Of a DNA stretch of 64,000 bases, positions 1 through 64,000 are shown one piece after another. Location: the NCBI GenBank assembly GCA_017938315.1, contig JAGBBV010000006.1, positions 1 to 64,000 of the forward strand. Reading direction: 5' to 3'. The position numbers and the translations under genes were made by a program. Under the pieces are notes generated by a model. It did no database searches and was not told where the DNA came from. It was given only the letters and a program-made list of their open reading frames with translations. The DNA comes from Lachnospiraceae bacterium. Its GTDB lineage: Bacteria; Bacillota; Clostridia; Lachnospirales; Lachnospiraceae. Every line of letters starts with the position of its first letter. The stretch's first letter is position 1.

Positions 1-1
1 T

Positions 2-247
2 ACATTTCATATTATGCATCCACCTCTTACCAGAACAGAATCTGCATCACCACTTCCTGTTCCCGAAGAGTTCAAGGCATTACCTGAAAAAGTTGGTTAC
101 GGACTTGCAAAGCATATAAATTCCAAGAGGTTTATTATATGCCACAACTTTAACCAGAAGATGCAAACGCTAGGCTGTTATTTGTTACCGACAAAAATGG
201 GAGATTTGCTTTCGAAGTTAACAGCAAATTTTAGTGAAACAAATTGA
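2..247 (+). pseudogene. Possible broken gene end at the left edge
   Basis: One frame is open from the window edge to a TGA at 245-247, with a first ATG at 14, and gives 77 residues of no family I recognise. A second frame at 154-234 reads as a more protein-like tail (residues such as RLLFVTDKNGRFAFEV) but is cut off from upstream by a TAA at 151-153. Two plausible pieces in different frames suggest a decayed gene whose body lies left of the window. It could equally be an intact short C-terminus. Function unknown. Confidence 0.25.
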
Positions 248-253
248 TATTCC

Positions 254-304
254 AAAGCACTTTAAATGCAGGATAAGTAGTAATCGACATTTAGAGTGCT
301 TTTT
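254..304 (+). terminator. Rho-independent terminator
   Basis: The arms AAAGCACT..TTAAATG and CATTTA.GAGTGCTTT form an imperfect stem of about 14 bp around a 19-base loop, followed by a T-run at 300-305. It closes whatever ends at 247 and separates it from the MarR operon. Confidence 0.65.
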
Positions 305-318
305 CTATTGACATTTAA

Positions 319-360
319 TAGGTAATATGTTACCATTCTTAAAAGATAATATATTACCTA
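319..360 (+). promoter_or_regulatory. Palindromic operator in front of the marR gene
   Basis: TAGGTAATAT (319-328) and ATATTACCTA (351-360) are a perfect 10-bp inverted repeat, and the left arm also forms a smaller palindrome, GGTAA-TATG-TTACC (321-334). A TTGACA -35 box lies just upstream at 308-313, so the repeats cover the -10 and transcription start region. The regulator starts at 374. The layout is what is expected of MarR autorepression; that the MarR protein binds here is inferred. Confidence 0.6.
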
Positions 361-373
361 TTTGGAGATGCGT

Positions 374-844
374 ATGAATATAAAAGAAGTAATAAACCAT
401 GAAAATATAGACTTTACGGGAATAAAATCCTCTTATTTTTTAATTGGCTTACTCAGTGCTTTTGAAAACCGCTTTCAGGCGGTGGCAGATAAGACAATGG
501 AAGAAATCAGTTGGAAGCAGTTCTTTGCCATTATTTGTACCAATATGTGTAAGGAACCGCCAACGATTAAAGAGCTGGCAGAAATTATGGGCAGTTCTCA
601 TCAGAATGTGAAACAGATTCTTTTAAAACTGCAGAAAAAAGGATTTGTAGAAATTTTGACAGATGAAAAGGATAAAAGAAAGCAAAGAGTGGTCCTTACA
701 GAGTATTGCCGGGAATTTTGTGAAAAGAATGATGAAGTAAGTCTTCAGTCTGTCAATAGAATGTTTATGGGAATATCAGAGGAACAATTACAGGTGACTA
801 TTCAGACCATTATTCAAATGGAAGATAATTTGAAAGCATTATAG
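374..844 (+). CDS. MarR-family transcriptional regulator
   Basis: A 156-residue winged-helix DNA-binding protein. The helix-turn-helix is visible at about residues 65-95 (IKELAEIMGSSHQNVKQIL), followed by a charged wing (DEKDKRKQR) and a C-terminal dimerisation helix, at the normal MarR length. The ATG at 374 is chosen because GGAG at 364-367 lies six bases upstream; a TTG at 362 and an ATG at 368 are also in frame. It is the first gene of an operon with a membrane protein and a flavodoxin and sits directly behind a perfect palindrome, so it probably represses its own operon. The ligand is unknown. Confidence 0.85.
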   Translation: MNIKEVINHENIDFTGIKSSYFLIGLLSAFENRFQAVADKTMEEISWKQFFAIICTNMCKEPPTIKELAEIMGSSHQNVKQILLKLQKKGFVEILTDEKDKRKQRVVLTEYCREFCEKNDEVSLQSVNRMFMGISEEQLQVTIQTIIQMEDNLKAL

Positions 845-853
845 GGGGATGGG

Positions 854-1717
854 ATGACTAAGAAAAGAGATTATTTGACGTTGACTACCATTGTCCTATT
901 GATTGTGACAAGTATGGCGGGCATTTTATCCATTGATTTTACTAAGTCTTATGAGATTGTAAACCAGTATGGACATATCGTAGAAATGTATGGGTATGGC
1001 ATATACGCATACGATACATATTTTCAGGCACCGATTTCCATAGGAACGGATATATGCGGTTTGCTGGTAGGAGTGCCTATGTTTATCCATTCCTACATCA
1101 GTGACAGCAAAAATAGTGATACCGTGACAAAGTTGGGACTCATAGGCATGTATGCATGTGCATTCTATTATGCGGTCAGTATTTGCTTCGGACTTACCTA
1201 TAACCGTTTGTTTTTGGTTTATGTAGCATTATTTTCCTGTAGTTTGTTTGGAATGTTTACACAGATAGGGAAACTTAAACTCACTAAAACAGTCAGTATT
1301 ACAAAAGGACTGGGCATCTTCTTAATACTTTCGGGAATCGCACTGATAGTAGCATGGTTACCGGATGTGATACCTTCAATGATAAATGGAGGGACTTTAT
1401 CGCTCATAGGTGTCTATACAACCAATATTACCTATGTTTTGGATATGGGAATCATCAGCCCGATTTGTTTTTTGATTGTATACCTTTTAAAAAGGAAGAA
1501 TCCTTTAGGGACATTATTGTTGGCTATTTTACTAAAGTTGTGCATGCTTGTGGGAATTATGATGTTTCCACAGACGATTTGTCAAGAACTGTCAGGCTGT
1601 GAAATACCGTTGCCTGCACTTGTAACGAAGAGTTTTTCATTTGTATTGTTGGGTGCATTTGCTATTTATTTTTATCACAAAATGAAGAAAGAAATTAGAA
1701 AGATGGGAGAGGAATAA
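854..1717 (+). CDS. Multi-pass membrane protein, function unknown
   Basis: A 287-residue protein with about seven or eight hydrophobic segments spread over its length, for example around residues 10-28, 62-80, 95-135, 150-170 and 200-275, and a lysine-rich end (KMKKEIRKMGEE). I do not recognise a family or catalytic motif. It starts nine bases after the MarR gene behind a GGGGATGGG site and ends two bases before the flavodoxin, so the three are almost certainly co-transcribed. By context it may be a transporter or membrane partner of the flavodoxin controlled by the MarR ligand; that is inference only. Confidence 0.75.
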   Translation: MTKKRDYLTLTTIVLLIVTSMAGILSIDFTKSYEIVNQYGHIVEMYGYGIYAYDTYFQAPISIGTDICGLLVGVPMFIHSYISDSKNSDTVTKLGLIGMYACAFYYAVSICFGLTYNRLFLVYVALFSCSLFGMFTQIGKLKLTKTVSITKGLGIFLILSGIALIVAWLPDVIPSMINGGTLSLIGVYTTNITYVLDMGIISPICFLIVYLLKRKNPLGTLLLAILLKLCMLVGIMMFPQTICQELSGCEIPLPALVTKSFSFVLLGAFAIYFYHKMKKEIRKMGEE

Positions 1718-1718
1718 A

Positions 1719-2240
1719 ATGGAAAAGATGATTGTTTATGGAAGTTGCTATGGAAATGCAAAAAAATATGCAGAAAAGTTTTCTGAAATGACACAAATTC
1801 CCGTTACAAGCTATGAGGATATAAAGACTTTGGATGCATATGAAGAAGTGATTCATTTCGGAGGCTTGTATGCCGGAGGTGTAAAAGGCCTGAAGAATAC
1901 CGTAAAGTTGCTACCACAGGATGCAAGATTAATCATCGTAACAGTAGGAGTTGCTGATGTTACGGTGAAGCAAAATACAGACCATATTAAAAAAATGATT
2001 GCACAATGCATACCTGAAACTGTGTTGGAAAGAACGACGATTCTACATTTGAGAGGTGGCATTGATTACAGTAAGTTAAGCTTTATACATAAGACAATGA
2101 TGTCTTTTGTATATAAACAGGTAAAGAATAAACCGGATGAAGAAAAGACGGCAGAAGATAGAGGAATGATTGAAACCTATGGACATAAGGTGGATTTTAC
2201 GGATTTTGATTCATTACAACAAGTGTTGGATGTGATATAA
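1719..2240 (+). CDS. Flavodoxin-domain protein (HemG-like)
   Basis: A 173-residue protein of the flavodoxin fold. The N-terminus has the FMN phosphate loop form YGSCYGNAKKYAEKF (residues 7-21), then alternating beta strands and helices, with HFGGLYAGG (about 47-55) and IIVTVGVAD (about 71-79) at the expected FMN-contacting loops. Length and layout match the flavodoxin_5/protoporphyrinogen-oxidase-like group, but nothing shows a haem role. It is the last gene of the MarR operon. An electron-transfer or quinone/flavin reductase role in the cytoplasm is likely; the substrate is unknown. Confidence 0.75.
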   Translation: MEKMIVYGSCYGNAKKYAEKFSEMTQIPVTSYEDIKTLDAYEEVIHFGGLYAGGVKGLKNTVKLLPQDARLIIVTVGVADVTVKQNTDHIKKMIAQCIPETVLERTTILHLRGGIDYSKLSFIHKTMMSFVYKQVKNKPDEEKTAEDRGMIETYGHKVDFTDFDSLQQVLDVI

Positions 2241-2259
2241 TGATAGATATAAAAATTGA

Positions 2260-2328
2260 AATACCTTATATTGACTAATTGGTCAATATAAGGTATTATT
2301 TATATATCATGATTGACTAGGCGGTCAA
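2260..2328 (+). promoter_or_regulatory. Promoter with twin TetR-type operators
   Basis: Two sites of the form TTGAC-N6-GTCAA occur at 2271-2286 (TTGACTAATTGGTCAA) and 2313-2328 (TTGACTAGGCGGTCAA), 42 bp apart start to start. The first lies at the centre of a perfect 16-bp inverted repeat (2260-2275 and 2282-2297) that may also terminate the MarR operon. TTGACT at 2271-2276 and TATTAT at 2294-2299 are a -35/-10 pair with 17-bp spacing, so the first operator covers the -35 box and the second lies downstream of the start. Binding by the adjacent TetR protein is inferred. Confidence 0.6.
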
Positions 2329-2352
2329 CAATGGTATAAAGATGGAGGAACT

Positions 2353-2985
2353 ATGGCACTCGAAACATTTGAAAAATTACCGGAGAATAAGAAAGATCTG
2401 ATTTTATCAACAGGAATCAAAGAGTTTTCACAGAAATCCTATAAAGATGTAAGCACCGACAGTATTACAAAAAAGTGTGGAATTTCAAAAGGAATCCTAT
2501 TTCATTATTTTGGCTCTAAGAAGGGATTTTATTTTTATTGTCTGGAAAAAGCAATGGGGAGACTGACCGCAAAAACAGAAGGTGCAGTAGGTGATGGTTT
2601 CTATGAAATTTTATTTTCAAGTATGAGCCGAAAAATATCGGTATGTATGCAGTATAAAGACGAAATGCATATGGTAAATATGGCATCCAGGGATGCATCA
2701 GCAGAGATTGCGGATCAGAAAGCGGAAATTATTAGAAGGTATATGACCATCGGTCAATTGGAGTCAGCACAAACCTTAAGAAAAGCACTTGCTACATTGG
2801 AGTTTAAAGATGAGGATAAAAAACAGGTAACAGTAGAGGGACTTCATATTTATATCAATGCGATACTGAATAAATATTTACTTCAGTATCAGCAAATGCC
2901 GGATAAGTTTTTCGAAAACAGTGATAGAATCAAAGTGGAAATGAAAACTTATTTAGATATGATGCTATATGGAATCTGTAAATAA
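2353..2985 (+). CDS. TetR/AcrR-family transcriptional regulator
   Basis: A 210-residue regulator. The N-terminal TetR helix-turn-helix is clear at about residues 12-60 (KDVSTDSITKKCGISKGIL, then FHYFGSKKGFY), followed by a helical ligand-binding domain without recognisable specificity. The ATG at 2353 has a GGAGG site eight bases upstream. It leads an operon with a phenylacetate-CoA-ligase-like enzyme and a serine hydrolase. The twin palindromes in its promoter suggest autorepression relieved by an unknown ligand, perhaps an aromatic or acyl compound given the neighbouring ligase. Confidence 0.88.
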   Translation: MALETFEKLPENKKDLILSTGIKEFSQKSYKDVSTDSITKKCGISKGILFHYFGSKKGFYFYCLEKAMGRLTAKTEGAVGDGFYEILFSSMSRKISVCMQYKDEMHMVNMASRDASAEIADQKAEIIRRYMTIGQLESAQTLRKALATLEFKDEDKKQVTVEGLHIYINAILNKYLLQYQQMPDKFFENSDRIKVEMKTYLDMMLYGICK

Positions 2986-3003
2986 AGAGGAGAAGAAGTA
3001 ACT

Positions 3004-4377
3004 ATGAAGAAGACGGGAATATTAAAAGCCATGAAGCTTTGCAAGGATTACGAAAAGATGAGTGCGGAGAAAAAACAGAAGCTTCGTGAAGAAAGATTGA
3101 ATGAAATAGTAAAACATGCAAGAGAAAACAGCCCTTATTATAAGAAACTTTATCAGGATGTACCGGAGGATTTTAAACTGTCTGATTTGCCGCCGGTTGA
3201 TAAACGGACTTTAATGGAAAATTGGAATGATTGGGTGTGCGATAGAAACCTGACACTTGCCGATGTGGAAGAGTTCATGGAGGATACGGACAACATCGGC
3301 AGAAAGTTAAAAGATAAGTATTTAGTGTTTACTACGTCGGGCTCTACAGGAAATCCCCTTGTTTCTGTATATGATAAGACTGCTAACAATATTATGGGCG
3401 GGATTGGTGCGTGCCGTAGCTATGCCAGGAAAGAAGATTTAAAGGCTTTTATAAAAAGAGGCAAAAGGAGCATGGCAGTATTTGCAGATGAAGGCTTTTA
3501 TCTGGGAAACAGTAGTATCCGTTCGAGACTGCTTAGTATGCCGTGGAAGAAAAAACAGATGGCAATATCCAGTGCCCTTTATCCTATATCAAAAATCGTG
3601 CAGCAGTTAAATGAGTTTCAGCCCGTTATGCTTGGTGGTTATCCTTCCAATCTGGAACTTCTAATTGATGAGGCAAAGGAAGGCCGCTTACAGATTTCTC
3701 CTGTAATTATAATGACGGGTGGGGAATATTTGTCTGATGAACTGCGGGCGAGGCTGGCAGATACATTCCACTGTTATGTACAGACTTCCTATTCTTGTAC
3801 GGAGGGTGGAACCGTGGCCTGTGAATGCAGGCACCGGCATTTTCATGTGAATGATGATTGGCTGATTGTGGAGCCGGTAGATGTAAAGGGAAATCCGGTG
3901 CCGGATGGAGTCCTGTCTGATAAAATATATCTGACGAATCTTTATAATTATACCCAGCCATATATCCGATATGAGGTGACCGATCGTGTGATTATGCATC
4001 ATGAGATGTGTGCATGCGGGAATCCTGCACATTGGCTTGAATTAGAAGGCAGAACAGATGATGTCACTACATTCATGGAAGAAGGAAAAGAAATAAAGGT
4101 TGCACCATTGTCTATTTATGCTGTGTTAAAGGAAGTACATGAAATACGTCGTTTTCAGGTGCTGGTGTATCCGGATAATAAAATGGAACTTCGGATAGAA
4201 GAAAAAGAAGGTGAAAAGAAAGAAGCAGTATTTGAAGAAGCAAAAGCCTGCCTTGAAAAGTTTATGGCGACACAGGGAGTAGAAAGTGTTACAATTACCC
4301 TGTCAGAGGATAAGCCGCGTCAGAATCAAAACAGCGGAAAGTTTAAGCATATTATCAATATGCAGAAGGAGAAATAA
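3004..4377 (+). CDS. Adenylate-forming ligase, phenylacetate-CoA ligase/CapK type
   Basis: A 457-residue member of the ANL superfamily, close to PaaK/CapK-type proteins. Seen: the phosphate-binding motif TTSGSTGNP at about residue 110, the SYSCTEGG segment where an adenylate-contacting motif is expected, the hinge-like IRYEVTDRV near 323, and two CxC-type pairs (ACEC, CACG) in between that could bind metal. Such enzymes activate a carboxylic acid with ATP and pass it to CoA or another thiol. The substrate cannot be read from sequence. The gene follows the TetR regulator by 18 bases and precedes a serine hydrolase by one base, so the three form one operon. Confidence 0.8.
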   Translation: MKKTGILKAMKLCKDYEKMSAEKKQKLREERLNEIVKHARENSPYYKKLYQDVPEDFKLSDLPPVDKRTLMENWNDWVCDRNLTLADVEEFMEDTDNIGRKLKDKYLVFTTSGSTGNPLVSVYDKTANNIMGGIGACRSYARKEDLKAFIKRGKRSMAVFADEGFYLGNSSIRSRLLSMPWKKKQMAISSALYPISKIVQQLNEFQPVMLGGYPSNLELLIDEAKEGRLQISPVIIMTGGEYLSDELRARLADTFHCYVQTSYSCTEGGTVACECRHRHFHVNDDWLIVEPVDVKGNPVPDGVLSDKIYLTNLYNYTQPYIRYEVTDRVIMHHEMCACGNPAHWLELEGRTDDVTTFMEEGKEIKVAPLSIYAVLKEVHEIRRFQVLVYPDNKMELRIEEKEGEKKEAVFEEAKACLEKFMATQGVESVTITLSEDKPRQNQNSGKFKHIINMQKEK

Positions 4378-4378
4378 T

Positions 4379-5497
4379 ATGAACTTACAAGGATTAACAA
4401 ATTTCTTAAATTCACTGGAAGAAAAGGGAATTCCTTCCGTGGATTGTATTGTCTATAAAGACCATGAACAGATTTACCGCCACATGAACGGAACCACAGA
4501 TGCAAATCATACAAAGCCTATCAAGGGTGATGAATTGTATCTGATGTTTTCCATGACAAAGGTGCAGACCATGGTAGCGGTAATGCAGCTTGTAGAACAA
4601 GGGAAAATCAGTTTGGAAGATGAAGTGGGAAAATATCTTCCGGCATATCAAAATCTTACTGTGGCAAAAGACGGGAAAGTGGAAACACTTTCTGTACCTA
4701 TGAAAATAAAGCATTTGCTTTCCATGCAGTCAGGACTTGATTATGAGTTAGACCGTCCCGGAATTGTAAGAGTACTAAAGGAAAAAGGTCAAAATGCCAC
4801 CACAAGGGAGTTGGTAGATGCTTTTGTGGAATCTCCTTTAAAATTTATTCCCGGCGAGCACTACGAATACAGCTTAAGCCATGATGTGGTAGCGGCGGTA
4901 ATCGAAGTGGTATCGGGAATGAGCTTTGGTGAATATCTTAAGAAAAATATCTGGGAACCATTACATATGGAGAGAACCTTCTTTGCAAAGCCCATAAATG
5001 ATTTGGAAAAACTGGCAACGCAGTTTATTTGTAATGAGGAGGGGATTGTTCCCATGGAGCCTTCTTGTAATTATCAGCTTTCCGAAAAATATGAAAGCGG
5101 CGGGGCAGGGCTTATCAGCTGCACAGAGGATTATTCTGTTTTTGCAGATACATTAGCATGTGGTGGCATCAGTAAGGACGGTGTGCGTATTATTAAACCG
5201 GAAACCATAGAACTGATGAAAGAAAACATGTTAGGCGAGGTAGGAATGAAAGATATTGCCACCAATATGGGCCGTGTAGGATATGGATATGGTTGCGGTG
5301 TGCAGGTGTTAGTAAATCCGGACTTGGTAAACGCGAAAGCACCGGCAGGAGTTTTTGGCTGGGACGGTGCAGCAGGAAGCTGTATCATTATGGATACGAA
5401 ATCAAAGATGTCCTTGGTTTATACCCAGCATGTGCGCAATTGCGGCATGGCGTATGACACCATACATCCCACACTACGGGATTTGCTGTTTGAATAG
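4379..5497 (+). CDS. Beta-lactamase-family serine hydrolase
   Basis: A 372-residue protein of the class C beta-lactamase/esterase family. The nucleophile motif SMTK (SxxK) is at about residue 56, a YSLS segment stands where the family tyrosine is expected (about 163), and FGWDGAAGS near the C-terminus fits the third conserved box. No signal peptide is seen, so it is probably a cytoplasmic esterase or peptidase rather than a drug-resistance enzyme. The ATG at 4379 follows an AGAAGGAG site and lies one base after the ligase stop. Its pairing with an acyl-activating enzyme hints at a make-and-hydrolyse ester pathway; that is inference. Confidence 0.82.
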   Translation: MNLQGLTNFLNSLEEKGIPSVDCIVYKDHEQIYRHMNGTTDANHTKPIKGDELYLMFSMTKVQTMVAVMQLVEQGKISLEDEVGKYLPAYQNLTVAKDGKVETLSVPMKIKHLLSMQSGLDYELDRPGIVRVLKEKGQNATTRELVDAFVESPLKFIPGEHYEYSLSHDVVAAVIEVVSGMSFGEYLKKNIWEPLHMERTFFAKPINDLEKLATQFICNEEGIVPMEPSCNYQLSEKYESGGAGLISCTEDYSVFADTLACGGISKDGVRIIKPETIELMKENMLGEVGMKDIATNMGRVGYGYGCGVQVLVNPDLVNAKAPAGVFGWDGAAGSCIIMDTKSKMSLVYTQHVRNCGMAYDTIHPTLRDLLFE

Positions 5498-5528
5498 AGA
5501 AGCCATAAAAAAGTATTACACATGTCAA

Positions 5529-5559
5529 GGAAGCGATAAAAAAGTCGCTTCCTTTTTTT
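5529..5559 (+). terminator. Rho-independent terminator of the TetR operon
   Basis: GGAAGCGA (5529-5536) pairs perfectly with TCGCTTCC (5545-5552) across an eight-base loop and is followed by seven T residues (5553-5559). Confidence 0.92.
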
Positions 5560-5646
5560 ATTTTAATATTTCTCAAACATTTCCTTAGTATTTTGTTAAC
5601 AAACCGGCTATAGAATGAAGTCATCAAAAGCAAGGAGGAAACTTAA

Positions 5647-5988
5647 ATGAAAATTACAGGTACAGTAACTGCAGGTATGGAAAAAGTTGCAAAAGGCATG
5701 AAAGACAGTGTTGATAATTGCAAGCTGGACGGAAAAATCACTGAACAGCAAAAGAGGATTAAGGTTTTAACAAAGGAAATAGGAAATCTTGCTGTGGCAA
5801 GCTTAGATGCCGGTGAAGAGATGAGTCCTGAAATTATGGAACGATATTCCGCAATAAAGGATGCAAAAGAAATCATTACACAGTTAAACAGTCAAAAAAG
5901 GAAAAAAACCATTGTTTGTGAAAACTGCGGCGCAAAAACAGCCGCTGACATGAAGTACTGTGGTGTATGTGGTACAAGCATTGCTTAA
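5647..5988 (+). CDS. Small coiled-coil protein with C-terminal zinc ribbon
   Basis: A 113-residue cytoplasmic protein. Residues about 1-85 are charged and helical, with a KITEQQKRIKVLTKEIGNL stretch of coiled-coil character. Residues about 91-110 hold CENCG and CGVCG, two CxxC knuckles of a zinc ribbon. The ATG at 5647 follows AGGAGGAA. A perfect palindrome, TTTGTTAACAAA (5592-5603), lies upstream near a possible TATAGAAT -10, and may be an operator. It is the first of seven genes on one strand that include a two-component system; its role there is unknown. Confidence 0.75.
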   Translation: MKITGTVTAGMEKVAKGMKDSVDNCKLDGKITEQQKRIKVLTKEIGNLAVASLDAGEEMSPEIMERYSAIKDAKEIITQLNSQKRKKTIVCENCGAKTAADMKYCGVCGTSIA

Positions 5989-6040
5989 GATCATATAAAA
6001 ATACCACAAACTATCAAGATGAAGAAAAGGAGAAAAAGAA

Positions 6041-6271
6041 ATGTCAAAATTTGTAGAAACTAATGAAAAAATTGCAGAGGCAGTAGTAGAAGGTTATAAG
6101 AAAATTGAAAATGGCGTGGTAGAGGGCTATAAAAAAATCGAGAAGGGTGCAGTAGATGGCTTTAACAAAGTGTCAGATAAGTGCGTAGAAAAACTTTTTG
6201 CAAAGGAAGGCGAAACAGTAGAGGATGCAAAAAAGCGACTTGCAGGAGAAGGAGGACAGGACAATGAATAG
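6041..6271 (+). CDS. Small protein built of amphipathic repeats
   Basis: A 76-residue charged protein with three 11-residue repeats in its first half: VVEGYKKIENG, VVEGYKKIEKG and AVDGFNKVSDK, then a lysine/glutamate-rich tail. An 11-residue periodicity with bulky hydrophobics is typical of amphipathic helices lying along a membrane or binding a partner. No family is recognised. The ATG at 6041 follows AAAAGGAG. Its stop overlaps the start of the next gene (6264), so it is translationally coupled to the two-TM protein. Confidence 0.7.
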   Translation: MSKFVETNEKIAEAVVEGYKKIENGVVEGYKKIEKGAVDGFNKVSDKCVEKLFAKEGETVEDAKKRLAGEGGQDNE

Positions 6272-6632
6272 AAACGACCGGGAATTTCTTGTACAAAAAA
6301 TCCGTACACAGTATACGGAAAAGGAACATACACAGCTTGATGCGTTAAAAGAACTGGATGCGAAGGTAAAACGTCCTGCCAATGTATTTGCTTATTTATT
6401 CGGAAGCATCAGTGCTATTATCATGGGAAGCGGTATGAGTCTGGTGATGACGGACATTGGAAATACCATTGGTATTGAAAACGCATTGATTTCGGGAATT
6501 ATCATCGGCGTGATTGGTATGTTGATGGTAATTGTCAATTATCCCATTTATAAGAAAATGCTTGCATCCCGCAGAAAGCAGTATGCTGATCAAATTATGA
6601 AGCTGAGTGACGAGATTATAAGTCATGAATAA
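6264..6632 (+). CDS. Two-TM membrane protein, paralogue of the one at 9363
   Basis: A 122-residue protein: about 45 cytoplasmic residues with a charged helix (TEKEHTQLDALKELDAKV), two hydrophobic segments (about 46-68 and 72-95), then NYPIYKKML and a charged tail ending in QIMKLSDEI. The same plan and spacing recur in the protein at 9363-9743, which has AYPVYHSV and EIIRLTDEL in the equivalent places, so the two are paralogues flanking the two-component system. The ATG at 6264 is chosen for GGAGGACAGG upstream and the eight-base overlap with the previous gene. Possibly an accessory or sensor-modulating subunit. Confidence 0.75.
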   Translation: MNRNDREFLVQKIRTQYTEKEHTQLDALKELDAKVKRPANVFAYLFGSISAIIMGSGMSLVMTDIGNTIGIENALISGIIIGVIGMLMVIVNYPIYKKMLASRRKQYADQIMKLSDEIISHE

Positions 6633-6718
6633 AATACAAAAAATATCTGAAACAGAAACAAAACTTTAACATTTACATGTTATGATAGAAAAGTAAGATG
6701 CTATCAGGAGGTAGTTTT

Positions 6719-7390
6719 ATGTTTCAGATATTGGTTGTGGAAGATGATAAAGAATTAAATAAAACAGTATGTTCCTTTCTAAATCATAGTGGATATGAGG
6801 CATGTGGATGCTTGAATGCAATTGATGCATATGATGCACTTGCTGAAAATATGTTTGATCTTATTATATCAGATATCATGATGCCCGGAATAGATGGCTT
6901 TGAGTTTGCCGGAAATGTTCGGGAGTTAAACGAAGACATTCCGATTCTTTTCATGACGGCACGTGATGATATTGCCTCCAAACAGAGAGGCTTTCGCATT
7001 GGTGTGGATGACTATATGGTAAAGCCCATTGACCTTGATGAATTATTTTTAAGAATCGGTGCGCTTCTTCGCCGGGCAAAGATTGCAACAAGCAAAAAAC
7101 TGGAGATAGGTAGTTTTAGGATGGATGCAGATGAGCACACGGCTTACCTTGGTGAGGATGAAATACCAATGACAAACCGGGAATTTTCAATTCTTTATAA
7201 ATTGTTGTCTTATCCGAAAAAGACTTTTACAAGAACACAGCTTATGGATGAGTTTTGGGATGCAGATACGGAAACGGCGCCAAGAGCAGTGGATGTATAC
7301 ATGACCAAACTCAGACAAAAACTTGTCGATTGTCAGGACTTTGAAATCGTGACGGTTCACGGATTGGGATACAAGGCGGTGTTGAAATGA
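6719..7390 (+). CDS. OmpR/PhoB-family response regulator
   Basis: A 223-residue response regulator. The receiver domain (about 1-118) has the acidic pair EDD at the N-terminus, the phospho-acceptor Asp at 52 in ISDIMMPG, the conserved Thr in FMTAR, and the Lys in MVKPIDLDE. The C-terminal winged helix (about 125-222) carries TNREFSILYKLL and a GLGYKAV ending typical of the OmpR group. The ATG at 6719 is preceded by AGGAGG with ideal spacing. It overlaps the kinase start by four bases (ATGA). A TATGAT -10 candidate at 6681-6686 lies upstream. Target genes are unknown; the flanking operon genes are the natural candidates. Confidence 0.93.
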   Translation: MFQILVVEDDKELNKTVCSFLNHSGYEACGCLNAIDAYDALAENMFDLIISDIMMPGIDGFEFAGNVRELNEDIPILFMTARDDIASKQRGFRIGVDDYMVKPIDLDELFLRIGALLRRAKIATSKKLEIGSFRMDADEHTAYLGEDEIPMTNREFSILYKLLSYPKKTFTRTQLMDEFWDADTETAPRAVDVYMTKLRQKLVDCQDFEIVTVHGLGYKAVLK

Positions 7391-8460
7391 AAAGTGCAGA
7401 TTTGAAATATAAAATATTCCGCAGTGTTTATCGGTATTTACTGTTCTTTCTATTGGTAGCTTTTTTGGTTACCTGTTCTACCATGCTGTTTGTGACGGTT
7501 TTGTCTGAAACCCTGCAATTGGAACTTACCGGGGATAATTTGAATATGGCTGCAAAACTGACATTTGCAAATGTAATATTCCTAAGTGTTTTGTTTACTG
7601 CGATAGATGCAATCCGAAGGAAGGTGACCACAGAGAGGATTACCAGGCATATAGCGGCAGCGGCCAAAAAGGTGGTACAAGGAGATTTCACAACGAGAAT
7701 TGCCCCCATAAATCAGTTTAGTGCAGATGAAAAATTTAATGAGATTATTGAATGCTTTAATACCATGACACAGGAGCTGGCAGGTGTGGAAACGCTTCGT
7801 GCCGATTTTGTAGCAAATGTATCCCATGAAATGAAAACGCCTCTGGCGGTAATACAAAATTACGGAGTTCTTTTACAGGCACCGGATCTCAATGAAGAAA
7901 AGCGGATTGAATATGCCAAAGGTGTTGCTGATGGTTCACGCAGGCTCGCGGACATGATGACCAATATTTTGAAGTTGAGCCGCTTGGAAAAGCAACAGAT
8001 ATATCCCGGAACGCAGGAGTATGATTTGGGTGAGCAGCTTTGTGAGTGCCTGCTTGGCTATGAAACGGTTTGGGAAAAGAAAAATATTGAAATAGAAACA
8101 GATATTGCAGAAGATGTGAAAGTAAATACAGATGCGGAGCTTTTGAGACTTGTTTGGAATAATCTGTTTTCCAATGCATTTAAGTTTACGCCGGATGACG
8201 GCAAGGTTTTTGTTGGTCTTTCGGCTGACGAGCATTATGCGGTTGTCAAGGTAAAAGATACAGGTATAGGTATGACCCCGGAGGTTGGTGCACATATTTT
8301 TGAAAAATTTTATCAGGGAGATACCTCTCATGCAACCCAGGGAAACGGTTTGGGGCTTTCCCTGGTAAAACGTGTGGTTGACATTGTGCATGGGGAAATC
8401 AGCGTAGAAAGCGTACCCGGAAAAGGAAGTACTTTTACCGTAAAATTCCGGAGGAGATGA
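7387..8460 (+). CDS. Sensor histidine kinase
   Basis: A 357-residue membrane kinase. Two N-terminal TM segments (about 15-37 and 54-72) enclose only a short outside loop, so this is an intramembrane-sensing layout rather than one with a large ligand domain. A HAMP linker follows (about 75-128), then HisKA with the phospho-acceptor His147 in VSHEMKTPLAV, and an ATPase domain with N box NNLFSNAFKFT, G1 DTGIGM and G2 GNGLGLSLV. It is translationally coupled to the response regulator at 6719. A small outside loop plus flanking membrane partners suggests sensing of envelope stress or a membrane partner protein; that is inference. Confidence 0.93.
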   Translation: MKSADLKYKIFRSVYRYLLFFLLVAFLVTCSTMLFVTVLSETLQLELTGDNLNMAAKLTFANVIFLSVLFTAIDAIRRKVTTERITRHIAAAAKKVVQGDFTTRIAPINQFSADEKFNEIIECFNTMTQELAGVETLRADFVANVSHEMKTPLAVIQNYGVLLQAPDLNEEKRIEYAKGVADGSRRLADMMTNILKLSRLEKQQIYPGTQEYDLGEQLCECLLGYETVWEKKNIEIETDIAEDVKVNTDAELLRLVWNNLFSNAFKFTPDDGKVFVGLSADEHYAVVKVKDTGIGMTPEVGAHIFEKFYQGDTSHATQGNGLGLSLVKRVVDIVHGEISVESVPGKGSTFTVKFRRR

Positions 8461-8464
8461 TAGG

Positions 8465-9376
8465 ATGAAACAAAAGGCAGTGTATAGAAAAATCTTTTTT
8501 CCTCCCATATGGCTGATAATTGTTTTAACGGTTGTCAGTGCCGCAGCCCTTATTATTGTTTTCGTACAAGGCCGGGAATTTATGCCGGTTGCATATATGA
8601 CTTATGTGATTTCCTTTTATACGCTTGTAGTGCTTTGTATTGCCTGTATAAAGACTTTTCCGGGATACTATAAAAGAATCAAGAGGAAAGTGTACGGAAA
8701 TCAATATGCAAACCGATATTTAACGGATGTGGTTTATAAGACACATATAAATTTGTATCGATCCCTTGCCATTAATCTGGTTTATGTTGCAATGAACGCA
8801 GTTGCAGCAATGTTGTACAGCACATATTGGTTTGGTATTTTTGCTGTCTATTATGCAATTCTGGCAATGATGCGTTTCCTGCTAATAAGGTATGTGGGGC
8901 ATAATGAAATCGGTGTAAGCTGCATAAGTGAGTGGAAACGGGCTCGTCAATGTTCCTATATTTTACTGACAATAAATGTTGCACTTGCGGCGGCTGTCCT
9001 TATGATGATTTATAATCACCGTGGCTTTGAATATCAGGGAGTATTGATTTATGCAATGGCGATGTATACCTTTTACATTACCGTGACAGCAATAACAGAA
9101 ATGATAAAATATCGCAAGTATCATAGTCCCATTATGTCGGTTTCAAAAATGATTAAATTATCTGCATCATTATTTTCCATGCTTTTTCTGGAAACTGCAA
9201 TGTTTTCACAGTTTGGAGAAGAGACTTCTCCTATGGTGCAACGGGTGATGATTATGGCAACAGGTGGTGGTATCAGTTTAACAGTTGTCGCGATGGCATT
9301 GTATATGATTGTCGCATCGACAAAGGAGATCAGAAAGCATAAGAAAAGCGAGAAGGAGTATTATGAAAATGCATAA
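8465..9376 (+). CDS. Multi-pass membrane protein linked to the two-component system
   Basis: A 303-residue protein with about seven hydrophobic segments (for example near residues 15-33, 45-63, 98-116, 120-140, 160-178, 187-207 and 238-288), separated by short basic loops such as KRIKRKVYGNQYANRY. No catalytic or transport motif is recognised. It starts four bases after the kinase stop and overlaps the next gene by 14 bases, so it belongs to the same operon. It could be the output of the system, or a membrane partner sensed by the kinase. Confidence 0.75.
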   Translation: MKQKAVYRKIFFPPIWLIIVLTVVSAAALIIVFVQGREFMPVAYMTYVISFYTLVVLCIACIKTFPGYYKRIKRKVYGNQYANRYLTDVVYKTHINLYRSLAINLVYVAMNAVAAMLYSTYWFGIFAVYYAILAMMRFLLIRYVGHNEIGVSCISEWKRARQCSYILLTINVALAAAVLMMIYNHRGFEYQGVLIYAMAMYTFYITVTAITEMIKYRKYHSPIMSVSKMIKLSASLFSMLFLETAMFSQFGEETSPMVQRVMIMATGGGISLTVVAMALYMIVASTKEIRKHKKSEKEYYENA

Positions 9377-9743
9377 TGAAAAAGAAAGTTTTAACTTTAC
9401 ATATTCCGCAAAGGAACAGGATGAAGTAAAAAAGATACGACAGAAATATTTGCCCATAGAAGAAGATAAAATGCAACAGCTCCGCCGACTGGATCAAAGT
9501 GTGACACAAAAAGGAACTATAATGTCTATTATAATTGGCGTAATAGGGAGTTTGGTTTTAGGGATTGGAATGTGTTGTGTTATGGTATGGGCAGGTGTAT
9601 GGTTCATTCCGGGGATTTTAACCGGTTTAATAGGAATGGGGATTGTTGCAGTTGCGTATCCGGTATATCACTCTGTGACAAGGAAAGAGCGTGAAAAAAT
9701 TGCACCGGAGATTATCAGACTGACGGATGAATTGATGAAATAA
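9363..9743 (+). CDS. Two-TM membrane protein, paralogue of the one at 6264
   Basis: A 126-residue protein with a charged N-terminal half (a helix around PIEEDKMQQLRRLDQSV), two hydrophobic segments (about 55-76 and 80-100), AYPVYHSV and an acidic/basic tail ending EIIRLTDEL. The architecture and several residues match the protein at 6264-6632. The start at 9363 has GAAGGAG upstream and overlaps the previous gene by 14 bases. It closes the two-component operon, which ends at a strong terminator. Confidence 0.75.
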   Translation: MKMHNEKESFNFTYSAKEQDEVKKIRQKYLPIEEDKMQQLRRLDQSVTQKGTIMSIIIGVIGSLVLGIGMCCVMVWAGVWFIPGILTGLIGMGIVAVAYPVYHSVTRKEREKIAPEIIRLTDELMK

Positions 9744-9773
9744 GATTGATTTGAAAGAATCAATCTTTTTTTT
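9742..9773 (+). terminator. Rho-independent terminator of the two-component operon
   Basis: AAGATTGATT (9742-9751) pairs perfectly with AATCAATCTT (9758-9767) across a six-base loop, followed by an uninterrupted T-run to 9773. Confidence 0.93.
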
Positions 9774-9834
9774 GTACAAAAAGTTATTGAATAATATTTT
9801 AAATTAAATTACCCTTAAAATAGGAGGGTATGAT

Positions 9835-10602
9835 ATGAACGAGTTATTATATCAGATGATTTTTAAGCGAAAATCTTTTCACCTATTCAGAAATATCGGA
9901 GAAGAAAAGATTACAGAAAGTGAACTGGAAGATATTATAGAGAAGTATAAGGATTTTGATGCTCTGTATCCGGATATTAAAACCCACATCAGGATTGTAC
10001 CGGCAAAAGAAACAACCTGTAAGAGAGGGCAGGAATATTGCATTCTTCTTTACAGTGAGAAGAAGGACAACTATCTGCAAAATATCGGATATCTAGGACA
10101 GCAGTTAGACTTATATCTGGTTTCAAGGAATATCGGAACATTATGGTTTGGTATCGGAAAGGTACAGGAAGATTCTTACGAAGGCCTGGATTTTGTGATT
10201 ATGATTGCCATTGCAAAGATTGATGATGAAAAGAAATTCAGGAAAGATATGTTTAAGAGCAAACGAAAGTCTATAGATGAGATTTGGAGCGGCGAGCAGA
10301 TGGAAGGGGTGACAGAAATTGTAAGATTTGCACCCAGTGCATGCAACACCCAGCCTTGGTTTGTGGAACATACTAAGGGACAGCTTAAAGTATACCGTTA
10401 CAAAAAGCCCGGTAAACGTGGAATCATGCCGGCAACACAGGTATCCTATTACAACCGGATTGACATCGGTATTTTCCTTCTGTTTATGGATGTTTGCTTA
10501 AAGCATAAAGGGATTACTTATGAAAAGACATTGTATGATGATAAGGGCAGTGATGATGAAAAAAATCTGGTTGCCGTCTATACAATGAATTTAGGAGATT
10601 AG
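9835..10602 (+). CDS. Nitroreductase-family protein (TM1586 type)
   Basis: A 255-residue flavin-binding oxidoreductase of the nitroreductase superfamily, of the form in which two nitroreductase half-domains are fused in one chain. Seen: the FMN-site start FKRKSFHLFR at about residue 10 and the second conserved segment RFAPSACNTQPWFVE at about 163. No iron-sulfur motif is present. It likely reduces quinones, nitro groups or a related compound with NAD(P)H. The ATG at 9835 follows TAGGAGGG. It is one base upstream of the YkgJ-type protein, which is followed by a Crp/Fnr regulator, suggesting a redox-response operon. Confidence 0.82.
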   Translation: MNELLYQMIFKRKSFHLFRNIGEEKITESELEDIIEKYKDFDALYPDIKTHIRIVPAKETTCKRGQEYCILLYSEKKDNYLQNIGYLGQQLDLYLVSRNIGTLWFGIGKVQEDSYEGLDFVIMIAIAKIDDEKKFRKDMFKSKRKSIDEIWSGEQMEGVTEIVRFAPSACNTQPWFVEHTKGQLKVYRYKKPGKRGIMPATQVSYYNRIDIGIFLLFMDVCLKHKGITYEKTLYDDKGSDDEKNLVAVYTMNLGD

Positions 10603-10603
10603 C

Positions 10604-11290
10604 ATGGAACGGGAGATTGATTTAAAAGAGATAACAGACGGAAAATTTTATACGGCAAATGACATGGTCAAGATAGGTTGTAATGACTGCAAGGGATGCT
10701 CGGAGTGTTGCAGGGTGGTGGAGGATACCATTATTCTGGACCCCTATGATATTTATCAGCTTCAATGTGGGACCAGAATGGATTTTCAGGGGCTTATGGA
10801 AGGCAGTATTGCCCTTCAAGTGGTGGATGGAATCGTTCAGCCGAATTTGAATGTGAGAACAGACGGATCTGGTTGCGTGTTTTTGAGTGAGGAAGGAAGA
10901 TGTACCATTCACGGATATCGCCCCGGTTTTTGCAGAATGTTTCCCATGGGAAGGATTTATGAGGGAGATGACTTTAAGTATATCTTACAGGTGCATGAAT
11001 GTGCATATCCAAACAAGACGAAAATGAAAGTAAAGAAATGGATAGGAATTCAGGAACTTTCAAAATATGAACAGTATGTCAGGGATTGGCATGCATTGCT
11101 TCGAAAAGTCAAGGAAATTATAGGGAAAACAGAAAATGACACCATTGTCAAAAATTTAAACATGTATATATTGGGGCAGTTTTACAGTAAACCTTATAGT
11201 ATAAGTGATACAAAAGAGCTACAAGATTTTTATCCGCAGTTCTATGAAAGAGTAAAAGAGGCTAAAGCAATTATAGAAGCCTATCGGTAG
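10604..11290 (+). CDS. YkgJ-family cysteine-cluster protein
   Basis: A 228-residue protein with the family signature CNDCKGCSECC at about residues 24-34 and further cysteines at GSGCVFL, GRCTIHGYRPGFC and HECAYP. These eight or so cysteines are expected to bind a zinc or Fe-S cluster; the family is widespread, but the reaction is not established as far as I know. The C-terminal half is helical and charged. The gene starts one base after the nitroreductase stop and is followed 36 bases later by a Crp/Fnr regulator. Confidence 0.85.
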   Translation: MEREIDLKEITDGKFYTANDMVKIGCNDCKGCSECCRVVEDTIILDPYDIYQLQCGTRMDFQGLMEGSIALQVVDGIVQPNLNVRTDGSGCVFLSEEGRCTIHGYRPGFCRMFPMGRIYEGDDFKYILQVHECAYPNKTKMKVKKWIGIQELSKYEQYVRDWHALLRKVKEIIGKTENDTIVKNLNMYILGQFYSKPYSISDTKELQDFYPQFYERVKEAKAIIEAYR

Positions 11291-11325
11291 TCAATCCTAT
11301 TCGTGCAAGGAGCGATGGAAGAAGT

Positions 11326-11997
11326 ATGAAAAAGTTGTATGAAGCAAAGCTGTTTAAGGATATTACAAAGGAAGAATTGGAGCGTATGTTACATTGTTCC
11401 AAAGCACAAATAAAAGAGAAGAAAGCCGGAGAGTATTTATTTGAGCAAGGACAAAAGCCAAGTAAATTATTTCTTTTGATTCAGGGGCAGATACACATCT
11501 GTAAGGACTTTTCATCGGGAAAAAGGGATGTCCTTTATTTGGTAGATGAAGGAAATGTGTTCGGAGAAATGTTTTTGTTCGGAAGTAAGGATAAATATTG
11601 GTATGATGCTGTGGCGGTAAGCGATGTGACGGTGCTTGAGCTGCCGTGGGAGTTCTTTTACCATTTTTGTTCTAATGCCTGTGATCATCACAAGCAACTG
11701 ACACAGAATATGCTTGAAATTCTTTCGGAGAATAATTTTACTATTACAAGAAAACTTCATATTGTAACCACTTCATCTTTGCGGGAGCGTATTGCCATTT
11801 GGCTACTTGATGCCATAGACAGTAGGGGTGTGGCAGAACTTAAGATGAACCGTGAGCAGCTGGCAGATTTCTTAGGTGTGGCAAGGCCTTCCCTTTCCAG
11901 GGAACTTATGAGAATGCAGAAAGAGGGCTTGCTGAAGGTTTCTAAGAAAGTGATAGTTGTGAAAGACAAAGCGGCTATGGAGCAGTTGTGCTTATAA
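11326..11997 (+). CDS. Crp/Fnr-family transcriptional regulator
   Basis: A 223-residue regulator with an N-terminal cyclic-nucleotide-binding-like beta roll (about 15-120, with GEYLFEQGQ and GNVFGEMFLFG) and a C-terminal winged helix (about 150-220) whose recognition segment is REQLADFLGVARPSLSREL. Unlike true FNR, no four-cysteine N-terminal cluster is present, and the cNMP-contacting arginine of Crp is not evident, so the signal may be haem, a small molecule or nothing bound. It follows the nitroreductase and YkgJ-type genes and lies upstream of grcA, so redox or anaerobic control is plausible. Confidence 0.85.
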   Translation: MKKLYEAKLFKDITKEELERMLHCSKAQIKEKKAGEYLFEQGQKPSKLFLLIQGQIHICKDFSSGKRDVLYLVDEGNVFGEMFLFGSKDKYWYDAVAVSDVTVLELPWEFFYHFCSNACDHHKQLTQNMLEILSENNFTITRKLHIVTTSSLRERIAIWLLDAIDSRGVAELKMNREQLADFLGVARPSLSRELMRMQKEGLLKVSKKVIVVKDKAAMEQLCL

Positions 11998-12036
11998 CAA
12001 CAGAAGGTGTGGTATCCATGGAAGATCGGATGGGCG

Positions 12037-12150
12037 ATGATGTCTGTGGAACAGATACATCAAAAGTTAGAAAAAGGATATGCGGATATGGAGAAAGGAA
12101 ATGTTGAGGATGCAGCTAGTGCGTTTGCGGCATTTAGAGAGAGACACTAA
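12037..12150 (+). pseudogene. Relic resembling the C-terminus of an antitoxin
   Basis: A 37-codon open reading (starts MMSVEQIHQKLEKGY, ends FAAFRERH) resembles the C-terminal tails of small antitoxins paired with RelE/ParE toxins, where an LEKGYADMxxG-type stretch is followed by a short acidic/basic helix. There is no N-terminal DNA-binding half, no toxin gene follows, and no good ribosome binding site precedes it. The frame stays open upstream to the Crp/Fnr stop codon, which is probably coincidence. I read it as the remains of a toxin-antitoxin module; a real 37-residue protein cannot be ruled out. Confidence 0.35.
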
Positions 12151-12171
12151 TGGAACAATAACGACTTCGTG

Positions 12172-12237
12172 GTGTATAATGTGTTTCTTAAGAAATTCGC
12201 GTGTAAGAGGCAACTTTTAGTTCGTGAAATTGTACAC
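12172..12237. repeat. Imperfect inverted-repeat unit after the antitoxin-like relic
   Basis: GTGTATAAT (12172-12180) and ATTGTACAC (12229-12237) are imperfect inverted arms (8 of 9 positions) around a 48-base interior that contains the palindrome TTCTTAAGAA (12185-12194). The stretch between the Crp/Fnr gene and grcA (366 bases) otherwise holds only the relic at 12037-12150 and the terminator at 12254-12297. The unit could be a small non-autonomous element, or the promoter/operator of a lost toxin-antitoxin module. Confidence 0.3.
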
Positions 12238-12253
12238 AATAAAAAACATAAAA

Positions 12254-12297
12254 AGAGCAATTTCGTAACCAAGGTTACAGAAACTGCTCTTTTTTTT
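12254..12297 (+). terminator. Rho-independent terminator
   Basis: AGAGCA-A-TTTC-GTAACC pairs with GGTTAC-A-GAAA-C-TGCTCT across a two-base loop (stem 12254-12290), followed by seven more T residues (12291-12297). A-rich sequence on the left side may let it work on the opposite strand too. It isolates grcA from upstream transcription. Confidence 0.9.
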
Positions 12298-12363
12298 GAA
12301 TAAAATAAAAGTGTAAAAGAAAGCAAATAAATAAAAATAGAACATGAGAAAGGAGATTATATT

Positions 12364-12603
12364 ATGGTAAATAATGCACAGGTAACAAATTTAGTAAATT
12401 TATTAGATGGATATGCAACAAAAGGAGGACATCATTTAAATGTAAATGTCTTAAATAGGGAAACACTTCTTGATGCCCAGAAGCATCCGGAGAAATATCC
12501 GCAGTTAACTATCCGTGTGTCCGGATATGCCGTAAACTTTATTAAATTAACGGAAGAGCAGCAAAGAGACGTTATTGCGAGAACCTTCCATGAAGGTGTG
12601 TAA
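12364..12603 (+). CDS. grcA: Autonomous glycyl-radical cofactor, short GrcA-like protein
   Basis: A 79-residue protein that is almost entirely the C-terminal glycyl-radical domain of pyruvate formate-lyase. It contains [16 protein letters not shown], then [17 protein letters not shown] with the radical glycine at position 54, then [15 protein letters not shown]. This matches the spare-part protein GrcA (YfiD) of enterobacteria, which replaces the oxygen-damaged end of pyruvate formate-lyase, but lacks the roughly 45-residue N-terminal extension of the E. coli protein. The ATG at 12364 follows AAAGGAG. It is monocistronic, bounded by a terminator upstream and by the MerR promoter downstream. 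Confidence 0.9.
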
Positions 12604-12633
12604 AAGAAATAGATAAAAATTTATAAAAAGATA

Positions 12634-12669
12634 TTGACCATTACCTTACGTAACCCTTTATGATATAAT
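12634..12669 (+). promoter_or_regulatory. Promoter with MerR-type palindrome
   Basis: A palindrome centred on TTACGTAA (12646-12653, extended to CCTTACGTAACC) lies just upstream of a TATAAT -10 box (12664-12669). TTACCT at 12641-12646 gives 17-bp spacing and TTGACC at 12634-12639 gives 24, so the -35 is uncertain. A palindrome between the promoter elements is how MerR-family regulators act; control by the adjacent gene is inferred. Confidence 0.45.
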
Positions 12670-12717
12670 TATCAGGTATCCGGAAACTGAATAAAGGAAA
12701 TACGGAGGAAATGGTAA

Positions 12718-13902
12718 GTGGAAGAAAAATTATATACGGCGGGACAGATTGCGGATATGGCAGGTGTCTCGCTGCGTACCATAAGATTTTATGATACAAA
12801 GGGGTTATTAAAGCCGGTGTCTTATTCCGATGCAGGCTACCGCCTTTACAACAGAAGTTCTATCTTGCTGTTGCAGAAAATTGTCATGCTGAAATACTTG
12901 GGTTTTTCGTTGCAACAAATTGCAGAAATGATAAAAGTTGAGGATGACATGGAGTCCCAGATTGCCATGCAAAAGGAACTTCTCATACATAAGAAGAAGC
13001 ATTTGGAAAATCTGATTGATACCATGGAAGTGCTGGAAAACAGCAAACAGGAAGATAAATGGGATGTTTTGATTCATTTACTGAATCTGATGTCAGAGGA
13101 CGAGAAGATTCAGGAGCAATATGCCACATCCACGAATTTACAGAAAAGAATCAATATCCATGATTACAGTACGAATGATGAGCGGTTTATGTACTGGGTA
13201 TTCCGGAATATGAGTTTAAAGCCGGGAGCAAAGATTTTGGAGCTGGGCTGTGGCACCGGGAATTTGTGGAGTGAAAATATCACCAAGCTACCTCAGGGCA
13301 TTCACCTGATCTTAACAGACCGGTCGGAGGGAATGCTGCAGCAGGCAAAAGCAACATTAACACCATTTAAAGAGATTCTGAAAGAAAAGGATATTACCAT
13401 TGAGTATCAGGTGATAGATGCTAATCGTCTGGTGCTTCAAAAGCGGATGTATGATTATATAATTGCAAACCATATGCTTTACCATGTGAATGAGCGGGAG
13501 GCGTGCCTAAGAGCGGTTAGCATGGCACTAAAACCGGGAGGTACTTTTTACTGTACCACCATAGGTGCAAGACACATGGATGAACTCGATGCTATTGTGG
13601 CTGAATTTGATTCCCGTATAGACACTCCTTTTGGCCTCATAACATCCAGATTTCTGTTGGAAAACGGTGAGGAGCAATTGGCACCGCATTTTTCTGATAT
13701 TACAAGAACAGATTATATCAGTGACCTGAAAATCAATCGGGCGGACCCCATTTACAATTATATTCAGTCATATCCCGGCAATGCTGCCTATATTCTGGAA
13801 CAACGAGGAAGCGAATTGCGACAGATGCTGGAAGAGAGGATAAAAAGAGAAGGGTTTATTTATATCCATAAGAGTACAGGAATGTTTATATGCAAAAAAT
13901 AG
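12718..13902 (+). CDS. MerR-family regulator fused to a SAM methyltransferase
   Basis: A 394-residue fusion. Residues about 5-75 are a MerR winged helix (YTAGQIADMAGVSLRTIRFYD, then GYRLYNRSSILLLQKI), followed by a dimerisation coiled coil (about 80-110). Residues about 150-390 form a class I methyltransferase: motif I ILELGCGTGNLW, acidic LTDRSEGML, and IIANHMLYHV before a GGTFYCTT strand. Start is a GTG at 12718 with GGAGG eleven bases upstream, a rather long gap. Whether the methyltransferase modifies the regulator's ligand or has become the ligand-binding part is unknown. The gene is alone and ends at a terminator shared with the converging carD gene. Confidence 0.85.
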   Translation: MEEKLYTAGQIADMAGVSLRTIRFYDTKGLLKPVSYSDAGYRLYNRSSILLLQKIVMLKYLGFSLQQIAEMIKVEDDMESQIAMQKELLIHKKKHLENLIDTMEVLENSKQEDKWDVLIHLLNLMSEDEKIQEQYATSTNLQKRINIHDYSTNDERFMYWVFRNMSLKPGAKILELGCGTGNLWSENITKLPQGIHLILTDRSEGMLQQAKATLTPFKEILKEKDITIEYQVIDANRLVLQKRMYDYIIANHMLYHVNEREACLRAVSMALKPGGTFYCTTIGARHMDELDAIVAEFDSRIDTPFGLITSRFLLENGEEQLAPHFSDITRTDYISDLKINRADPIYNYIQSYPGNAAYILEQRGSELRQMLEERIKREGFIYIHKSTGMFICKK

Positions 13903-13922
13903 AGCTGCCAATGGGCAGCTCT
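13901..13922. terminator. Bidirectional terminator hairpin
   Basis: AGAGCTGCC (13901-13909) pairs with GGCAGCTCT (13914-13922) over a four-base loop, between the converging MerR-fusion and CarD genes. On the minus strand it is followed by the complement of the A-run at 13894-13899 (a T-run); on the plus strand the T tract is weak. Confidence 0.8.
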
Positions 13923-13944
13923 TTGCTTGTAAACGAATTGAAAA

Positions 13945-14448
13945 TTATTCATGGCTTAAAGTCTCCTCAATGTAGCTTCGGACCTCATCTTTAGACATAT
14001 CAAGCGCTATGGAAAATTCACCGTACAGATAATCTTCAGCCTGCTTAAAATATTTGCTGTCCACAGCAGTTACTTTACAGCCCTTCAAGATCCTCTTTTC
14101 TTTGCGCAGATAAATCGTCTTGATCAGTTTAATCCAGTCCTCGCAACTGTTTTGGTGGATATATTCTTTGTACGTCCGCTCCAAAGTTTTTTCATCGGCA
14201 AGAGGAATTAGGGGAATTTCCGGAATGGATTTGATTACAGCAAGAGCCTCATCCTTAGAAACGGCCTTACGCATAGTGGTGCCTGCGGTATCAACGGGCA
14301 CATAAACCGTACTTCCGGAAGCATAAACCGGCTTGAGAATATAGTATTTGCGGGTTTTATCAATACCGCTTAAATCTAACGTTGTGATGTCCGATACCAA
14401 GCATATTCCGTTACTTCCGCTAATTACATAATCACCAACTGCAAACAT
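13945..14448 (-). CDS. CarD-family transcription factor
   Basis: A 167-residue protein with the CarD/CdnL/TRCF RNA-polymerase-interacting domain at the N-terminus (FAVGDYVISGSNGICLVSDI) and the typical KYYILKPVYASGSTVYVPVD strand pair, then a helical DNA-binding C-terminal part (about 75-165). CarD proteins bind RNA polymerase beta and stabilise open promoter complexes. AAAGGAGGTAGC upstream on the minus strand fixes the ATG at 14448. A single-gene unit on the opposite strand to its neighbours. Confidence 0.88.
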   Translation of the reverse strand: MFAVGDYVISGSNGICLVSDITTLDLSGIDKTRKYYILKPVYASGSTVYVPVDTAGTTMRKAVSKDEALAVIKSIPEIPLIPLADEKTLERTYKEYIHQNSCEDWIKLIKTIYLRKEKRILKGCKVTAVDSKYFKQAEDYLYGEFSIALDMSKDEVRSYIEETLSHE

Positions 14449-14651
14449 TTGCTACCTCCTTTTTGCCATACTTTTATTTTAACAAAACAAAAATGAAAAT
14501 GTCAGCGCGAATTTCGCAAAATAAAAAAATCGGCAAATTGCCCACGTAAGGGCATCAGTTTATTGTGCAATTCTTTTGAAAGAATAGGAAAAATAAAGAA
14601 GATATGATAAAATTGAAGCAGACTTGTAGAAAATAAAGAGGATATATCGCA

Positions 14652-17330
14652 GTGGTTTTAGGAATATTGGCACATGTAGATGCAGGAAAAACAACTTTAT
14701 CGGAAGCAATGCTTTATGTAAGCGGAAATATCCGTAAGCTTGGAAGAGTGGATAATAGGGATGCTTTTTTGGACAATTATGAATTGGAGAGAAAAAGAGG
14801 TATTACAATTTTCTCAAAGCAGGCGGTGTTTTCCTATGCCGGGAAAAAGATAACCCTGCTTGATACGCCGGGACATGTTGACTTTTCCGCGGAAATGGAG
14901 CGTACATTACAAGTACTTGATGTGGCAGTACTTGTGGTAAGCGCCTCCGATGGTGTACAGGGGCATACCCGCACTTTATGGAGACTGCTGAAAAGATATG
15001 GGGTGCCCACATTTATATTTATTAATAAGATGGACATGCCGGACATAGATAAAGAAAAAATTATGTCTGAGCTTTCAGAGGAACTTGACAGCAGTTGTGT
15101 GGATTTCAGACAGGAAGATATTACAATTTTTTATGAAAATCTCGCCATGTGCGATGAGAAGATGATGAACAGCTTTCTGGATGGGGGAGAAATAGAAAAG
15201 GCAGATATCAAAAGGGCAATTAGGGAGCGAAAGGTGTTTCCCTGTTTTTTTGGCTCTGCTCTAAGACTGCAAGGGGTGGAAGAACTCCTCACAGGTCTTT
15301 CACAGTATCTAAGCGAACAAACATATCCGCAGCAGTTCGGTGCAAGAGTATTTAAGATAACAAGAGACAGCCAGGGAAACCGTCTGACACACCTTAAGAT
15401 AACAGGGGGATGCCTGAAAGCCAAGGAAGAACTTTCGGGCAAGGAGAGAGAGTCAGATACAGTGTGGACCGAGAAGGTAAACCAGATCAGACTTTATAAC
15501 GGAGAAAAATTTGAGCCGGTAAATGAAGCGGTGGCAGGAGAAGTTTATGCCATAACCGGTCTTACAAAAACTTATCCGGGACAAGGTCTTGGAACGGAAA
15601 AAGAAACGCTTCTTCCCAGTTTAGAACCGGTACTGAACTACCGGATTATTTTGCCTGAGGGAATGGATACGGCAGTGATGCTTCCGAAACTTCGGCTATT
15701 GGAAGAAGAAGACCCTATGCTGCAAATCGATTTTTTAGAGGAATTAAATGAAATCCATGCAAAAGTCATGGGGGATGTTCAGATAGAAGTACTGCAAAGC
15801 CTCATAAAGGAACGTTTTGGCGTGGAGGTTTCTTTTGGAGCGGGGAAAATTGTTTATAAAGAAACAATTGCATGTGAAGTAGAAGGGGTAGGGCATTTTG
15901 AGCCCTTGCGCCACTATGCGGAGGTTCATCTTTTATTGGAGCCTTTAGAATATGGAAGCGGTCTTATATTTGAGGCAGACTGCAGTGAAGATATGCTTTC
16001 CCGCAATTGGCAAAGATTGATACTAACCCATTTGGAAGAGAGGCAACATAGGGGAGTTCTGACCGGTTCGGTCATCACAGATATGAAGTTGACACTTGTG
16101 TCGGGAAAGGCCCACTTAAAGCATACAGAGGGCGGTGATTTTCGTCAGGCGACATATCGGGCGGTGCGTCAGGGCCTAATGGAGGCACAGTCAATTTTGC
16201 TGGAACCAATCTATGAGTTCCGGCTAGAGATACCGGATGAGTCAATTGGAAGGGCCATGACAGATGTAGAAAAAATGCATGGTAAGTGTACCTTGGAACA
16301 AAGGGGCGGTAAGATGGCATTACTTACAGGCACAGCGCCTGTAGTTACCATGCGGGATTATCAAAAGGAAGTGACTGCCTATACCAAAGGAGAAGGGAAA
16401 TTATCTCTTTCCTTAAAAGGATATGCACCATGTCATAATACAGAAGAAGTGATGGAAAGTATCGGATACAATCCTGAGCGGGATTTGCGGAACACGCCGG
16501 ATTCTGTTTTTTGTGCACATGGGGCAGGTTTTGTAGTGCCTTGGAACGAGGTAAAAGAGCACATGCATCTGGAAAGTTTTTTGGCACACACAGGGAAATG
16601 GGCAGAAGATGATTATCAGGATATTACAATTAGAAAGCATCCGGAAAGCACAGACGAGATGTTTATCGGTACAGAGGAAATTGACGCCATTTTAAATAAA
16701 ACTACTCATGCAAACAGCAGAAGAGATGGCAATAAAAAGAAAGAGGGCTGGCAGCGGGAGCATAGAAAAGGTACTTATCAAGAAAGCACAGGCTCTTCCG
16801 CCGTGACAAGAGTTTATAAAGGACAGGAAAAGAAGGAAAGTTACCTTCTTGTGGACGGATACAATATTATTTTTGCGTGGGATGATTTAATAGAACTTGC
16901 ACAGCACAATTTAGACAGTGCCAGAGGAAAACTTCTTGATATTCTATGTAATTATCAAGGGATGAAACACTGTCATCTGATTGCAGTTTTTGATGCTTAC
17001 AGGGTACAGGGACATCCTACAGAGATTTTGGATTATCATAATATTCATGTAGTTTATACTAAGGAAGCAGAAACCGCAGACCAATACATTGAAAAATTTG
17101 CCCATGAAAACGGTAAAAAGTATGACGTTACCGTGGCAACATCAGATGGACTTGAACAGATTATTATCAGAAGCCAGGGCTGCAGGCTTTTATCTGCACG
17201 GGACTTGCTGGAAGACATCAATTTTTTGAGCAAACAGCTTAAGGAAAACTACTTGGAAAAACAAACATCGCCTAAAAGATATCTTTTAGACGATGTGTCC
17301 GATGAAGTTAATAAATGGTTGTGGGATTGA
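14652..17330 (+). CDS. Tet(M)/EF-G-like ribosomal GTPase fused to a Rae1/YacP-type NYN ribonuclease
   Basis: An 892-residue fusion. Residues 1 to about 670 follow the ribosomal-protection GTPases: P-loop AHVDAGKTT (7-15), switch RKRGITIF, DTPGH (71-75), NKMD (about 125-128), FGSAL, then EF-G-like domains II-V. The domain IV tip, which in Tet(M) carries the drug-displacing YSPVST, here reads HLKHTEG (about 486-492), so tetracycline protection is doubtful. After a charged linker (about 680-728), residues 731-892 are a NYN/PIN-type nuclease: LLVDGYN (Asp735), VFDAY (Asp781), KEAETAD, VATSD (Asp832). These match B. subtilis Rae1 (YacP), which cuts mRNA in the ribosomal A site. The GTG start at 14652 follows AGAGG by ten bases. 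The function of the fusion is not known to me. Confidence 0.88.
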   Translation: MVLGILAHVDAGKTTLSEAMLYVSGNIRKLGRVDNRDAFLDNYELERKRGITIFSKQAVFSYAGKKITLLDTPGHVDFSAEMERTLQVLDVAVLVVSASDGVQGHTRTLWRLLKRYGVPTFIFINKMDMPDIDKEKIMSELSEELDSSCVDFRQEDITIFYENLAMCDEKMMNSFLDGGEIEKADIKRAIRERKVFPCFFGSALRLQGVEELLTGLSQYLSEQTYPQQFGARVFKITRDSQGNRLTHLKITGGCLKAKEELSGKERESDTVWTEKVNQIRLYNGEKFEPVNEAVAGEVYAITGLTKTYPGQGLGTEKETLLPSLEPVLNYRIILPEGMDTAVMLPKLRLLEEEDPMLQIDFLEELNEIHAKVMGDVQIEVLQSLIKERFGVEVSFGAGKIVYKETIACEVEGVGHFEPLRHYAEVHLLLEPLEYGSGLIFEADCSEDMLSRNWQRLILTHLEERQHRGVLTGSVITDMKLTLVSGKAHLKHTEGGDFRQATYRAVRQGLMEAQSILLEPIYEFRLEIPDESIGRAMTDVEKMHGKCTLEQRGGKMALLTGTAPVVTMRDYQKEVTAYTKGEGKLSLSLKGYAPCHNTEEVMESIGYNPERDLRNTPDSVFCAHGAGFVVPWNEVKEHMHLESFLAHTGKWAEDDYQDITIRKHPESTDEMFIGTEEIDAILNKTTHANSRRDGNKKKEGWQREHRKGTYQESTGSSAVTRVYKGQEKKESYLLVDGYNIIFAWDDLIELAQHNLDSARGKLLDILCNYQGMKHCHLIAVFDAYRVQGHPTEILDYHNIHVVYTKEAETADQYIEKFAHENGKKYDVTVATSDGLEQIIIRSQGCRLLSARDLLEDINFLSKQLKENYLEKQTSPKRYLLDDVSDEVNKWLWD

Positions 17331-18357
17331 TAATTTCATTGTTTTCTACCTGAAAACTCCAGATAGAATGTCCGGGCAGACGATGCTCTGTCAGATAAAA
17401 GGTATCGCCTACCTGCGTAATATAGTAGGGAGTGCCGCCACCGATAAAATGATGATAGACATTTTCATAGGTACTGCTTTCTAAATCCTTAAGGTTTTTT
17501 GTCCGGATGATTGTGGCATAGTCCTGATTGCCGGTGACATCTGTAGAAACCGTGATATAGTAATAATCATCAATGAAGGTTAGCTGTACCATGCCTGCAA
17601 GTTCATCGGGAACAGGATATTCCTTCTTTATCTCAAAAGTAGCAAGGTCTGCTTCGATAATACTTGAGTTTCCTGATACAAAGTAGATGGAATCCTCAAG
17701 GATTGTAAAGGAACGGACATAAGTATTTGCAAGAGAAGGCATGGTGCGTATCTCTGTTAAATACATTCTGTTATCCTCTTTCGGATGTCTGAAGAGAAAC
17801 ATTTCCCCGCTTTGGGAACTCCAGACATAAAAGGTATCTGTCTGTTCATGGTAAATGATATAGTGAGGACGGTTACCAATGCCGGTAAATTCCTGTGTGG
17901 GAATAAAAATGGGATTACCGTTATCATTTATAGCTTCTTCCATGATTAAGATGCGGTTACGCTCTGTATCATCAATGACATAGACGTTTCCGTCACTGGC
18001 CAATGTGTGGGGAAGAGATACATCCTGCGTCATAATCTGCCACTCATAAAGAGGATCTGTGAGATTGTCGTGATAGATGACCTGATTATGATAACAATCC
18101 ACGATAAAATAAGTGTCCTTTATTTTGGTTAAGTAGGTAGGAACGCTCAGGGTCGCATTTGGATTGTCGGGAATGACGTTCAGGTCTCTGATGGCAAAAT
18201 CAATAAGGCTTGATTCCGCTATGTAGTTTTCAGGAACGTATCCGGCCACAGTATCAGGCTTATCAGAAGCACAAGCTACTAAGCCCAAAAGCCCTAGACA
18301 AGTAAATGACAATATAAAGTTTTTAATATGAAAAAGCGTTGTTTTAATTTTATTCAT
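17308..18357 (-). CDS. Predicted lipoprotein with beta-propeller-like repeats
   Basis: A 349-residue exported protein. A basic N-terminus and hydrophobic segment lead to the lipobox LVAC, so it should be anchored to the outer face of the membrane. The mature part is rich in short beta strands with recurring aromatic/acidic patterns (DTYFIVD, GNVYVIDD, DTFYVWS, DSIYFVSG), suggestive of a beta propeller; no catalytic motif is seen. I use the ATG at 18357 because a -35/-10 pair (18392 to 18364) would put the transcription start at about that base; an in-frame ATG at 18381 would lie within that promoter. Its last 23 bases overlap the end of the GTPase gene on the other strand. Function unknown. 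Confidence 0.7.
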   Translation of the reverse strand: MNKIKTTLFHIKNFILSFTCLGLLGLVACASDKPDTVAGYVPENYIAESSLIDFAIRDLNVIPDNPNATLSVPTYLTKIKDTYFIVDCYHNQVIYHDNLTDPLYEWQIMTQDVSLPHTLASDGNVYVIDDTERNRILIMEEAINDNGNPIFIPTQEFTGIGNRPHYIIYHEQTDTFYVWSSQSGEMFLFRHPKEDNRMYLTEIRTMPSLANTYVRSFTILEDSIYFVSGNSSIIEADLATFEIKKEYPVPDELAGMVQLTFIDDYYYITVSTDVTGNQDYATIIRTKNLKDLESSTYENVYHHFIGGGTPYYITQVGDTFYLTEHRLPGHSIWSFQVENNEIINPTTIY

Positions 18358-18363
18358 AATGGT

Positions 18364-18392
18364 ATTATAGTGATTTTGCATTGATTGTACAA
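18364..18392 (-). promoter_or_regulatory. Minus-strand promoter of the lipoprotein gene
   Basis: Read on the minus strand, TTGTAC (18392-18387) and TATAAT (18369-18364) are separated by 17 bp. The predicted start of transcription falls about at the ATG at 18357, implying a leaderless or nearly leaderless mRNA; no ribosome binding site is seen before either candidate ATG. Confidence 0.5.
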
Positions 18393-18405
18393 CTATTTTT
18401 TAGCG

Positions 18406-18435
18406 TTGACACAGTTATATGCACCGTGCTATGAT
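18406..18435 (+). promoter_or_regulatory. Promoter of the His/Cys-repeat protein gene
   Basis: A consensus TTGACA -35 (18406-18411) and TATGAT -10 (18430-18435) are separated by 18 bp. Transcription would start near 18442 and pass a terminator hairpin before reaching the gene at 18535. Confidence 0.65.
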
Positions 18436-18479
18436 AGGAACACTTACCGCTTAATGAGAAAGTGAATAGAATTTATGTG

Positions 18480-18511
18480 ACTGCCTGTGGGAATGCCATG
18501 GGCAGTTTTTT
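18480..18511 (+). terminator. Terminator hairpin in the leader (possible attenuator)
   Basis: ACTGCCTGTGG (18480-18490) pairs with CCATGGGCAGT (18496-18506), including two G-U pairs, over the loop GAATG, and is followed by six T residues (18506-18511). It lies between the promoter at 18406 and the ORF at 18535. CTTAATGA (18450-18457) and TCATTAAG (18513-18520) could pair around it, giving an outer helix of the kind used for alternative folding. Confidence 0.7.
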
Positions 18512-18534
18512 GTCATTAAGAAAGGAAGGTAATT

Positions 18535-20235
18535 ATGAAAAAGAATTATGGAAGAAAAGCTATGCTGGTTATAGCCGGCTGCTTACTTTTATGGGCGTCA
18601 AATGTGCACACAACAATAGTAAGTGCATCAAACCAGGAGAAGAAAGTGTATGTATATCACCGTCATACAGGCACAAAAGAAACACAGGGGGGATGCTACA
18701 TGCAGCCAGTATATCATGAACATACAGAAGATAAGGGGGACGGCAGCGGCTGCTATAGTAAGCCGGTATATCATGTGCATACAGGCAGTGAAACAGAAGG
18801 AGGCGGATGTTATACCATCCCGGTGATGCACGTGCATGAAGGGGATGGGACATGTGAGGAGGGTTGTTATAAGGCAGTTTTCCATCAACATTCAGATGGT
18901 TGTTATAAGAGGGTAAAAAGCGAAGACTATGGCTGCTATATTGTTGATTGGTGGGACACGTCGGATGACGACTGGAGAGACAGCGATGGATATTTCCATG
19001 ATTACCGGTATTATGAAATGTCATGTGGACAGACAATTCATGGAACAAATTCAGGACATTATCATAACCAGTTAAACTGCAGCAGAGTAAATGAAGTTAC
19101 AGGTTATACCCTTGGCTGCGGTAAAGACGAAAACACCGTGGATGCTTATAGAGTCAGTTGTGAAAAAACAGATGCAAGCATAGAAGGCTATGTGCTTGGC
19201 TGCAACAAAAACAGTGAAAATATTGATTCCTACGGTCTTACCTGCGGAAAGGATGAACAAACAGCGTACGGTGTGATGACGGTAACGGTATCAGATACAG
19301 GGAACCGAAAAGCTATTTTGCAGGCAGAATTTGAAGATTTGACCGGTGGAGAATTGGGGGAAAAAGAATATGTGTGGTATGGGCAATCAGGAAATGAAAT
19401 ACATAGAGGAGCCGGACTGACGGTTTCTGAAAATGGAACGTATAAGGTGACAATGCAATTAAATGCAGAAGGAATGACACCGGAACTTTTGTCTGCGGAC
19501 ATATCAGTAGACTGCATCGTGAAACCATCAATCAAAGAAGAGGATGAACGTAAAGAATACGATTCAGAGGAGGATAATCACAAAGAGAACCAGATGAAAA
19601 GCCCTACAGCAACACCATCGCCGACAGCGACACCAACACCAACACCTACACTTGTGCCGGTGCAGGAAAACACAGAAAATGAGCCGGTCACAACTTATGA
19701 AGAAGGAAAACTATCCGTACAGAAGGAACGCTATGTCTTGGAAACAGAGGAAAAAGAAGAGAGCACACCCACACCGTCGGTTAAGCCGGTAGTAAAGAAG
19801 ACGGTGGTGGTAAGAAACGATAAACGGGCGGCCAAGCCGGAAGTTGTTCCTGAGATAGAAATAGAAGAGGTAGAGGAAAAGGAAGAGAGTTTCTTTGCTC
19901 AGCCTGCGGTAAAAGTGGTTACACTTACATTTGGCATTTTGGCAGCTGCTATTACATGTCTGCTTCTTCTTTTTATACTTAGAAGAAGCGTGGCTGTTTA
20001 TAATGATGATGGCGAAGGAAATTTCAATTATCTGGGAAGATGCCTTGTCTTTTACGAAGAAGAAGGCTGGGTGATAGTAGTTACAGAAAAAATGAAAGAA
20101 AAATCAGAGACCAATAAATACTGTATCAGACCAGATTTCTTCCTGATTGGAAAGAGAGAACAGGCAGTAATTGTAGAGTGTGGACAGAAACGGGTTTCTG
20201 CAATGCTATGTAAGGAAATGAACGTTATTATATAG
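18535..20235 (+). CDS. Surface-exposed single-TM protein with His-x-His and Cys repeats
   Basis: A 566-residue protein of a kind I do not recognise. A signal peptide (about 1-32) is followed by five repeats (about 40-125), each with an HxH pair (YHRHTG, YHEHTE, YHVHTG, MHVHEG, FHQHSD) and, 5-12 residues later, GCY. A second region (about 160-245) has spaced cysteines in units such as GYTLGCGKDEN and GYVLGCNKNSEN. Then come a beta domain, a Thr/Pro-rich stalk (about 355-380), acidic linkers, one TM segment (about 459-485) and about 80 cytoplasmic residues. There is no LPXTG. The His and Cys pattern suggests metal binding or a disulfide scaffold outside the cell. Start: ATG at 18535 after AAGGAAGG. 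Confidence 0.8.
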   Translation: MKKNYGRKAMLVIAGCLLLWASNVHTTIVSASNQEKKVYVYHRHTGTKETQGGCYMQPVYHEHTEDKGDGSGCYSKPVYHVHTGSETEGGGCYTIPVMHVHEGDGTCEEGCYKAVFHQHSDGCYKRVKSEDYGCYIVDWWDTSDDDWRDSDGYFHDYRYYEMSCGQTIHGTNSGHYHNQLNCSRVNEVTGYTLGCGKDENTVDAYRVSCEKTDASIEGYVLGCNKNSENIDSYGLTCGKDEQTAYGVMTVTVSDTGNRKAILQAEFEDLTGGELGEKEYVWYGQSGNEIHRGAGLTVSENGTYKVTMQLNAEGMTPELLSADISVDCIVKPSIKEEDERKEYDSEEDNHKENQMKSPTATPSPTATPTPTPTLVPVQENTENEPVTTYEEGKLSVQKERYVLETEEKEESTPTPSVKPVVKKTVVVRNDKRAAKPEVVPEIEIEEVEEKEESFFAQPAVKVVTLTFGILAAAITCLLLLFILRRSVAVYNDDGEGNFNYLGRCLVFYEEEGWVIVVTEKMKEKSETNKYCIRPDFFLIGKREQAVIVECGQKRVSAMLCKEMNVII

Positions 20236-20269
20236 AAGAAGCTATCTGTTCTAATGTGTAAAATTATGG

Positions 20270-20318
20270 TATAATGAGCCTTGCGAAGACCTATGCCGGA
20301 TAATGGGCCTTCGCAAGG
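20270..20318 (+). promoter_or_regulatory. Extended -10 promoter and 5' hairpin of the glycosyltransferase mRNA
   Basis: TGGTATAAT gives an extended -10 (TATAAT at 20270-20275) without a clear -35. Just at the expected start lies a perfect 10-bp inverted repeat, CCTTGCGAAG (20279-20288) and CTTCGCAAGG (20309-20318), with a 20-base loop and no T-run. It would put a strong stem at the very 5' end of the mRNA, which commonly protects against decay; the role is inferred. Confidence 0.5.
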
Positions 20319-20360
20319 GAAAAAGTTTCAAGCGATATGCATTGGGCGGAGGATATTATA

Positions 20361-21377
20361 GTGATAACCATCAGTTTGTGTATGATAGTAAAAGACGAAG
20401 AGAAAGTGCTGAGAAGATGCTTAGACAGCGTAAAGGATCTTGTAGATGAGATTGTGATTGTAGATACGGGCTCTACAGATGGAACAAGGCAGATTGCCGC
20501 ATCCTATACAGATAAAGTGTATGACTTTAAATGGATTCATGACTTTTCAGCAGCAAGGAATTTTGCTTTTTCCAAGGCAACTTGCGATTATATTTATTCT
20601 GCCGACGCGGACGAAGTGATCAATGAAGAAAACAGGGAAAAGTTTAAAATATTGAAGCAAACATTACTTCCGGAAGTGGAGATTGTACAGATGTATTATG
20701 GGAATCAATTATCTTTTGGAACCATATATAATTATGATAGGGAACTTAGACCGAAGCTGTTTAAAAGAATCCGTACCTTTGAATGGATAGATCCCATTCA
20801 TGAAACAGTACGTTTAAATCCTGTGGTTTATGACAGTGATGTGGAAATAACCCATTTGCCACAGGAAAGCCATACAGGCAGGGACTTACAGGCCTTCAAA
20901 AGACAGATTACAAAGGAAGGCAGACTGTCCGAAAGACTTTTCAATTTATATGCAAAAGAACTCTTTGTATCGGGAAGTAATCAGGACTTTTTGGAAGCAG
21001 AAGATTACTTTACCCAAATAGCAAATGATCCCCAAACGACAATGGAACAGCTTAAGGAAGCCTTATGCGTAGTGGTAAAAGCAGCTGCCGTAAGGGGAGA
21101 TTATCTGAAATTTTACCGCTATGCACTAAAAGATATCGCCAGCGAGGGTGTCAGTGAAATATGCTATGAACTGGGTGAATATTATTTTAGAGTAGGCGAG
21201 TATGAAGAGGCAGCGGTGTGGTTTTACAATGCAGTGTATGAGGCACACAGTATCTTAAATGTGCATTGCTCAGGTGATAAACCCCTCTATGGACTTTCAC
21301 AGTGCTATGAAAAGATGGGGCAGAAGGAGACGGCAGCAGAATATAAAGAACTTGCTAAGAACTGGCGGGCAGAATAG
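20361..21377 (+). CDS. Family 2 glycosyltransferase with C-terminal TPR-like repeats
   Basis: A 338-residue protein. The N-terminal GT-A domain starts ISLCMIVKDEEKVLRRCLDS, then VDTGSTDGT (nucleotide-sugar site) and SADADE with the metal-binding DxD at about residue 87. The C-terminal third is helical, with TPR-like units (GEYYFRVGEYEEAAVWFYNAVY, LYGLSQCYEKMGQKETAAEY). Such SunS/GT2-TPR proteins often glycosylate peptides or cell-surface components. The GTG at 20361 is chosen because GGAGG (20348-20352) is eight bases upstream, giving the usual ITISLCMIVKDEE beginning; an in-frame ATG at 20337 precedes that site. No acceptor gene lies next to it. Confidence 0.83.
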   Translation: MITISLCMIVKDEEKVLRRCLDSVKDLVDEIVIVDTGSTDGTRQIAASYTDKVYDFKWIHDFSAARNFAFSKATCDYIYSADADEVINEENREKFKILKQTLLPEVEIVQMYYGNQLSFGTIYNYDRELRPKLFKRIRTFEWIDPIHETVRLNPVVYDSDVEITHLPQESHTGRDLQAFKRQITKEGRLSERLFNLYAKELFVSGSNQDFLEAEDYFTQIANDPQTTMEQLKEALCVVVKAAAVRGDYLKFYRYALKDIASEGVSEICYELGEYYFRVGEYEEAAVWFYNAVYEAHSILNVHCSGDKPLYGLSQCYEKMGQKETAAEYKELAKNWRAE

Positions 21378-21463
21378 CGGCATATATTGAAAATACTTGC
21401 AGGAGAGCGATGCCCGTGATAGGATAAAAAAGTATTGTTTAGCATAGGCAGGAAGGAAAAAAC

Positions 21464-22522
21464 ATGAGCTGGGAAAACAACGTCAGAAAAGTGGAGCCTT
21501 ATGTTGCAGGAGAGCAACCTAAGAAATCCAATGTGATTAAATTAAATACAAACGAATGTCCCTATCCCCCGGCACCGGGAGTGAGGAAATTGGCAGAGGA
21601 GATGGATTACGATAAGCTGCGGTTATATCCGGATACAGACAGCACAATGCTGGTAAGGGAACTGGCAGAATATTATCATGTCAAACCGGAGCAGGTATTT
21701 GTGGGAGTGGGTTCCGACGATGTGCTTGCAACAGCATTTGTCACATTTTTTGATTCCGGGAAACCGGTTTTATTTCCGGACATTACCTATTCCTTTTATG
21801 ATGTGTGGGCAGAATTATATAGGATTCCCTATAAGAGATGTCCCTTGAAAGACGATTGGCACATAGATGTGGAAGATTACAAGCAGCCTAACGGGGGTGT
21901 TATTTTGGCAAATCCCAATGCACCTACCGGTTTGATGGAAGATTTAAGTACTGTGGAAGAAATCATACAGGCTAACCCCGATGTAGTGGTGATTGTAGAC
22001 GAAGCATATGTGGATTTTGGCGGCACAAGTGCATTGCCGTTACTTGAAAAATACGACAATTTGCTGGTGGTGCAGACTTTCTCAAAATCCAGGGCCATGG
22101 CAGGTCTTCGTATCGGTTTTTGTATCGGTAGCGAAAAAATGATAAAGTATTTAAATGATGTGAAGTTTTCCATTAATTCCTATACCATGAATATGACGGC
22201 GCAGATACTTGGCGTGGAAGCAGTACGTGATGAGGCATATTTTAAAGAAACTGTACAGAAAATCATAAATACCCGTGAAAGAGTCAAAAAGGAACTGAGA
22301 GAGCTGGGATTTACTTTTCCGGATTCCAAGACCAATTTTGTCTTCGCATCCCATAAGAGTGTTCCGGCAAAAGATATTTTTGAAGCACTCCGTATGCAGG
22401 ATATTTATGTGCGCTTTTGGAATAAGGAGAGAATCAATAATTGCCTGCGTATCACCATCGGTACAGATGAAGAGATGGATAAAATGATTTGTTTCTTAAA
22501 AGAGTTTTTAAAAGATAAATAA
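21464..22522 (+). CDS. hisC: Histidinol-phosphate aminotransferase
   Basis: A 352-residue class I/II PLP-dependent aminotransferase that converts imidazole-acetol phosphate and glutamate to histidinol phosphate in histidine synthesis. Seen: substrate loop KLNTNECPYPP, ILANPNAPTG, DEAYVDFGG for PLP contacts, and the Schiff-base lysine in TFSKSRAMAGLRIG (about residue 208). The length is normal for HisC. It stands away from other his genes here, so a role with tyrosine/phenylalanine as well cannot be excluded. The ATG at 21464 follows GGAAGGAA, and the DUF368 gene follows after 14 bases. Confidence 0.9.
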   Translation: MSWENNVRKVEPYVAGEQPKKSNVIKLNTNECPYPPAPGVRKLAEEMDYDKLRLYPDTDSTMLVRELAEYYHVKPEQVFVGVGSDDVLATAFVTFFDSGKPVLFPDITYSFYDVWAELYRIPYKRCPLKDDWHIDVEDYKQPNGGVILANPNAPTGLMEDLSTVEEIIQANPDVVVIVDEAYVDFGGTSALPLLEKYDNLLVVQTFSKSRAMAGLRIGFCIGSEKMIKYLNDVKFSINSYTMNMTAQILGVEAVRDEAYFKETVQKIINTRERVKKELRELGFTFPDSKTNFVFASHKSVPAKDIFEALRMQDIYVRFWNKERINNCLRITIGTDEEMDKMICFLKEFLKDK

Positions 22523-22536
22523 GAAAGGGAAATGAG

Positions 22537-23382
22537 ATGATTAAAAATATTTTAAAAGGTATGGTAATCGGCGTTGCCAATATTATTCCGGGAGTCAGCG
22601 GAGGAACCATGGCAGTTTCCATGGGAATTTATGATAAGTTAATTCACTGTCTGACACATTTGTTTAAAGAGTTGAAAGAAAACCTGAAATTTTTAATTCC
22701 GATTTTTATTGGTGCAGGAATTGCTTTGGTAGGACTTACTTTTATTATCGAACCAGCTTTTGAGTATTTTCCCCTTCAGACCAGCTGCTTATTTATCGGA
22801 TTGATTGTGGGAGGACTTCCGTCTATTTGTCAGAAAGTAAAAGGAAAAGGTATGAAGATGAGTTATGTGATACCTTTTGTGATTTTCTTTGCACTTGTGG
22901 TTGGAATGGCACTTATGGGAGCAGAAGAGGGAAGAACAGCAGATTTGTCACTTAGTGTATGGTCAGTCATTAAACTGTTTGGTGTAGGTGTGATTGCAGC
23001 AGCCACCATGATTATTCCCGGTGTCAGCGGTTCTATGATGTTACTTGTTTTAGGTTATTATAATCCCATTATTTCTACAATTAAGGATTTTATAACAGCT
23101 CTCGTATCTTTTGATGTGCAGGGCATTTTGCAGGGGTGCGGTGTGCTTGTACCGGCGGGACTTGGCATGGTGTTCGGCGTGTTTGCAATAGCGAAGGTGA
23201 TTGAAATTCTTTTTGCAAAGTTCCCCACACAGTCATACTGGGCAATTATTGGTCTGATTGTAGCATCACCCATTGCGGTAATTTTGTCTGTTGGGATTAC
23301 AAGCGTTGGAATTTTCAGCATCCTCGTAAGCATTATTACTTTTATAGTTGGATTTATTGTTGCGATGAAATTAGGTGAATAA
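22537..23382 (+). CDS. DUF368 membrane protein, probable polyprenyl-phosphate translocase
   Basis: A 281-residue integral membrane protein with about eight to ten hydrophobic segments. It contains the DUF368 hallmark twice: IIPGVSGGTMAVSMGIYDKLI near residue 20 and IIPGVSGSMMLLVLGYYNPII near 158, which points to an internal duplication with two re-entrant loops. DUF368 members (PopT type) have been reported to return undecaprenyl phosphate across the membrane for wall synthesis. It is 14 bases downstream of hisC. The function is assigned from family knowledge, not from context. Confidence 0.85.
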   Translation: MIKNILKGMVIGVANIIPGVSGGTMAVSMGIYDKLIHCLTHLFKELKENLKFLIPIFIGAGIALVGLTFIIEPAFEYFPLQTSCLFIGLIVGGLPSICQKVKGKGMKMSYVIPFVIFFALVVGMALMGAEEGRTADLSLSVWSVIKLFGVGVIAAATMIIPGVSGSMMLLVLGYYNPIISTIKDFITALVSFDVQGILQGCGVLVPAGLGMVFGVFAIAKVIEILFAKFPTQSYWAIIGLIVASPIAVILSVGITSVGIFSILVSIITFIVGFIVAMKLGE

Positions 23383-23383
23383 T

Positions 23384-24211
23384 TTGGAAGCATATACAGA
23401 TTTTGCAAGTGTTTATGACACGTTTATGGATGAAACGCCCTATGAAGAATGGGCAGATTTCATAGTAGAGCAGATAGAAAAATATGGTGTATCAAAGCCT
23501 TGCAAGGCGGATAAAGAAAAGGAAACAGAAACGGACACTGAAGAAATTCTTACATCCGAGAAAAATCTGGTACTTGATTTGGGCTGCGGGACAGGAAAGT
23601 TTACAGAAATTTTAAGCCAAAAGGGCTATGACATGATAGGCGTAGATATGTCCCAGGAAATGCTGAACATTGCATTCCAAAAAAGACAGCTTTCCGGCAG
23701 CAGTATTTTGTACCTTTGCCAGGATATGAGAGAACTGGATTTGTACAGTACTGTGGGAACGGTGGTAAGTGTTTGCGACTCTGTCAACTATCTGCTGGAA
23801 GATGAGGATGTCGTAGAAACTTTCCGGCTAGTTAATAATTATTTATATCCCGGTGGTATTTTCATCTTTGATTTTAATACTTTATATAAGTATGAAAGAG
23901 TAATCGGGGATGCAACCATTGCAGAAAACCGTGATGACTGCAGTTTTATCTGGGACAATTATTATCATGAAGAAGAACATATCAATGAGTATGACCTTAC
24001 CATTTTTGTAAAAGAAGAGAGGGAACTGTTCAGAAAATTTACGGAAACCCACTATCAGAGAGGATATACCCTAAAAGAGATGGAAGGGTTTGTAAAACAG
24101 GCAGGACTGGAACTATTGCTTTCACTGGATGCTGATACCCATAAGAAACCTGACAAAACCAGTGAGAGAATATACATAATTGCCCGGGAAAAGGGTAAGG
24201 ATAGAGGATAA
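23384..24211 (+). CDS. Class I SAM-dependent methyltransferase
   Basis: A 275-residue cytoplasmic methyltransferase. Motif I VLDLGCGTGKF is at about residue 66, an acidic IGVDMSQEML follows, and a later LYPGGIFIFDFN strand fits the fold; the start MEAYTDFASVYDTFMD is typical of this group. The substrate is unknown. I choose the TTG at 23384 because AGGTGA lies six bases upstream and the protein then begins as its relatives do; a GTG at 23375 overlapping the DUF368 stop is the alternative. It precedes hslO by 13 bases. Confidence 0.83.
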   Translation: MEAYTDFASVYDTFMDETPYEEWADFIVEQIEKYGVSKPCKADKEKETETDTEEILTSEKNLVLDLGCGTGKFTEILSQKGYDMIGVDMSQEMLNIAFQKRQLSGSSILYLCQDMRELDLYSTVGTVVSVCDSVNYLLEDEDVVETFRLVNNYLYPGGIFIFDFNTLYKYERVIGDATIAENRDDCSFIWDNYYHEEEHINEYDLTIFVKEERELFRKFTETHYQRGYTLKEMEGFVKQAGLELLLSLDADTHKKPDKTSERIYIIAREKGKDRG

Positions 24212-24224
24212 GAGCGAGGAAATT

Positions 24225-25106
24225 ATGTCAGATTATATTGTAAGAGCAACAGCGGCAAATGCACAGATCCGTGCCTTTGCCGTATATAGTAAAGAGATAG
24301 TGGAAAAGGCGAGAGAAGCCCACAATTTAAGCCCGGTGGCAACGGCAGCCCTTGGAAGACTGATGAGTGGTGGTGTTATGATGGGTGCCATGCTAAAGGG
24401 AGAAAAGGATTTGCTTACCTTGCAGGTTAACTGCGATGGTCCCATAGGTGGCATTACGGTTACAGCTGATGCCAAAGGAAATGTAAAGGGGTATGTAAAT
24501 GAGCCGCAGGTGATGCTACCCCCAAACAGCGCAGGAAAACTGGATGTTGGAGGAGCAGTAGGCAGGGGTATGCTCCGGGTAATCAAAGATATGGGGCTGA
24601 AAGAGCCTTATGTAGGACAAACTGATATCCAGACCGGAGAAATAGCAGAAGATTTGACCTACTATTTTGCATCATCTGAGCAGGTGCCCTCCTGTGTAGG
24701 TCTTGGTGTGCTTATGGAAAAGGATAATACCGTAAAGCAGGCAGGCGGATTCATTATTCAGCTGATGCCCTTTGCGGAGGATGAAGTAATAGAAAAATTG
24801 GAAAAGAACCTGACAGATTTTTCCTCAGTAACAACTGTCTTAAATGAGGGAAAAACGCCTGAGGAACTGTTAGAACTTTTGCTTGGCGATTTAGGACTTG
24901 AAATTACGGATACCATGCCTGCACAGTTTTATTGCAACTGTGATAAAAAACGTGTGGAAAAGGCATTAATCAGTATTGGGAAAAAAGATATGCAGGAAAT
25001 GATAGAAGACGGAGAGGACATTGAAGTGAACTGTCATTTTTGTAATACGGCTTATCGCTTTACAACAGAAGAACTGAAGGGAATGTTAAAACGTTGTACC
25101 AGATAA
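24225..25106 (+). CDS. hslO: 33 kDa redox-regulated chaperone Hsp33
   Basis: A 293-residue Hsp33. The N-terminal substrate-binding domain starts DYIVRATAANAQIRAFA and has GPIGGITVTADAKG. The C-terminal redox switch has the four zinc-binding cysteines CNC (about residues 239-241) and CHFC (about 272-275), as in the CxC-X(27-32)-CxxC family pattern. On oxidation the zinc is lost and the protein becomes a holdase. Start is the ATG at 24225 after GCGAGGAA; the gene is 13 bases after the methyltransferase and 20 bases before nadE. Confidence 0.95.
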   Translation: MSDYIVRATAANAQIRAFAVYSKEIVEKAREAHNLSPVATAALGRLMSGGVMMGAMLKGEKDLLTLQVNCDGPIGGITVTADAKGNVKGYVNEPQVMLPPNSAGKLDVGGAVGRGMLRVIKDMGLKEPYVGQTDIQTGEIAEDLTYYFASSEQVPSCVGLGVLMEKDNTVKQAGGFIIQLMPFAEDEVIEKLEKNLTDFSSVTTVLNEGKTPEELLELLLGDLGLEITDTMPAQFYCNCDKKRVEKALISIGKKDMQEMIEDGEDIEVNCHFCNTAYRFTTEELKGMLKRCTR

Positions 25107-25126
25107 AAGAAAGGTGAGAGCGGAAT

Positions 25127-27040
25127 ATGAAGCATGGTTTTGTGAAAGTTGCTGCAGTAACACCGGATGTGAAGGTGGCAGATACTCTTTATAATACAGA
25201 GCAGATATGTAATGACATTGCCAGGGCGTATGAAAAAGGCGCCAAGATAATTGTTTTCCCGGAGCTTTCCATCAGTGGTTATACTTGTGGGGATTTATTT
25301 ATGCAGGACAAGTTGCTTTCTTCATGCAAGGAGCAGCTTTTAAAGATTGCAGATTTTACGGCAGGAATGGATTCCCTTGTTTTTGTGGGACTTCCCCTTG
25401 AGAGAGAAGGAAAACTTTATAATGTGGCAGCAGCAGTGCAGGATGGCGAAGTGCTTGCCTTTATTCCTAAATCATATATTCCGGCTTACGGGGAATTTTA
25501 TGAAACAAGATACTTTCATCCGGGAAATAAAGAAGCAGTTTCAGTGCTTATAGATGGAGAAGCAGTTCCCTTTGGCACTAATATTTTACTGGAAGCAGAA
25601 GGCATGGATGGCCTTTTGGTAGGTTGCGAGATTTGTGAAGATTTGTGGGCACCTTTGTCCCCCGGTTTATTCCATGCATTGGCGGGAGCTACGGTGTTAG
25701 TTAACTTGTCTGCATCGGATGAAGTGGTGGGAAAAGATGCTTATCGGGAAATGCTGGTAAAATCAGCCAGTGCAAAGGCTACAGCTGCTTATATTTATGC
25801 AGGTGCAGGTATTGGGGAATCCACCCAAGACCTTGTGTTCGGCGGACATAGTATGATTGCAGAAAATGGTACGGTTCTGGCTTCAGCAAAAAGATTTGAA
25901 AATCAGATTCTTTGTGAAGATATTGATATAGAAAGGCTGCGCGCAGAACGCAGAAAAATGAATACCTTTGTGCCGGATGAAACGGCAAACTATCTTGTGA
26001 TTCCTTTTTCACTAAAACCCTGTGAAACAAAACTGGACAGGGAAATTGCAAAAATGCCTTTTGTGCCGGATGATGAGAAGGAATGTGCAAAGAGGTGCGA
26101 GGAGATTTTGTCAATCCAGGCATACGGGCTAAGAAAGCGGTATGCCCATACAGGTTGTAAAAAAGCCGTAATCGGTGTTTCAGGAGGACTTGATTCTACG
26201 CTGGCACTTTTGGTGACGGCAAAAGCATTTGATATGTTAGATATTAAAAGAAATAATATTTTGGCGGTTACCATGCCTTGTTTTGGAACTACAGACAGAA
26301 CTTATGACAATGCCTGTAAATTGGCAAAAGTTTTAGGCGCTGATTTGAAAGAAGTTGATATCAAAGAATCCGTAATGATGCATTTCAAGGATATAGGACA
26401 TGATATGGATAACCATGATGTTACTTATGAAAATGCACAGGCCCGGGAGAGAACCCAGGTACTTATGGATATCGCCAATCGTGAAAATGCTATGGTCATC
26501 GGTACCGGAGATATGTCCGAACTTGCCCTTGGATGGGCAACTTACAATGGCGATCATATGTCTATGTATGGTGTTAACGCCGGCGTGCCAAAGACCCTTA
26601 TCAGGCACTTGGTGTCATATTATGCGGAAATTTGTGGGGAGAAGGAACTTTCCAAGGTGCTGCTTGATGTGCTTGCAACTCCTGTAAGTCCGGAACTTCT
26701 GCCTCCGGTAGATGGAGTGATTTCCCAAAAAACCGAAGACTTAGTGGGACCTTATGAACTACATGATTTCTTTATGTATTATGTGCTGCGATTTGGATTT
26801 GCACCGGATAAGATATACCGGCTTGCAAAAAAAGCCTTTGCCGGGGCGTATGAGGAAGAGGTAATAAAAAAATGGCTTCAAATCTTCTACAAAAGATTTT
26901 TCAGCCAACAATTTAAACGTTCCTGTTTGCCAGACGGACCGAAAGTGGGAAGTGTAGGGGTGTCTCCCCGCGGGGACTTACGCATGCCCTCTGATGCCTG
27001 CGCAACTATCTGGTTAGAACAAGCAAAAAACCTCACCTGA
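25127..27040 (+). CDS. nadE: Glutamine-dependent NAD(+) synthetase
   Basis: A 637-residue two-domain enzyme that amidates nicotinic acid adenine dinucleotide to NAD with ATP and glutamine. The N-terminal nitrilase-like glutaminase has the Glu (FPELSISGYTCGDLF), Lys (FIPKSYIPAYGEFYE) and Cys (GCEICEDLW) triad. The C-terminal synthetase (from about residue 330) has the PP-loop GVSGGLDSTLALLV and GTGDMSELALGW. The TGA stop (27038-27040) lies inside the terminator stem of the opposite gene. A normal long-form NadE. Confidence 0.95.
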   Translation: MKHGFVKVAAVTPDVKVADTLYNTEQICNDIARAYEKGAKIIVFPELSISGYTCGDLFMQDKLLSSCKEQLLKIADFTAGMDSLVFVGLPLEREGKLYNVAAAVQDGEVLAFIPKSYIPAYGEFYETRYFHPGNKEAVSVLIDGEAVPFGTNILLEAEGMDGLLVGCEICEDLWAPLSPGLFHALAGATVLVNLSASDEVVGKDAYREMLVKSASAKATAAYIYAGAGIGESTQDLVFGGHSMIAENGTVLASAKRFENQILCEDIDIERLRAERRKMNTFVPDETANYLVIPFSLKPCETKLDREIAKMPFVPDDEKECAKRCEEILSIQAYGLRKRYAHTGCKKAVIGVSGGLDSTLALLVTAKAFDMLDIKRNNILAVTMPCFGTTDRTYDNACKLAKVLGADLKEVDIKESVMMHFKDIGHDMDNHDVTYENAQARERTQVLMDIANRENAMVIGTGDMSELALGWATYNGDHMSMYGVNAGVPKTLIRHLVSYYAEICGEKELSKVLLDVLATPVSPELLPPVDGVISQKTEDLVGPYELHDFFMYYVLRFGFAPDKIYRLAKKAFAGAYEEEVIKKWLQIFYKRFFSQQFKRSCLPDGPKVGSVGVSPRGDLRMPSDACATIWLEQAKNLT

Positions 27041-27057
27041 TTAAGGCTCAGGTGAGG
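27025..27057 (-). terminator. Minus-strand terminator overlapping the nadE stop
   Basis: CCTCACCTGA (27031-27040) and TCAGGTGAGG (27048-27057) are perfect 10-bp arms around a seven-base loop. On the minus strand the hairpin is followed by TTTTTT (complement of 27030-27025), so it terminates the gene at 27041-27532. The nadE stop TGA lies in one arm. Confidence 0.88.
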
Positions 27058-27532
27058 TAGTAGGGTTTGCTGAGGGTGATGGTGAGGCAGTAGGTAACAC
27101 TGCTTTATTTAAGGATGCTTCAATGGCATCAAATAAAACCATAGAGGTATATTTATTATCATCAGAGTAAGTAATGTTCTGAAGAGACTGGCTTTCGCAA
27201 ATCTGATTGGCAAGATCTTCAAATGCCGGCTCAATCAGGGGATACATGGTAGTTACCGCTTCATCTAAATTGACAATCCGGATATCATTAATATTATTCT
27301 CATCCACGGTAACCTCTACATCAACTACATTGTCATTGATAATCAGCGATGTGGTATAAATACCGGGAACATAAGTCGCGGAAGGAGTTTCTACAGAAAC
27401 TTCTTCTTTTTTGTCCTTGGGAATAAACATAATAATCAGCATAATAATAAACAGGATGCCGAAAAGGACAAAAATCCCGGTATATATTAATTCTTTCAAA
27501 TGAAGTACAACAATTTTGGTTTTGGAACTCAT
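27041..27532 (-). CDS. Single-TM exported protein with a divergent FMN-binding-like domain
   Basis: A 163-residue protein: cytoplasmic N-terminus, one TM segment (about 15-37), then an outside domain (about 50-145) and a Ser/Pro/Thr-rich end. The outside domain follows the pattern of FMN_bind domains: YVPGIYTTSLIINDN, then VDVEVTVDENNINDIRI, then a late segment (YTSMVLFDAI) where those proteins have a SGATxTS flavin-attachment site. The Gly-Ala before that Thr is absent, so covalent flavin binding is unlikely. Its stop codon abuts the nadE stop with no gap. Confidence 0.65.
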   Translation of the reverse strand: MSSKTKIVVLHLKELIYTGIFVLFGILFIIMLIIMFIPKDKKEEVSVETPSATYVPGIYTTSLIINDNVVDVEVTVDENNINDIRIVNLDEAVTTMYPLIEPAFEDLANQICESQSLQNITYSDDNKYTSMVLFDAIEASLNKAVLPTASPSPSANPTTSPEP

Positions 27533-27658
27533 AGTTTATCACCGTTTTTCTCTTTTTATAATCATATTATGGTGTGGGTTGTTTTATACCAAAAACTTGT
27601 GTTATACTTCCTTATGATTATCTGATTAGAAATTTGCCTTAAAGAGGAGGAATAGATT

Positions 27659-28504
27659 ATGAAATTTACGAAAATGCAGGGATGCGGCAATGATTATGTA
27701 TACGTAGACGGTGGAAAAGAAGTGATAGCGCAGGAGAAGAAACCGGAACTGGTAAGAAGATTAAGTGACAGACATTTCGGTATCGGCGGGGATGGCGTAA
27801 TTTTTATTAATCCGTCCAAGGAAGCAGATTTTGAAATGGAAATGTATAATATGGACGGAACACGTTCTGAAATGTGTGGAAACGGCATCCGTTGCGTGGC
27901 TAAGTTTGTTTATGATAAAGGTCTCACGGATAAAACCACAGTCAGCATTATCAGCGGCGGAAGTGTGAAGTACCTCGATTTAAATATAGAAAATGGGAAG
28001 GTGTCGACTATAAAAGTCAATATGGGGGCTCCTATCTTAAAAGCTGCCGACATTCCTGTTATAACAGACAATCCGGATGGACAAGTAGTTAATGCAACAA
28101 TAGAAGTTTTAGGAAAAGAATATAAAATGACATGCGTGTCAATGGGGAATCCCCATGCAGTAGTATTTATGGATGATGTGGAGAATCTTGATATTGAAAA
28201 GATAGGACCCTATTTTGAAAATCATGAGAGATTTCCAAAGAGAACCAACACGGAGTTTGTAAAAGTAATAGACAGGAAGAATGTTGAGATGCGTGTATGG
28301 GAGCGGGGAACAGGTGAAACTCTTGCCTGCGGAACGGGAACCTGTGCCACGGTAGTGGCTTGCGTATTAAACGGTCTGACGGAAGATGAAGTTACAGTAA
28401 AACTTTTAGGCGGTAGCTTAAAGATAAAATGGGACAGAGAAGAAAATCTTGTTTATATGACGGGACCTGCAGTGACTGTCTTTGAGGGTGAAGTGGAAAT
28501 TTAA
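27659..28504 (+). CDS. dapF: Diaminopimelate epimerase
   Basis: A 281-residue cofactor-independent racemase that converts LL- to meso-diaminopimelate for lysine and peptidoglycan. Both catalytic cysteines are present in their motifs, MCGNGIRC (about residue 76) and ACGTGTCAT (about 223), and the N-terminus FTKMQGCGNDYVYVD is standard. The start at 27659 follows GAGGAGG. It is alone in its transcription unit. Confidence 0.95.
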   Translation: MKFTKMQGCGNDYVYVDGGKEVIAQEKKPELVRRLSDRHFGIGGDGVIFINPSKEADFEMEMYNMDGTRSEMCGNGIRCVAKFVYDKGLTDKTTVSIISGGSVKYLDLNIENGKVSTIKVNMGAPILKAADIPVITDNPDGQVVNATIEVLGKEYKMTCVSMGNPHAVVFMDDVENLDIEKIGPYFENHERFPKRTNTEFVKVIDRKNVEMRVWERGTGETLACGTGTCATVVACVLNGLTEDEVTVKLLGGSLKIKWDREENLVYMTGPAVTVFEGEVEI

Positions 28505-28568
28505 ATATGATGATATAAACCATAAAAAGAGTGGGAGAAAAACGTATCTGAATTAAGAGGAGGTAACC

Positions 28569-29105
28569 GTGAACGAGCAGCAATTTGAAAATGCCGTGGC
28601 GCGGATGGTACAGGGAGATAAAAACGCTCTGCGGGAGATATACGAAGCCTATATAGGATATATCTATCGGATTGTCTATGATATATTACAAAATAAAGAA
28701 AATGCAGAGGATGTTACAAGTGATTTCTTTATCAGACTTTGGGACAAGGCTGAACAGTTTAAACCCGGATGCGGACATAAGGGTTATCTTGCTACCATGG
28801 CAAGAAATATGGCAATTGATTTTATCAGGAAATATAGAAAAGAAGAATTGACAGCTCTTTTGCAAGATATCCAGGCGTGTCCGGAAGAGGAAGGGGAAGC
28901 GGGCATTATTCAGGATATTTCTGTTAAAGAAATGCTGGAGATGCTAAAACCGGCAGAACGCCAGATTGTAAGTTTAAAGGTTTTAGGAGAACTGACTTTT
29001 AAAGAAATAGCGGAAGTGATGAAAATTCCTATGGGTACAGTCACATGGAAGTACCAAAATGCCATAAAGAAATTAAGGAGGTGCGGATATGAGCAGGGAT
29101 TTTGA
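28569..29105 (+). CDS. RNA polymerase sigma factor, sigma-70/ECF type
   Basis: A 178-residue sigma factor with region 2 (about 8-80: LREIYEAYIGYIYRIVYDIL and EDVTSDFFIRLWDKAEQF) and region 4 (about 115-175: ERQIVSLKVLGELTFKEIAEVM, then MGTVTWKYQNAIKKLR). There is no region 1.1 or 3, as in ECF factors. GTG start at 28569 after GGAGGTAACC. Its 3' end overlaps by 17 bases a gene for a single-TM protein, the usual place for an anti-sigma factor. Confidence 0.9.
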   Translation: MNEQQFENAVARMVQGDKNALREIYEAYIGYIYRIVYDILQNKENAEDVTSDFFIRLWDKAEQFKPGCGHKGYLATMARNMAIDFIRKYRKEELTALLQDIQACPEEEGEAGIIQDISVKEMLEMLKPAERQIVSLKVLGELTFKEIAEVMKIPMGTVTWKYQNAIKKLRRCGYEQGF

Positions 29106-29910
29106 AAAAGAATATAAGCAGTTTGCTCAGATGGAAGCACCTGATTTGTGGGACAGAATAGAAGCAGGATTAAAAGAAAAAGATGTGCCGGAACAGGAAA
29201 AAGCTGTAGTGGTACAGGAAACCGGAAATAAGAAGAAATCAGTATTAACTATTTTTAGAAAATATCAGGCTGTTGCGGCAGCATTCCTTTGCCTTATCAT
29301 CATGATACCGGCAGTTTTACTTATGCGACAGGTGGGAGTAAAGAGCGAAACGGCAGATTGTGCAAGTGCAGAAATGCCCATGCAGTTTGCAGGGGAAGAG
29401 TCCAAGGAGTCGGCATCGCCGGAAGAGGCAGCGCCTGCGGAAGAGGCAGCACTTGCGGAAGAGGTAGTGCCTGCGGAAGAGGCAGCGCCTGCGGAAGAGG
29501 CAGCGCCTGCGGAAGAGGCAATGTTTGCGGAAAATGCATTGTTTACAGAAGACGTAGCACCGGAAGAAGACTTGGCGGAAAAGGAATCTGCATGTGAAGA
29601 AGCACTTGCTAGAAAAGGAGAAACTCTGCGAAAAGATAAAGAAGCGGATGTTAATATATTAGAGCATGTGGAAGTCAAAATCACCGGAAGAAGTGAAACT
29701 TTTGAGGAAAATTCACAGGATGAAATGGGAATAATTTATCGTGCGCAAGTGCTTGCCTGTGTCGGAGAAGAACTTGCAGAAGGCGAAGAGATTACTTTTT
29801 TTGTATCTGCATACACATCATTTGCCTATATGAAAGATGCAAAATATGAATTGGATTTGCGGGTGTGTGAAGGGGAAGAATACGCTTATATAGTGGAAAC
29901 CGTTTATTGA
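29089..29910 (+). CDS. Probable anti-sigma factor with a Glu-Ala repeat stalk
   Basis: A 273-residue single-TM protein. The cytoplasmic N-terminus (about 1-60) has [20 protein letters not shown], like the short sigma-binding helices of non-zinc anti-sigma factors; a TM segment is at about 63-84. Outside are six near-identical PAEEAA-type hexamers plus degenerate copies (about 110-160) encoded by an 18-bp DNA repeat, then a beta-rich domain (about 185-273). Overlap with the sigma gene by 17 bases implies translational coupling. The anti-sigma role is from position and layout only. Confidence 0.75.
29419..29526 (+). repeat. 18-bp tandem repeat within a coding region
   Basis: Six direct copies of an 18-bp unit close to GCGGAAGAGGCAGCGCCT run from 29419 to 29526, with two more degraded units to about 29562. 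The copies at 29473-29508 are identical. Each adds six residues to the protein, so copy number can change without a frameshift. Confidence 0.9.
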
Positions 29911-29929
29911 TAAATAACGTAAATAAAAA

Positions 29930-29953
29930 TACCGTCGCTTATCTGCGACGGTA
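29930..29953. terminator. Hairpin between converging genes
   Basis: TACCGTCGC (29930-29938) pairs perfectly with GCGACGGTA (29945-29953). On the minus strand it is followed by ATTTTTAT, a fair terminator for the DUF5684 gene; on the plus strand the downstream ACTTAAGTTT is a poorer T tract. Confidence 0.65.
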
Positions 29954-29986
29954 CTTAAGTTTACATATAATATCAATAGCTATGTT

Positions 29987-30370
29987 CTACTGAGGACCTA
30001 TATACTCTGCTTTGCCAAACCCGAGAATCAGCATAAAAATGGGACTTAAGAATAAAAGCCCGAAACCAAATCCTACGCCTTGACCGAATGCACTAGCAAG
30101 TTTGAAGTATAACATGATGATAAATACTATGTTGGCACATGGAACAAACAAAAGTAGGAAAAACAAGCCGTTTCCAAAGGCCATATCAAATAAGCAATAC
30201 ATATTATAAAAAGGTATCAGACATGCCCAACCGGGCTTTCCTGCTTTTTCAAATACTTTCCACATTGCTACGTATACTACTACACAAATGGCAAGTGCAA
30301 CAATAAAATAAGCAACAAAAAATGTGGATAAAGCGGCAATCACTGCAGCATCAAAATTAATGGCATTCAT
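29987..30370 (-). CDS. DUF5684-type membrane protein
   Basis: A 127-residue protein with three or four TM segments. The central hallmark WKVFEKAGKPGWACLIPFYNMYCLFDMA (written in part: KAGKPGWACLIPFYN) matches small proteins of Clostridia annotated DUF5684; the C-terminus ends near FGKAEYIGPQ. Role unknown. The minus-strand start at 30370 follows GGGAGGAATT. Its promoter at 30432-30404 contains a perfect 8-bp inverted repeat between the -35 and -10 boxes, so it is probably repressed by an unidentified regulator. Confidence 0.75.
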   Translation of the reverse strand: MNAINFDAAVIAALSTFFVAYFIVALAICVVVYVAMWKVFEKAGKPGWACLIPFYNMYCLFDMAFGNGLFFLLLFVPCANIVFIIMLYFKLASAFGQGVGFGFGLLFLSPIFMLILGFGKAEYIGPQ

Positions 30371-30403
30371 ATTTAATTCCTCCCTTCACAAAATAACAAT
30401 ATT

Positions 30404-30432
30404 ATCATACTGTATTATAAACAGTATGTCAA
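30404..30432 (-). promoter_or_regulatory. Minus-strand promoter with an operator in the spacer
   Basis: On the minus strand, TTGACA (30432-30427) and TATGAT (30409-30404) are spaced by 17 bp. The arms CATACTGT (30406-30413) and ACAGTATG (30421-30428) form a perfect inverted repeat with a seven-base gap that fills the spacer and overlaps both boxes, a classic repressor site. Confidence 0.65.
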
Positions 30433-30470
30433 AAATAAAATGTATCAACTAAATTGATTAAAATCACTCC

Positions 30471-30499
30471 TTGTAAACATCAAGAAAGTGTGATAGTAT
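30471..30499 (+). promoter_or_regulatory. Promoter of the T-box/leuA transcript
   Basis: TTGTAA (30471-30476) and TAGTAT (30494-30499) with 17-bp spacing, about seven bases before the start of the T-box leader. Confidence 0.55.
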
Positions 30500-30505
30500 T
30501 TAATC

Positions 30506-30804
30506 TGTCAACAAAATAAAGATGTAAATGCAAAGAAGAGGAATAGTAACTCGATGTGGGAAATCAGAGAACTGCCGGGTGGTGCGAGGCAGTCAGTAAC
30601 AGAAAGTGAACTCACCTTGGAGCAGCCGGCTGAAGACCTGTTTATGCAAAGTATGGGTTGTGTAGGTGCGGACGGAGATTCCTGCCGTAGAATAGGAAGG
30701 ACATATCAGTGTCTGTGAGTGCACAGCGAAGCTGTGAAATAGAGTGGTACCGCGTAAGTAAATTGCGTCTCTATGAAATGGAAAACATTTCATAGAGATT
30801 TTTT
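30506..30804 (+). promoter_or_regulatory. Leucine T-box leader (tRNA-sensing riboswitch)
   Basis: The leader has the T-box core AGAGTGGTACCGCG (30741-30754), whose TGGT bulge pairs with the uncharged tRNA end, an AGTA motif near 30546-30549 in stem I, and a 3' terminator at 30768-30804. The best specifier candidate is CTC (30611-30613, in GTGAACTCACC), a leucine codon followed by A, which fits the leuA gene directly downstream. Uncharged tRNA-Leu would favour the antiterminator and switch leuA on. With its promoter it accounts for most of the 489-base gap between 30370 and 30860. Confidence 0.92.
30768..30804 (+). terminator. T-box terminator
   Basis: TCTCTATGAAATG (30768-30780) pairs perfectly with CATTTCATAGAGA (30786-30798) over GAAAA, followed by six T residues (30799-30804). 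The 5' side lies close to the T-box sequence that would form the competing antiterminator. Confidence 0.93.
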
Positions 30805-30859
30805 AATGTAATTTATTTTGTTTTCGTGTATGATAGAACAGAATGTGGAGGATGAAAAA

Positions 30860-32857
30860 ATGAATGTAGCACAGAAATACGGAAAATCCTATTTTATGCC
30901 CCCGGTGACAACCTATGACTGGGTGAAGAAGGATACAATTGACAAGGCACCTATCTGGTGTAGCGTAGATTTACGTGACGGAAACCAGGCACTCATTGAA
31001 CCTATGAGTTTGGAAGAAAAATTACAGTTTTTTGAGATGCTGGTAAAAATCGGATTTAAGGAAATTGAAGTGGGATTTCCTGCAGCATCCGAAACAGAGT
31101 ACAATTTTATCCGTGCTTTAATTGAGAGAAATATGATTCCTGAGGATGTAACCATTCAGGTGCTGACACAGGCAAGAGAACATATTATTAAGAAAACTTT
31201 CGAAGCAGTAAAGGGTGCCCCTCATGCCATTATACATTTGTACAATTCTACATCTGTGGCACAGAGAGAACAGGTTTTCAGAAAGAGTAAGGAAGAGGTA
31301 AAGCAGATTGCCATCGACGGTGCAAAATTATTGAAGAAACTGGCCGATGAAACTGACGGTAACTTTACCTTTGAATACAGCCCGGAAAGTTTCCCGGGAA
31401 CAGAAGTGGACTATGCCCTTGATGTATGTAATGCAGTGCTGGATGTTTGGAAACCGGTGAAGGAAAATAAGGTAATTATTAATATTCCTACAACGGTACA
31501 GATTGCTATGCCTCATGTATTTGCTTGTCAGGTGGAATATTTCCATAAAAATTTAAAATACAGAGATGCTGTAAATATCAGCGTGCATCCTCATAATGAC
31601 AGAGGCTGCGGTGTCAGCGATGCAGAACTTGGAGTTCTTGCAGGGGCTGACAGGGTGGAAGGTACTTTGTTCGGAAACGGAGAGAGAACCGGTAACGTAG
31701 ATATTATCACGGTAGCTATGAATATGATTTGTCATGGCGTGGAGTCAGGACTTGATTTTACCAACATTACGGAAATCCGTGAAGTTTATGAAACACTTAC
31801 GGGAATGAAGGTTTATGAGCGTACACCTTATGCCGGAGACCTTGTATTTACAGCTTTTTCAGGGTCCCATCAGGATGCTATATCCAAGGGAATGGCATGG
31901 TGGAAAGAAGGAAAGAGCGACGGTCGCTGGGATGTTCCCTATCTTCCCATTGATCCTCAGGATTTGGGCCGTGAATATGAATCCGATGTTATCCGTATTA
32001 ACAGCCAGTCCGGCAAGGGTGGAATTGCCTTTATCTTAAAGCAGAACTTTGGAATGTCACTTCCTGATAAGATGAAAGAAGAAGTGGGCTATCTGATGAA
32101 GAGTGTTTCTGATAAGAAGCATAGTGAGCTTGCCCCTTCTGATGTTTATCAGATTTTCAAGGATAATTATATTGACCAGAGAGAAATCTTCAATATTCCG
32201 GAATGTCACTTTAAACAAGTAGAAGGAGGCATTACCGCGGAAGTAACCATTGAGCAGAATAAGGAAAGAAGAGTGATTGAAACTTCCGGTAACGGTCGTC
32301 TGGATGCGGTCAGCAATGCAGTGAAACTGTATTTCGGCATCAGCTATGAACTGTCTGTTTATGAAGAACATGCGGTGTCCAGAGGATCCTCTTCCAAGGC
32401 GGCAGCCTATGTGGGTATTGTGAAAGACGGAAAAATGTACTGGGGCGTTGGAATTGACGAGGATATTATTAAGAGCTCCATTGCAGCACTTGTTTCTGCA
32501 GGGAATAAACTGGCACAAAGTGAGAATATTAAAGAAGGCAGGGAAGAGCGTATCGTTGACATCATGAATTATGTGAGAAATCACTATAAGGATGTTACAC
32601 TGGATGACCTTGCGGACAATTTTAATTTGTCCAAACCTTATTTATCCAAATATATCAAGGAAAATGCCGGAATCACTTTCCAGGAGGCAGTAAAGAAGGC
32701 AAGAATGAAAAAGGCAAGAGCGATGTTAAAAGAGTCCAATCAGACAGTGGAAAGCATTGCAGCTTATGTAGGATATGAAAATGTAGAACACTTTAACCGT
32801 TTGTTTAAGAAATCATACGGAATGACACCCATTCAGTTCCGAAGAGAAAGCAGATAA
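30860..32857 (+). CDS. leuA: 2-Isopropylmalate synthase fused to an AraC-type DNA-binding domain
   Basis: A 665-residue fusion. Residues about 1-550 are a long-form LeuA that condenses acetyl-CoA with 2-ketoisovalerate: VDLRDGNQA (catalytic Arg-Asp), metal ligands in [21 protein letters not shown], and a LeuA-type C-terminal region (about 430-550) where leucine feedback is expected. Residues about 560-665 are a complete AraC/XylS DNA-binding domain with two helix-turn-helix units ([21 protein letters not shown] and [20 protein letters not shown]). The ATG at 30860 follows GGAGGATG; upstream in-frame starts are too near the terminator. Controlled by a leucine T-box. The DNA target is unknown. 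Confidence 0.93.
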
Positions 32858-32876
32858 CAGCAGAAAGGAACATTGG

Positions 32877-34016
32877 ATGATTATCAAAAATGCTTCCGTG
32901 TACACACCGGAAGGAAAATTTGAAAAAAAAGATATTGTCATTAATGGAGAATATTTTGCCGAAAAAGCGAAAGCAGATGAAGAGGTATTAAATGCCGGGG
33001 AATGCTATGCCATTCCGGGACTTACGGACATTCACTTTCACGGCTGCGGCGGGTATGATTTTTGTGACGGAGAAGTAGAGGCAATCCACAAGATTGCCTC
33101 TTTTCAAGCGAAATGTGGAGTGACAGGAATGATTCCGGCTACCATGACGTTAGATGAGGAATCCCTTCTGAAAATATGTAGGGCAGCATCAAACTTCCAT
33201 AAAGCCCAAGACATGGGGAAATACCAACAAGATGCTACTTTTTTGGGAATCCATCTGGAAGGCCCATTTATTTCTAAGGAGAAAAAGGGTGCACAGAACG
33301 GACGGTATATCAGGAAACCGGATAAAAAATTATATGATGCCATATGTCAGGAAAGCGGCAGACTGATTAAACTAGTGACGATTGCACCTGAGGAAGAAGG
33401 GGCAATGGAATTTATCAGGGATATAAAAAAAGAAGTGATAGTTTCCATCGGTCATACAAAAGCTGATTATAATACAGCACTTGCAGCATTTGAAAACGGA
33501 GCCGGCCATGTGACCCATTTATATAATGCAATGGAGCCTTTTTCCCACAGACAGCCCGGAGTAACAGGGGCGGCGGCAGATGCCGGAGCTTCTGTAGAAC
33601 TGATTTGTGATGGAATACATGTTCATCCGGCGATGGTGCGTTCGACCATAAAAATGATGGGAGAGGACCGTGTTATCTTTGTCAGTGACAGCATGCGGGC
33701 GGCAGGATTGCCGGAAGGGACTTACAGTCTTGGTAAGCAGGAGGTTACCGTCATTGGCAATAGAGCAACCTTGGCAGATGGTACCATTGCAGGCTCTGTA
33801 AAAAGCCTTATGGATTGCATGAAGATAGCCGTGAAAGAAATGCGTATTCCACTGGAGACAGCGGTCAGATGTGCAGCAGTTAATCCGGCAAAAAAAGCAG
33901 GGGTTTATCAGTGGTGCGGAAGCATTGAGCCGGGAAAGACGGCCAATCTGGTACTACTAGACAAAGAGAACTTAACGGTGCGGAAAGTTTTTATAAAAGG
34001 ACAGGAATTGTTTTAA
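32877..34016 (+). CDS. nagA: N-acetylglucosamine-6-phosphate deacetylase
   Basis: A 379-residue amidohydrolase-fold enzyme that removes acetate from GlcNAc-6-phosphate in amino-sugar and wall recycling. Seen: metal ligands in DIHFHGCGGYD (about residues 52-62) and HLEGPFI, the histidines in IGHTKADY and HLYNAM, and the catalytic Asp in VSDSMRAAG. The length is normal. It starts 19 bases after leuA and may be co-transcribed, though no metabolic link is evident; nagB is not in the window. Confidence 0.93.
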   Translation: MIIKNASVYTPEGKFEKKDIVINGEYFAEKAKADEEVLNAGECYAIPGLTDIHFHGCGGYDFCDGEVEAIHKIASFQAKCGVTGMIPATMTLDEESLLKICRAASNFHKAQDMGKYQQDATFLGIHLEGPFISKEKKGAQNGRYIRKPDKKLYDAICQESGRLIKLVTIAPEEEGAMEFIRDIKKEVIVSIGHTKADYNTALAAFENGAGHVTHLYNAMEPFSHRQPGVTGAAADAGASVELICDGIHVHPAMVRSTIKMMGEDRVIFVSDSMRAAGLPEGTYSLGKQEVTVIGNRATLADGTIAGSVKSLMDCMKIAVKEMRIPLETAVRCAAVNPAKKAGVYQWCGSIEPGKTANLVLLDKENLTVRKVFIKGQELF

Positions 34017-34024
34017 CTTTTTTA

Positions 34025-34053
34025 TTGAAAAAGAAGCTTATTTCATGTACAAT
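34025..34053 (+). promoter_or_regulatory. Promoter of a small membrane-protein gene
   Basis: TTGAAA (34025-34030) and TACAAT (34048-34053) with 17-bp spacing, about 34 bases before the ATG at 34087. Confidence 0.55.
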
Positions 34054-34086
34054 GAAGAAAGTGGTTGACAGAAAGGAAGCAGGAAT

Positions 34087-34206
34087 ATGGGATTCTTTTT
34101 ATTAGCAGGCGGTTTAGTTGTCATTATTGTACCCGTAGTAATCGCAGTGGTTGCTTCCGTGGTATCAGCTGTAGCAGCTGAGCAGGATGATGCATCTGAA
34201 CAATAA
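34087..34206 (+). CDS. Small single-TM protein, 39 residues
   Basis: A 39-residue protein that is one hydrophobic helix (about 2-30, dominated by Val, Ile and Ala) followed by an acidic tail (EQDDASEQ). It has its own promoter at 34025-34053, an AAAGGAAG ribosome binding site, and a terminator at 34232-34261, so it is a self-contained unit rather than a chance reading. No family is recognised. Small hydrophobic proteins like this may tune a membrane complex or act as a type I toxin; no antitoxin RNA is evident. Confidence 0.65.
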   Translation: MGFFLLAGGLVVIIVPVVIAVVASVVSAVAAEQDDASEQ

Positions 34207-34231
34207 ATGGCATGATATGCAGGAAGTAGAG

Positions 34232-34261
34232 AAGGCGTGTTCTTAGGAATGCGCCTTTTTA
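34232..34261 (+). terminator. Rho-independent terminator
   Basis: AAGGCG..TTC and GAA..CGCCTT (34232-34257) form a stem around TTAG, followed by a T-run through 34260. Confidence 0.85.
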
Positions 34262-34362
34262 TAAATTTTTTAGATTCCTTTAGAGCTGTTTAATTGATTT
34301 TGTGAAAAAATGGAAGTAGGATAGAGACAATAAATTGTTGAATCTGAAAGGTGTGACTGATT

Positions 34363-34755
34363 GTGAGAGAAAAATTATACAGATTTATGATAGGAAGATA
34401 TGGGAATGACAATTTAAACCGTTTCCTGACGGCGATATCCATTGTATGCCTTGTGCTATCTTTTTTTGGACCAAGGATGTTCTATTTGCTTGCGATAGCA
34501 ATCCTGGTTTATGTTTATTTCCGGATGTTTTCAAGGAATATTTACAAGAGAACAATGGAAAATAATTTATATATGAGATATGAATATAAGATAAAACAAT
34601 ATTTTGCAACCTTAAAGAGGGATATGAATCAGAGAAAGACACATCATATATACAGATGTCCTTCCTGCAGACAGAAAATCAGGATTCCGAAAGGAAAAGG
34701 AAGAATCGAAATCAGATGCCCCAAATGCAGTCAGACCTTTATTAAGAAAAGCTGA
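34363..34755 (+). CDS. Two-TM protein with C-terminal zinc ribbon
   Basis: A 130-residue protein: a basic N-terminus, two hydrophobic segments close together (about 20-36 and 40-55), a charged helix, then a zinc ribbon with CPSC (about residues 99-102) and CPKC (about 119-122). GTG start at 34363, 7-10 bases after AAAGGTG. It is 12 bases upstream of the DUF5685 gene, which overlaps the J-domain gene, so the three form an operon. Function unknown; zinc-ribbon membrane proteins of this sort may recruit client proteins. Confidence 0.75.
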   Translation: MREKLYRFMIGRYGNDNLNRFLTAISIVCLVLSFFGPRMFYLLAIAILVYVYFRMFSRNIYKRTMENNLYMRYEYKIKQYFATLKRDMNQRKTHHIYRCPSCRQKIRIPKGKGRIEIRCPKCSQTFIKKS

Positions 34756-34767
34756 TAGGAGAAATTT

Positions 34768-35616
34768 ATGTTCGGATATGTCATTATTAATAAGGGGGAT
34801 ATGAAATTTAAGGAGTTTGATGTTTACCAGTCATATTATTGTGGCCTTTGCCGTGCCCTGAAAGAACGTCACGGTGTGTTTGGGCAAATGAGTCTTACCT
34901 ATGATATGACATTTCTGGTGATGCTGCTAAGTAGCCTATACGAACCGGAAACAAAGATGGGAATGACAAAATGTATTGCTCATCCTTTTGAAAAGCATCA
35001 AACCAGACGAAATGATTATTCTGATTACGGGGCAGATATGAATGTGCTTTTTGCATATTATAAATGTCTGGATGATTGGAATGATGATAAAAAGGTAACA
35101 AAGCTTGCTTACAGCAAGTTAATGAAAGGTGCATATTTAAGAATCGGCTCGGCATATGCACAAAAAGTAAAGAAAATTGACAATTTGATGCGTGAGTTCT
35201 CACGTAAAGAAAAAGCCGGCACTGAGGATATAGATCAATTGGCCGGTTTGTTTGGCGAAGTAATGGGAGAAATCTTTGCTGTCCGGGAAGATGAATGGGC
35301 AGAAAACTTGCGGATGCTTGGCAGATATCTGGGAAAATACATTTACTTACTGGATGCGTATGAAGATGTGGAAGAGGATATTAAGAAAAACAGATTTAAT
35401 CCTTTTATAAAAAGATATGAGAACCCTGATTTTGATGAAGAGGTAGGGACTATATTGACCATGATGATGGCAGGGTGTTCACAGGAATTTGAGAAACTTC
35501 CCATCATTGAAAATATTGAAATCCTTCGGAATATTCTTTATTCCGGAGTTTGGTACCGCTATGATGTGGTGCGTAAAAAAAGAGAGGTAAAGGGACAGGA
35601 AACAAAAAATGCGTGA
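34768..35616 (+). CDS. DUF5685 protein with isoprenoid-synthase-like Asp motifs
   Basis: A 282-residue, mostly helical protein that I recognise as the DUF5685 family. It has an N-terminal [14 protein letters not shown] segment and two acidic clusters. The first, LDDWNDDKK (about 107-115), has the shape of a DDxxDD prenyl-diphosphate motif. The second, [18 protein letters not shown] (about 195-212), closely recalls the second Asp motif of squalene/phytoene synthases, which reads like LRDVGEDARRGR in those enzymes. Length and helicity also fit that fold. No enzymatic role is known to me. It overlaps the J-domain gene by eight bases. Confidence 0.75.
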
Positions 35617-36385
35617 TCCTTATCAGATTCTTGGTATCAGTAGGGATGCCACGGAAGAAGAAATTAAAAAAGCATATAAAGCGCTAAGCAGAAAATACCA
35701 TCCGGATGCCAATATCAATAACCCAAATAAAGATAAAGCGGAAGAGATGTTTAAGGAAATCCAACAGGCGTATCAACAGATTATGAAGGAGAGAACGGAA
35801 GGATACCGCTATCAGGGAAATTACGGATCATCAGGAGGCTATGGCTACGGAAATGCAGGGGGATCCGGTGCCGGAAATGGTGGCTATTATGGTGACTTTA
35901 AAGACTTCGAAGACTTTTTCGGAAGTTTTGGCGGCTTTGGAAACTTTGGCGGGTTTGGCACATATGGAAGCAAAAGCACAGGGTATGAAGAAGACAGCCA
36001 CTTGCGTGCGGCAGGAAACTATATCCGGAACGGCTATTATAAAGAGGCCAGAACTGTGCTTGATGGCATGCCGGAGAGTGGCCGGAATGCCAGATGGTAT
36101 TATTATAGTGCCATTGCCCATGCAAACCTGGGCAATCAGGTGATAGCATTAGAACATGCGAAGCGTGCCCAGGCATTAGAACCCGGCAACAGCGATTACA
36201 GAAATCTGGTTTATCAGTTTGAAAATGGTGGTACTTGGTACAGACAAAGACAGTATACTTATGGAAGACCCTATTCGGGAGGCGGTAATCTTTGTTTTAA
36301 ACTATGTATTGCCAATTTGTTATGTAATATGTGCTGTGGTGGCGGTGGAATGTGCTGTGGTGGAGCACCTTACTATCGTTTTTGA
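35609..36385 (+). CDS. J-domain (DnaJ-like) protein with Gly-rich linker and Cys-rich tail
   Basis: A 258-residue co-chaperone-like protein. The J domain is at residues 1-65 ([21 protein letters not shown]), with the HPD motif in KYHPDAN needed to stimulate DnaK. A Gly/Tyr/Phe-rich linker (about 70-125) leads to a TPR-like helical repeat region (about 130-200), and a hydrophobic Cys-rich end ([14 protein letters not shown]) that could bind metal, be acylated or insert in the membrane. It is not DnaJ itself: the CxxCxGxG zinc domain is absent. It overlaps the DUF5685 gene by eight bases, so that protein is its likely partner. Confidence 0.85.
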
Positions 36386-36419
36386 GTGATATAATGGCAG
36401 ATGCAAATGAGGAGGGGCT

Positions 36420-36908
36420 ATGGCAAAGAGTAAAGAAATAAAAACAAATGCCATGCGTATTTTGGAGAAAGAAAAAATAACATATCAGCAATATACCTAT
36501 GAGTGCGAAGAGTTTATTGATGGTATTCAGATAGCGGATAAACTGTCACAGCCTCATGAAAAGGTATATAAAACATTGGTTACCGTGGGAAACAGTAAAA
36601 ATTATTTTGTGTTTGTGATTCCTATTGAGGAAGAGCTTGATTTAAAGAAAGCTGCAAAAAGTGTGGGTGAAAAAGCAGTAGCGATGATTCCGGTAAAGGA
36701 TATTAATCAAATCACAGGATACATCAGAGGCGGCTGTACAGCAGTAGGAATGAAAAAACAGTATGTGACCAGAGTCGATGAGAGGGCGAAAGAGCAAGTG
36801 ACTATCATAGTCAGCGGCGGTAGGATTGGCTCCCAGATTGAACTAAGGCCTGACGATCTGTTAAAAGCAAGCAGGGGAGAATACGCTGATATTATTGCAG
36901 AAAGATAA
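36420..36908 (+). CDS. ybaK: Cys-tRNA(Pro)/Cys-tRNA(Cys) deacylase
   Basis: A 162-residue editing enzyme of the YbaK/EbsC group, which hydrolyses mischarged Cys-tRNA(Pro). The family features [13 protein letters not shown] at the N-terminus, the catalytic Lys in [10 protein letters not shown] (about residue 55), and [14 protein letters not shown] with [16 protein letters not shown] are present. The ATG at 36420 follows GAGGAGG. It starts 12 bases before mtnA and is probably in the same transcript. Confidence 0.92.
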
Positions 36909-36919
36909 GGAGATTAGCT

Positions 36920-38029
36920 ATGAGTAAAAACATTATGGACTATGAAACCGTGGAACTGGATGATAATGACAGTTGTGTCGTAATTATAGACCAGACAAAA
37001 CTACCGGGCAAAACAGAGATTATCAGGCTATATACAGCGCAGGAAATATGGGATGCCATCTATTTACTAAAGGTGCGTGGTGCACCGGCCATTGGTGTGG
37101 CAGCAGCTTTCGGAATTTATGTACTTGCAAAGCAGATCGGAAAAGAAACGAAAGACTTTGAAACCTTTTATGTGCGGTTTCAAGAACAGAAGAATTACCT
37201 GAATTCCTCAAGGCCTACTGCAGTTAACCTTTCCTGGGCATTAAACCGGATGGAAGAGGTGTGCCTGAAAGCAGGAAGGGAAGATAAGAAACCGCTAGCA
37301 GAAATACTTGAAATATTACATAAAGAAGCAGTAGAAATCAAAGAAGAAGATACCTGGGTTTGCAAAATGATTGGTGAACACGGACTCAGTCTTGTAAAGC
37401 CCGGTGATGGCATTCTCACCCATTGTAACGCAGGTCAGCTTGCTACCAGTAAGTATGGTACAGCCACGGCTCCCATTTATCTGGGGCAGGAGAGAGGATA
37501 CAATTTCCGTGTTTTTGCAGACGAGACAAGACCCCTTTTACAAGGGGCAAGACTCACAGCTTATGAACTCCATTCATCAGGGGTAGATGTAACCTTAATT
37601 TGTGACAATATGTCTGCCATGGTGATGAAGAACGGTTGGGTAAATGCGGTGTTTGTAGGTTGTGACAGGGTGGCGGCAAACGGGGATGCGGCTAATAAAA
37701 TCGGAACCTCTGTGGTGGCAACGGTTGCCAAACGCTACGGTGTCCCGTTTTATGTATGTGCCCCTACATCGACCATTGATTATGATACCCCCACAGGTAA
37801 TGAAATAAAGATTGAGCAAAGACCGGCGGAAGAAGTAACAGAAATGTGGTATAAGGAAAGAATGGCACCGGAAGGTGTTAAAGTATTTAACCCCGCATTT
37901 GACGTAACAGACAATGAACTGATTACCGCAATTGTAACGGAATACGGTATTGCCAAGGCACCGTATCGAGAGTCTTTAGAGGAAATCCGTAAGAAGAAGG
38001 AAGAGGGCAGAAGGAGTAATGAAAACTAA
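36920..38029 (+). CDS. mtnA: S-methyl-5-thioribose-1-phosphate isomerase
   Basis: A 369-residue enzyme of the eIF2B-like isomerase family that converts methylthioribose-1-phosphate (or 5-deoxyribose-1-phosphate) to the ribulose form. Seen: [13 protein letters not shown], the catalytic Cys in [10 protein letters not shown] (about residue 167) and Asp in [17 protein letters not shown] (about 249). It overlaps the class II aldolase by 11 bases. The window has no mtnK, mtnB, mtnW or mtnD, so the product is more likely split by the aldolase than passed through the full methionine salvage pathway. Confidence 0.93.
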
Positions 38030-38699
38030 CTATTTATCCGCAAAAGAAGCAAAAAGAGCCATTATTGACATCGGACAGCGTATGTATGTAAGAAATTTTG
38101 TGGCAGCCAATGACGGGAATATATCTGTCCGTACCGGTGACAATGAAGTGTGGGCAACACCTACGGGTGTATCCAAGGGCTTTATGAAAAAGAGTATGCT
38201 GGTAAAAGTAGACCTTGAAGGCAATGTGTTGGAAGGAACCCATAAACCTTCTTCCGAACTGAAAATGCATCTTCGTGCCTACAAAGAAAATCCGGCACTT
38301 CGAAGTGTTTGCCATGCCCATCCGCCGATTTGTACCAGTTTTGCAATTGCAGGTATTCCGCTGGATGCCCCGGTGCTTGCAGAGGCGATTATTACTCTTG
38401 GTGATGTGCCGATTGCTCCTTATGCAGAGCTCGGCTCCAAGGAAGTGCCGGAGGTGATAGCCCCTTATTGTCATACCCATAATGGTGTGCTACTGGCAAA
38501 CCATGGTGCAGTAACCTGGGCAGAAGATCCGTATGCGGCTTATTACCGATTGGAGTCCATGGAATATTATGCCAATATTTTAATGATTACGGATAAAATT
38601 ATAGGAAAGCAAAATACACTGACCAAAGAACAAGTGGAAAGACTGCTTGCCATGAGAGAAAAGTTTGGTGTAAAACAAGGTGGCATCCCCCGTATTTAA
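38019..38699 (+). CDS. Class II aldolase, probable 5-(methylthio/deoxy)ribulose-1-phosphate aldolase
   Basis: A 226-residue zinc-dependent aldolase of the fuculose-phosphate family: [10 protein letters not shown] and [10 protein letters not shown] at the phosphate site, CHAHPP (about residues 94-99) as zinc ligands, and [11 protein letters not shown] with the third histidine. Translational coupling to mtnA (11-base overlap) points to the DHAP-shunt reaction, cleaving (methylthio)ribulose-1-phosphate to DHAP and an aldehyde. Fuculose-phosphate aldolase activity cannot be excluded from sequence. Confidence 0.88.
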
Positions 38700-38735
38700 A
38701 GAAGGAAGAATACAGAGTGTTTTTATTGCATAAAA

Positions 38736-38806
38736 AGCTGATTTATGTTATATTTCTGTTAATTGGGTAAATTAACGTTTTCTTAACATTTATCAGCTCT
38801 TATTTT
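38736..38806 (+). terminator. Terminator of the mtnA-aldolase transcript
   Basis: AGCTGATTTATGTTA (38736-38750) pairs with TAACATTTATCAGCT (38784-38798) with two mismatches, enclosing an inner GTTAAT/ATTAAC hairpin, and is followed by CTTATTTTTAT. It lies in the 143-base gap before the symporter gene. Confidence 0.6.
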
Positions 38807-38842
38807 TATCTTTAAGATTTCAAGGAAGAGAGGATTGAACAA

Positions 38843-40246
38843 GTGACAGTAACAGAAGTATTAGTGAAAATTGACGATTTTGTATGGGGAATTCCCCTGA
38901 TTGTGCTGATTCTCGCGGTTGGTATATTGCTGACAACCCGTTTAAAAGGCCTGCAGATTACCAAGCTTGGAAAAGCATTTAAGTACATTTTTGAAAATGA
39001 CAACTCCGGTGAGCATGGTGAAGTATCCAGTTTTGGAGCTTTATGTACGGCATTATCCGCCACAATCGGAACCGGTAATATAGTAGGTGTAGCCACAGCG
39101 ATTTGTGCAGGTGGTCCCGGTGCATTATTCTGGATGTGGGTAGCCGCCCTTCTGGGAACAGCAACCAAATATGCAGAATGTCTTTTGGCAGTAAAGTACC
39201 GTCAAGTAGCTGAAGACGGACATGTGCTTGGTGGACCTTTCTATTACATAGAAAAAGGAATGGGAGATAAATGGAAATGGCTGGCTAAGTTATTTGCAGC
39301 ATTAGGTGTAGGTGCGGGTCTCCTTGGAATCGGTACTATTACACAGATTAACGGTATTACCGATGCAGCAAAGAACTTCTTTGATCCTCAGTCAGCTCAT
39401 ACAATTACATTGTTCGGCAGAGATTATTCTTGGGCAGTTGTGATTGCCGGCATTGTAGTAACTGCTTGTGTAGCATTGGTTGTTATCGGTGGTATTAAGA
39501 GAATTTCCAAGGTTGCGGAAGTTGTTGTACCTTTTATGGCAGTTCTTTACGTAGTGGCAGCAATATTGATTTTAGTTTGCAATTTAGATAAGATTCCCGG
39601 AGCAGTTGTTGAAATCGTGCAGGGAGCATTTGGTATGAGAGCAGCAGCCGGCGGTGCACTTGGTGCTATGTTGGTTGCGATGCAAAAAGGTATTGCAAGA
39701 GGTATTTTCTCTAATGAAGCAGGTCTTGGTAGTGCCCCCATTGCAGCGGCAGCAGCAAAGAGCGATTCAGCTGTAAAGCAGGGACTTATTTCCATGACAG
39801 GTACCGTTATTGATACATTAATCATTTGCACAATGACCGGATTATGTATTGTTATTACAGGTGCATGGAATCAGACAGGGTTGGAAGGTGCATCCGTAAC
39901 GAACTTTGCATTCCAGGCAGGATTACCGTTACCGGCAGGTGTATCCTCCTTTATTCTCATGTTATGTTTGGTGTTCTTTGCATTTACTACGATTCTCGGA
40001 TGGGATTATTATAGTGAGAAATGTTTGGAATACTTAACAAACGGCAATCAGAAGGCAGTGAAAGTATATCGTTGGATATATATCCTTGCAGTATTTATCG
40101 GACCGTTCCTGACAGTATCCGCTGTTTGGACAATTGCAGATATCTTCAACGGACTTATGGCGATTCCCAACTTGATTGCGTTGGTTGTTTTAAGTGGTGT
40201 GGTTGCACTTGAAACCAAGAAATATTTTAAAGAACTGAAAAAATAG
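38843..40246 (+). CDS. AGCS-family sodium/alanine (glycine) symporter
   Basis: A 467-residue integral membrane protein with about 11 hydrophobic segments. It carries the family signature GNIVGVATAICAGGPGALFWMW (part: IVGVATAICAGGPGALF) and the GIARGIFSNEAGLGSAPIAAA segment conserved in Na+/alanine carriers such as AgcS and AlsT. It would import alanine or glycine with sodium. GTG start at 38843; GGAAGAGAGG upstream is rather far (about 13 bases), so the start is slightly uncertain. Single-gene unit ending at a strong hairpin. Confidence 0.9.
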   Translation: MTVTEVLVKIDDFVWGIPLIVLILAVGILLTTRLKGLQITKLGKAFKYIFENDNSGEHGEVSSFGALCTALSATIGTGNIVGVATAICAGGPGALFWMWVAALLGTATKYAECLLAVKYRQVAEDGHVLGGPFYYIEKGMGDKWKWLAKLFAALGVGAGLLGIGTITQINGITDAAKNFFDPQSAHTITLFGRDYSWAVVIAGIVVTACVALVVIGGIKRISKVAEVVVPFMAVLYVVAAILILVCNLDKIPGAVVEIVQGAFGMRAAAGGALGAMLVAMQKGIARGIFSNEAGLGSAPIAAAAAKSDSAVKQGLISMTGTVIDTLIICTMTGLCIVITGAWNQTGLEGASVTNFAFQAGLPLPAGVSSFILMLCLVFFAFTTILGWDYYSEKCLEYLTNGNQKAVKVYRWIYILAVFIGPFLTVSAVWTIADIFNGLMAIPNLIALVVLSGVVALETKKYFKELKK

Positions 40247-40263
40247 AAATTGTAAAAATAAGA

Positions 40264-40311
40264 AAAGCTGTTGTTTTAAGGGGAAACCTTAGAACAACAG
40301 CTTTATTTTTT
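40264..40311. terminator. Bidirectional terminator
   Basis: AAAGCTGTTGTT (40264-40275) pairs with AACAACAGCTTT (40293-40304) with further pairing AAGG/CCTT inside. ATTTTTT follows on the plus strand and TTCTTATTTTT on the minus strand, so it serves both the symporter gene and the converging gene at 40318. Confidence 0.92.
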
Positions 40312-40317
40312 GCGATT

Positions 40318-40722
40318 TTAGATACCGAGAACTTCGCTTACTACTTCCACACCCTTGCAAATGCAATCAGGACAGGAGCATAAAACCTTTCCGGTTTCAA
40401 TTCCCTTTAACTGTTTGCAGATGGTGCCGCCGGTTTTTTCTTCGAAACTTCTTACCATTTCTTTAGATAACTGATAGGTGTCTGCTTTGGTGCCGGGATT
40501 TGTGAGATTTCCGTCGCTGTTCTTAAAGCCTGCAAGCATCACAGCACCGGAGAGAGCACCACAAATGCCTTCCATGCCGCCCATACCAAGACCGAAGCCT
40601 TCATTTGCCTTGAAAAGAATTTCCTCAGGTACGCCCACTTCCTCGGCGAAGGAACAGGCAACAGCTTGGGCACAGTTGAATTTTATGTCATGTTTTGCAA
40701 TGGCAAGTTCTTTTTTGGTCAT
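40318..40722 (-). CDS. C_GCAxxG_C_C-family redox protein
   Basis: A 134-residue protein with the family cysteine pattern: NCAQAVACSF near the N-terminus, GMEGICGALSGAV (about residue 55), and GGTICKQL and CSCPDCICKG toward the end, six or more conserved cysteines in all. The family is thought to bind a metal or act in redox chemistry; no reaction is established to my knowledge. The start at 40722 is chosen because AAAGGAG precedes it on the minus strand; an upstream in-frame ATG at 40755 lacks one. Confidence 0.83.
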   Translation of the reverse strand: MTKKELAIAKHDIKFNCAQAVACSFAEEVGVPEEILFKANEGFGLGMGGMEGICGALSGAVMLAGFKNSDGNLTNPGTKADTYQLSKEMVRSFEEKTGGTICKQLKGIETGKVLCSCPDCICKGVEVVSEVLGI

Positions 40723-40898
40723 AAATAATCGCTCCTTTGTCATTTGTTTTATCATCTTGTTAATACTTTACCATAAAGCGTGGAAAGATACAAATAGAAG
40801 GCGATAAAATACAATGTTATGTAGGAACAAAAAAGTAGACATAAGGGCGGAAACGTAGTAGATTATTAGTGGTAATGCAAAGAAAAGAGAGGTTTAAT

Positions 40899-41192
40899 AT
40901 GGCAAACATAATTTCAGATGAAATCATTGAATATGTAGGCATTCTGGCAAAACTTGAACTTTCCCATGAGGAAAAGCAAGAAGCAAAAAAGGATATGGGC
41001 CGTATGCTGGACTATATAGATAAATTGGGCGAATTGGACACCACAGATGTTGAACCTATGTCCCATGTATTTCCCATGCAGAATGTGTTCCGTGAGGATG
41101 TTGTGACAAACGGGGATACCAGGGAAGCGATTTTAAAGAATGCACCTCAGGAAAAAGATGGCATGTTTGTAGTGCCGAAGACATTTGATTAG
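40899..41192 (+). CDS. gatC: Asp/Glu-tRNA amidotransferase subunit C
   Basis: A 97-residue belt subunit that wraps around GatA and GatB. The family pattern is clear: [18 protein letters not shown] at the start, [26 protein letters not shown] in the middle and [20 protein letters not shown] at the end. The ATG at 40899 follows AGAGAGGT. It is followed 13 bases later by gatA and then gatB, the usual order. The 176-base gap upstream holds no gene or hairpin that I can support. Confidence 0.93.
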
Positions 41193-41205
41193 GAGGACGG
41201 CAGGG

Positions 41206-42666
41206 ATGAATATCTTAAATATGACTGCCGCATCTCTTGCGGTGGCAATCAAAAATAAAGAAGTAACTGTTATGGATGCAACCAAAGCAGTTCTTGAACA
41301 GATTGAAAAGACGGAAAGCACCTACAACTGTTATGTAACGGTAGATAAGGAAGGTGCGCTTAAACAGGCAGAAGAAGTGCAGGCAAAGATTGATGCGGGA
41401 GAACTTACCGGACCCCTTGCAGGTGTACCCGTTGCCATCAAGGACAATATGTGTACGCAGGGACTTCTTACAACATGTTCTTCTAAAATTTTGGGAAACT
41501 TTGTCCCCACCTATTCTTCAGAAGCAGTACTGAATCTGCAGAAGGCTGGTGCAGTGATTATCGGAAAAACCAATATGGATGAGTTTGCAATGGGTTCTAC
41601 TACAGAAACCTCAGCCTTCGGCGAAACCAGAAATCCATGGAATCCTGACCATGTACCGGGAGGTTCTTCCGGTGGTAGTGCGGCAGCGGTAGCGGCACAG
41701 GAATGCTTTTATGCCCTTGGCTCCGATACCGGCGGTTCTATCAGACAGCCCGCATCCTTCTGTGGCGTGGTTGGTCTTAAGCCTACCTATGGTACAGTAT
41801 CCCGATACGGACTCATTGCTTACGGTTCTTCTTTAGATCAGATTGGACCGCTTTGTAAGGATGTAACCGACTGTGCGACCATTATGGAAGTTATTGCATC
41901 CCATGACCCGAAAGATTCCACATCCATAAAGAGAGAAGATACAGACTTTACGTCTGCCCTTGTGGACGATGTAAAAGGAATGAAAATCGGACTTCCCAGA
42001 GATTACTTTGGAGAAGGGCTTGATCCGGAAGTAAAAGACGCTGTTCTTAAGGCGGCAGAAGTGTTAAAAGAAAAAGGTGCGATTGTTGAAGAATTTGATT
42101 TAAGCCTTGTAGAATATGCAATTCCTACTTATTATACTATTGCGGCAGCAGAGGCAAGCTCCAACTTAGAGAGATTCGACGGCATTAAATATGGATACCG
42201 CACAGAAGACTACAAAGGACTTCACAATATGTACAAAAAATCCCGCTCCGAAGGTTTTGGCGCGGAAGTAAAGAGAAGAATTATGTTGGGAAGCTTTGTG
42301 CTTAGCTCCGGTTATTACGATGCTTACTATCTGAAAGCACTTCGAGTAAAAGCACTGATTAAGAAAGCATTTGATGAAGCATTTAAAAAGTATGATGTAA
42401 TTCTGGGACCGGTGGCCCCCACCACAGCACCGAAGCTGGGGGAGAGTTTATCTGACCCGCTTAAGATGTATTTGGGAGATATTTATACGATTTCTGCTAA
42501 CTTAGCAGGTCTTCCCGGACTGAGTATTCCTTGTGGTATTGACTCTGCGGGACTTCCTATCGGACTTCAGTTAATTGGAGATTGTTTTAAAGAGAAGAAT
42601 CTGATTCGCGCAGCGTATGCTTATGAGCAGGCTAGAGGTGCCTTTGAGCGAAAGGGGGAGAAATAG
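41206..42666 (+). CDS. gatA: Asp/Glu-tRNA amidotransferase subunit A
   Basis: A 486-residue amidase-signature enzyme that makes ammonia from glutamine for the amidation of Asp-tRNA(Asn) and/or Glu-tRNA(Gln). The Ser-cisSer-Lys triad is present: Lys in VPVAIKDNM (about residue 77), GGSSGGSAAAVAA, and GSDTGGSIRQPASFCG (about 170). The ATG at 41206 is chosen since AGGAGG (41191-41196) lies nine bases upstream. GatB follows after one base. Confidence 0.95.
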   Translation: MNILNMTAASLAVAIKNKEVTVMDATKAVLEQIEKTESTYNCYVTVDKEGALKQAEEVQAKIDAGELTGPLAGVPVAIKDNMCTQGLLTTCSSKILGNFVPTYSSEAVLNLQKAGAVIIGKTNMDEFAMGSTTETSAFGETRNPWNPDHVPGGSSGGSAAAVAAQECFYALGSDTGGSIRQPASFCGVVGLKPTYGTVSRYGLIAYGSSLDQIGPLCKDVTDCATIMEVIASHDPKDSTSIKREDTDFTSALVDDVKGMKIGLPRDYFGEGLDPEVKDAVLKAAEVLKEKGAIVEEFDLSLVEYAIPTYYTIAAAEASSNLERFDGIKYGYRTEDYKGLHNMYKKSRSEGFGAEVKRRIMLGSFVLSSGYYDAYYLKALRVKALIKKAFDEAFKKYDVILGPVAPTTAPKLGESLSDPLKMYLGDIYTISANLAGLPGLSIPCGIDSAGLPIGLQLIGDCFKEKNLIRAAYAYEQARGAFERKGEK

Positions 42667-42667
42667 G

Positions 42668-44098
42668 ATGGGAAAGCAGTATGAAACCGTCATTGGTTTG
42701 GAAGTGCATGTAGAACTTGCCACTAAAACTAAGATTTTCTGTGGTTGTTCCACAGAGTTTGGTGGTGCACCCAATACACATACCTGTCCGGTTTGTACCG
42801 GCATGCCGGGTTCACTTCCCGTGCTGAACAAACAGGTACTTGCCTATGCGGTAGCAGTAGGTCTCGCTACCGGTTGTAACATTACCCAGTATTGTAAATT
42901 TGACCGTAAAAATTATTTTTATCCCGACAACCCACAGAATTATCAGATATCCCAATTATATCTGCCTATCTGCCGTGACGGGAAAGTGGAAATTGAGACA
43001 GAAGACGGAAAGAAATTGATAGGTATTCATGAGATTCATATGGAAGAGGATGCAGGAAAACTTGTTCATGATGAATGGACGGACTGCTCTTTGGTCGACT
43101 ATAACCGTTCCGGCGTACCTCTTATCGAGATTGTGTCAGAGCCTGATATGAGAAGTGCAGAGGAAGTAATAGCATATCTTGAGAAACTTCGTATGCTTGT
43201 GCAGTATTTAGGGGCATCCGACTGTAAGATGCAGGAAGGCTCCATGCGTGCAGATGTAAACCTTTCCGTAAGGGAAGTAGGGGCTACTGAATATGGTACC
43301 CGTACGGAGATGAAAAATTTAAACTCCTTTAGTGCCATTACCAGGGCTATTGCCGGTGAGAGAGCACGTCAAATTGACTTGATTGAAGCAGGTGAAAAAG
43401 TAGTACAGGAAACAAGAAGATGGGATGATAACGTAGGCAAATCTTATGCTATGAGAAGCAAGGAAGATGCCCAGGATTACCGTTACTTCCCGGACCCGGA
43501 CCTGGTACCTATTGTAGTGACCGATGAATTCCTTGCAGATATAAAAGCAAGGCAACCGGAATTTAGGGAAGAAAAGATAGCACGTTATAAGGAAGAATTT
43601 GATATTCCTGATTACGATATCGATATCATTACGGGAAGCAAGCATATGGCAGATATTTTTGAGGAGACGGTGGCATTGGGTGCACAGCCCAAAAAGGTTT
43701 CCAACTGGCTTATGGTGGAAACATTAAGGCTCCTTAAGGAAAACAATATGGACCCTGAAGACATCCGTTTTTCACCGGAGAATCTTGCAAAATTAATTAA
43801 GCTTACTGATGAAAAGGCCATTAACAGTACCGTGGCAAAAGAAGTATTTGAAGAAATGTTTAAAAATGACATTGACCCTGAAAAATACGTGGAAGATAAA
43901 GGCCTTAAAACCGTAAGCGACGAAGGAGCACTCCGTAAGACCGTGGAAGAGGTGATTGCAAACAATCCCCAGTCTGTAGAGGATTATCGGAACGGTAAAG
44001 AGAAAGCAATCGGATTCTTGGTGGGCCAGACCATGAAAGCCATGAAGGGCAAAGCTGACCCCGGGATGGTGAACCGGTTGCTGAAGGAATTATTATAA
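42668..44098 (+). CDS. gatB: Asp/Glu-tRNA amidotransferase subunit B
   Basis: A 476-residue tRNA-binding and kinase subunit that activates the side chain and adds ammonia from GatA. It starts YETVIGLEVHVELATKTKIFC and has the two zinc-cysteine pairs CGCS and CPVC, PDNPQNYQISQ, and a C-terminal helical YqeY-like tail (about 330-475) that grips the tRNA. The ATG at 42668 lies one base after the gatA stop behind GGGGGA. The operon ends at the terminator at 44121. Confidence 0.95.
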   Translation: MGKQYETVIGLEVHVELATKTKIFCGCSTEFGGAPNTHTCPVCTGMPGSLPVLNKQVLAYAVAVGLATGCNITQYCKFDRKNYFYPDNPQNYQISQLYLPICRDGKVEIETEDGKKLIGIHEIHMEEDAGKLVHDEWTDCSLVDYNRSGVPLIEIVSEPDMRSAEEVIAYLEKLRMLVQYLGASDCKMQEGSMRADVNLSVREVGATEYGTRTEMKNLNSFSAITRAIAGERARQIDLIEAGEKVVQETRRWDDNVGKSYAMRSKEDAQDYRYFPDPDLVPIVVTDEFLADIKARQPEFREEKIARYKEEFDIPDYDIDIITGSKHMADIFEETVALGAQPKKVSNWLMVETLRLLKENNMDPEDIRFSPENLAKLIKLTDEKAINSTVAKEVFEEMFKNDIDPEKYVEDKGLKTVSDEGALRKTVEEVIANNPQSVEDYRNGKEKAIGFLVGQTMKAMKGKADPGMVNRLLKELL

Positions 44099-44120
44099 GA
44101 ATATAGTGATGATTCATTGG

Positions 44121-44151
44121 ACGCGGAAACATGAGTTTTCCGCGTTTTTTT
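44121..44151 (+). terminator. Rho-independent terminator of gatCAB
   Basis: ACGCGGAAA (44121-44129) pairs with TTTCCGCGT (44137-44145) over a seven-base loop, followed by an unbroken T-run to 44151. Confidence 0.93.
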
Positions 44152-44283
44152 GTATTTGCACAGAAAAAACCATACTAACGGTATAAAAAATAATATACAA
44201 ATAGTACGGGTGGTGTGTTCACAAACTGTTTTTCAGATGTTACACTATGGGAAAGTAAACAAATGATGAATGAGAGGGAACAT

Positions 44284-45321
44284 ATGAAAATAAAATTAGC
44301 TGAAAATATAAAGAATTTCAGAAAAGAAAACTCATTTACCCAGGAACAGCTGGCAGAAATCTTAGGTGTTACGGTTGGAGCTGTCTATAAATGGGAAGCG
44401 GGACTATCTACCCCGGAAATCAGATTGATCATGATGCTGGCAGATGTATTCGGGGTCTCTGTAGATGTTCTTTTGGGATATGAACAGCAAAATGGTAATG
44501 TGGAAAATTGTATTACAAGAATAAAGGAATATGTTGGGAATCAAAATTTTACAGATGCAGTATCAGAGATAGAAAAAGCCTTAAAAAAATATCCCAACCA
44601 TTTTGAACTGGTATATACAAGCGGATTGTTTTATCAACTTAAATTTATAACAGATAAAGAGGAAGAATCGCTGGAACGTGCAAATGCACTGCTTAGGCAT
44701 GCCATTACTCTTTTATATCAGAATACGGATAAAAGTATTAATGAAGTAAGCATTCTGAATTTAATTGCCCAAAATTACTTGCTGGCAGAAAAGACCGAAT
44801 TGGCACTGGAAAACTTAAAACAGAATAATGTCTGTGGAATCAATAACAGCCTGATTGGTGTTACCTATGCCAGAATGTTAAAGCAGCCTAAGGAAGCAAT
44901 GCCGTATCTGACAAAAGCCTTTGCAGACTGTCTGGGAGACTTAATCCGTACAATGACCGGTTATATTTACGTGTACGACGAACTTAAGAATTATGAGATG
45001 GAAAAAGAGGCACTCAATTGGTTTGAGACTTTGCTGGACAGTTTAAAAAAGGATGATGCACAGAATGCATTTACAGACATGATAAAACCGGTGATTCTGG
45101 CACAGTCAGCAGTGGCAGAGGCAAAGATGGGACGTGATAAGCAGTCAAAACGGCTGATAGAAGAAGCATTCAGACTGGCAAAGCAGTTCGATGCAGCACC
45201 TGTACATAATTTGCAGGGAATTAAGTTTTTTGAAGAGGAAGAGGATGCTGTTGTGTATGCAGATATCGGAAATACGGCAATGGAAGCAGTTTGTACACTT
45301 TGGGAGGAATTTGAAAAATGA
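44284..45321 (+). CDS. XRE-family regulator with TPR-like C-terminus
   Basis: A 345-residue regulator. The HTH is at residues about 5-60 (KNFRKENSFTQEQLAEILGVTVGAVYKWEAG). The remaining 270 residues are helical and TPR-like, the layout of RRNPP-type and related regulators that bind short peptides. I place the start at the ATG at 44284 (GAGGGA just upstream); TTCACA (44218-44223) and TACACT (44241-44246), 17 bp apart, form a probable promoter that excludes an earlier start. It overlaps the ABC exporter gene by four bases, so the two are coupled. Peptide sensing is inference. Confidence 0.83.
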   Translation: MKIKLAENIKNFRKENSFTQEQLAEILGVTVGAVYKWEAGLSTPEIRLIMMLADVFGVSVDVLLGYEQQNGNVENCITRIKEYVGNQNFTDAVSEIEKALKKYPNHFELVYTSGLFYQLKFITDKEEESLERANALLRHAITLLYQNTDKSINEVSILNLIAQNYLLAEKTELALENLKQNNVCGINNSLIGVTYARMLKQPKEAMPYLTKAFADCLGDLIRTMTGYIYVYDELKNYEMEKEALNWFETLLDSLKKDDAQNAFTDMIKPVILAQSAVAEAKMGRDKQSKRLIEEAFRLAKQFDAAPVHNLQGIKFFEEEEDAVVYADIGNTAMEAVCTLWEEFEK

Positions 45322-47021
45322 CAGGAAAGATGTTACGTAAGCAGTTTTATAAAGGAAACAAAATAGCATTTGGTGTTGCCGTGTTTTCGGCACTGTTTGT
45401 AGGTATGATTAATTTGATGGCATCGTGGCTGATCCAGCAGTTTGTGGATACAATCTCGGGTGTGGAAGGGGCACTTGCACTGGATGTACTTTCAGTACTT
45501 ACAGCAGGACTTGTTTTATTGGTTATCGTATTCGGAATGCTGGAATACGTCTCTAAGCCGCGGTTTATGAAAAAAGCCATTCAGCAGTACAAAGAATTTG
45601 CTTTTGAAACACTGTTAAAGAAAAATATTAATACTTTTAACAAAGAGGCGGCAGCTTCCTACATATCTGCCCTGTCAAACGATGTGACAAGCATTGAAAC
45701 CAATTATCTGGGAAAACAGTTTGGTCTGATTACCAGCATCGTTATGTTTTCGGGAGCATTTGCAATGATGCTTCTGTATAGCCCGCTTCTTACGCTAATT
45801 GTGGTTCTTTTGCTCATTTTGCCGGTAATAGCCTCTGCATTGGTAGGCAATAAGATGGAAACAGCGGAACTTAACGTTTCAAAGAAAAATGAGACATTGA
45901 CGGATACCATTAAGGAAATTATCGGAGGATTTTCTGTAGTAAAAAGTTTTAAGGCGGAAAAAGAAGTTTTACAGTTTTTCCTTAACAGCAATGAAGCTGT
46001 AGAAGCAGCTAAATGCAAAAAAGAGAAAATAGGAATTATCATCGGTATTATTTCCGCAACAGCAGGGTTAATGGCGCAGTTAGGTGTCTTTATCGCAGGA
46101 GCCTATCTTGCGCTGGCAGGAGAAGGCGTAACGCCCGGTATTGTAATGGCATTTGTGAATCTCATGAACTTTGTACTGCAGCCCATAGCCACATTGCCGG
46201 AAATTTTTGCAAGCCGCAAAGCATCAAAGGCCCTTATGGATAAACTTTGTGATTACTTAAATCAAAACGTAAGCAGGGAAAAGAAAGGGGTACTTCAGAA
46301 ACTTGAAAAAGGAATTACTGTGGAAAACTTATCCTTTTCTTATCAAGAGGACGAAGAGGTACTAAAAGGAATAGAGTTGCAATTAGAGGCAGGGAAAAGT
46401 TATGCACTTGTGGGCGCATCCGGCTGTGGGAAATCTACCTTCTTAAATATGCTTTTATCTGCCTATGACAATTATACAGGATATATCCGGTACGATGATT
46501 GCGAGTTGCGTGATATGAGTCAGGAGGCTTTGTATGATATGGTTTCTGCTATTATGCAGAATGTAGTGATATTTAATGCATCCCTGCGGGATAATATAAC
46601 CATGTTCCGCGACATTCCCGGTGAGGATGTAGAGCAGGCAATTGACGCAGCTGGATTACGTGCATTTGTTGATGAGCATGGAGATGACTATAGCTGTGGT
46701 GAAAACGGGAACCACCTCTCCGGCGGGGAAAGACAGAGAATTTCCATAGCCAGAAGCCTTTTGCGGAAGGTATCCGTGCTACTTGTGGACGAGGCTACCG
46801 CTGCGCTGGATAAGCAGACAGCGTATCAGGTGACAAATGCTATTTTGGATATTGAGAATGTAATGAAAGTGGTGATTACCCATTCGCTGGAAGAGAGCCT
46901 GCTCAAGCGGTTTGATGAAGTTATTGTTTTAAAGGCAGGCGAAGTAGTGGAAAAAGGAAGCTTTTGCGACTTGATGGAGAGAAAGGGATATTTCTATTCA
47001 TTATATACAGTGGCGCAGTAA
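45318..47021 (+). CDS. ABC exporter, fused permease and ATPase
   Basis: A 567-residue half-transporter that should act as a dimer. Residues about 1-300 hold six TM helices; residues about 335-567 are the ATPase with Walker A GASGCGKST, signature LSGGERQRISIAR, Walker B VLLVDEATAALD and the H-loop His in THSLEE. There is no N-terminal peptidase domain, so it is not a typical bacteriocin maturation exporter. It is coupled to the XRE-TPR regulator gene. The exported substrate is unknown; a peptide or lipid is possible. Confidence 0.9.
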   Translation: MTGKMLRKQFYKGNKIAFGVAVFSALFVGMINLMASWLIQQFVDTISGVEGALALDVLSVLTAGLVLLVIVFGMLEYVSKPRFMKKAIQQYKEFAFETLLKKNINTFNKEAAASYISALSNDVTSIETNYLGKQFGLITSIVMFSGAFAMMLLYSPLLTLIVVLLLILPVIASALVGNKMETAELNVSKKNETLTDTIKEIIGGFSVVKSFKAEKEVLQFFLNSNEAVEAAKCKKEKIGIIIGIISATAGLMAQLGVFIAGAYLALAGEGVTPGIVMAFVNLMNFVLQPIATLPEIFASRKASKALMDKLCDYLNQNVSREKKGVLQKLEKGITVENLSFSYQEDEEVLKGIELQLEAGKSYALVGASGCGKSTFLNMLLSAYDNYTGYIRYDDCELRDMSQEALYDMVSAIMQNVVIFNASLRDNITMFRDIPGEDVEQAIDAAGLRAFVDEHGDDYSCGENGNHLSGGERQRISIARSLLRKVSVLLVDEATAALDKQTAYQVTNAILDIENVMKVVITHSLEESLLKRFDEVIVLKAGEVVEKGSFCDLMERKGYFYSLYTVAQ

Positions 47022-47050
47022 GAATTTAGAAAGATTTAGAGAAAAAGGTA

Positions 47051-47152
47051 TTGCTATCTATAAGTTTATGTGTTAGAATATCCCTCGGTGACGAACATGT
47101 GTCTTTGACAGAAAGACAATCAAAAACATTTGTCCGTCGCAGAGGGATTTTT
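47051..47152 (+). promoter_or_regulatory. Promoter and structured leader before the ACT-hom operon
   Basis: TTGCTA (47051-47056) and TAGAAT (47074-47079) are 17 bp apart. Just after, TCCCTC (47081-47086) pairs with GAGGGA (47142-47147), which is followed by TTTTT; inside are GACG/CGTC and a TCTTT-gacag-AAAGA hairpin (47102-47116). The outer arm begins about at the transcription start, so the structure may instead be the terminator of the ABC-exporter operon. Either way a terminator-like fold stands in front of the aspartate-family operon. Confidence 0.5.
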
Positions 47153-47174
47153 GTATGGGCTTATGAGGTAGCTT

Positions 47175-47612
47175 ATGGGAAAACGATATTATGTGGTAAA
47201 GGAAGCAGCGGTGCCGGAAGTGCTTCTTAAGGTAGTGGAAGCGAAGAAACTTTTAGATTCCGGAAAGGTAACTACCATTAACGAAGCAGCTGACCAGGTG
47301 GGAATCAGCCGGAGTTCCTTTTATAAGTACAAAGAAGACATTTTTGAATTTCATGAACATTCCCAGGGAACGACAATCACACTGACGTTCCAGATGGAGG
47401 ATGAGCCGGGACTTTTATCCGATGTGCTGAAAATTATAGCAGGATTCGGTGCAAACATTCTGACCATTCATCAAAGTATTCCGATTAGTGGGGTTGCATC
47501 CTTAAGTCTTAGTGTACAGGTGCTTCCCACAACAGGAAATGTTTCAGAGATGCTGGAAGCTTTGGAAGGACACAGGGGCGTACGGAAAGTAAAAATATTA
47601 GCCAAAGAATAG
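47175..47612 (+). CDS. ACT-domain protein (PheB/UPF0735 type)
   Basis: A 145-residue protein: an N-terminal helix-turn-helix-like part (about 28-58, INEAADQVGISRSSFYKYK) and a C-terminal ACT domain (about 70-145, FQMEDEPGLLSDVLKIIAGFGANILTI) that normally binds an amino acid. It starts after TGAGGTAGCTT and is 30 bases upstream of hom. A DNA-binding half with an amino-acid sensor, at the head of a threonine/methionine-pathway operon, suggests a regulator of that operon; that is inference, as the family is uncharacterised to my knowledge. Confidence 0.85.
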   Translation: MGKRYYVVKEAAVPEVLLKVVEAKKLLDSGKVTTINEAADQVGISRSSFYKYKEDIFEFHEHSQGTTITLTFQMEDEPGLLSDVLKIIAGFGANILTIHQSIPISGVASLSLSVQVLPTTGNVSEMLEALEGHRGVRKVKILAKE

Positions 47613-47642
47613 GCAATAGGATAAAGAAGAAGGAGAGATATT

Positions 47643-48842
47643 ATGATTCAGGTAGCAGTTTTTGGATATGGCACGGTAGGAAGCGGTGTTGTAGAAGTAA
47701 TCGAAAAGAACAAAGCAGAAATTAATAAGAAAGCAGGGGAAGAATTAAACGTTAAGTACATATTAGATTTAAGAGATTTCCCTGGTGATCCTTATGAAGA
47801 TAAAGTGGTTCATGACGTGGAGACAATCTTAAATGATCCGGAAGTACAGATTATCTGTGAAACCATGGGGGGATTAAAGCCTGCCTATGATTACACAAAG
47901 AGAGCACTTTTGGCAGGTAAAAGTGTGTGTACATCCAATAAGGAACTGGTGGCAACACATGGACCAGAACTGATTCAGATTGCCCATGATAATCAGTGTA
48001 ACTATTTGTTTGAAGCAAGTGTTGGCGGCGGCATCCCCATTATCCGCCCGTTAAATTACTCATTGACAGCAGAAAAGATTGACGCCATCACCGGTATTTT
48101 AAACGGAACTACCAACTACATTTTATCTAAGATGGAAAAAGAAGGTGCCGATTTTGCGGATGTACTTAAGGAGGCTCAGGAGAAAGGCTATGCGGAAAGA
48201 AATCCGGAAGCAGACGTGGAAGGATACGATGCTTGCCGTAAGATTGCAATCCTATCTTCCCTTATGTGTGGAAAAAATGTAAATTACGAAGATATTTATA
48301 CAGAAGGCATTACTAAAATCACATCAACCGACTTTGTTTATGCCAAAGCAATGAATAAGACCATTAAGCTTTTGGCACAAAGCAAAGAGGAAGACGGTAA
48401 GTTTTATGCCATGGTATCACCTTGCATGATTGGAATGGATCATCCCCTTTCTATGGTAAATGATGTATTCAATGCCGTGTTTGTCCACGGAAATATGTTA
48501 GGAGATTCCATGTATTACGGAAGAGGAGCAGGGAAGCTTCCCACAGCGAGTGCAGTGGTTTCCGACGTGGTAGACTGTGCAAGACATATCGGTAAGGTAA
48601 TTATGTGTTTCTGGGATGCAGAAAAGGTATCTCTTACAGGAATTGAACAGGCAAGCAGAAAGTTCTTTGTAAGAGTTTCTGCAGATAAAGCACAGGCGGC
48701 AAAAGAAACTTTTGGAAATGTGGAAACCGTAGATGCAAATGTAACAGGTGAATTTGCGTTTGTAACAGATGTTATGACAGAAAAGGAATTTAATGAAAAG
48801 GCTGAAAAAGTTGGTATCATCAGCAGAATCAGAATGGAATAG
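47643..48842 (+). CDS. hom: Homoserine dehydrogenase
   Basis: A 399-residue enzyme that reduces aspartate semialdehyde to homoserine with NAD(P)H. Seen: the Rossmann loop FGYGTVGSGV (about residues 7-16), SNKELVATHG, the catalytic region NGTTNYILSKM and the Lys/Asp-bearing NPEADVEGYDACRK. The C-terminal part after about 320 is shorter than in forms with a full ACT domain, so feedback may be carried by the separate ACT protein upstream. It precedes the apgM-like gene by 22 bases. Confidence 0.94.
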   Translation: MIQVAVFGYGTVGSGVVEVIEKNKAEINKKAGEELNVKYILDLRDFPGDPYEDKVVHDVETILNDPEVQIICETMGGLKPAYDYTKRALLAGKSVCTSNKELVATHGPELIQIAHDNQCNYLFEASVGGGIPIIRPLNYSLTAEKIDAITGILNGTTNYILSKMEKEGADFADVLKEAQEKGYAERNPEADVEGYDACRKIAILSSLMCGKNVNYEDIYTEGITKITSTDFVYAKAMNKTIKLLAQSKEEDGKFYAMVSPCMIGMDHPLSMVNDVFNAVFVHGNMLGDSMYYGRGAGKLPTASAVVSDVVDCARHIGKVIMCFWDAEKVSLTGIEQASRKFFVRVSADKAQAAKETFGNVETVDANVTGEFAFVTDVMTEKEFNEKAEKVGIISRIRME

Positions 48843-48864
48843 GTTATCTTGAAAGGAAATAGAG

Positions 48865-50073
48865 ATGAGTAATAAAAAATATGTGATAGTACTTGGCGAC
48901 GGAATGGCTGACGAACCTATTGAGCAGCTTGGCGGCAAGACACCGCTTGAATATGCAAGCACGCCTACCTTAGATAAACTAAGTAAAGTGTCCGAAGTTG
49001 GTATGGTACATACCATTCCTGAAGGAATGAGTCCGGGATCTGACACCGCGAACCTTTCTGTGCTTGGATATGACCCGAAGATTTACTATTCGGGACGTTC
49101 TCCTTTGGAAGCACTGAGCATAGGTGTTCCTATGAAAGATACAGATATTGCGCTTCGATGTAATATTGTAACCATTTCAGAGGAAGATGTACCATTTGAA
49201 GAACAAACCATTATCGATCACAGCTCCGGTGAAATCAGTACGGAGGATTGTGCTGTGCTACTGGAAGCGGTCAAGGAAGAACTTCAAAATGAAACATACC
49301 AGTTTTATGTAGGAACCAGTTACCGTCACTGTCTTATCTGGGATAAAGGAGAAGTGATGAAACTCTCCCAGCCCCATGATGTATTAGGACAGGTAATCGG
49401 ACAGTATTTGCCCACAGATGAACACTTGCTGTACATGATGAAAAAGAGTTATGAAATTTTAAAGGATCACCCTTTAAATATAGAAAGAAAGAAACAGGGA
49501 CTCCGTCCTGCCAACTGCTGTTGGTTTTGGGGCGCGGGAACCAAACCAACCCTTTCTTCCTTTGAAGAAAAGAATGGGTTAAAGGGTATGATGGTTTCTG
49601 CAGTTGACTTGCTCAAAGGAATTGCAGTAGGTGCCGGCATGGGAGTAGCAAAGGTAGAAGGAGCCAACGGCGGACTCCATACTAATTATGAAGGTAAGGT
49701 GCAGGCGGCGATAGATGCCTTAAAAGGTGAATATGATTTTGTCTATATCCATGTAGAAGCACCCGACGAAATGGGACATCAGGGAAGTGTAGAGAAAAAA
49801 GTACAGGCCATTGAGTACCTTGACAGTCGTGTCATTGCACCCCTTACCAAAGCATTAGATGAAAGTGCTATGCAGTACAGACTGCTTGTGCTTCCGGACC
49901 ATCCCACACCCATCCGCATCAGAACCCACAGTGCAGACAGCGTACCCTACCTTCTGTATGACAGTGGGGATTTAAAATCCGGTGAGAGAAATTATAATGA
50001 AAAAGAAGCACGTGAAAGTGGAAACTCTTGTGAAAAGGGTCATACACTGATAGATAAATTGTTTGAGAAATAA
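48865..50073 (+). CDS. ApgM-type phosphoglycerate mutase family, proposed homoserine kinase
   Basis: A 402-residue protein of the alkaline-phosphatase superfamily, like archaeal 2,3-bisphosphoglycerate-independent phosphoglycerate mutases: IVLGDGMADEP (metal Asp, about residue 12), the Ser/Thr nucleophile region GSDTANLSVLGYDP (about 55), DEMGHQG and LPDHPTPIRIRTH as metal ligands. In Clostridia, members located between hom and aspartate kinase have been proposed to replace the GHMP-type homoserine kinase ThrB; that position is exactly seen here. Mutase activity remains the alternative. Confidence 0.87.
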   Translation: MSNKKYVIVLGDGMADEPIEQLGGKTPLEYASTPTLDKLSKVSEVGMVHTIPEGMSPGSDTANLSVLGYDPKIYYSGRSPLEALSIGVPMKDTDIALRCNIVTISEEDVPFEEQTIIDHSSGEISTEDCAVLLEAVKEELQNETYQFYVGTSYRHCLIWDKGEVMKLSQPHDVLGQVIGQYLPTDEHLLYMMKKSYEILKDHPLNIERKKQGLRPANCCWFWGAGTKPTLSSFEEKNGLKGMMVSAVDLLKGIAVGAGMGVAKVEGANGGLHTNYEGKVQAAIDALKGEYDFVYIHVEAPDEMGHQGSVEKKVQAIEYLDSRVIAPLTKALDESAMQYRLLVLPDHPTPIRIRTHSADSVPYLLYDSGDLKSGERNYNEKEARESGNSCEKGHTLIDKLFEK

Positions 50074-50094
50074 ATATTGAGGAGAAGTAAGATT

Positions 50095-51414
50095 ATGAAA
50101 AAAGTAGTGAAGTTTGGCGGTAGCTCTCTTGCCAGCGCTGAGCAGTTTAAAAAGGTTGCAGATATTATTCATGCAGATAAAGAAAGAAGATATGTGGTGC
50201 CTTCTGCGCCGGGAAAAAGATATTCTGCAGATACAAAAGTAACTGATATGCTATATGGATGCTATCATTTGGCAGAGGAAGGAAAAGATTTTAAAAAGGA
50301 ACTGGCTGCCATTGAAGCACGCTATCAGGAAATTATTGACGGACTGTCTCTTACCCTTTCTTTGAAGGATGAATTCAAGGTGATTGAAAAGAACTTCAAA
50401 GAAAAAGCAGGTGAAAATTATGCAGCTTCCAGAGGTGAATACTTAAATGGTATCATTATGGCAACCTATCTGGGATATGAATTTGTTGATGCCGCACAGG
50501 TGATTCGTTTTAAGGATAACGGAGAATTTGATTCCGAACTGACAAATGAGATTTTAAGTGAATACCTTAAGGATAAAGATCATGCAGTTGTTCCCGGATT
50601 CTATGGGGCATATGCTGACGGTACAGTGAAAACATTTTCAAGGGGTGGCTCCGACATTACCGGTTCCATTGTTGCAAGAGCAATCAAAGCAGATGTGTAT
50701 GAAAACTGGACGGATGTATCCGGCTTTTTGGTAGCAGATCCCAGAATCATTGATAATCCGGAAGCAATTGATACCATTACATACAGAGAACTCCGTGAAC
50801 TTTCTTACATGGGAGCAAGCGTTCTCCATGAAGATGCTATCTTCCCCGTAAGAAGAGAGGGAATCCCGATTAACATCCGCAACACCAATAAACCGGAGGA
50901 TAATGGTACATGGATTGTGGAAAGTACTTGCCAGAAGTCCAAATATGTGATTACAGGTGTTGCAGGTAAAAGAGGTTTCTGTGCGGTAAACATTGAAAAA
51001 GCAATGATGAATGCGGAAATCGGTTTCGGAAGAAAAGTGCTGCAGGCATTTGAAGATTACGGTATTTCTTTTGAGCATGTTCCTTCCGGAATTGATACCA
51101 TGACGGTATTTGTACATCAGGACGAATTCATGCACAAAGAGCAGAAAGTGGTATCTGCGATTCACAGATTAGCAGACCCTGATGCCATTGATATTGAGGC
51201 AGACCTTGCACTGATTGCAGTAGTGGGACGTGGCATGAAATCCACAAGAGGTACAGCGGGACGCATTTTCTCAGCCCTTGCACATGCCAATGTCAACGTA
51301 AAGATGATTGACCAGGGTTCCAGCGAGCTTAACATTATCATCGGAGTGGCAAACAACGACTTTGAAGATGCCATCAAGGCAATCTATGATATCTTTGTAG
51401 TATCACAGCTTTAA
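50095..51414 (+). CDS. lysC: Aspartate kinase
   Basis: A 439-residue monofunctional aspartokinase, first step of the aspartate family pathway. Seen: KFGGSSLASAEQFKKV at the N-terminus, FSRGGSDITGSIVA for substrate binding, and GASVLHEDAIFPVRR. Two ACT domains follow (about 310-439), the second with VGRGMKSTRGTAGRIFSAL and SSELNIIIGV, which bind lysine or threonine. The start at 50095 follows GAGGAGAAG. It ends the operon ACT-hom-apgM-lysC. The symbol follows general use; the isoform (lysine- or threonine-sensitive) is not determined. Confidence 0.94.
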   Translation: MKKVVKFGGSSLASAEQFKKVADIIHADKERRYVVPSAPGKRYSADTKVTDMLYGCYHLAEEGKDFKKELAAIEARYQEIIDGLSLTLSLKDEFKVIEKNFKEKAGENYAASRGEYLNGIIMATYLGYEFVDAAQVIRFKDNGEFDSELTNEILSEYLKDKDHAVVPGFYGAYADGTVKTFSRGGSDITGSIVARAIKADVYENWTDVSGFLVADPRIIDNPEAIDTITYRELRELSYMGASVLHEDAIFPVRREGIPINIRNTNKPEDNGTWIVESTCQKSKYVITGVAGKRGFCAVNIEKAMMNAEIGFGRKVLQAFEDYGISFEHVPSGIDTMTVFVHQDEFMHKEQKVVSAIHRLADPDAIDIEADLALIAVVGRGMKSTRGTAGRIFSALAHANVNVKMIDQGSSELNIIIGVANNDFEDAIKAIYDIFVVSQL

Positions 51415-51430
51415 GTAAACATGAAACGAA

Positions 51431-51457
51431 AAAAGGACAGGTTTTCCTGTCCTTTTT
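51431..51457. terminator. Bidirectional terminator
   Basis: AAAAGGACAGG (51431-51441) pairs with CCTGTCCTTTT (51446-51456) over TTTT, with T-runs on both strands. It closes the lysC operon and the converging gene at 51466. Confidence 0.93.
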
Positions 51458-51465
51458 GACTTCTA

Positions 51466-52323
51466 TTAGAAAGGTGTTACTATCATTTCTTCAAATGTAA
51501 CGTTTTCATCCCATAAGTATTCCAAGTATTTCTTTGCAGGCTCAATCCTTTCGGAAGTAGAGGAAAATACATAAATGGGAACATAGGATGGATAATCATT
51601 TGTTTTGGTGTTAAAAGGTGCATCCGTCATATAGATTCCTATGGGAATAGGCTCTGCCATTCCTTCCGGAGAACGGTGGTTTTCTGATTCGATGGCGGCC
51701 TCCTCTATGGTCATGGCATTGAGTTTGTCATAGATGGCGTGCAGCTCATCTAATTTTTCTTCGGATTCTTCTGAAGCTCTTACGGGGGCATAATCAATGT
51801 AATAAATGTTTCCCTCGTATTTTTTCAGTTCTTCTTCCGTTAATACTGTCCTAAGATCGCGGACCACTTCGTTACAGCCGAAGTTATAGCATACTTGGGA
51901 ATCTACAATCATGGAGTCCAAGTCTCCGGCTTGGACAAGGGCAACAATTTTTTGGAAGTTTGCCATGCTGAAGTTGGAGTTGTCCAAATAAGAAAAGGTG
52001 GCATCCGTATCAATCACACATTCATAGTTTTCCATATCTAATCCGGCATATTCACCAAAGGATGATTCCAGTAAATCACCACTTAAATAGGTATTGTTCA
52101 ACATGACATTATAAAAGATGAAGTCTTTTTGGGTGACAACGTCATAAATCAGACTGACTGTAATAATTAGGATAACAATGGCAGCAACGGTATGTACCTT
52201 ATAATAATCCCAAAAGTAGGATAATTTACCTTTCAAAGTCATGTCTTTTGTTTTCTGATGTTCTCGGCGGATTTCGTCACTGACGCCGCGGTATGGTTTT
52301 TCTTTTCGTTCTTTTTTGCTCAT
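51466..52323 (-). CDS. Single-TM protein with large outside domain, function unknown
   Basis: A 285-residue protein: a basic cytoplasmic N-terminus (about 1-43, KKERKEKPYRGVSDEIRREH), one TM segment (about 46-64) and an extracytoplasmic domain of about 220 residues. That domain has features seen in solute-binding-like folds (FQKIVALVQAGDLDSMIVD, PIPIGIYMTDAPF), but there is no lipobox. I do not recognise a family. The minus-strand ATG follows AAAGGAAATAAATTTTT, a somewhat distant site. Single-gene unit. Confidence 0.75.
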   Translation of the reverse strand: MSKKERKEKPYRGVSDEIRREHQKTKDMTLKGKLSYFWDYYKVHTVAAIVILIITVSLIYDVVTQKDFIFYNVMLNNTYLSGDLLESSFGEYAGLDMENYECVIDTDATFSYLDNSNFSMANFQKIVALVQAGDLDSMIVDSQVCYNFGCNEVVRDLRTVLTEEELKKYEGNIYYIDYAPVRASEESEEKLDELHAIYDKLNAMTIEEAAIESENHRSPEGMAEPIPIGIYMTDAPFNTKTNDYPSYVPIYVFSSTSERIEPAKKYLEYLWDENVTFEEMIVTPF

Positions 52324-52490
52324 AAAAATTTATTTCCTTTTTGACTTGATTAAATTGTCCGAGTATATTACAATACTCACAATATTAATCATAGCGGTAA
52401 AAAAAACTGCTGTCAATGAAACAAAAATGCATTCTCTTAAATTATAGTGAACAAGTTATAAAAAAAGTATAATTTTTCGCCATAAAATTG

Positions 52491-52504
52491 TGAAAACGTT
52501 TACA
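52491..52504 (+). promoter_or_regulatory. cre-like (CcpA) site
   Basis: TGAAAACGTTTACA matches the catabolite-response consensus TGWAARCGYTWNCW at every position. It sits 11 bases upstream of the -35 box of the promoter at 52516, a position more typical of activation than repression. It is also in the upstream region of the divergent gene at 52323. CcpA control is inferred. Confidence 0.5.
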
Positions 52505-52515
52505 TAATGTTTCTC

Positions 52516-52544
52516 TTGAAAGTTTCAGAGAAATATACTATCAT
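52516..52544 (+). promoter_or_regulatory. Promoter of the two-TM protein gene
   Basis: TTGAAA (52516-52521) and TATCAT (52539-52544) with 17-bp spacing, about 65 bases before the ATG at 52610. Confidence 0.55.
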
Positions 52545-52609
52545 AATATTATTATACATTTTTACGAGAACAGGTGTATGATAATGAATGAGAAAGGGAC
52601 ATTATTAAA

Positions 52610-53104
52610 ATGAACGAGACATATGTAGAAGTATTAATTAAAAAGAAAACCCCCGTATATATGACATTACTTAAGTTTGTGACGATTATGTTAACAGTAT
52701 GTTTTGCCCTTGTGGGATTTACAATTTGGCCGGCATGGATTATCGCAGTGATAATCGGAATTGCCGCTTATTTTATTTATATGAATGCAGACATTGAATA
52801 TGAGTACTTATATGTGGACAAGGAACTTACTGTGGACAAGATTATGAATAAAAGTTCCAGAAAGCGTATTGCAAGTTTCGATATGAGTAAAATGGAAATT
52901 ATGGCCCCCATAAAATCCTATCATCTGGATTCTTATAAGAACAGAACTGATAAAACCACAGATTACAGTTGTGGTGTGGAAATGCAGCCGGATAAAAGAT
53001 ATGTATTTTATTATGACGGCACACAGAGAGTTATTTTTGAACCTGATGAAGAAATGGTGAAAGCCATACAGATGGGTGCACCCCGCAAGGTGTTTAAAGA
53101 TTAG
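52610..53104 (+). CDS. Two-TM protein with cytoplasmic beta-rich tail
   Basis: A 164-residue protein. Two hydrophobic segments (about 20-38 and 41-57) are followed by a beta-rich cytoplasmic part (about 60-160: YEYLYVDKELTVDKIM, KRYVFYYDGTQRVIFEP), a layout like membrane-bound PH-type domains. I believe related Lachnospiraceae proteins carry the label DUF6106, but am unsure. The promoter has a cre-like site upstream. guaB follows 44 bases later behind its own AGGAGG and may be partly co-transcribed. Confidence 0.7.
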   Translation: MNETYVEVLIKKKTPVYMTLLKFVTIMLTVCFALVGFTIWPAWIIAVIIGIAAYFIYMNADIEYEYLYVDKELTVDKIMNKSSRKRIASFDMSKMEIMAPIKSYHLDSYKNRTDKTTDYSCGVEMQPDKRYVFYYDGTQRVIFEPDEEMVKAIQMGAPRKVFKD

Positions 53105-53121
53105 GTAGTAATTAAATTTAA

Positions 53122-54603
<1,482 letters not shown>

Positions 54604-54619
54604 GTGAAAGGAGACATCT

Positions 54620-57301
54620 ATGACAGCGGGGCTTAGAAACAGTAACATGATGCAGATGGAAACATCGTCGCTGGTACAAAGTTTGGCAGAAGGTAAAGAA
54701 CTTGAAAAATGGCAGCGGTGCATTTGTGATGTCCTTAATATATATACTTGTTGTGTAGATGGAAGAGGTACGCCTCTGACCCCACTTTACGGAAGAAGCG
54801 GGGAAGTGGAAAAGATAAAGAAAGCAATTGACAGAGAGCAATTGCAGGATATGTTATTCCGGGTATCAGAAAGTACATTGGAAGATCAGGCTGTCGAAGA
54901 GACAGCCTACTCCAATTTCCGTATGGGAGTCATATCCGTAAAAGTAAATGGTAAGCCAATTATTAATTGGCTTATTTTTGGTGTTATTTCAGACGCGGTA
55001 AAAGATTCGGATGACAGTTTATGGCTGTCTGACATGGAATGTACAATACAGGAAAAAGAGTTTTATAGAATTGCAGATGTGCTTCGCGATGTGTCGGAGG
55101 AAATGATCCGTTATAAGCGTGTAGCCATGGATGCCCAGGCGGAAACCAGAAGAAGCAAATTTTCCGAAATAGAAACCAAAGCGGCTCTTCAAAGGACTGA
55201 GACATTGGCGGAAATCGTCCAGTTACTGGAAAGTGACGATTCTGCTGAAGTGGTTATGCAGAAGGTGCTAAAAAGTGTAGGGGAATATTTGGGAATCAGT
55301 ACGGCAAACGTTTTGCGTCCACAGAAAAGTATGGAAGCTATGGATGTGCTGGCAGTTTGGTGTGGGGAAGGGATTCCCAAAACCATGGACAGTAATGTAA
55401 ACCAAAACGTTCCGTTCTTTGTGCGGACAGATAAACCTTTGATTATTTCCGGGAATGCTGTGCTAAAAGAGGAAGAAAAACAAGAACTGGACAAATATGG
55501 CGTAAAATCGGTTATTGTCATTCCGATTATGATTAATGGTGCCATTAATATGTATGCTACCTTTGCGGAAATGAGTGGTGTACGTGAATGGCAGGTAGAA
55601 GAGATTAAGTTCGTAAATGATGCCGTTAAAATTTTACAGAGTATTCTTGTAAAAAGGATACAAAAAAATTCCTTGGCAGGGTCCTATGCATCTTTGGAAA
55701 TTATCTTAGATAATGTTGGATGCGCAGTATATGTACAAAATAAAGAAAACAGAAGTACGCTGTTTGCAAATTATATTATGCGGCATACTTTTGAGGAAGA
55801 ATTAAAGGACGGAAGTATCAGGGAGCTACTGGAAAAAGGCAACGAGGAATCTAATAATGTCAGGGAAATGTTTGTTGAAAAAAACGAGCATTGGTATGAA
55901 GTTTATTCTACAGTGATAAAATGGGTAGACGGCAATCCTGTCAGATTATATGCGCTGTATGACATTACAGAAAAGAAGGTATACCAGAAGAGAATTGAGC
56001 AGCAGGCATATACAGATTTCCTGACAGGTTTGTATAACCGTATGTGCTGTGAAAGAGATCTTGCAAAATATGTGGACGAAGCGTACCGGAAGAAAGTACA
56101 TGGTGCATTGCTTTATCTTGATCTGGATGACTTTAAGCATATTAATGATGCACTGGGACATCAGTATGGGGATGCATTATTAAAATCTATTTCAAACAGT
56201 CTGGGACAAATAAATGGAATCCAGCGTACCTGCTACCGGATGGGCGGTGATGAATTTGTCATCGTGATTCCCCCCAGTGAGTATGGGAATCTGGATGGGA
56301 TTGTAGAAGCGATAAAAGATGTTTTTGCAAAACCTTGGTTCTTAAAGGATGGGGACTATTATTGCACCATGAGTATGGGAATGGTAGTTTTCCCGGATGC
56401 AGGCAGCGAAGTCCATGACCTGATTAAGAAAGCTGACATTGCCATGTATGAGGCAAAGAAGCATGGTAAAAACCGCATAGCCCAGTATTCGGACAACATT
56501 GAGTCTAAGTCAGGAAAAAGGCTTGATATGGAAAAGAATATGCGTGATGCAACTGTCACGGGATATCGGGAGTTTGAGGTTTACTTCCAGCCTATTATTG
56601 ATGTACAGAAGGAAGGTAAGCCTTGTACCGGTGCAGAGGCACTGATTAGGTGGAACAGTACGGAACTGGGATTTATTCCGCCGTCAGAGTTTATTCCCCT
56701 TGCAGAGTATTTGGGACTGATTAATCCCATTGGTAACTATGTGCTTCGGGAAGCGTGCTACCAGTGCAAGAAATGGAATGATAACGGTTATCCCGATTAT
56801 AAAGTGAATGTAAATCTTTCTGTAGTACAGTTATTACAGGCAGATATTGTAGATATTGTAGAAAAAACCATTCATGAGGTAGGAATAAACCCCCATAATT
56901 TAACTTTGGAGGTAACAGAGAGCCTTGCCATTAACGATATGGAACGCATGAAGGAGATATTAGGCAGCATTAAGAAATTGGGAGTCAGAATTGCACTTGA
57001 TGATTTTGGAACAGGCTATTCTTCCCTAAACCATATCAGGGAAATTCCCTTTGATGTGATTAAAGTGGACCAAAGTTTTATCAAGGATTTGGAGAAGGAT
57101 GACTACGCAAAATCATTTATCAAAATGGTGTCTGAACTTGCAGAAGCAATCGGTGTAAACTTGTGCGTGGAAGGTGTGGAAACCAAGAGCCAATATGACA
57201 TATTATCCGATATGCGTGTAAATCTTGTACAGGGTTATTACTTTGACAGACCCATGCAACTAAAAGCCTTTGAAGAAAAATATGTACCAATGTTAAAATA
57301 G
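54620..57301 (+). CDS. GGDEF-EAL cyclic-di-GMP protein with GAF-type sensor
   Basis: An 893-residue cytoplasmic signalling protein. The N-terminus (about 1-185) resembles a PocR-like ligand domain (SLVQSLAEGKELEKWQRCICD); a GAF domain is at about 195-350; a PAS-like domain at about 355-455; then GGDEF (about 458-620) with intact GGDEF at about 540 (YRMGGDEFVIV) and no RxxD inhibitory site before it. The EAL domain (about 640-890) keeps EALIRW, LEVTES, LDDFGTGYSSL and KVDQSFI. Both synthase and phosphodiesterase motifs look intact. It lies 16 bases after guaB. Confidence 0.92.
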   Translation: MTAGLRNSNMMQMETSSLVQSLAEGKELEKWQRCICDVLNIYTCCVDGRGTPLTPLYGRSGEVEKIKKAIDREQLQDMLFRVSESTLEDQAVEETAYSNFRMGVISVKVNGKPIINWLIFGVISDAVKDSDDSLWLSDMECTIQEKEFYRIADVLRDVSEEMIRYKRVAMDAQAETRRSKFSEIETKAALQRTETLAEIVQLLESDDSAEVVMQKVLKSVGEYLGISTANVLRPQKSMEAMDVLAVWCGEGIPKTMDSNVNQNVPFFVRTDKPLIISGNAVLKEEEKQELDKYGVKSVIVIPIMINGAINMYATFAEMSGVREWQVEEIKFVNDAVKILQSILVKRIQKNSLAGSYASLEIILDNVGCAVYVQNKENRSTLFANYIMRHTFEEELKDGSIRELLEKGNEESNNVREMFVEKNEHWYEVYSTVIKWVDGNPVRLYALYDITEKKVYQKRIEQQAYTDFLTGLYNRMCCERDLAKYVDEAYRKKVHGALLYLDLDDFKHINDALGHQYGDALLKSISNSLGQINGIQRTCYRMGGDEFVIVIPPSEYGNLDGIVEAIKDVFAKPWFLKDGDYYCTMSMGMVVFPDAGSEVHDLIKKADIAMYEAKKHGKNRIAQYSDNIESKSGKRLDMEKNMRDATVTGYREFEVYFQPIIDVQKEGKPCTGAEALIRWNSTELGFIPPSEFIPLAEYLGLINPIGNYVLREACYQCKKWNDNGYPDYKVNVNLSVVQLLQADIVDIVEKTIHEVGINPHNLTLEVTESLAINDMERMKEILGSIKKLGVRIALDDFGTGYSSLNHIREIPFDVIKVDQSFIKDLEKDDYAKSFIKMVSELAEAIGVNLCVEGVETKSQYDILSDMRVNLVQGYYFDRPMQLKAFEEKYVPMLK

Positions 57302-57330
57302 TTGGTAAAAATAGTAAAATGTGTTATGAT
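57302..57330 (+). promoter_or_regulatory. Promoter of glnS
   Basis: TTGGTA (57302-57307) and TATGAT (57325-57330) with 17-bp spacing, about 43 bases before the glnS start. Confidence 0.55.
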
Positions 57331-57372
57331 TAGAAGTGCATTGATGTAACTTTTAGGAGGTAAAGCCGGCAG

Positions 57373-59094
57373 ATGACCGGTACTGATACAATGAGTGAAC
57401 TGGAAAATATGAATGTGGAAACTACAAAGGAGAAGGAAGTTGTTTCCAAAAATTTTATTGAGCAGATTATTGATAAAGATTTGGCAGAAGGGGTGTACGA
57501 TACCGTTCATACCCGTTTTCCGCCGGAACCTAACGGATATCTGCATATCGGACATGCAAAGGCGATACTTGTAAACTACAGTATTGCACAGAAATACGGC
57601 GGCAAGTTTAATATGCGTTTTGATGATACGAATCCTACCAAAGAAGATATTGAGTTCGTGGAATCCATCAAAGCAGATGTACAGTGGCTTGGCGCTGATT
57701 GGGAAGACAGATTATTCTTTGCATCTGATTATTTTGAAGAGATGTATGAAGGCGCTGTGAAGCTGATAAAAAAAGGAAAGGCATATGTGTCTGACTTATC
57801 AGCAGAACAGATTAAAGAATATAGGGGAAGCTTTACGGAGCCCGGAAAGGAAGACCCTTTCAGCACCCGCTCCGTGGAAGAAAACCTGAAATTATTTGAA
57901 GAGATGAGAGCCGGCAAATATGCGGACGGTGAAAAGGTGCTTCGTGCCAGAATCGATATGACATCGTCCAATATCAATATGCGTGATCCGGTTATTTACC
58001 GTGTGGCACATATGAATCATCACAATACAGGGGATAAGTGGTGCATTTATCCCATGTATGATTTTGCCCATCCCATTGAAGATGCCATTGAAGGAATTAC
58101 CCATTCTATTTGTACATTGGAATTTGAAGACCATAGACCTTTATATGACTGGGTGGTACGTGAATTGGAATATCCCAATCCACCTAAGCAGATTGAACAG
58201 GCAAAGATGTACCTGAAAAATGTAGTGACAGGAAAGCGTTACATCAAAAAGCTGGTTCAGGATGGTATTGTAGATGGCTGGGATGACCCCAGATTAGTTT
58301 CCATTTCTGCACTTCGCAGACGTGGATTTACACCGGAATCTATCAGAATGTTTGTGGAAATGTGTGGTGTTTCCAAGGCGAATTCCATTGCTGACTATGC
58401 AGCACTTGAATATTGCATTCGTGAAGACCTAAAACTGAAAAGACCCAGAATGATGGCAGTTCTTGATCCCATTAAATTAGTGATTGATAACTATCCGGAA
58501 GATCAGACAGAGATGCTTGAGGTGGCTAATAATTTGGAAAACGAAGAAATGGGAAGCCGCCAGATTCCTTTCGGAAGAGAATTATACATTGACAGGGAAG
58601 ACTTTATGGAAGAGCCGCCCAAGAAATATTTCCGTCTTTTCCCGGGAAATGAAGTGCGGCTTATGAATGCCTATTTTGTAACCTGTACCGGATTTGAAAA
58701 AGATGAGAACGGTAATGTTACAACAGTGCATTGCACTTATGACCCTGAAACCAAGTGCGGAACCGGGTTTACAGGCCGTAAGGTAAAAGGTACCATTCAT
58801 TGGGTACCTGCCAAGGAAGCGCTTAAAGCAGAAGTAAGATTGTATGAAAACATCATCGACGAAGAGAAGGGTGTGTATAATGAAGACGGAAGTCTGAATT
58901 TGAATCCCAATTCTCTTACCGTGTTAAAAGAGTGTTATGTGGAGCCGGCATTAAAGGATGCAGTGGCATATGAAAGCTTCCAGTTTGTAAGACAGGGATA
59001 TTTCTGCGTGGATGCCAAAGACTCTAAAGAAGGAGCACCTGTATTTAACAGAATTGTTTCACTGAAGAGTTCTTACGTTTTGCCGAAAGCATAA
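57373..59094 (+). CDS. glnS: Glutaminyl-tRNA synthetase
   Basis: A 573-residue class I synthetase. Seen: the ATP motif HIGHAK in [16 protein letters not shown] (about residue 58), [16 protein letters not shown], and [20 protein letters not shown]. The usual (V/M)MSKRKL version of the KMSKS loop reads VVTGKRYI (about 285-292), a variant I recall from other Firmicutes GlnRS. The C-terminal anticodon-binding beta barrel (about 345-573) is complete. AGGAGG lies 12 bases before the ATG at 57373; an ATG at 57391 is the alternative. The window also carries gatCAB. Confidence 0.94.
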
Positions 59095-59133
59095 TGTGGC
59101 ACACAGATTACTTAGGGTATAGGAGGAGGTAAC

Positions 59134-59988
59134 ATGGCCGGATTATTATCTGGATTAGATAAACTTGGATTGGGGAACTTAGAAGGACTTGATTTGTTTG
59201 AGGAAGCTTCAGAAGCTGACAAGCCTAAAGAGAAAGAGCAAAAACCGGAAATTACGGAGGATGAGGTTTTATTCGATAAAACCTATGAATGTCCGGTTTG
59301 TTTCAAGAATATTAAAGAGAGAACTGTAAAGACGGGAAGAGTGAAACTCCATCATACTGATATGGATTTAAGACCGGTATATGAGTATATTGAACCTCTT
59401 AAATATGATGTAGTAACATGCCCGCACTGCGGATATGCAGCACTTACCAGGTATTTTACAGCGCTTACTTCCGGACAAATAAAGTCTGTAAAAGAAAATA
59501 TTTCCAAAACCTTTCAAGGCGGAGAGGAAAAAAAGGAAACATATACTTACGAAGAAGCAGTTAACCGATATAAATTATGTCTTGTCAATGCAATTGTAAA
59601 GCATGCAAAGGCCAGTGAAAAGGCGTATATCTGTTTAAAAGCCGGATGGCTTGTAAGAAGCATGGCAGAAAGCATGGATGAAAGCGAACCGGGTTATGCA
59701 GCCAAGCAAAAAGAGGCAAAAGAACAGGAAAGGGAATTCCTGAAAAACGCGTTAGAGGGTTTCATTTCAGCACGACAGTCAGAGAATTATCCCATGTGTG
59801 GCATGGATGAACTGACAGTGGAATATCTTATAGCTGTTCTTGCCATGGAATTTGAGAAATATGATATTGCGGGAAGACTGATTACCAATATTATTGTGTC
59901 TCCTTCCGCAAATAACCGTATTAAAGATAAGGCAAGAGACGTAAAAGAAGTATTGGTTGAAAAAATGAGGGCGAGAAACGCAAAATAG
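59134..59988 (+). CDS. DUF2225 protein
   Basis: A 284-residue cytoplasmic protein. After an acidic N-terminus, a zinc-binding module has CPVC (about residues 53-56) and CPHC (about 100-103); the rest (about 130-280) is helical with TPR-like character (AVNRYKLCLVNAIVKHAKASEKAYICLKAG, partly quoted as YKLCLVNAIVKHAKASEKAY). This is the DUF2225 family of Firmicutes; the role is unknown. The ATG at 59134 follows AGGAGGAGG. It ends two bases before the MocR regulator gene. Confidence 0.82.
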   Translation: MAGLLSGLDKLGLGNLEGLDLFEEASEADKPKEKEQKPEITEDEVLFDKTYECPVCFKNIKERTVKTGRVKLHHTDMDLRPVYEYIEPLKYDVVTCPHCGYAALTRYFTALTSGQIKSVKENISKTFQGGEEKKETYTYEEAVNRYKLCLVNAIVKHAKASEKAYICLKAGWLVRSMAESMDESEPGYAAKQKEAKEQEREFLKNALEGFISARQSENYPMCGMDELTVEYLIAVLAMEFEKYDIAGRLITNIIVSPSANNRIKDKARDVKEVLVEKMRARNAK

Positions 59989-59990
59989 TT

Positions 59991-61430
59991 ATGGTAGAAT
60001 TGGCAATAGAGTTAAAGGCCGATGCCGGTGATTGCCTATATAGGCAAATATATGAGTATATTAAGAATGAAATTAAGGAAGGGAAGCTTCAAAGAAATGA
60101 GAAGCTTCCCTCAACGCGTTCTTTGGCAGATTATCTGCAGGTTGCCAGAAGTACAGTGGATACGGCATATGGACAACTACTTGCAGAAGGTTATATAGAA
60201 GCAAGACCATATAGAGGATATTATATATGTGATATTGAGGGTTTGCTTGATATATCATCTTTGAAGGAGAGTAGTTACAATAAAACAGAAAATGATAGTG
60301 ATTCTGCCAGGGAAGAGAAGAAAGACCCTTACAGGTATGATTTTTCTCCCCATGCAATCAGTATGAAGGATTTTCCCTTTGCAACATGGAAAAAGATAAC
60401 CAAAGACATTTTGGTAGATGCCAACAGTGAAATGTTTGCGCTGGGGGATGCACAAGGGGATTTATCCCTACGGGAAACCATATGCAGATATTTACATTCA
60501 GCCCGCGGTGTTAACGCTACACCATCGCAAATTATTATCGGAGCAGGAACGGATTATCTGCTAATGCTTCTTGAGAAAGTTTTGGGTAGGGGAATATCCG
60601 TGGCCATGGATAATCCTACTTATAAAAGGGCATATCAGGTATTTCAGTCTTTTGCGTACGACATAAATTTACTGCCTATGGACGAGAGCGGTATGGATAT
60701 GCAGGCTTTGTATGAATCAGATGCAAAGGTAGCTTATGTGATGCCGTCCCATCAATATCCTACAGGTATTGTCATGCCCATCGGAAGGCGGATGGAACTG
60801 TTAAAGTGGGCAGAACAGGAAGAAGACCGCTATCTGATAGAGGATGATTATGACAGTGAATTCCGTTATAAAGGCAAGCCAATTCCCGCGTTGCAGGCAT
60901 CGGACCGCCAGGGAAAAGTAATCTATATGGGTACCTTTTCAAAATCAATTGCACCGGCTATCCGGGTAGGCTATCTGGTGCTTCCTGAAAATTTGCTGGA
61001 TAAGTATAAAAAAAATTGTGGATGCTATGCCTCCACAGTCTCCAGAATTGATCAGAGGATTTTGGACGAATTCATCAGGGACGGTTATTTTGAGAGATAT
61101 CTTAATAAAATGAGGAAGGTATATAAAGATAAGCATGATTTTCTTTTGGAGAAACTGTCATGCTTTGAGGATAAATTTATGATATCAGGAGCCAACGCAG
61201 GCCTTTATGTACTGTTTACCAGTAAAAGTAAAATTACTGCAGAAGAACTGATTAGGGCAGCAGAGGAAGAGAAAATAAAGATATACCGGGTTGATAAGGT
61301 GTTTTCTGACTTTGAGGAATATGATGAGAAATACCGATATACGATTTTACTGGGATATGGTGCTCTTTCAAAGGAGGAAATCGGTGAGGGAATAGAGATG
61401 CTCCGAAAAGCATGGAATAGATATCTATAA
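59991..61430 (+). CDS. MocR/PdxR-type GntR regulator with aminotransferase-like domain
   Basis: A 479-residue regulator. An N-terminal GntR winged helix (about 10-75: LPSTRSLADYLQVARSTVDTAY) is joined to a fold type I aminotransferase domain (about 110-478) with ILVDANSEMFALGDAQGDLSLRE (partly: LGDAQGDLSLRE), DDYDSEFRY and the PLP lysine in GTFSKSIAPAIRVGYL (about residue 322). Such proteins control vitamin B6, GABA or amino-acid genes after binding PLP and an amine. No pdxS/pdxT is nearby, so the target is not evident. Confidence 0.9.
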   Translation: MVELAIELKADAGDCLYRQIYEYIKNEIKEGKLQRNEKLPSTRSLADYLQVARSTVDTAYGQLLAEGYIEARPYRGYYICDIEGLLDISSLKESSYNKTENDSDSAREEKKDPYRYDFSPHAISMKDFPFATWKKITKDILVDANSEMFALGDAQGDLSLRETICRYLHSARGVNATPSQIIIGAGTDYLLMLLEKVLGRGISVAMDNPTYKRAYQVFQSFAYDINLLPMDESGMDMQALYESDAKVAYVMPSHQYPTGIVMPIGRRMELLKWAEQEEDRYLIEDDYDSEFRYKGKPIPALQASDRQGKVIYMGTFSKSIAPAIRVGYLVLPENLLDKYKKNCGCYASTVSRIDQRILDEFIRDGYFERYLNKMRKVYKDKHDFLLEKLSCFEDKFMISGANAGLYVLFTSKSKITAEELIRAAEEEKIKIYRVDKVFSDFEEYDEKYRYTILLGYGALSKEEIGEGIEMLRKAWNRYL

Positions 61431-61460
61431 CAGAAAAGTCCGCACTATGCGGACTTTCTG
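61431..61460. terminator. Hairpin between converging genes
   Basis: CAGAAAAGTCCGC (61431-61443) pairs with GCGGACTTTCTG (61449-61460) with one bulged A over ACTAT. T-rich flanks are modest on both sides. It lies between the MocR gene and the converging gene at 61478. Confidence 0.7.
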
Positions 61461-61477
61461 CATTATAAAAAAGATAA

Positions 61478-61975
61478 TTAAATTTCTTCGTCGTCAAAAA
61501 ATTCTTCCACGGTATCTTCTGAGGAGATATCCTCTGGGTCGGGTACTTCATTTGCAACTGTTTCAGAAACTTCTTCTTCAGCAGGTTCAACGTCCTTAGC
61601 AGGTACGTCAACCACTTCTTTTGCGGTGGAAGTGATATCTGTAAAGGAAGTATGATAACCTTGGGAATCAGCTACGGATTTCACCGTTTCCTTTACCTGC
61701 TGGACAGAATCTGAAATTACTTCTTTGGCCTTCTGGAAAGCCTCTGTGGCAAATGCTTCTGCCTTATCCAGATTAAGAGGAACATAGGCACGTTCCTTAG
61801 CAGGTGTTATGTCATCATCGAGATCCTCGCTGAAGTCGTCAAAATCATCATCATAATCATCGTTAGCAGGATTACCGGCAAGTTTATCCTTTTTCTGAAG
61901 ATAAGTATAAGTACCATATGCAGCCAAGCCGGTTACAGCTGTAAGCAGTAATAATTTTCCAAATTTTTTAGACAT
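61478..61975 (-). CDS. Single-TM protein with acidic cytoplasmic or surface tail
   Basis: A 165-residue protein. A lysine-flanked hydrophobic segment at the N-terminus (about 4-20, KKFGKLLLLTAVTGLAAYG) anchors a very acidic region (DDYDDDFDDFSEDLDDD, about 39-55), a helical amphipathic part (about 70-105, with QKAKEVISDSVQQVKETV) like YtxH-type proteins, and another acidic end. The start at 61975 has AAAGGAG upstream on the minus strand; an in-frame ATG at 62008 does not. Function unknown. Confidence 0.7.
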   Translation of the reverse strand: MSKKFGKLLLLTAVTGLAAYGTYTYLQKKDKLAGNPANDDYDDDFDDFSEDLDDDITPAKERAYVPLNLDKAEAFATEAFQKAKEVISDSVQQVKETVKSVADSQGYHTSFTDITSTAKEVVDVPAKDVEPAEEEVSETVANEVPDPEDISSEDTVEEFFDDEEI

Positions 61976-62090
61976 AAAAAATGCTCCTTTCAGGAATATT
62001 CTATACATTCTATCTTAATACTATTTTGCAAGATTGAAAAGAGAATATGTGTAAAATTTTATGAAAAAAGTATAAAAAAAATAATTAGCA

Positions 62091-62145
62091 TTGCAGACTT
62101 ATTTTTTTTGTGTTATATTAGATATCGACTAAAAAAGTCAATATC
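62091..62145 (+). promoter_or_regulatory. Promoter and operator of the second tetR gene
   Basis: TTGCAG (62091-62096) and TATATT (62114-62119) are 17 bp apart. Immediately after, GATATCGACT (62121-62130) and AGTCAATATC (62136-62145) form an inverted repeat with one mismatch around AAAAA, covering the transcription start. The GACT/AGTC core resembles the TTGACT/GGTCAA sites of the other tetR gene at 2271. Confidence 0.6.
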
Positions 62146-62170
62146 GGAAGAAAAATAGGGGATAAGGGTT

Positions 62171-62779
62171 ATGAACGAGAAATTTTTTGATTTGAAAAAG
62201 GAAAAGCAAGACAGAATGATTAACGCGGCATTAAAGGTATTTGCCATGAACGGATACGAACATGCAAGTACAGACGAGATTGTGAAGGAAGCCGGAATCA
62301 GTAAAGGACTGCTTTTTCATTATTTTATCAGCAAAATCGGGTTATATGGATTTGTTTATGACTATAGTGTCAAATATATGATGCTTGAGTTGTCTACAGC
62401 AGTCAGCAAAACCGAGACAGATTATTTTGAAATTATGAAGCAAATCTGGCAGGCACAGCTTGCTGTGGCGACAAACTATCCGTATATGATTTATTTCCTG
62501 AATGAAAGTAAGAAAGAACGCGTAAGTGAAGCTTTGCTTGCAACAGAGGAAAAGCGGGAGGTATTACCTCATCAGTATAATCAGTTTATGCACCGTGTGG
62601 ATGTGACCAAGTTCCGTAAAGAAGTAGATACAGAACTGCTTTCAGGCATGGTAGAGATGACCTTAAACGGTCTTATGGCAGAGCGGTTCCGTGAAGGCGG
62701 ATTTCAGCCGGAAATATTCGGCGAGGAAGTGAAGAAGAATTTGGATATGCTGAAAAAATTAGCTTATAGTGAAGTGTAG
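62171..62779 (+). CDS. TetR/AcrR-family transcriptional regulator
   Basis: A 202-residue regulator with an N-terminal HTH (about 10-55: INAALKVFAMNGYEHASTDEIV, then EAGISKGLLFHYFISKIGLY, both quoted in part) and a helical ligand domain of unknown specificity. It is the same general type as the TetR at 2353 (both have KGxLFHYF) but is not closely alike beyond the HTH. The gene is preceded by an inverted repeat and is co-transcribed with the DUF6062 gene 21 bases downstream. Confidence 0.88.
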   Translation: MNEKFFDLKKEKQDRMINAALKVFAMNGYEHASTDEIVKEAGISKGLLFHYFISKIGLYGFVYDYSVKYMMLELSTAVSKTETDYFEIMKQIWQAQLAVATNYPYMIYFLNESKKERVSEALLATEEKREVLPHQYNQFMHRVDVTKFRKEVDTELLSGMVEMTLNGLMAERFREGGFQPEIFGEEVKKNLDMLKKLAYSEV

Positions 62780-62800
62780 AAAGACAGCGAGGATTGGACA

Positions 62801-63562
62801 ATGAAAGAAACCTTATATACCATTCCGCTGAATGATGCGGTGAATGCAAATGATGAATGTCCCTTTTGCTACATAGAAAGAAGTGTGGAACAGGATTTGC
62901 TTGATTTTACATTGGGTAACAGCGCCTCCTACATGGAAAGTGATATCCGTGATGCTACAGACAGAGACGGATTTTGCAGGGAACATTTCAAAAAGATGTT
63001 TGATTATGGCAATACATTGGGAAATGCATGGATATTGAAAACTCATTACATGAGAATGAGTAAGGCCATGAGCGAGCAGTTTAAAAACTATACGCCCACT
63101 AAAACCACACTGAAAGACAAGTTTCGGAAAAATTCGTCCAGAATAAATCCAATCGGTATATGGGTGGAGGAAAAAGACAAGTCCTGTTATATATGTAAGC
63201 GTTTTGCAGACACCTATGACAGATATATGGATACTTTTTTCTTTATGTATAAGAAAGATGCGGATTTCAGGGAAAGAATTAAAAACAGCAAGGGTTTTTG
63301 CCTGCATCATTTCGGTGATTTGTGCGAAGCGGCAGAGACCAAGTTAAACGATAAAGAAAAGAAAGACTTTTATCCGGAAATGTTTGCACTGATGGAAAAG
63401 CATATGGCAAGATTGCAGGAGGATGTTTCCTGGATGGTTGAAAAGTTTGATTACAGAAACAAAGATGCCGACTGGAAAAATTCAAGAGATGCCATCCAGA
63501 GAGGAATGCAGAAATTGAAAGGCGGGTATCCTGCAGATCCGGCTTATAAGATGAATAAATAA
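62801..63562 (+). CDS. DUF6062 protein with duplicated Cys/His module
   Basis: A 253-residue cytoplasmic protein. It contains two similar halves: CPFC (about residues 20-23) followed by GFCREHF (about 60-66), and CYIC (about 129-132) followed by GFCLHHF (about 168-174). Each half thus has CxxC plus FCxxHF, a plausible Cys3-His zinc site, in a helical background. The family has no known function as far as I know. The gene follows a TetR regulator by 21 bases and ends at its own hairpin. Confidence 0.8.
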   Translation: MKETLYTIPLNDAVNANDECPFCYIERSVEQDLLDFTLGNSASYMESDIRDATDRDGFCREHFKKMFDYGNTLGNAWILKTHYMRMSKAMSEQFKNYTPTKTTLKDKFRKNSSRINPIGIWVEEKDKSCYICKRFADTYDRYMDTFFFMYKKDADFRERIKNSKGFCLHHFGDLCEAAETKLNDKEKKDFYPEMFALMEKHMARLQEDVSWMVEKFDYRNKDADWKNSRDAIQRGMQKLKGGYPADPAYKMNK

Positions 63563-63567
63563 GGCAG

Positions 63568-63604
63568 GGAGTGGTATAAAATCTATACCACTCCTATTAT
63601 TTTA
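63568..63604 (+). terminator. Terminator of the TetR-DUF6062 operon
   Basis: GGAGTGGTATA (63568-63578) pairs perfectly with TATACCACTCC (63584-63594) over AAATC, followed by the T-rich TATTATTTTA. The spoVAC stop codon on the other strand lies in the stem. Confidence 0.75.
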
Positions 63605-64000
63605 AGAATATAGTAAATAAGACCAAAACAAAAACTGCTGAACAGTCCATAAAGAATCACCGGTCCGGCGATAGTAAAAATCTTGCATCCCACACCAAAA
63701 ACCTGGCCCTCTTTTTTGAACTCAATAGCAGGTGATGCTACGGAGTTGGCAAAGCCTGTAATTGGAACAAGGGCACCGGCACCGCCGAACTTTACAATAG
63801 AAGGGTATAAGTTAAATCCGGTTAAAAGAACACTTAGAAACACTAATACGAGAGAGCAAAAGCTACCGGCGGTTTCTTTGTCCATGCCCAGTGTATTCGA
63901 TGCATAATTTAACAGGAATTGTCCCAGCAGGCAGATCAGACCGCCAACAAGAAATGCTTTTATCATCTGCAGGAAAAGATTATGGGTAGGAGTTACCTGT
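63583..64000 (-). CDS. spoVAC: Stage V sporulation protein AC (5' end outside the window)
   Basis: The C-terminal 139 or so residues of a small membrane protein, read right to left. The hallmark VPITGFANSVASPAIEFKKEG and the following GVGCKIFTIAGPVILYG (each quoted within limits) identify SpoVAC, part of the SpoVA channel that moves dipicolinic acid into the spore and out at germination. An ATG at 63966 exists, but the frame stays open to the edge and the upstream residues (VTPTHNLFLQ) match the usual SpoVAC lead-in, so the true start lies beyond 64000. About four TM segments. SpoVAE was considered and fits less well. Confidence 0.88.
   Translation of the reverse strand, partial: QVTPTHNLFLQMIKAFLVGGLICLLGQFLLNYASNTLGMDKETAGSFCSLVLVFLSVLLTGFNLYPSIVKFGGAGALVPITGFANSVASPAIEFKKEGQVFGVGCKIFTIAGPVILYGLFSSFCFGLIYYILKIIGVV

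Follow-up and report, generated by a model that had tools for sequence, protein, structure and literature searches.

Introduction

What does a translational GTPase do when it carries a nuclease domain at its C-terminus: does it protect the ribosome from a drug, or does it bring the nuclease to the ribosome? The question is raised by a gene in the window, a stretch of 64,000 nucleotides from a Lachnospiraceae genome, which encodes an 892-aa protein in which an EF-G/Tet-like translational GTPase is followed by a NYN_YacP domain at the C-terminus (Table 1). Outside E. coli and B. subtilis, little is known of how bacteria cut mRNA on stalled ribosomes. As far as the available text goes, Rae1 (YacP) of B. 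subtilis is the sole member of the nuclease family to have been studied; it is described as cutting mRNA during translation and as being co-transcribed with yacO/rlmB. The architecture of the fusion is itself already published: in the accessible part of Atkinson (2015; PMC4342817), a Tet protein joined to a YacP-like NYN domain is recorded in ten clostridial species, in a brief remark that groups the fusion with the Tet resistance proteins and reads it as RNase-based resistance. The protein studied here has the same composition, with a YacP-like NYN domain attached behind a Tet/EF-G-like GTPase, and likewise comes from a clostridial genome; domain order and organism group are shared and the two very probably belong to the same family, the match being to that paper's description rather than to its species list. 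What the sequences appear to add is a separate GTPase clade, an essentially single origin, the replacement of yacP and a Rae1-type active site.

Gene structure and surroundings

The in-frame TAA at positions 14634-14636 excludes other standard start codons upstream of the GTG, and the reverse strand holds stops throughout in the one reverse frame that was translated. Every motif listed in the sequence-only reading (AHVDAGKTT, DTPGH and NKMD, followed by LLVDGYN, VFDAY, ETAD and VATSD in the NYN domain) was recovered in this frame; at the sequence level the fusion and the intact motifs of both enzymes are thus plain to see, and activity of either half is predicted. A genome scan returned at least 591 relatives, the best 80 of which (one, L233, with a broken frame) all match to residue 849 or further, that is, into the NYN domain, so the fusion is neither a chance product nor an assembly accident. 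No conserved operon partner was found, the commonest neighbour family recurring in 9 of 81 loci, which fits a self-contained factor. As regards leader regulation, a single weak terminator-like hairpin lies at 14539-14554, and no Rfam family was found near the gene. Assignment to a defence system was dropped, as the protein matched none of the families of known or candidate anti-phage defence proteins in PADLOC-DB at E 0.001. Full-length fusions are also present in two phage-collection records; in the one examined, which is flagged UNVERIFIED, inspection by eye took the flanking ORFs for rsmH, gltX and feoB, ordinary chromosomal genes, and given these neighbours the record looks like mis-assigned bacterial DNA, so that a phage origin was rejected.

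Table 1. Features of the fusion gene and its product, with positions in the window
Feature	Positions	Strand	Basis or conservation
Whole fusion gene, GTG start, stop at 17330	14652..17330	+	ORF read and translation
AAAGAGG, Shine-Dalgarno-like, 10 nt 5' of GTG	14635..14641	+	Sequence read; putative function
GTPase (G) domain, residues 3-221, AHVDAGKTT, DTPGH, NKMD	14658..15314	+	PF00009 (GTP_EFTU) 1.1e-53
EF-G-like domain II, residues 229-306	15336..15569	+	PF22042, 25.4 bits, slightly below family cut-off 27
EF-G-like domain III, residues 325-396	15624..15839	+	PF14492
EF-G-like domain IV, residues 398-513	15843..16190	+	PF03764
Domain IV loop GVGHFEPLRHYAEV, residues 412-425, clade signature	15885..15926	+	H415, Y422, E424 in 73/73; differs in Tet(M) and EF-G
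Domain IV tip loop HLKHTEGGDFR, residues 488-498, aligned with YYSPVST of Tet(M)	16113..16145	+	Alignment
EF-G-like domain V, residues 516-596	16197..16439	+	PF00679 1.5e-18
C-terminal extension, residues 590-641, GY.PCHN...DSVFC.HGAG..V.W....MH	16419..16574	+	Alignment
Linker, residues 642-728, length varies among relatives	16575..16835	+	Spacing counts
Conserved linker motif EEIDAILNKTTH, residues 675-686; EL..IFERTYG in many relatives	16674..16709	+	Alignment
NYN_YacP (Rae1-like) nuclease domain, residues 732-887	16845..17312	+	PF05991 1.4e-49; PDB 5mq8 3.9e-23
D735 = Rae1 D7	16854..16856	+	49/50 fused, 45/45 free NYN domains; clipped 50th row also has D
D781 = Rae1 D53	16992..16994	+	50/50 fused, 45/45 free NYN domains
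D810 = Rae1 D81	17079..17081	+	50/50 fused, 45/45 free NYN domains
D832 = Rae1 D104	17145..17147	+	50/50 fused, 45/45 free NYN domains

The GTPase half

The G domain residues D10, K13, T14, D71, H75, N125, K126 and D128 are kept in 73 of 73 relatives. The best PDB match of the GTPase is Tet(M) (258.7 bits) and its best NCBIfam model is tet_protect; with Tet(M), Tet(O) and Tet(W) it shares an EF-G-like GTPase at about 30% identity over residues 3-593 of the fusion. The tet_protect score, however, is 425 bits where the cut-off demands 775, the M_W model gives 284 where 1100 are needed, and five relatives (two fused, three lone) reach 393-460 bits with tet_protect, again below its cut-off. The EF-G model gives 302.6 bits against a cut-off of 659.4; a proper EF-G is encoded in the same genome on contig C16 (1125 bits), besides a paralogue of EF-G on contig C15 (627.5 bits). 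In a tree built by a quick method with SH-aLRT values in place of a bootstrap, the GTPase falls in its own clade, apart from Tet(M)/Tet(W) (SH-aLRT 100, branch 1.4).

The YSPVST loop at the tip of domain IV of Tet(M) displaces tetracycline. Alignment with Tet(M) agrees with the earlier observation that HLKHTEG stands in its place in the fusion, where, with fused and lone GTPases pooled, T492 is found in 73 of 73 sequences, H491 and G494 in 72 and K490 in 71. The C-terminal extension (C594 in 73 of 73; C621 and H639 in 69 of 73) is likewise common to fused and lone GTPases and is missing in Tet(M). Tetracycline displacement is ascribed to domain IV loops in the accessible text of PMC4342817, and it is in these loops, together with the extension, the separate clade and the resistance scores below cut-off, that the fusion differs from Tet(M), Tet(O) and Tet(W). 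As far as the sequence tells (scores, clade and domain IV loops), the GTPase does not belong with the ribosomal protection proteins of Tet(M) type, and the gene is not an ordinary tetracycline-resistance gene; the sequence-only reading had doubted the latter as well, but its label 'Tet(M) type' was too specific, because the clade is a separate one whose members also occur without the nuclease. In public annotation a fused Agathobacter protein and a lone L. salivarius protein are nevertheless both given as 'TetM/TetW/TetO/TetS family' tetracycline resistance.

The lone GTPases of this clade, of about 640-730 aa, were found in 27 of the 393 genomes of the class that were sampled, and also on L. 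salivarius megaplasmids; one further genome (G203) is not among the 27, its lone-type GTPase being broken into two frames. They are 42-50% identical to the fusion and have the same loops and C-terminal extension, but lack the NYN domain. Free YacP accompanies the lone GTPase in 21 of the 27 genomes, 14 of them from a single family (f37), so the same two parts also exist as separate genes; the other six have no YacP of any kind, which implies that the GTPase is useful without the nuclease. None of the 27 has the fusion.

The linker and the nuclease half

In 136 of 146 fused sequences the FC and DGYN motifs stand 88 to 172 aa apart, with a median of 104; the 146 include a few genes counted twice from two sequence sources, and the other ten were excluded for lack of the literal motifs. 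Within the linker, E676 and I680 of the conserved motif are present in at least 90% of 48 sequences.

The kinship of the C-terminal domain with Rae1, earlier proposed by eye, was borne out by the profile search then suggested: PF05991 matched with 168.7 bits against a cut-off of 24.6, over profile positions 1-158 of 166, and B. subtilis Rae1/YacP (structures PDB 5mq8 and 5mq9) was matched as well, through 5mq8. The four aspartates D7, D53, D81 and D104 of Rae1, which we take to be its conserved acidic active site, all have counterparts here (Table 1), and the loss of aspartates across homologues that would have spoken against the assignment was not seen. The two that had been named for mutation, D735 and D781, do correspond to Rae1 D7 and D53, but D810 was missing from that list. 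Rae1 exists on its own (181 residues in the PDB chain), whereas its counterpart in the fusion forms the tail of a GTPase encoded at another genome position. A single clade of the NYN tree holds 49 of 50 fused domains, and by this tree the fused form is essentially of one origin.

Fused and free YacP across genomes

A separate yacP was looked for in the genome to which the window belongs (97% complete, 40 contigs), and no PF05991 match other than the fusion was found. Across the class, fused genomes number 136 of 393, about one third of the sample. In 130 of these, spread over many families, a long fused frame was present, defined as a frame longer than 800 aa around a PF05991 match or longer than 780 aa around a GTPase match (in four, G014, G029, G062 and G190, a stop lies inside or ends the match); the remaining six (G044, G156, G172, G185, G235 and G295) show both parts as pieces that are broken or lie at contig edges. 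One genome (G261) was left out of the classes, its match being limited to 19 residues at the end of a contig, and L032, L078 and L119 were dropped as duplicates or truncated copies. Free YacP is found in 1 of the 136 fused genomes versus 113 of the 257 others; the two forms thus occur together in one genome where about 39 would be expected. A PF05991 match is missing entirely from 143 of the 393 genomes, which indicates that the domain is dispensable in some and that loss of yacP need not equal replacement.

The mutual exclusion is in part clade structure, and the test corrected for the tree gives it modest support. Nine independent pairs that differ in the fusion were placed on a tree of RlmB from 47 genomes, hand-chosen rather than random (G225 is absent, having no rlmB on its stretch); free YacP differs in the opposite direction in 6.4 of these on average and in the same direction never (median p 0.03, range 0.016-0.063). 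As relatives with the fusion almost always have no separate yacP, these comparisons suggest that the fused form has taken over the job of free Rae1/YacP.

The native yacP site

In the genome that contains the window, the genes run cysS-mrnC-rlmB-GDSL hydrolase-sigH, with yacP missing from its usual site, and the fusion gene sits elsewhere than the cysS-mrnC-rlmB-yacP-sigH cluster. Around rlmB in 20 other fused-only genomes, sigH is visible in 10, and in none of those 10 does an NYN gene lie between. Free yacP, by comparison, stands between rlmB and sigH in 19 of 21 loci hand-picked from 114, the exceptions being G209 and G225; in G072 the distance between rlmB and free yacP is about 1.9 kb. 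Four close pairs were compared: G047/G206, G314/G051 and G238/G284 are collinear and differ by the yacP stretch between rlmB and sigH, and in the fourth (G018/G072) the alignment is confined to rlmB. Where the fusion is present, native yacP is absent from its usual place in the gene orders read here. That simple fission gave rise to the free NYN domains of G140, G209 and G225 was considered and rejected: two of the three adjoin sigH and are therefore probably native genes. G209 alone is likely to represent a separation of fused parts, its free NYN domain coming from inside the fused clade and its lone GTPase from the other lineage. The lone GTPase of G225 is an open frame of 669 aa.

A proposed mechanism and its alternatives

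The reading that we prefer, with a probability of roughly 0.55, is that the fusion works as a Rae1 tethered to a GTPase, cutting mRNA on ribosomes that have stalled, and that it has replaced the free protein. A flexible tether, roughly 90-170 residues long, would join the Rae1-type NYN nuclease to the translational GTPase. In its GTP form the GTPase would bind the factor site of the ribosome, and domain IV, which has conserved tip loops of its own, would enter or test the A site of paused ribosomes. A point against this reading is that domain IV and the Rae1-like domain could not share the A site simultaneously, so a hand-over must be assumed: after GTP hydrolysis domain IV would withdraw, and the tethered NYN domain could then cut the mRNA within the vacated A site or close to it. 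The cut would begin decay of that mRNA and allow rescue to start. Action in the A site is proposed by analogy with B. subtilis Rae1; the control of cutting by GTP, the order of events and the stalled ribosome as trigger are conjectural, and the fusion would presumably have preceded the loss of yacP. A self-contained ribosome nuclease had been put forward in the sequence-only reading, and the replacement of yacP by the fusion lends this proposal support, though the fusion itself had been described in 2015. A bolder version, in which the moment when domain IV gives way to the NYN domain is set by GTP hydrolysis, so that moving ribosomes are spared, and in which the fused gene spread in Clostridia and relatives, repeatedly displacing free Rae1, is tentative and may well prove wrong.

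The evidence on each half bears on three other readings. The fusion might be a protection protein against tetracycline or another ribosome drug, the GTPase removing the drug and the added RNase helping by cutting RNA, as suggested in the available text of Atkinson (2015; PMC4342817). The overall EF-G/Tet architecture, the closest matches to Tet(M) and tet_protect and the annotation of the Agathobacter relative speak for it, but the scores of the fusion and its five relatives, the long branch separating its clade from Tet(M)/Tet(W), and the near-invariant K490 and T492 at the site of YSPVST do not, nor does its occurrence in many families with a neighbour family recurring in at most 9 of 81 loci; we consider it unlikely. 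That the NYN domain instead cuts rRNA or tRNA, in processing or decay, with the GTPase delivering it to ribosomes or precursors, would accord with the position of free yacP beside rlmB and mrnC, genes of 23S rRNA modification and processing. It would also accord with an older prediction, from 2006, of a role for the YacP-like domain in rRNA/tRNA maturation (cited in the accessible part of PMC4342817), but B. subtilis Rae1, alone in the family in having been studied, is described in the available text as an mRNA cutter in translation; we consider this reading very improbable.

Somewhat less improbable than drug protection is a chain bearing two independent activities, an ordinary Rae1 and a GTPase with some other role, made in equal amounts with no mechanical coupling. 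A long and variable linker, the existence of both free Rae1 and lone GTPase, and G209, where a free NYN domain of the fused clade accompanies a lone GTPase of other descent, are all compatible with such independence, but the presence of the long fused frame across many families, with its nuclease residues kept, and the conserved motif within the linker argue against it.

Implications

For surveys of the resistome, the annotation of the fused Agathobacter and lone L. salivarius proteins as tetracycline resistance is of consequence, as the fusion and the five scored relatives (the two annotated proteins not among them) fall well below the resistance cut-offs. If the preferred reading of a GTPase-tethered Rae1 holds, about one third of the class (136 of 393 genomes sampled) uses such a protein, and the occurrence of the parts free, fused or singly in close relatives amounts to a natural experiment in how nucleases reach the A site. 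Were the GTP-timed version also true, Rae1 would be a GTP-controlled quality-control step in these bacteria, and in other Clostridia free Rae1 would have the lone GTPase as a partner that has gone unrecognised.

Domain architecture of the fusion

The fusion is encoded by a single frame of 892 residues that begins with GTG, preceded by AAAGAGG (see table). All of the motifs listed in the sequence-only reading were found in the protein, and the Pfam match to EF-G domain II (25.4 bits) lies slightly below the family cut-off. The fusion is also real in other genomes: a scan of genome contigs returned at least 591 relatives, and in the best 80 of these at least 591 (from records including Lachnospiraceae, Oscillospiraceae, Anaerovorax, Fusibacter, Intestinimonas and others) the match always extends to residue 849 or further, into the NYN domain. 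Having been selected with the fused query, these 80 give no frequency of the fusion, which comes from the class and phylum surveys. Measured between the FC motif and DGYN, the linker that joins GTPase and nuclease spans 88–172 residues with a median of 104; the measurement covers 136 of 146 fused sequences, among which a few genes were fetched twice. Its single short conserved stretch reads EL..IFERTYG in many of the relatives and EEIDAILNKTTH in the window protein.

Features of the window, of the fusion protein and of the rlmB–sigH region
Feature	Position	Strand	Evidence or remark
Fusion gene	14652–17330	+	GTG start
G domain	residues 3–221		Pfam
EF-G domains II to V	end at residue 596		Pfam
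C-terminal extension of GTPase	residues 590–641		
NYN_YacP	residues 732–887		Pfam, 1.4e-49
CarD/TRCF-RID domain protein	13945–14448	-	divergent, directly upstream of fusion
T-box leader	30524–30775	+	RF00230, 99.5 bits
679-aa ORF	30818–32857		directly downstream of T-box leader
GDSL hydrolase, 444 aa (contig C8 of the window's genome)	L311:4814–6148		between rlmB and sigH

In flanks of 5 kb at most, less where a contig ended, no neighbouring family was found beside more than 9 of 81 fusion loci. The surroundings thus give no hint of operon partners, nor of any mobile or resistance gene kept next to the fusion, and PADLOC gave no match for the fusion protein. The T-box leader is the sole Rfam match at gathering score within the 64-kb window. 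Full-length fusions also occur in two human faecal records named ‘Bacteriophage sp.’, MT835514.1 (L144) and MT835563.1; a phage origin of the former, which is flagged UNVERIFIED, was rejected because its content looks like that of an ordinary bacterial chromosome.

The GTPase half

The nucleotide-site residues D10, K13, T14, D71, H75, N125, K126 and D128 are present in 73/73 relatives. The window's genome also encodes EF-G, an EF-G paralogue and further GTPases that were judged by scores and lengths to be RF3, TypA and LepA, and the fusion GTPase is thus an extra factor beside EF-G. Its earlier assignment to the Tet(M) type did not hold: it scores 425 bits against a resistance cut-off of 775, and two fused relatives and three lone ones (lone meaning without the NYN domain) reach 393–460 bits. 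A tree of 85 GTPases, built by a quick method with SH-aLRT as its sole support measure, places 42 fused and 31 lone sequences in one clade (support 100, branch 1.4), outside which Tet(M) and Tet(W) fall. Judged by sequence, the fusion GTPase is not a Tet(M) protein. The tip loops of domain IV, GHFEPLRHYAEV and H.KHTEGGDFR, are common to fused and lone GTPases, whereas Tet(M) has HIEVPPNPFWAS and YYSPVSTPADFR in their place and EF-G differs from both. Fused and lone proteins also share a C-terminal extension, absent in Tet(M), in which C594 (73/73), C621 and H639 (each 69/73) form a candidate metal site.

Nested among the lone GTPases, the fused ones make up a subclade with support 99. Two lone sequences also fall within this subclade; the first comes from a viral contig, the second from a Ligilactobacillus megaplasmid. 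This topology suggests that the NYN domain was added to a pre-existing lone GTPase and then lost at least once. At the extreme edge of two viral contigs (L234 and L235) lies a lone GTPase of the clade, which has an insertion and is 726 aa long; as L234 sits inside the fused clade, its nuclease has probably been lost. Other viral contigs (L251, L253–L261, L263, L264, L271, L274–L276 and L278–L280), the largest of 359 kb, encode translational-GTPase-like proteins with 23–27% identity to the query from residue 3 to about 600. Another Tet-like group in Clostridia (L297–L301), in which a loop of domain IV reads YTMPKPCWA, belongs neither to Tet(M) nor to the fusion-GTPase clade. In public annotation, sequences from Agathobacter rectalis (L146) and L. 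salivarius (L147) are TetM/TetW/TetO/TetS-family resistance proteins, and a Monoglobus relative is a ‘translation factor GTPase family protein’.

The nuclease half

The proposed kinship of the NYN part with Rae1 was borne out, as the NYN domain alone matched B. subtilis Rae1/YacP (PDB 5mq8) at 3.9e-23, with D735, D781, D810 and D832 corresponding to Rae1 D7, D53, D81 and D104. These aspartates proved conserved, as had been expected: D781, D810 and D832 occur in 50/50 fused NYN domains and D735 in 49/50, the exception being a row clipped during extraction from a sequence in which the D is present. All four occur in 45/45 free NYN domains. In a tree of 96 NYN domains, 49/50 fused and three free domains form one clade (bootstrap/SH-aLRT 100/99), which argues for an essentially single origin of the fused nuclease; the fiftieth, from G198, is a long branch outside it. 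Two of the three free members adjoin sigH, one of them in a complete cysS-mrnC-rlmB-yacP-sigH cluster (L134, G140, from the taxonomic order to which the window belongs), which suggests that the fused domain derives from the native yacP of this taxonomic order.

Probable replacement of free yacP

The class survey took in 393 genomes, with the search set to a completeness of 90% or more; PF05991 was matched in 250 of them and in none of the other 143. The fused form is present in 136 genomes (130 with a long frame and six broken or clipped by contig ends) and free YacP in 114, with one PF05991-positive genome counted as neither. Only G284 has both, against about 39 genomes expected under independence (Fisher p 1.6e-24, kinship ignored); free YacP thus occurs in 1/136 fused genomes vs 113/257 others. 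Kinship was addressed with an RlmB tree of 47 hand-chosen genomes, whose supported branches yield nine independent pairs discordant for the fusion; free YacP differs the opposite way in 6.4 of these on average and the same way in 0 (median p 0.03, range 0.016–0.063). Since the genomes were not randomly chosen, this lends support to replacement rather than proof, and the 143 genomes without either form show that loss of yacP does not require a fusion. With a broken copy in G203 excluded, 27 of the 393 genomes have a lone GTPase of the clade: 21 with free YacP, six with none and 0 with the fusion. A functional link between lone GTPase and free YacP is likely, because elsewhere both parts make up a single protein, but 14 of the 21 are of one family (f37), and the six show that the GTPase can exist without any YacP. 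One genome, G106, has two lone GTPases (L286 and L304) plus free YacP. In other classes of the phylum, 20 genomes have a fused-length frame and six a lone one, in a draw of 398 phylum genomes.

Free yacP lies between rlmB and sigH in 19 of 21 loci hand-picked from the 114 (exceptions G209 and G225). The window's genome has no yacP there, the order being cysE-cysS-mrnC-rlmB-[GDSL hydrolase]-sigH (cysE read by eye), and the GDSL hydrolase occupies the place of yacP in other Clostridia; in G384, which is closely related, another GDSL gene akin to it begins some 0.8 kb downstream of rlmB. The rlmB surroundings were compared in 27 further genomes, of which 20 are fusion-only; an NYN gene was found between rlmB and sigH in 0 of the 10 with sigH on the stretch, the other 10 lacking sigH there and hence being uninformative for the slot. 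The NYN gene is retained in the slot in G284 and lies there in free-form G051, about 1.9 kb from rlmB and beyond the stretch compared in G072, and elsewhere in G209, the latter two likewise having the free form. Base by base, three of four pairs are collinear on both flanks and differ by the slot stretch: G047/G206 (137 vs 560 bases), G314/G051, and G238/G284, both of which have the fusion; in G018/G072 alignment was confined to rlmB. Read most simply, the fused gene came first and free yacP was lost afterwards, with G284 as an intermediate, a direction that we infer.

Relation to earlier work

The GTPase–NYN architecture is already known: Atkinson (2015; PMC4342817) described Tet proteins of ten clostridial species that had gained a YacP-like NYN domain, and proposed RNase-based resistance. 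Among the titles and abstract openings of the entries listed in the open literature, no later work on the fusion was found. As far as those searches go, the additions made here are the single origin of the fused nuclease, a distinct GTPase clade that has loops of its own, the replacement of yacP together with the emptying of its slot, and the residue match to Rae1.

Proposed mechanism

EF-G-like GTPases insert domain IV into the ribosomal A site. According to published reports, B. subtilis Rae1 acts in the A site in a translation-dependent manner (PMC6613710, PMC12320835, PMC10100781). Domain IV and the nuclease cannot share the A site, so the fused protein would have to act in turn: GTPase binding and GTP hydrolysis would come first, domain IV would then withdraw, and the tethered nuclease would cut, the tether being in principle long enough to reach the decoding region. 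Alternatively, cutting could take place on a neighbouring stalled ribosome; action in turn is the preferred scheme. Gating of the nuclease by the GTPase is its weakest step, and the best supported is that the fusion may perform the job of Rae1.
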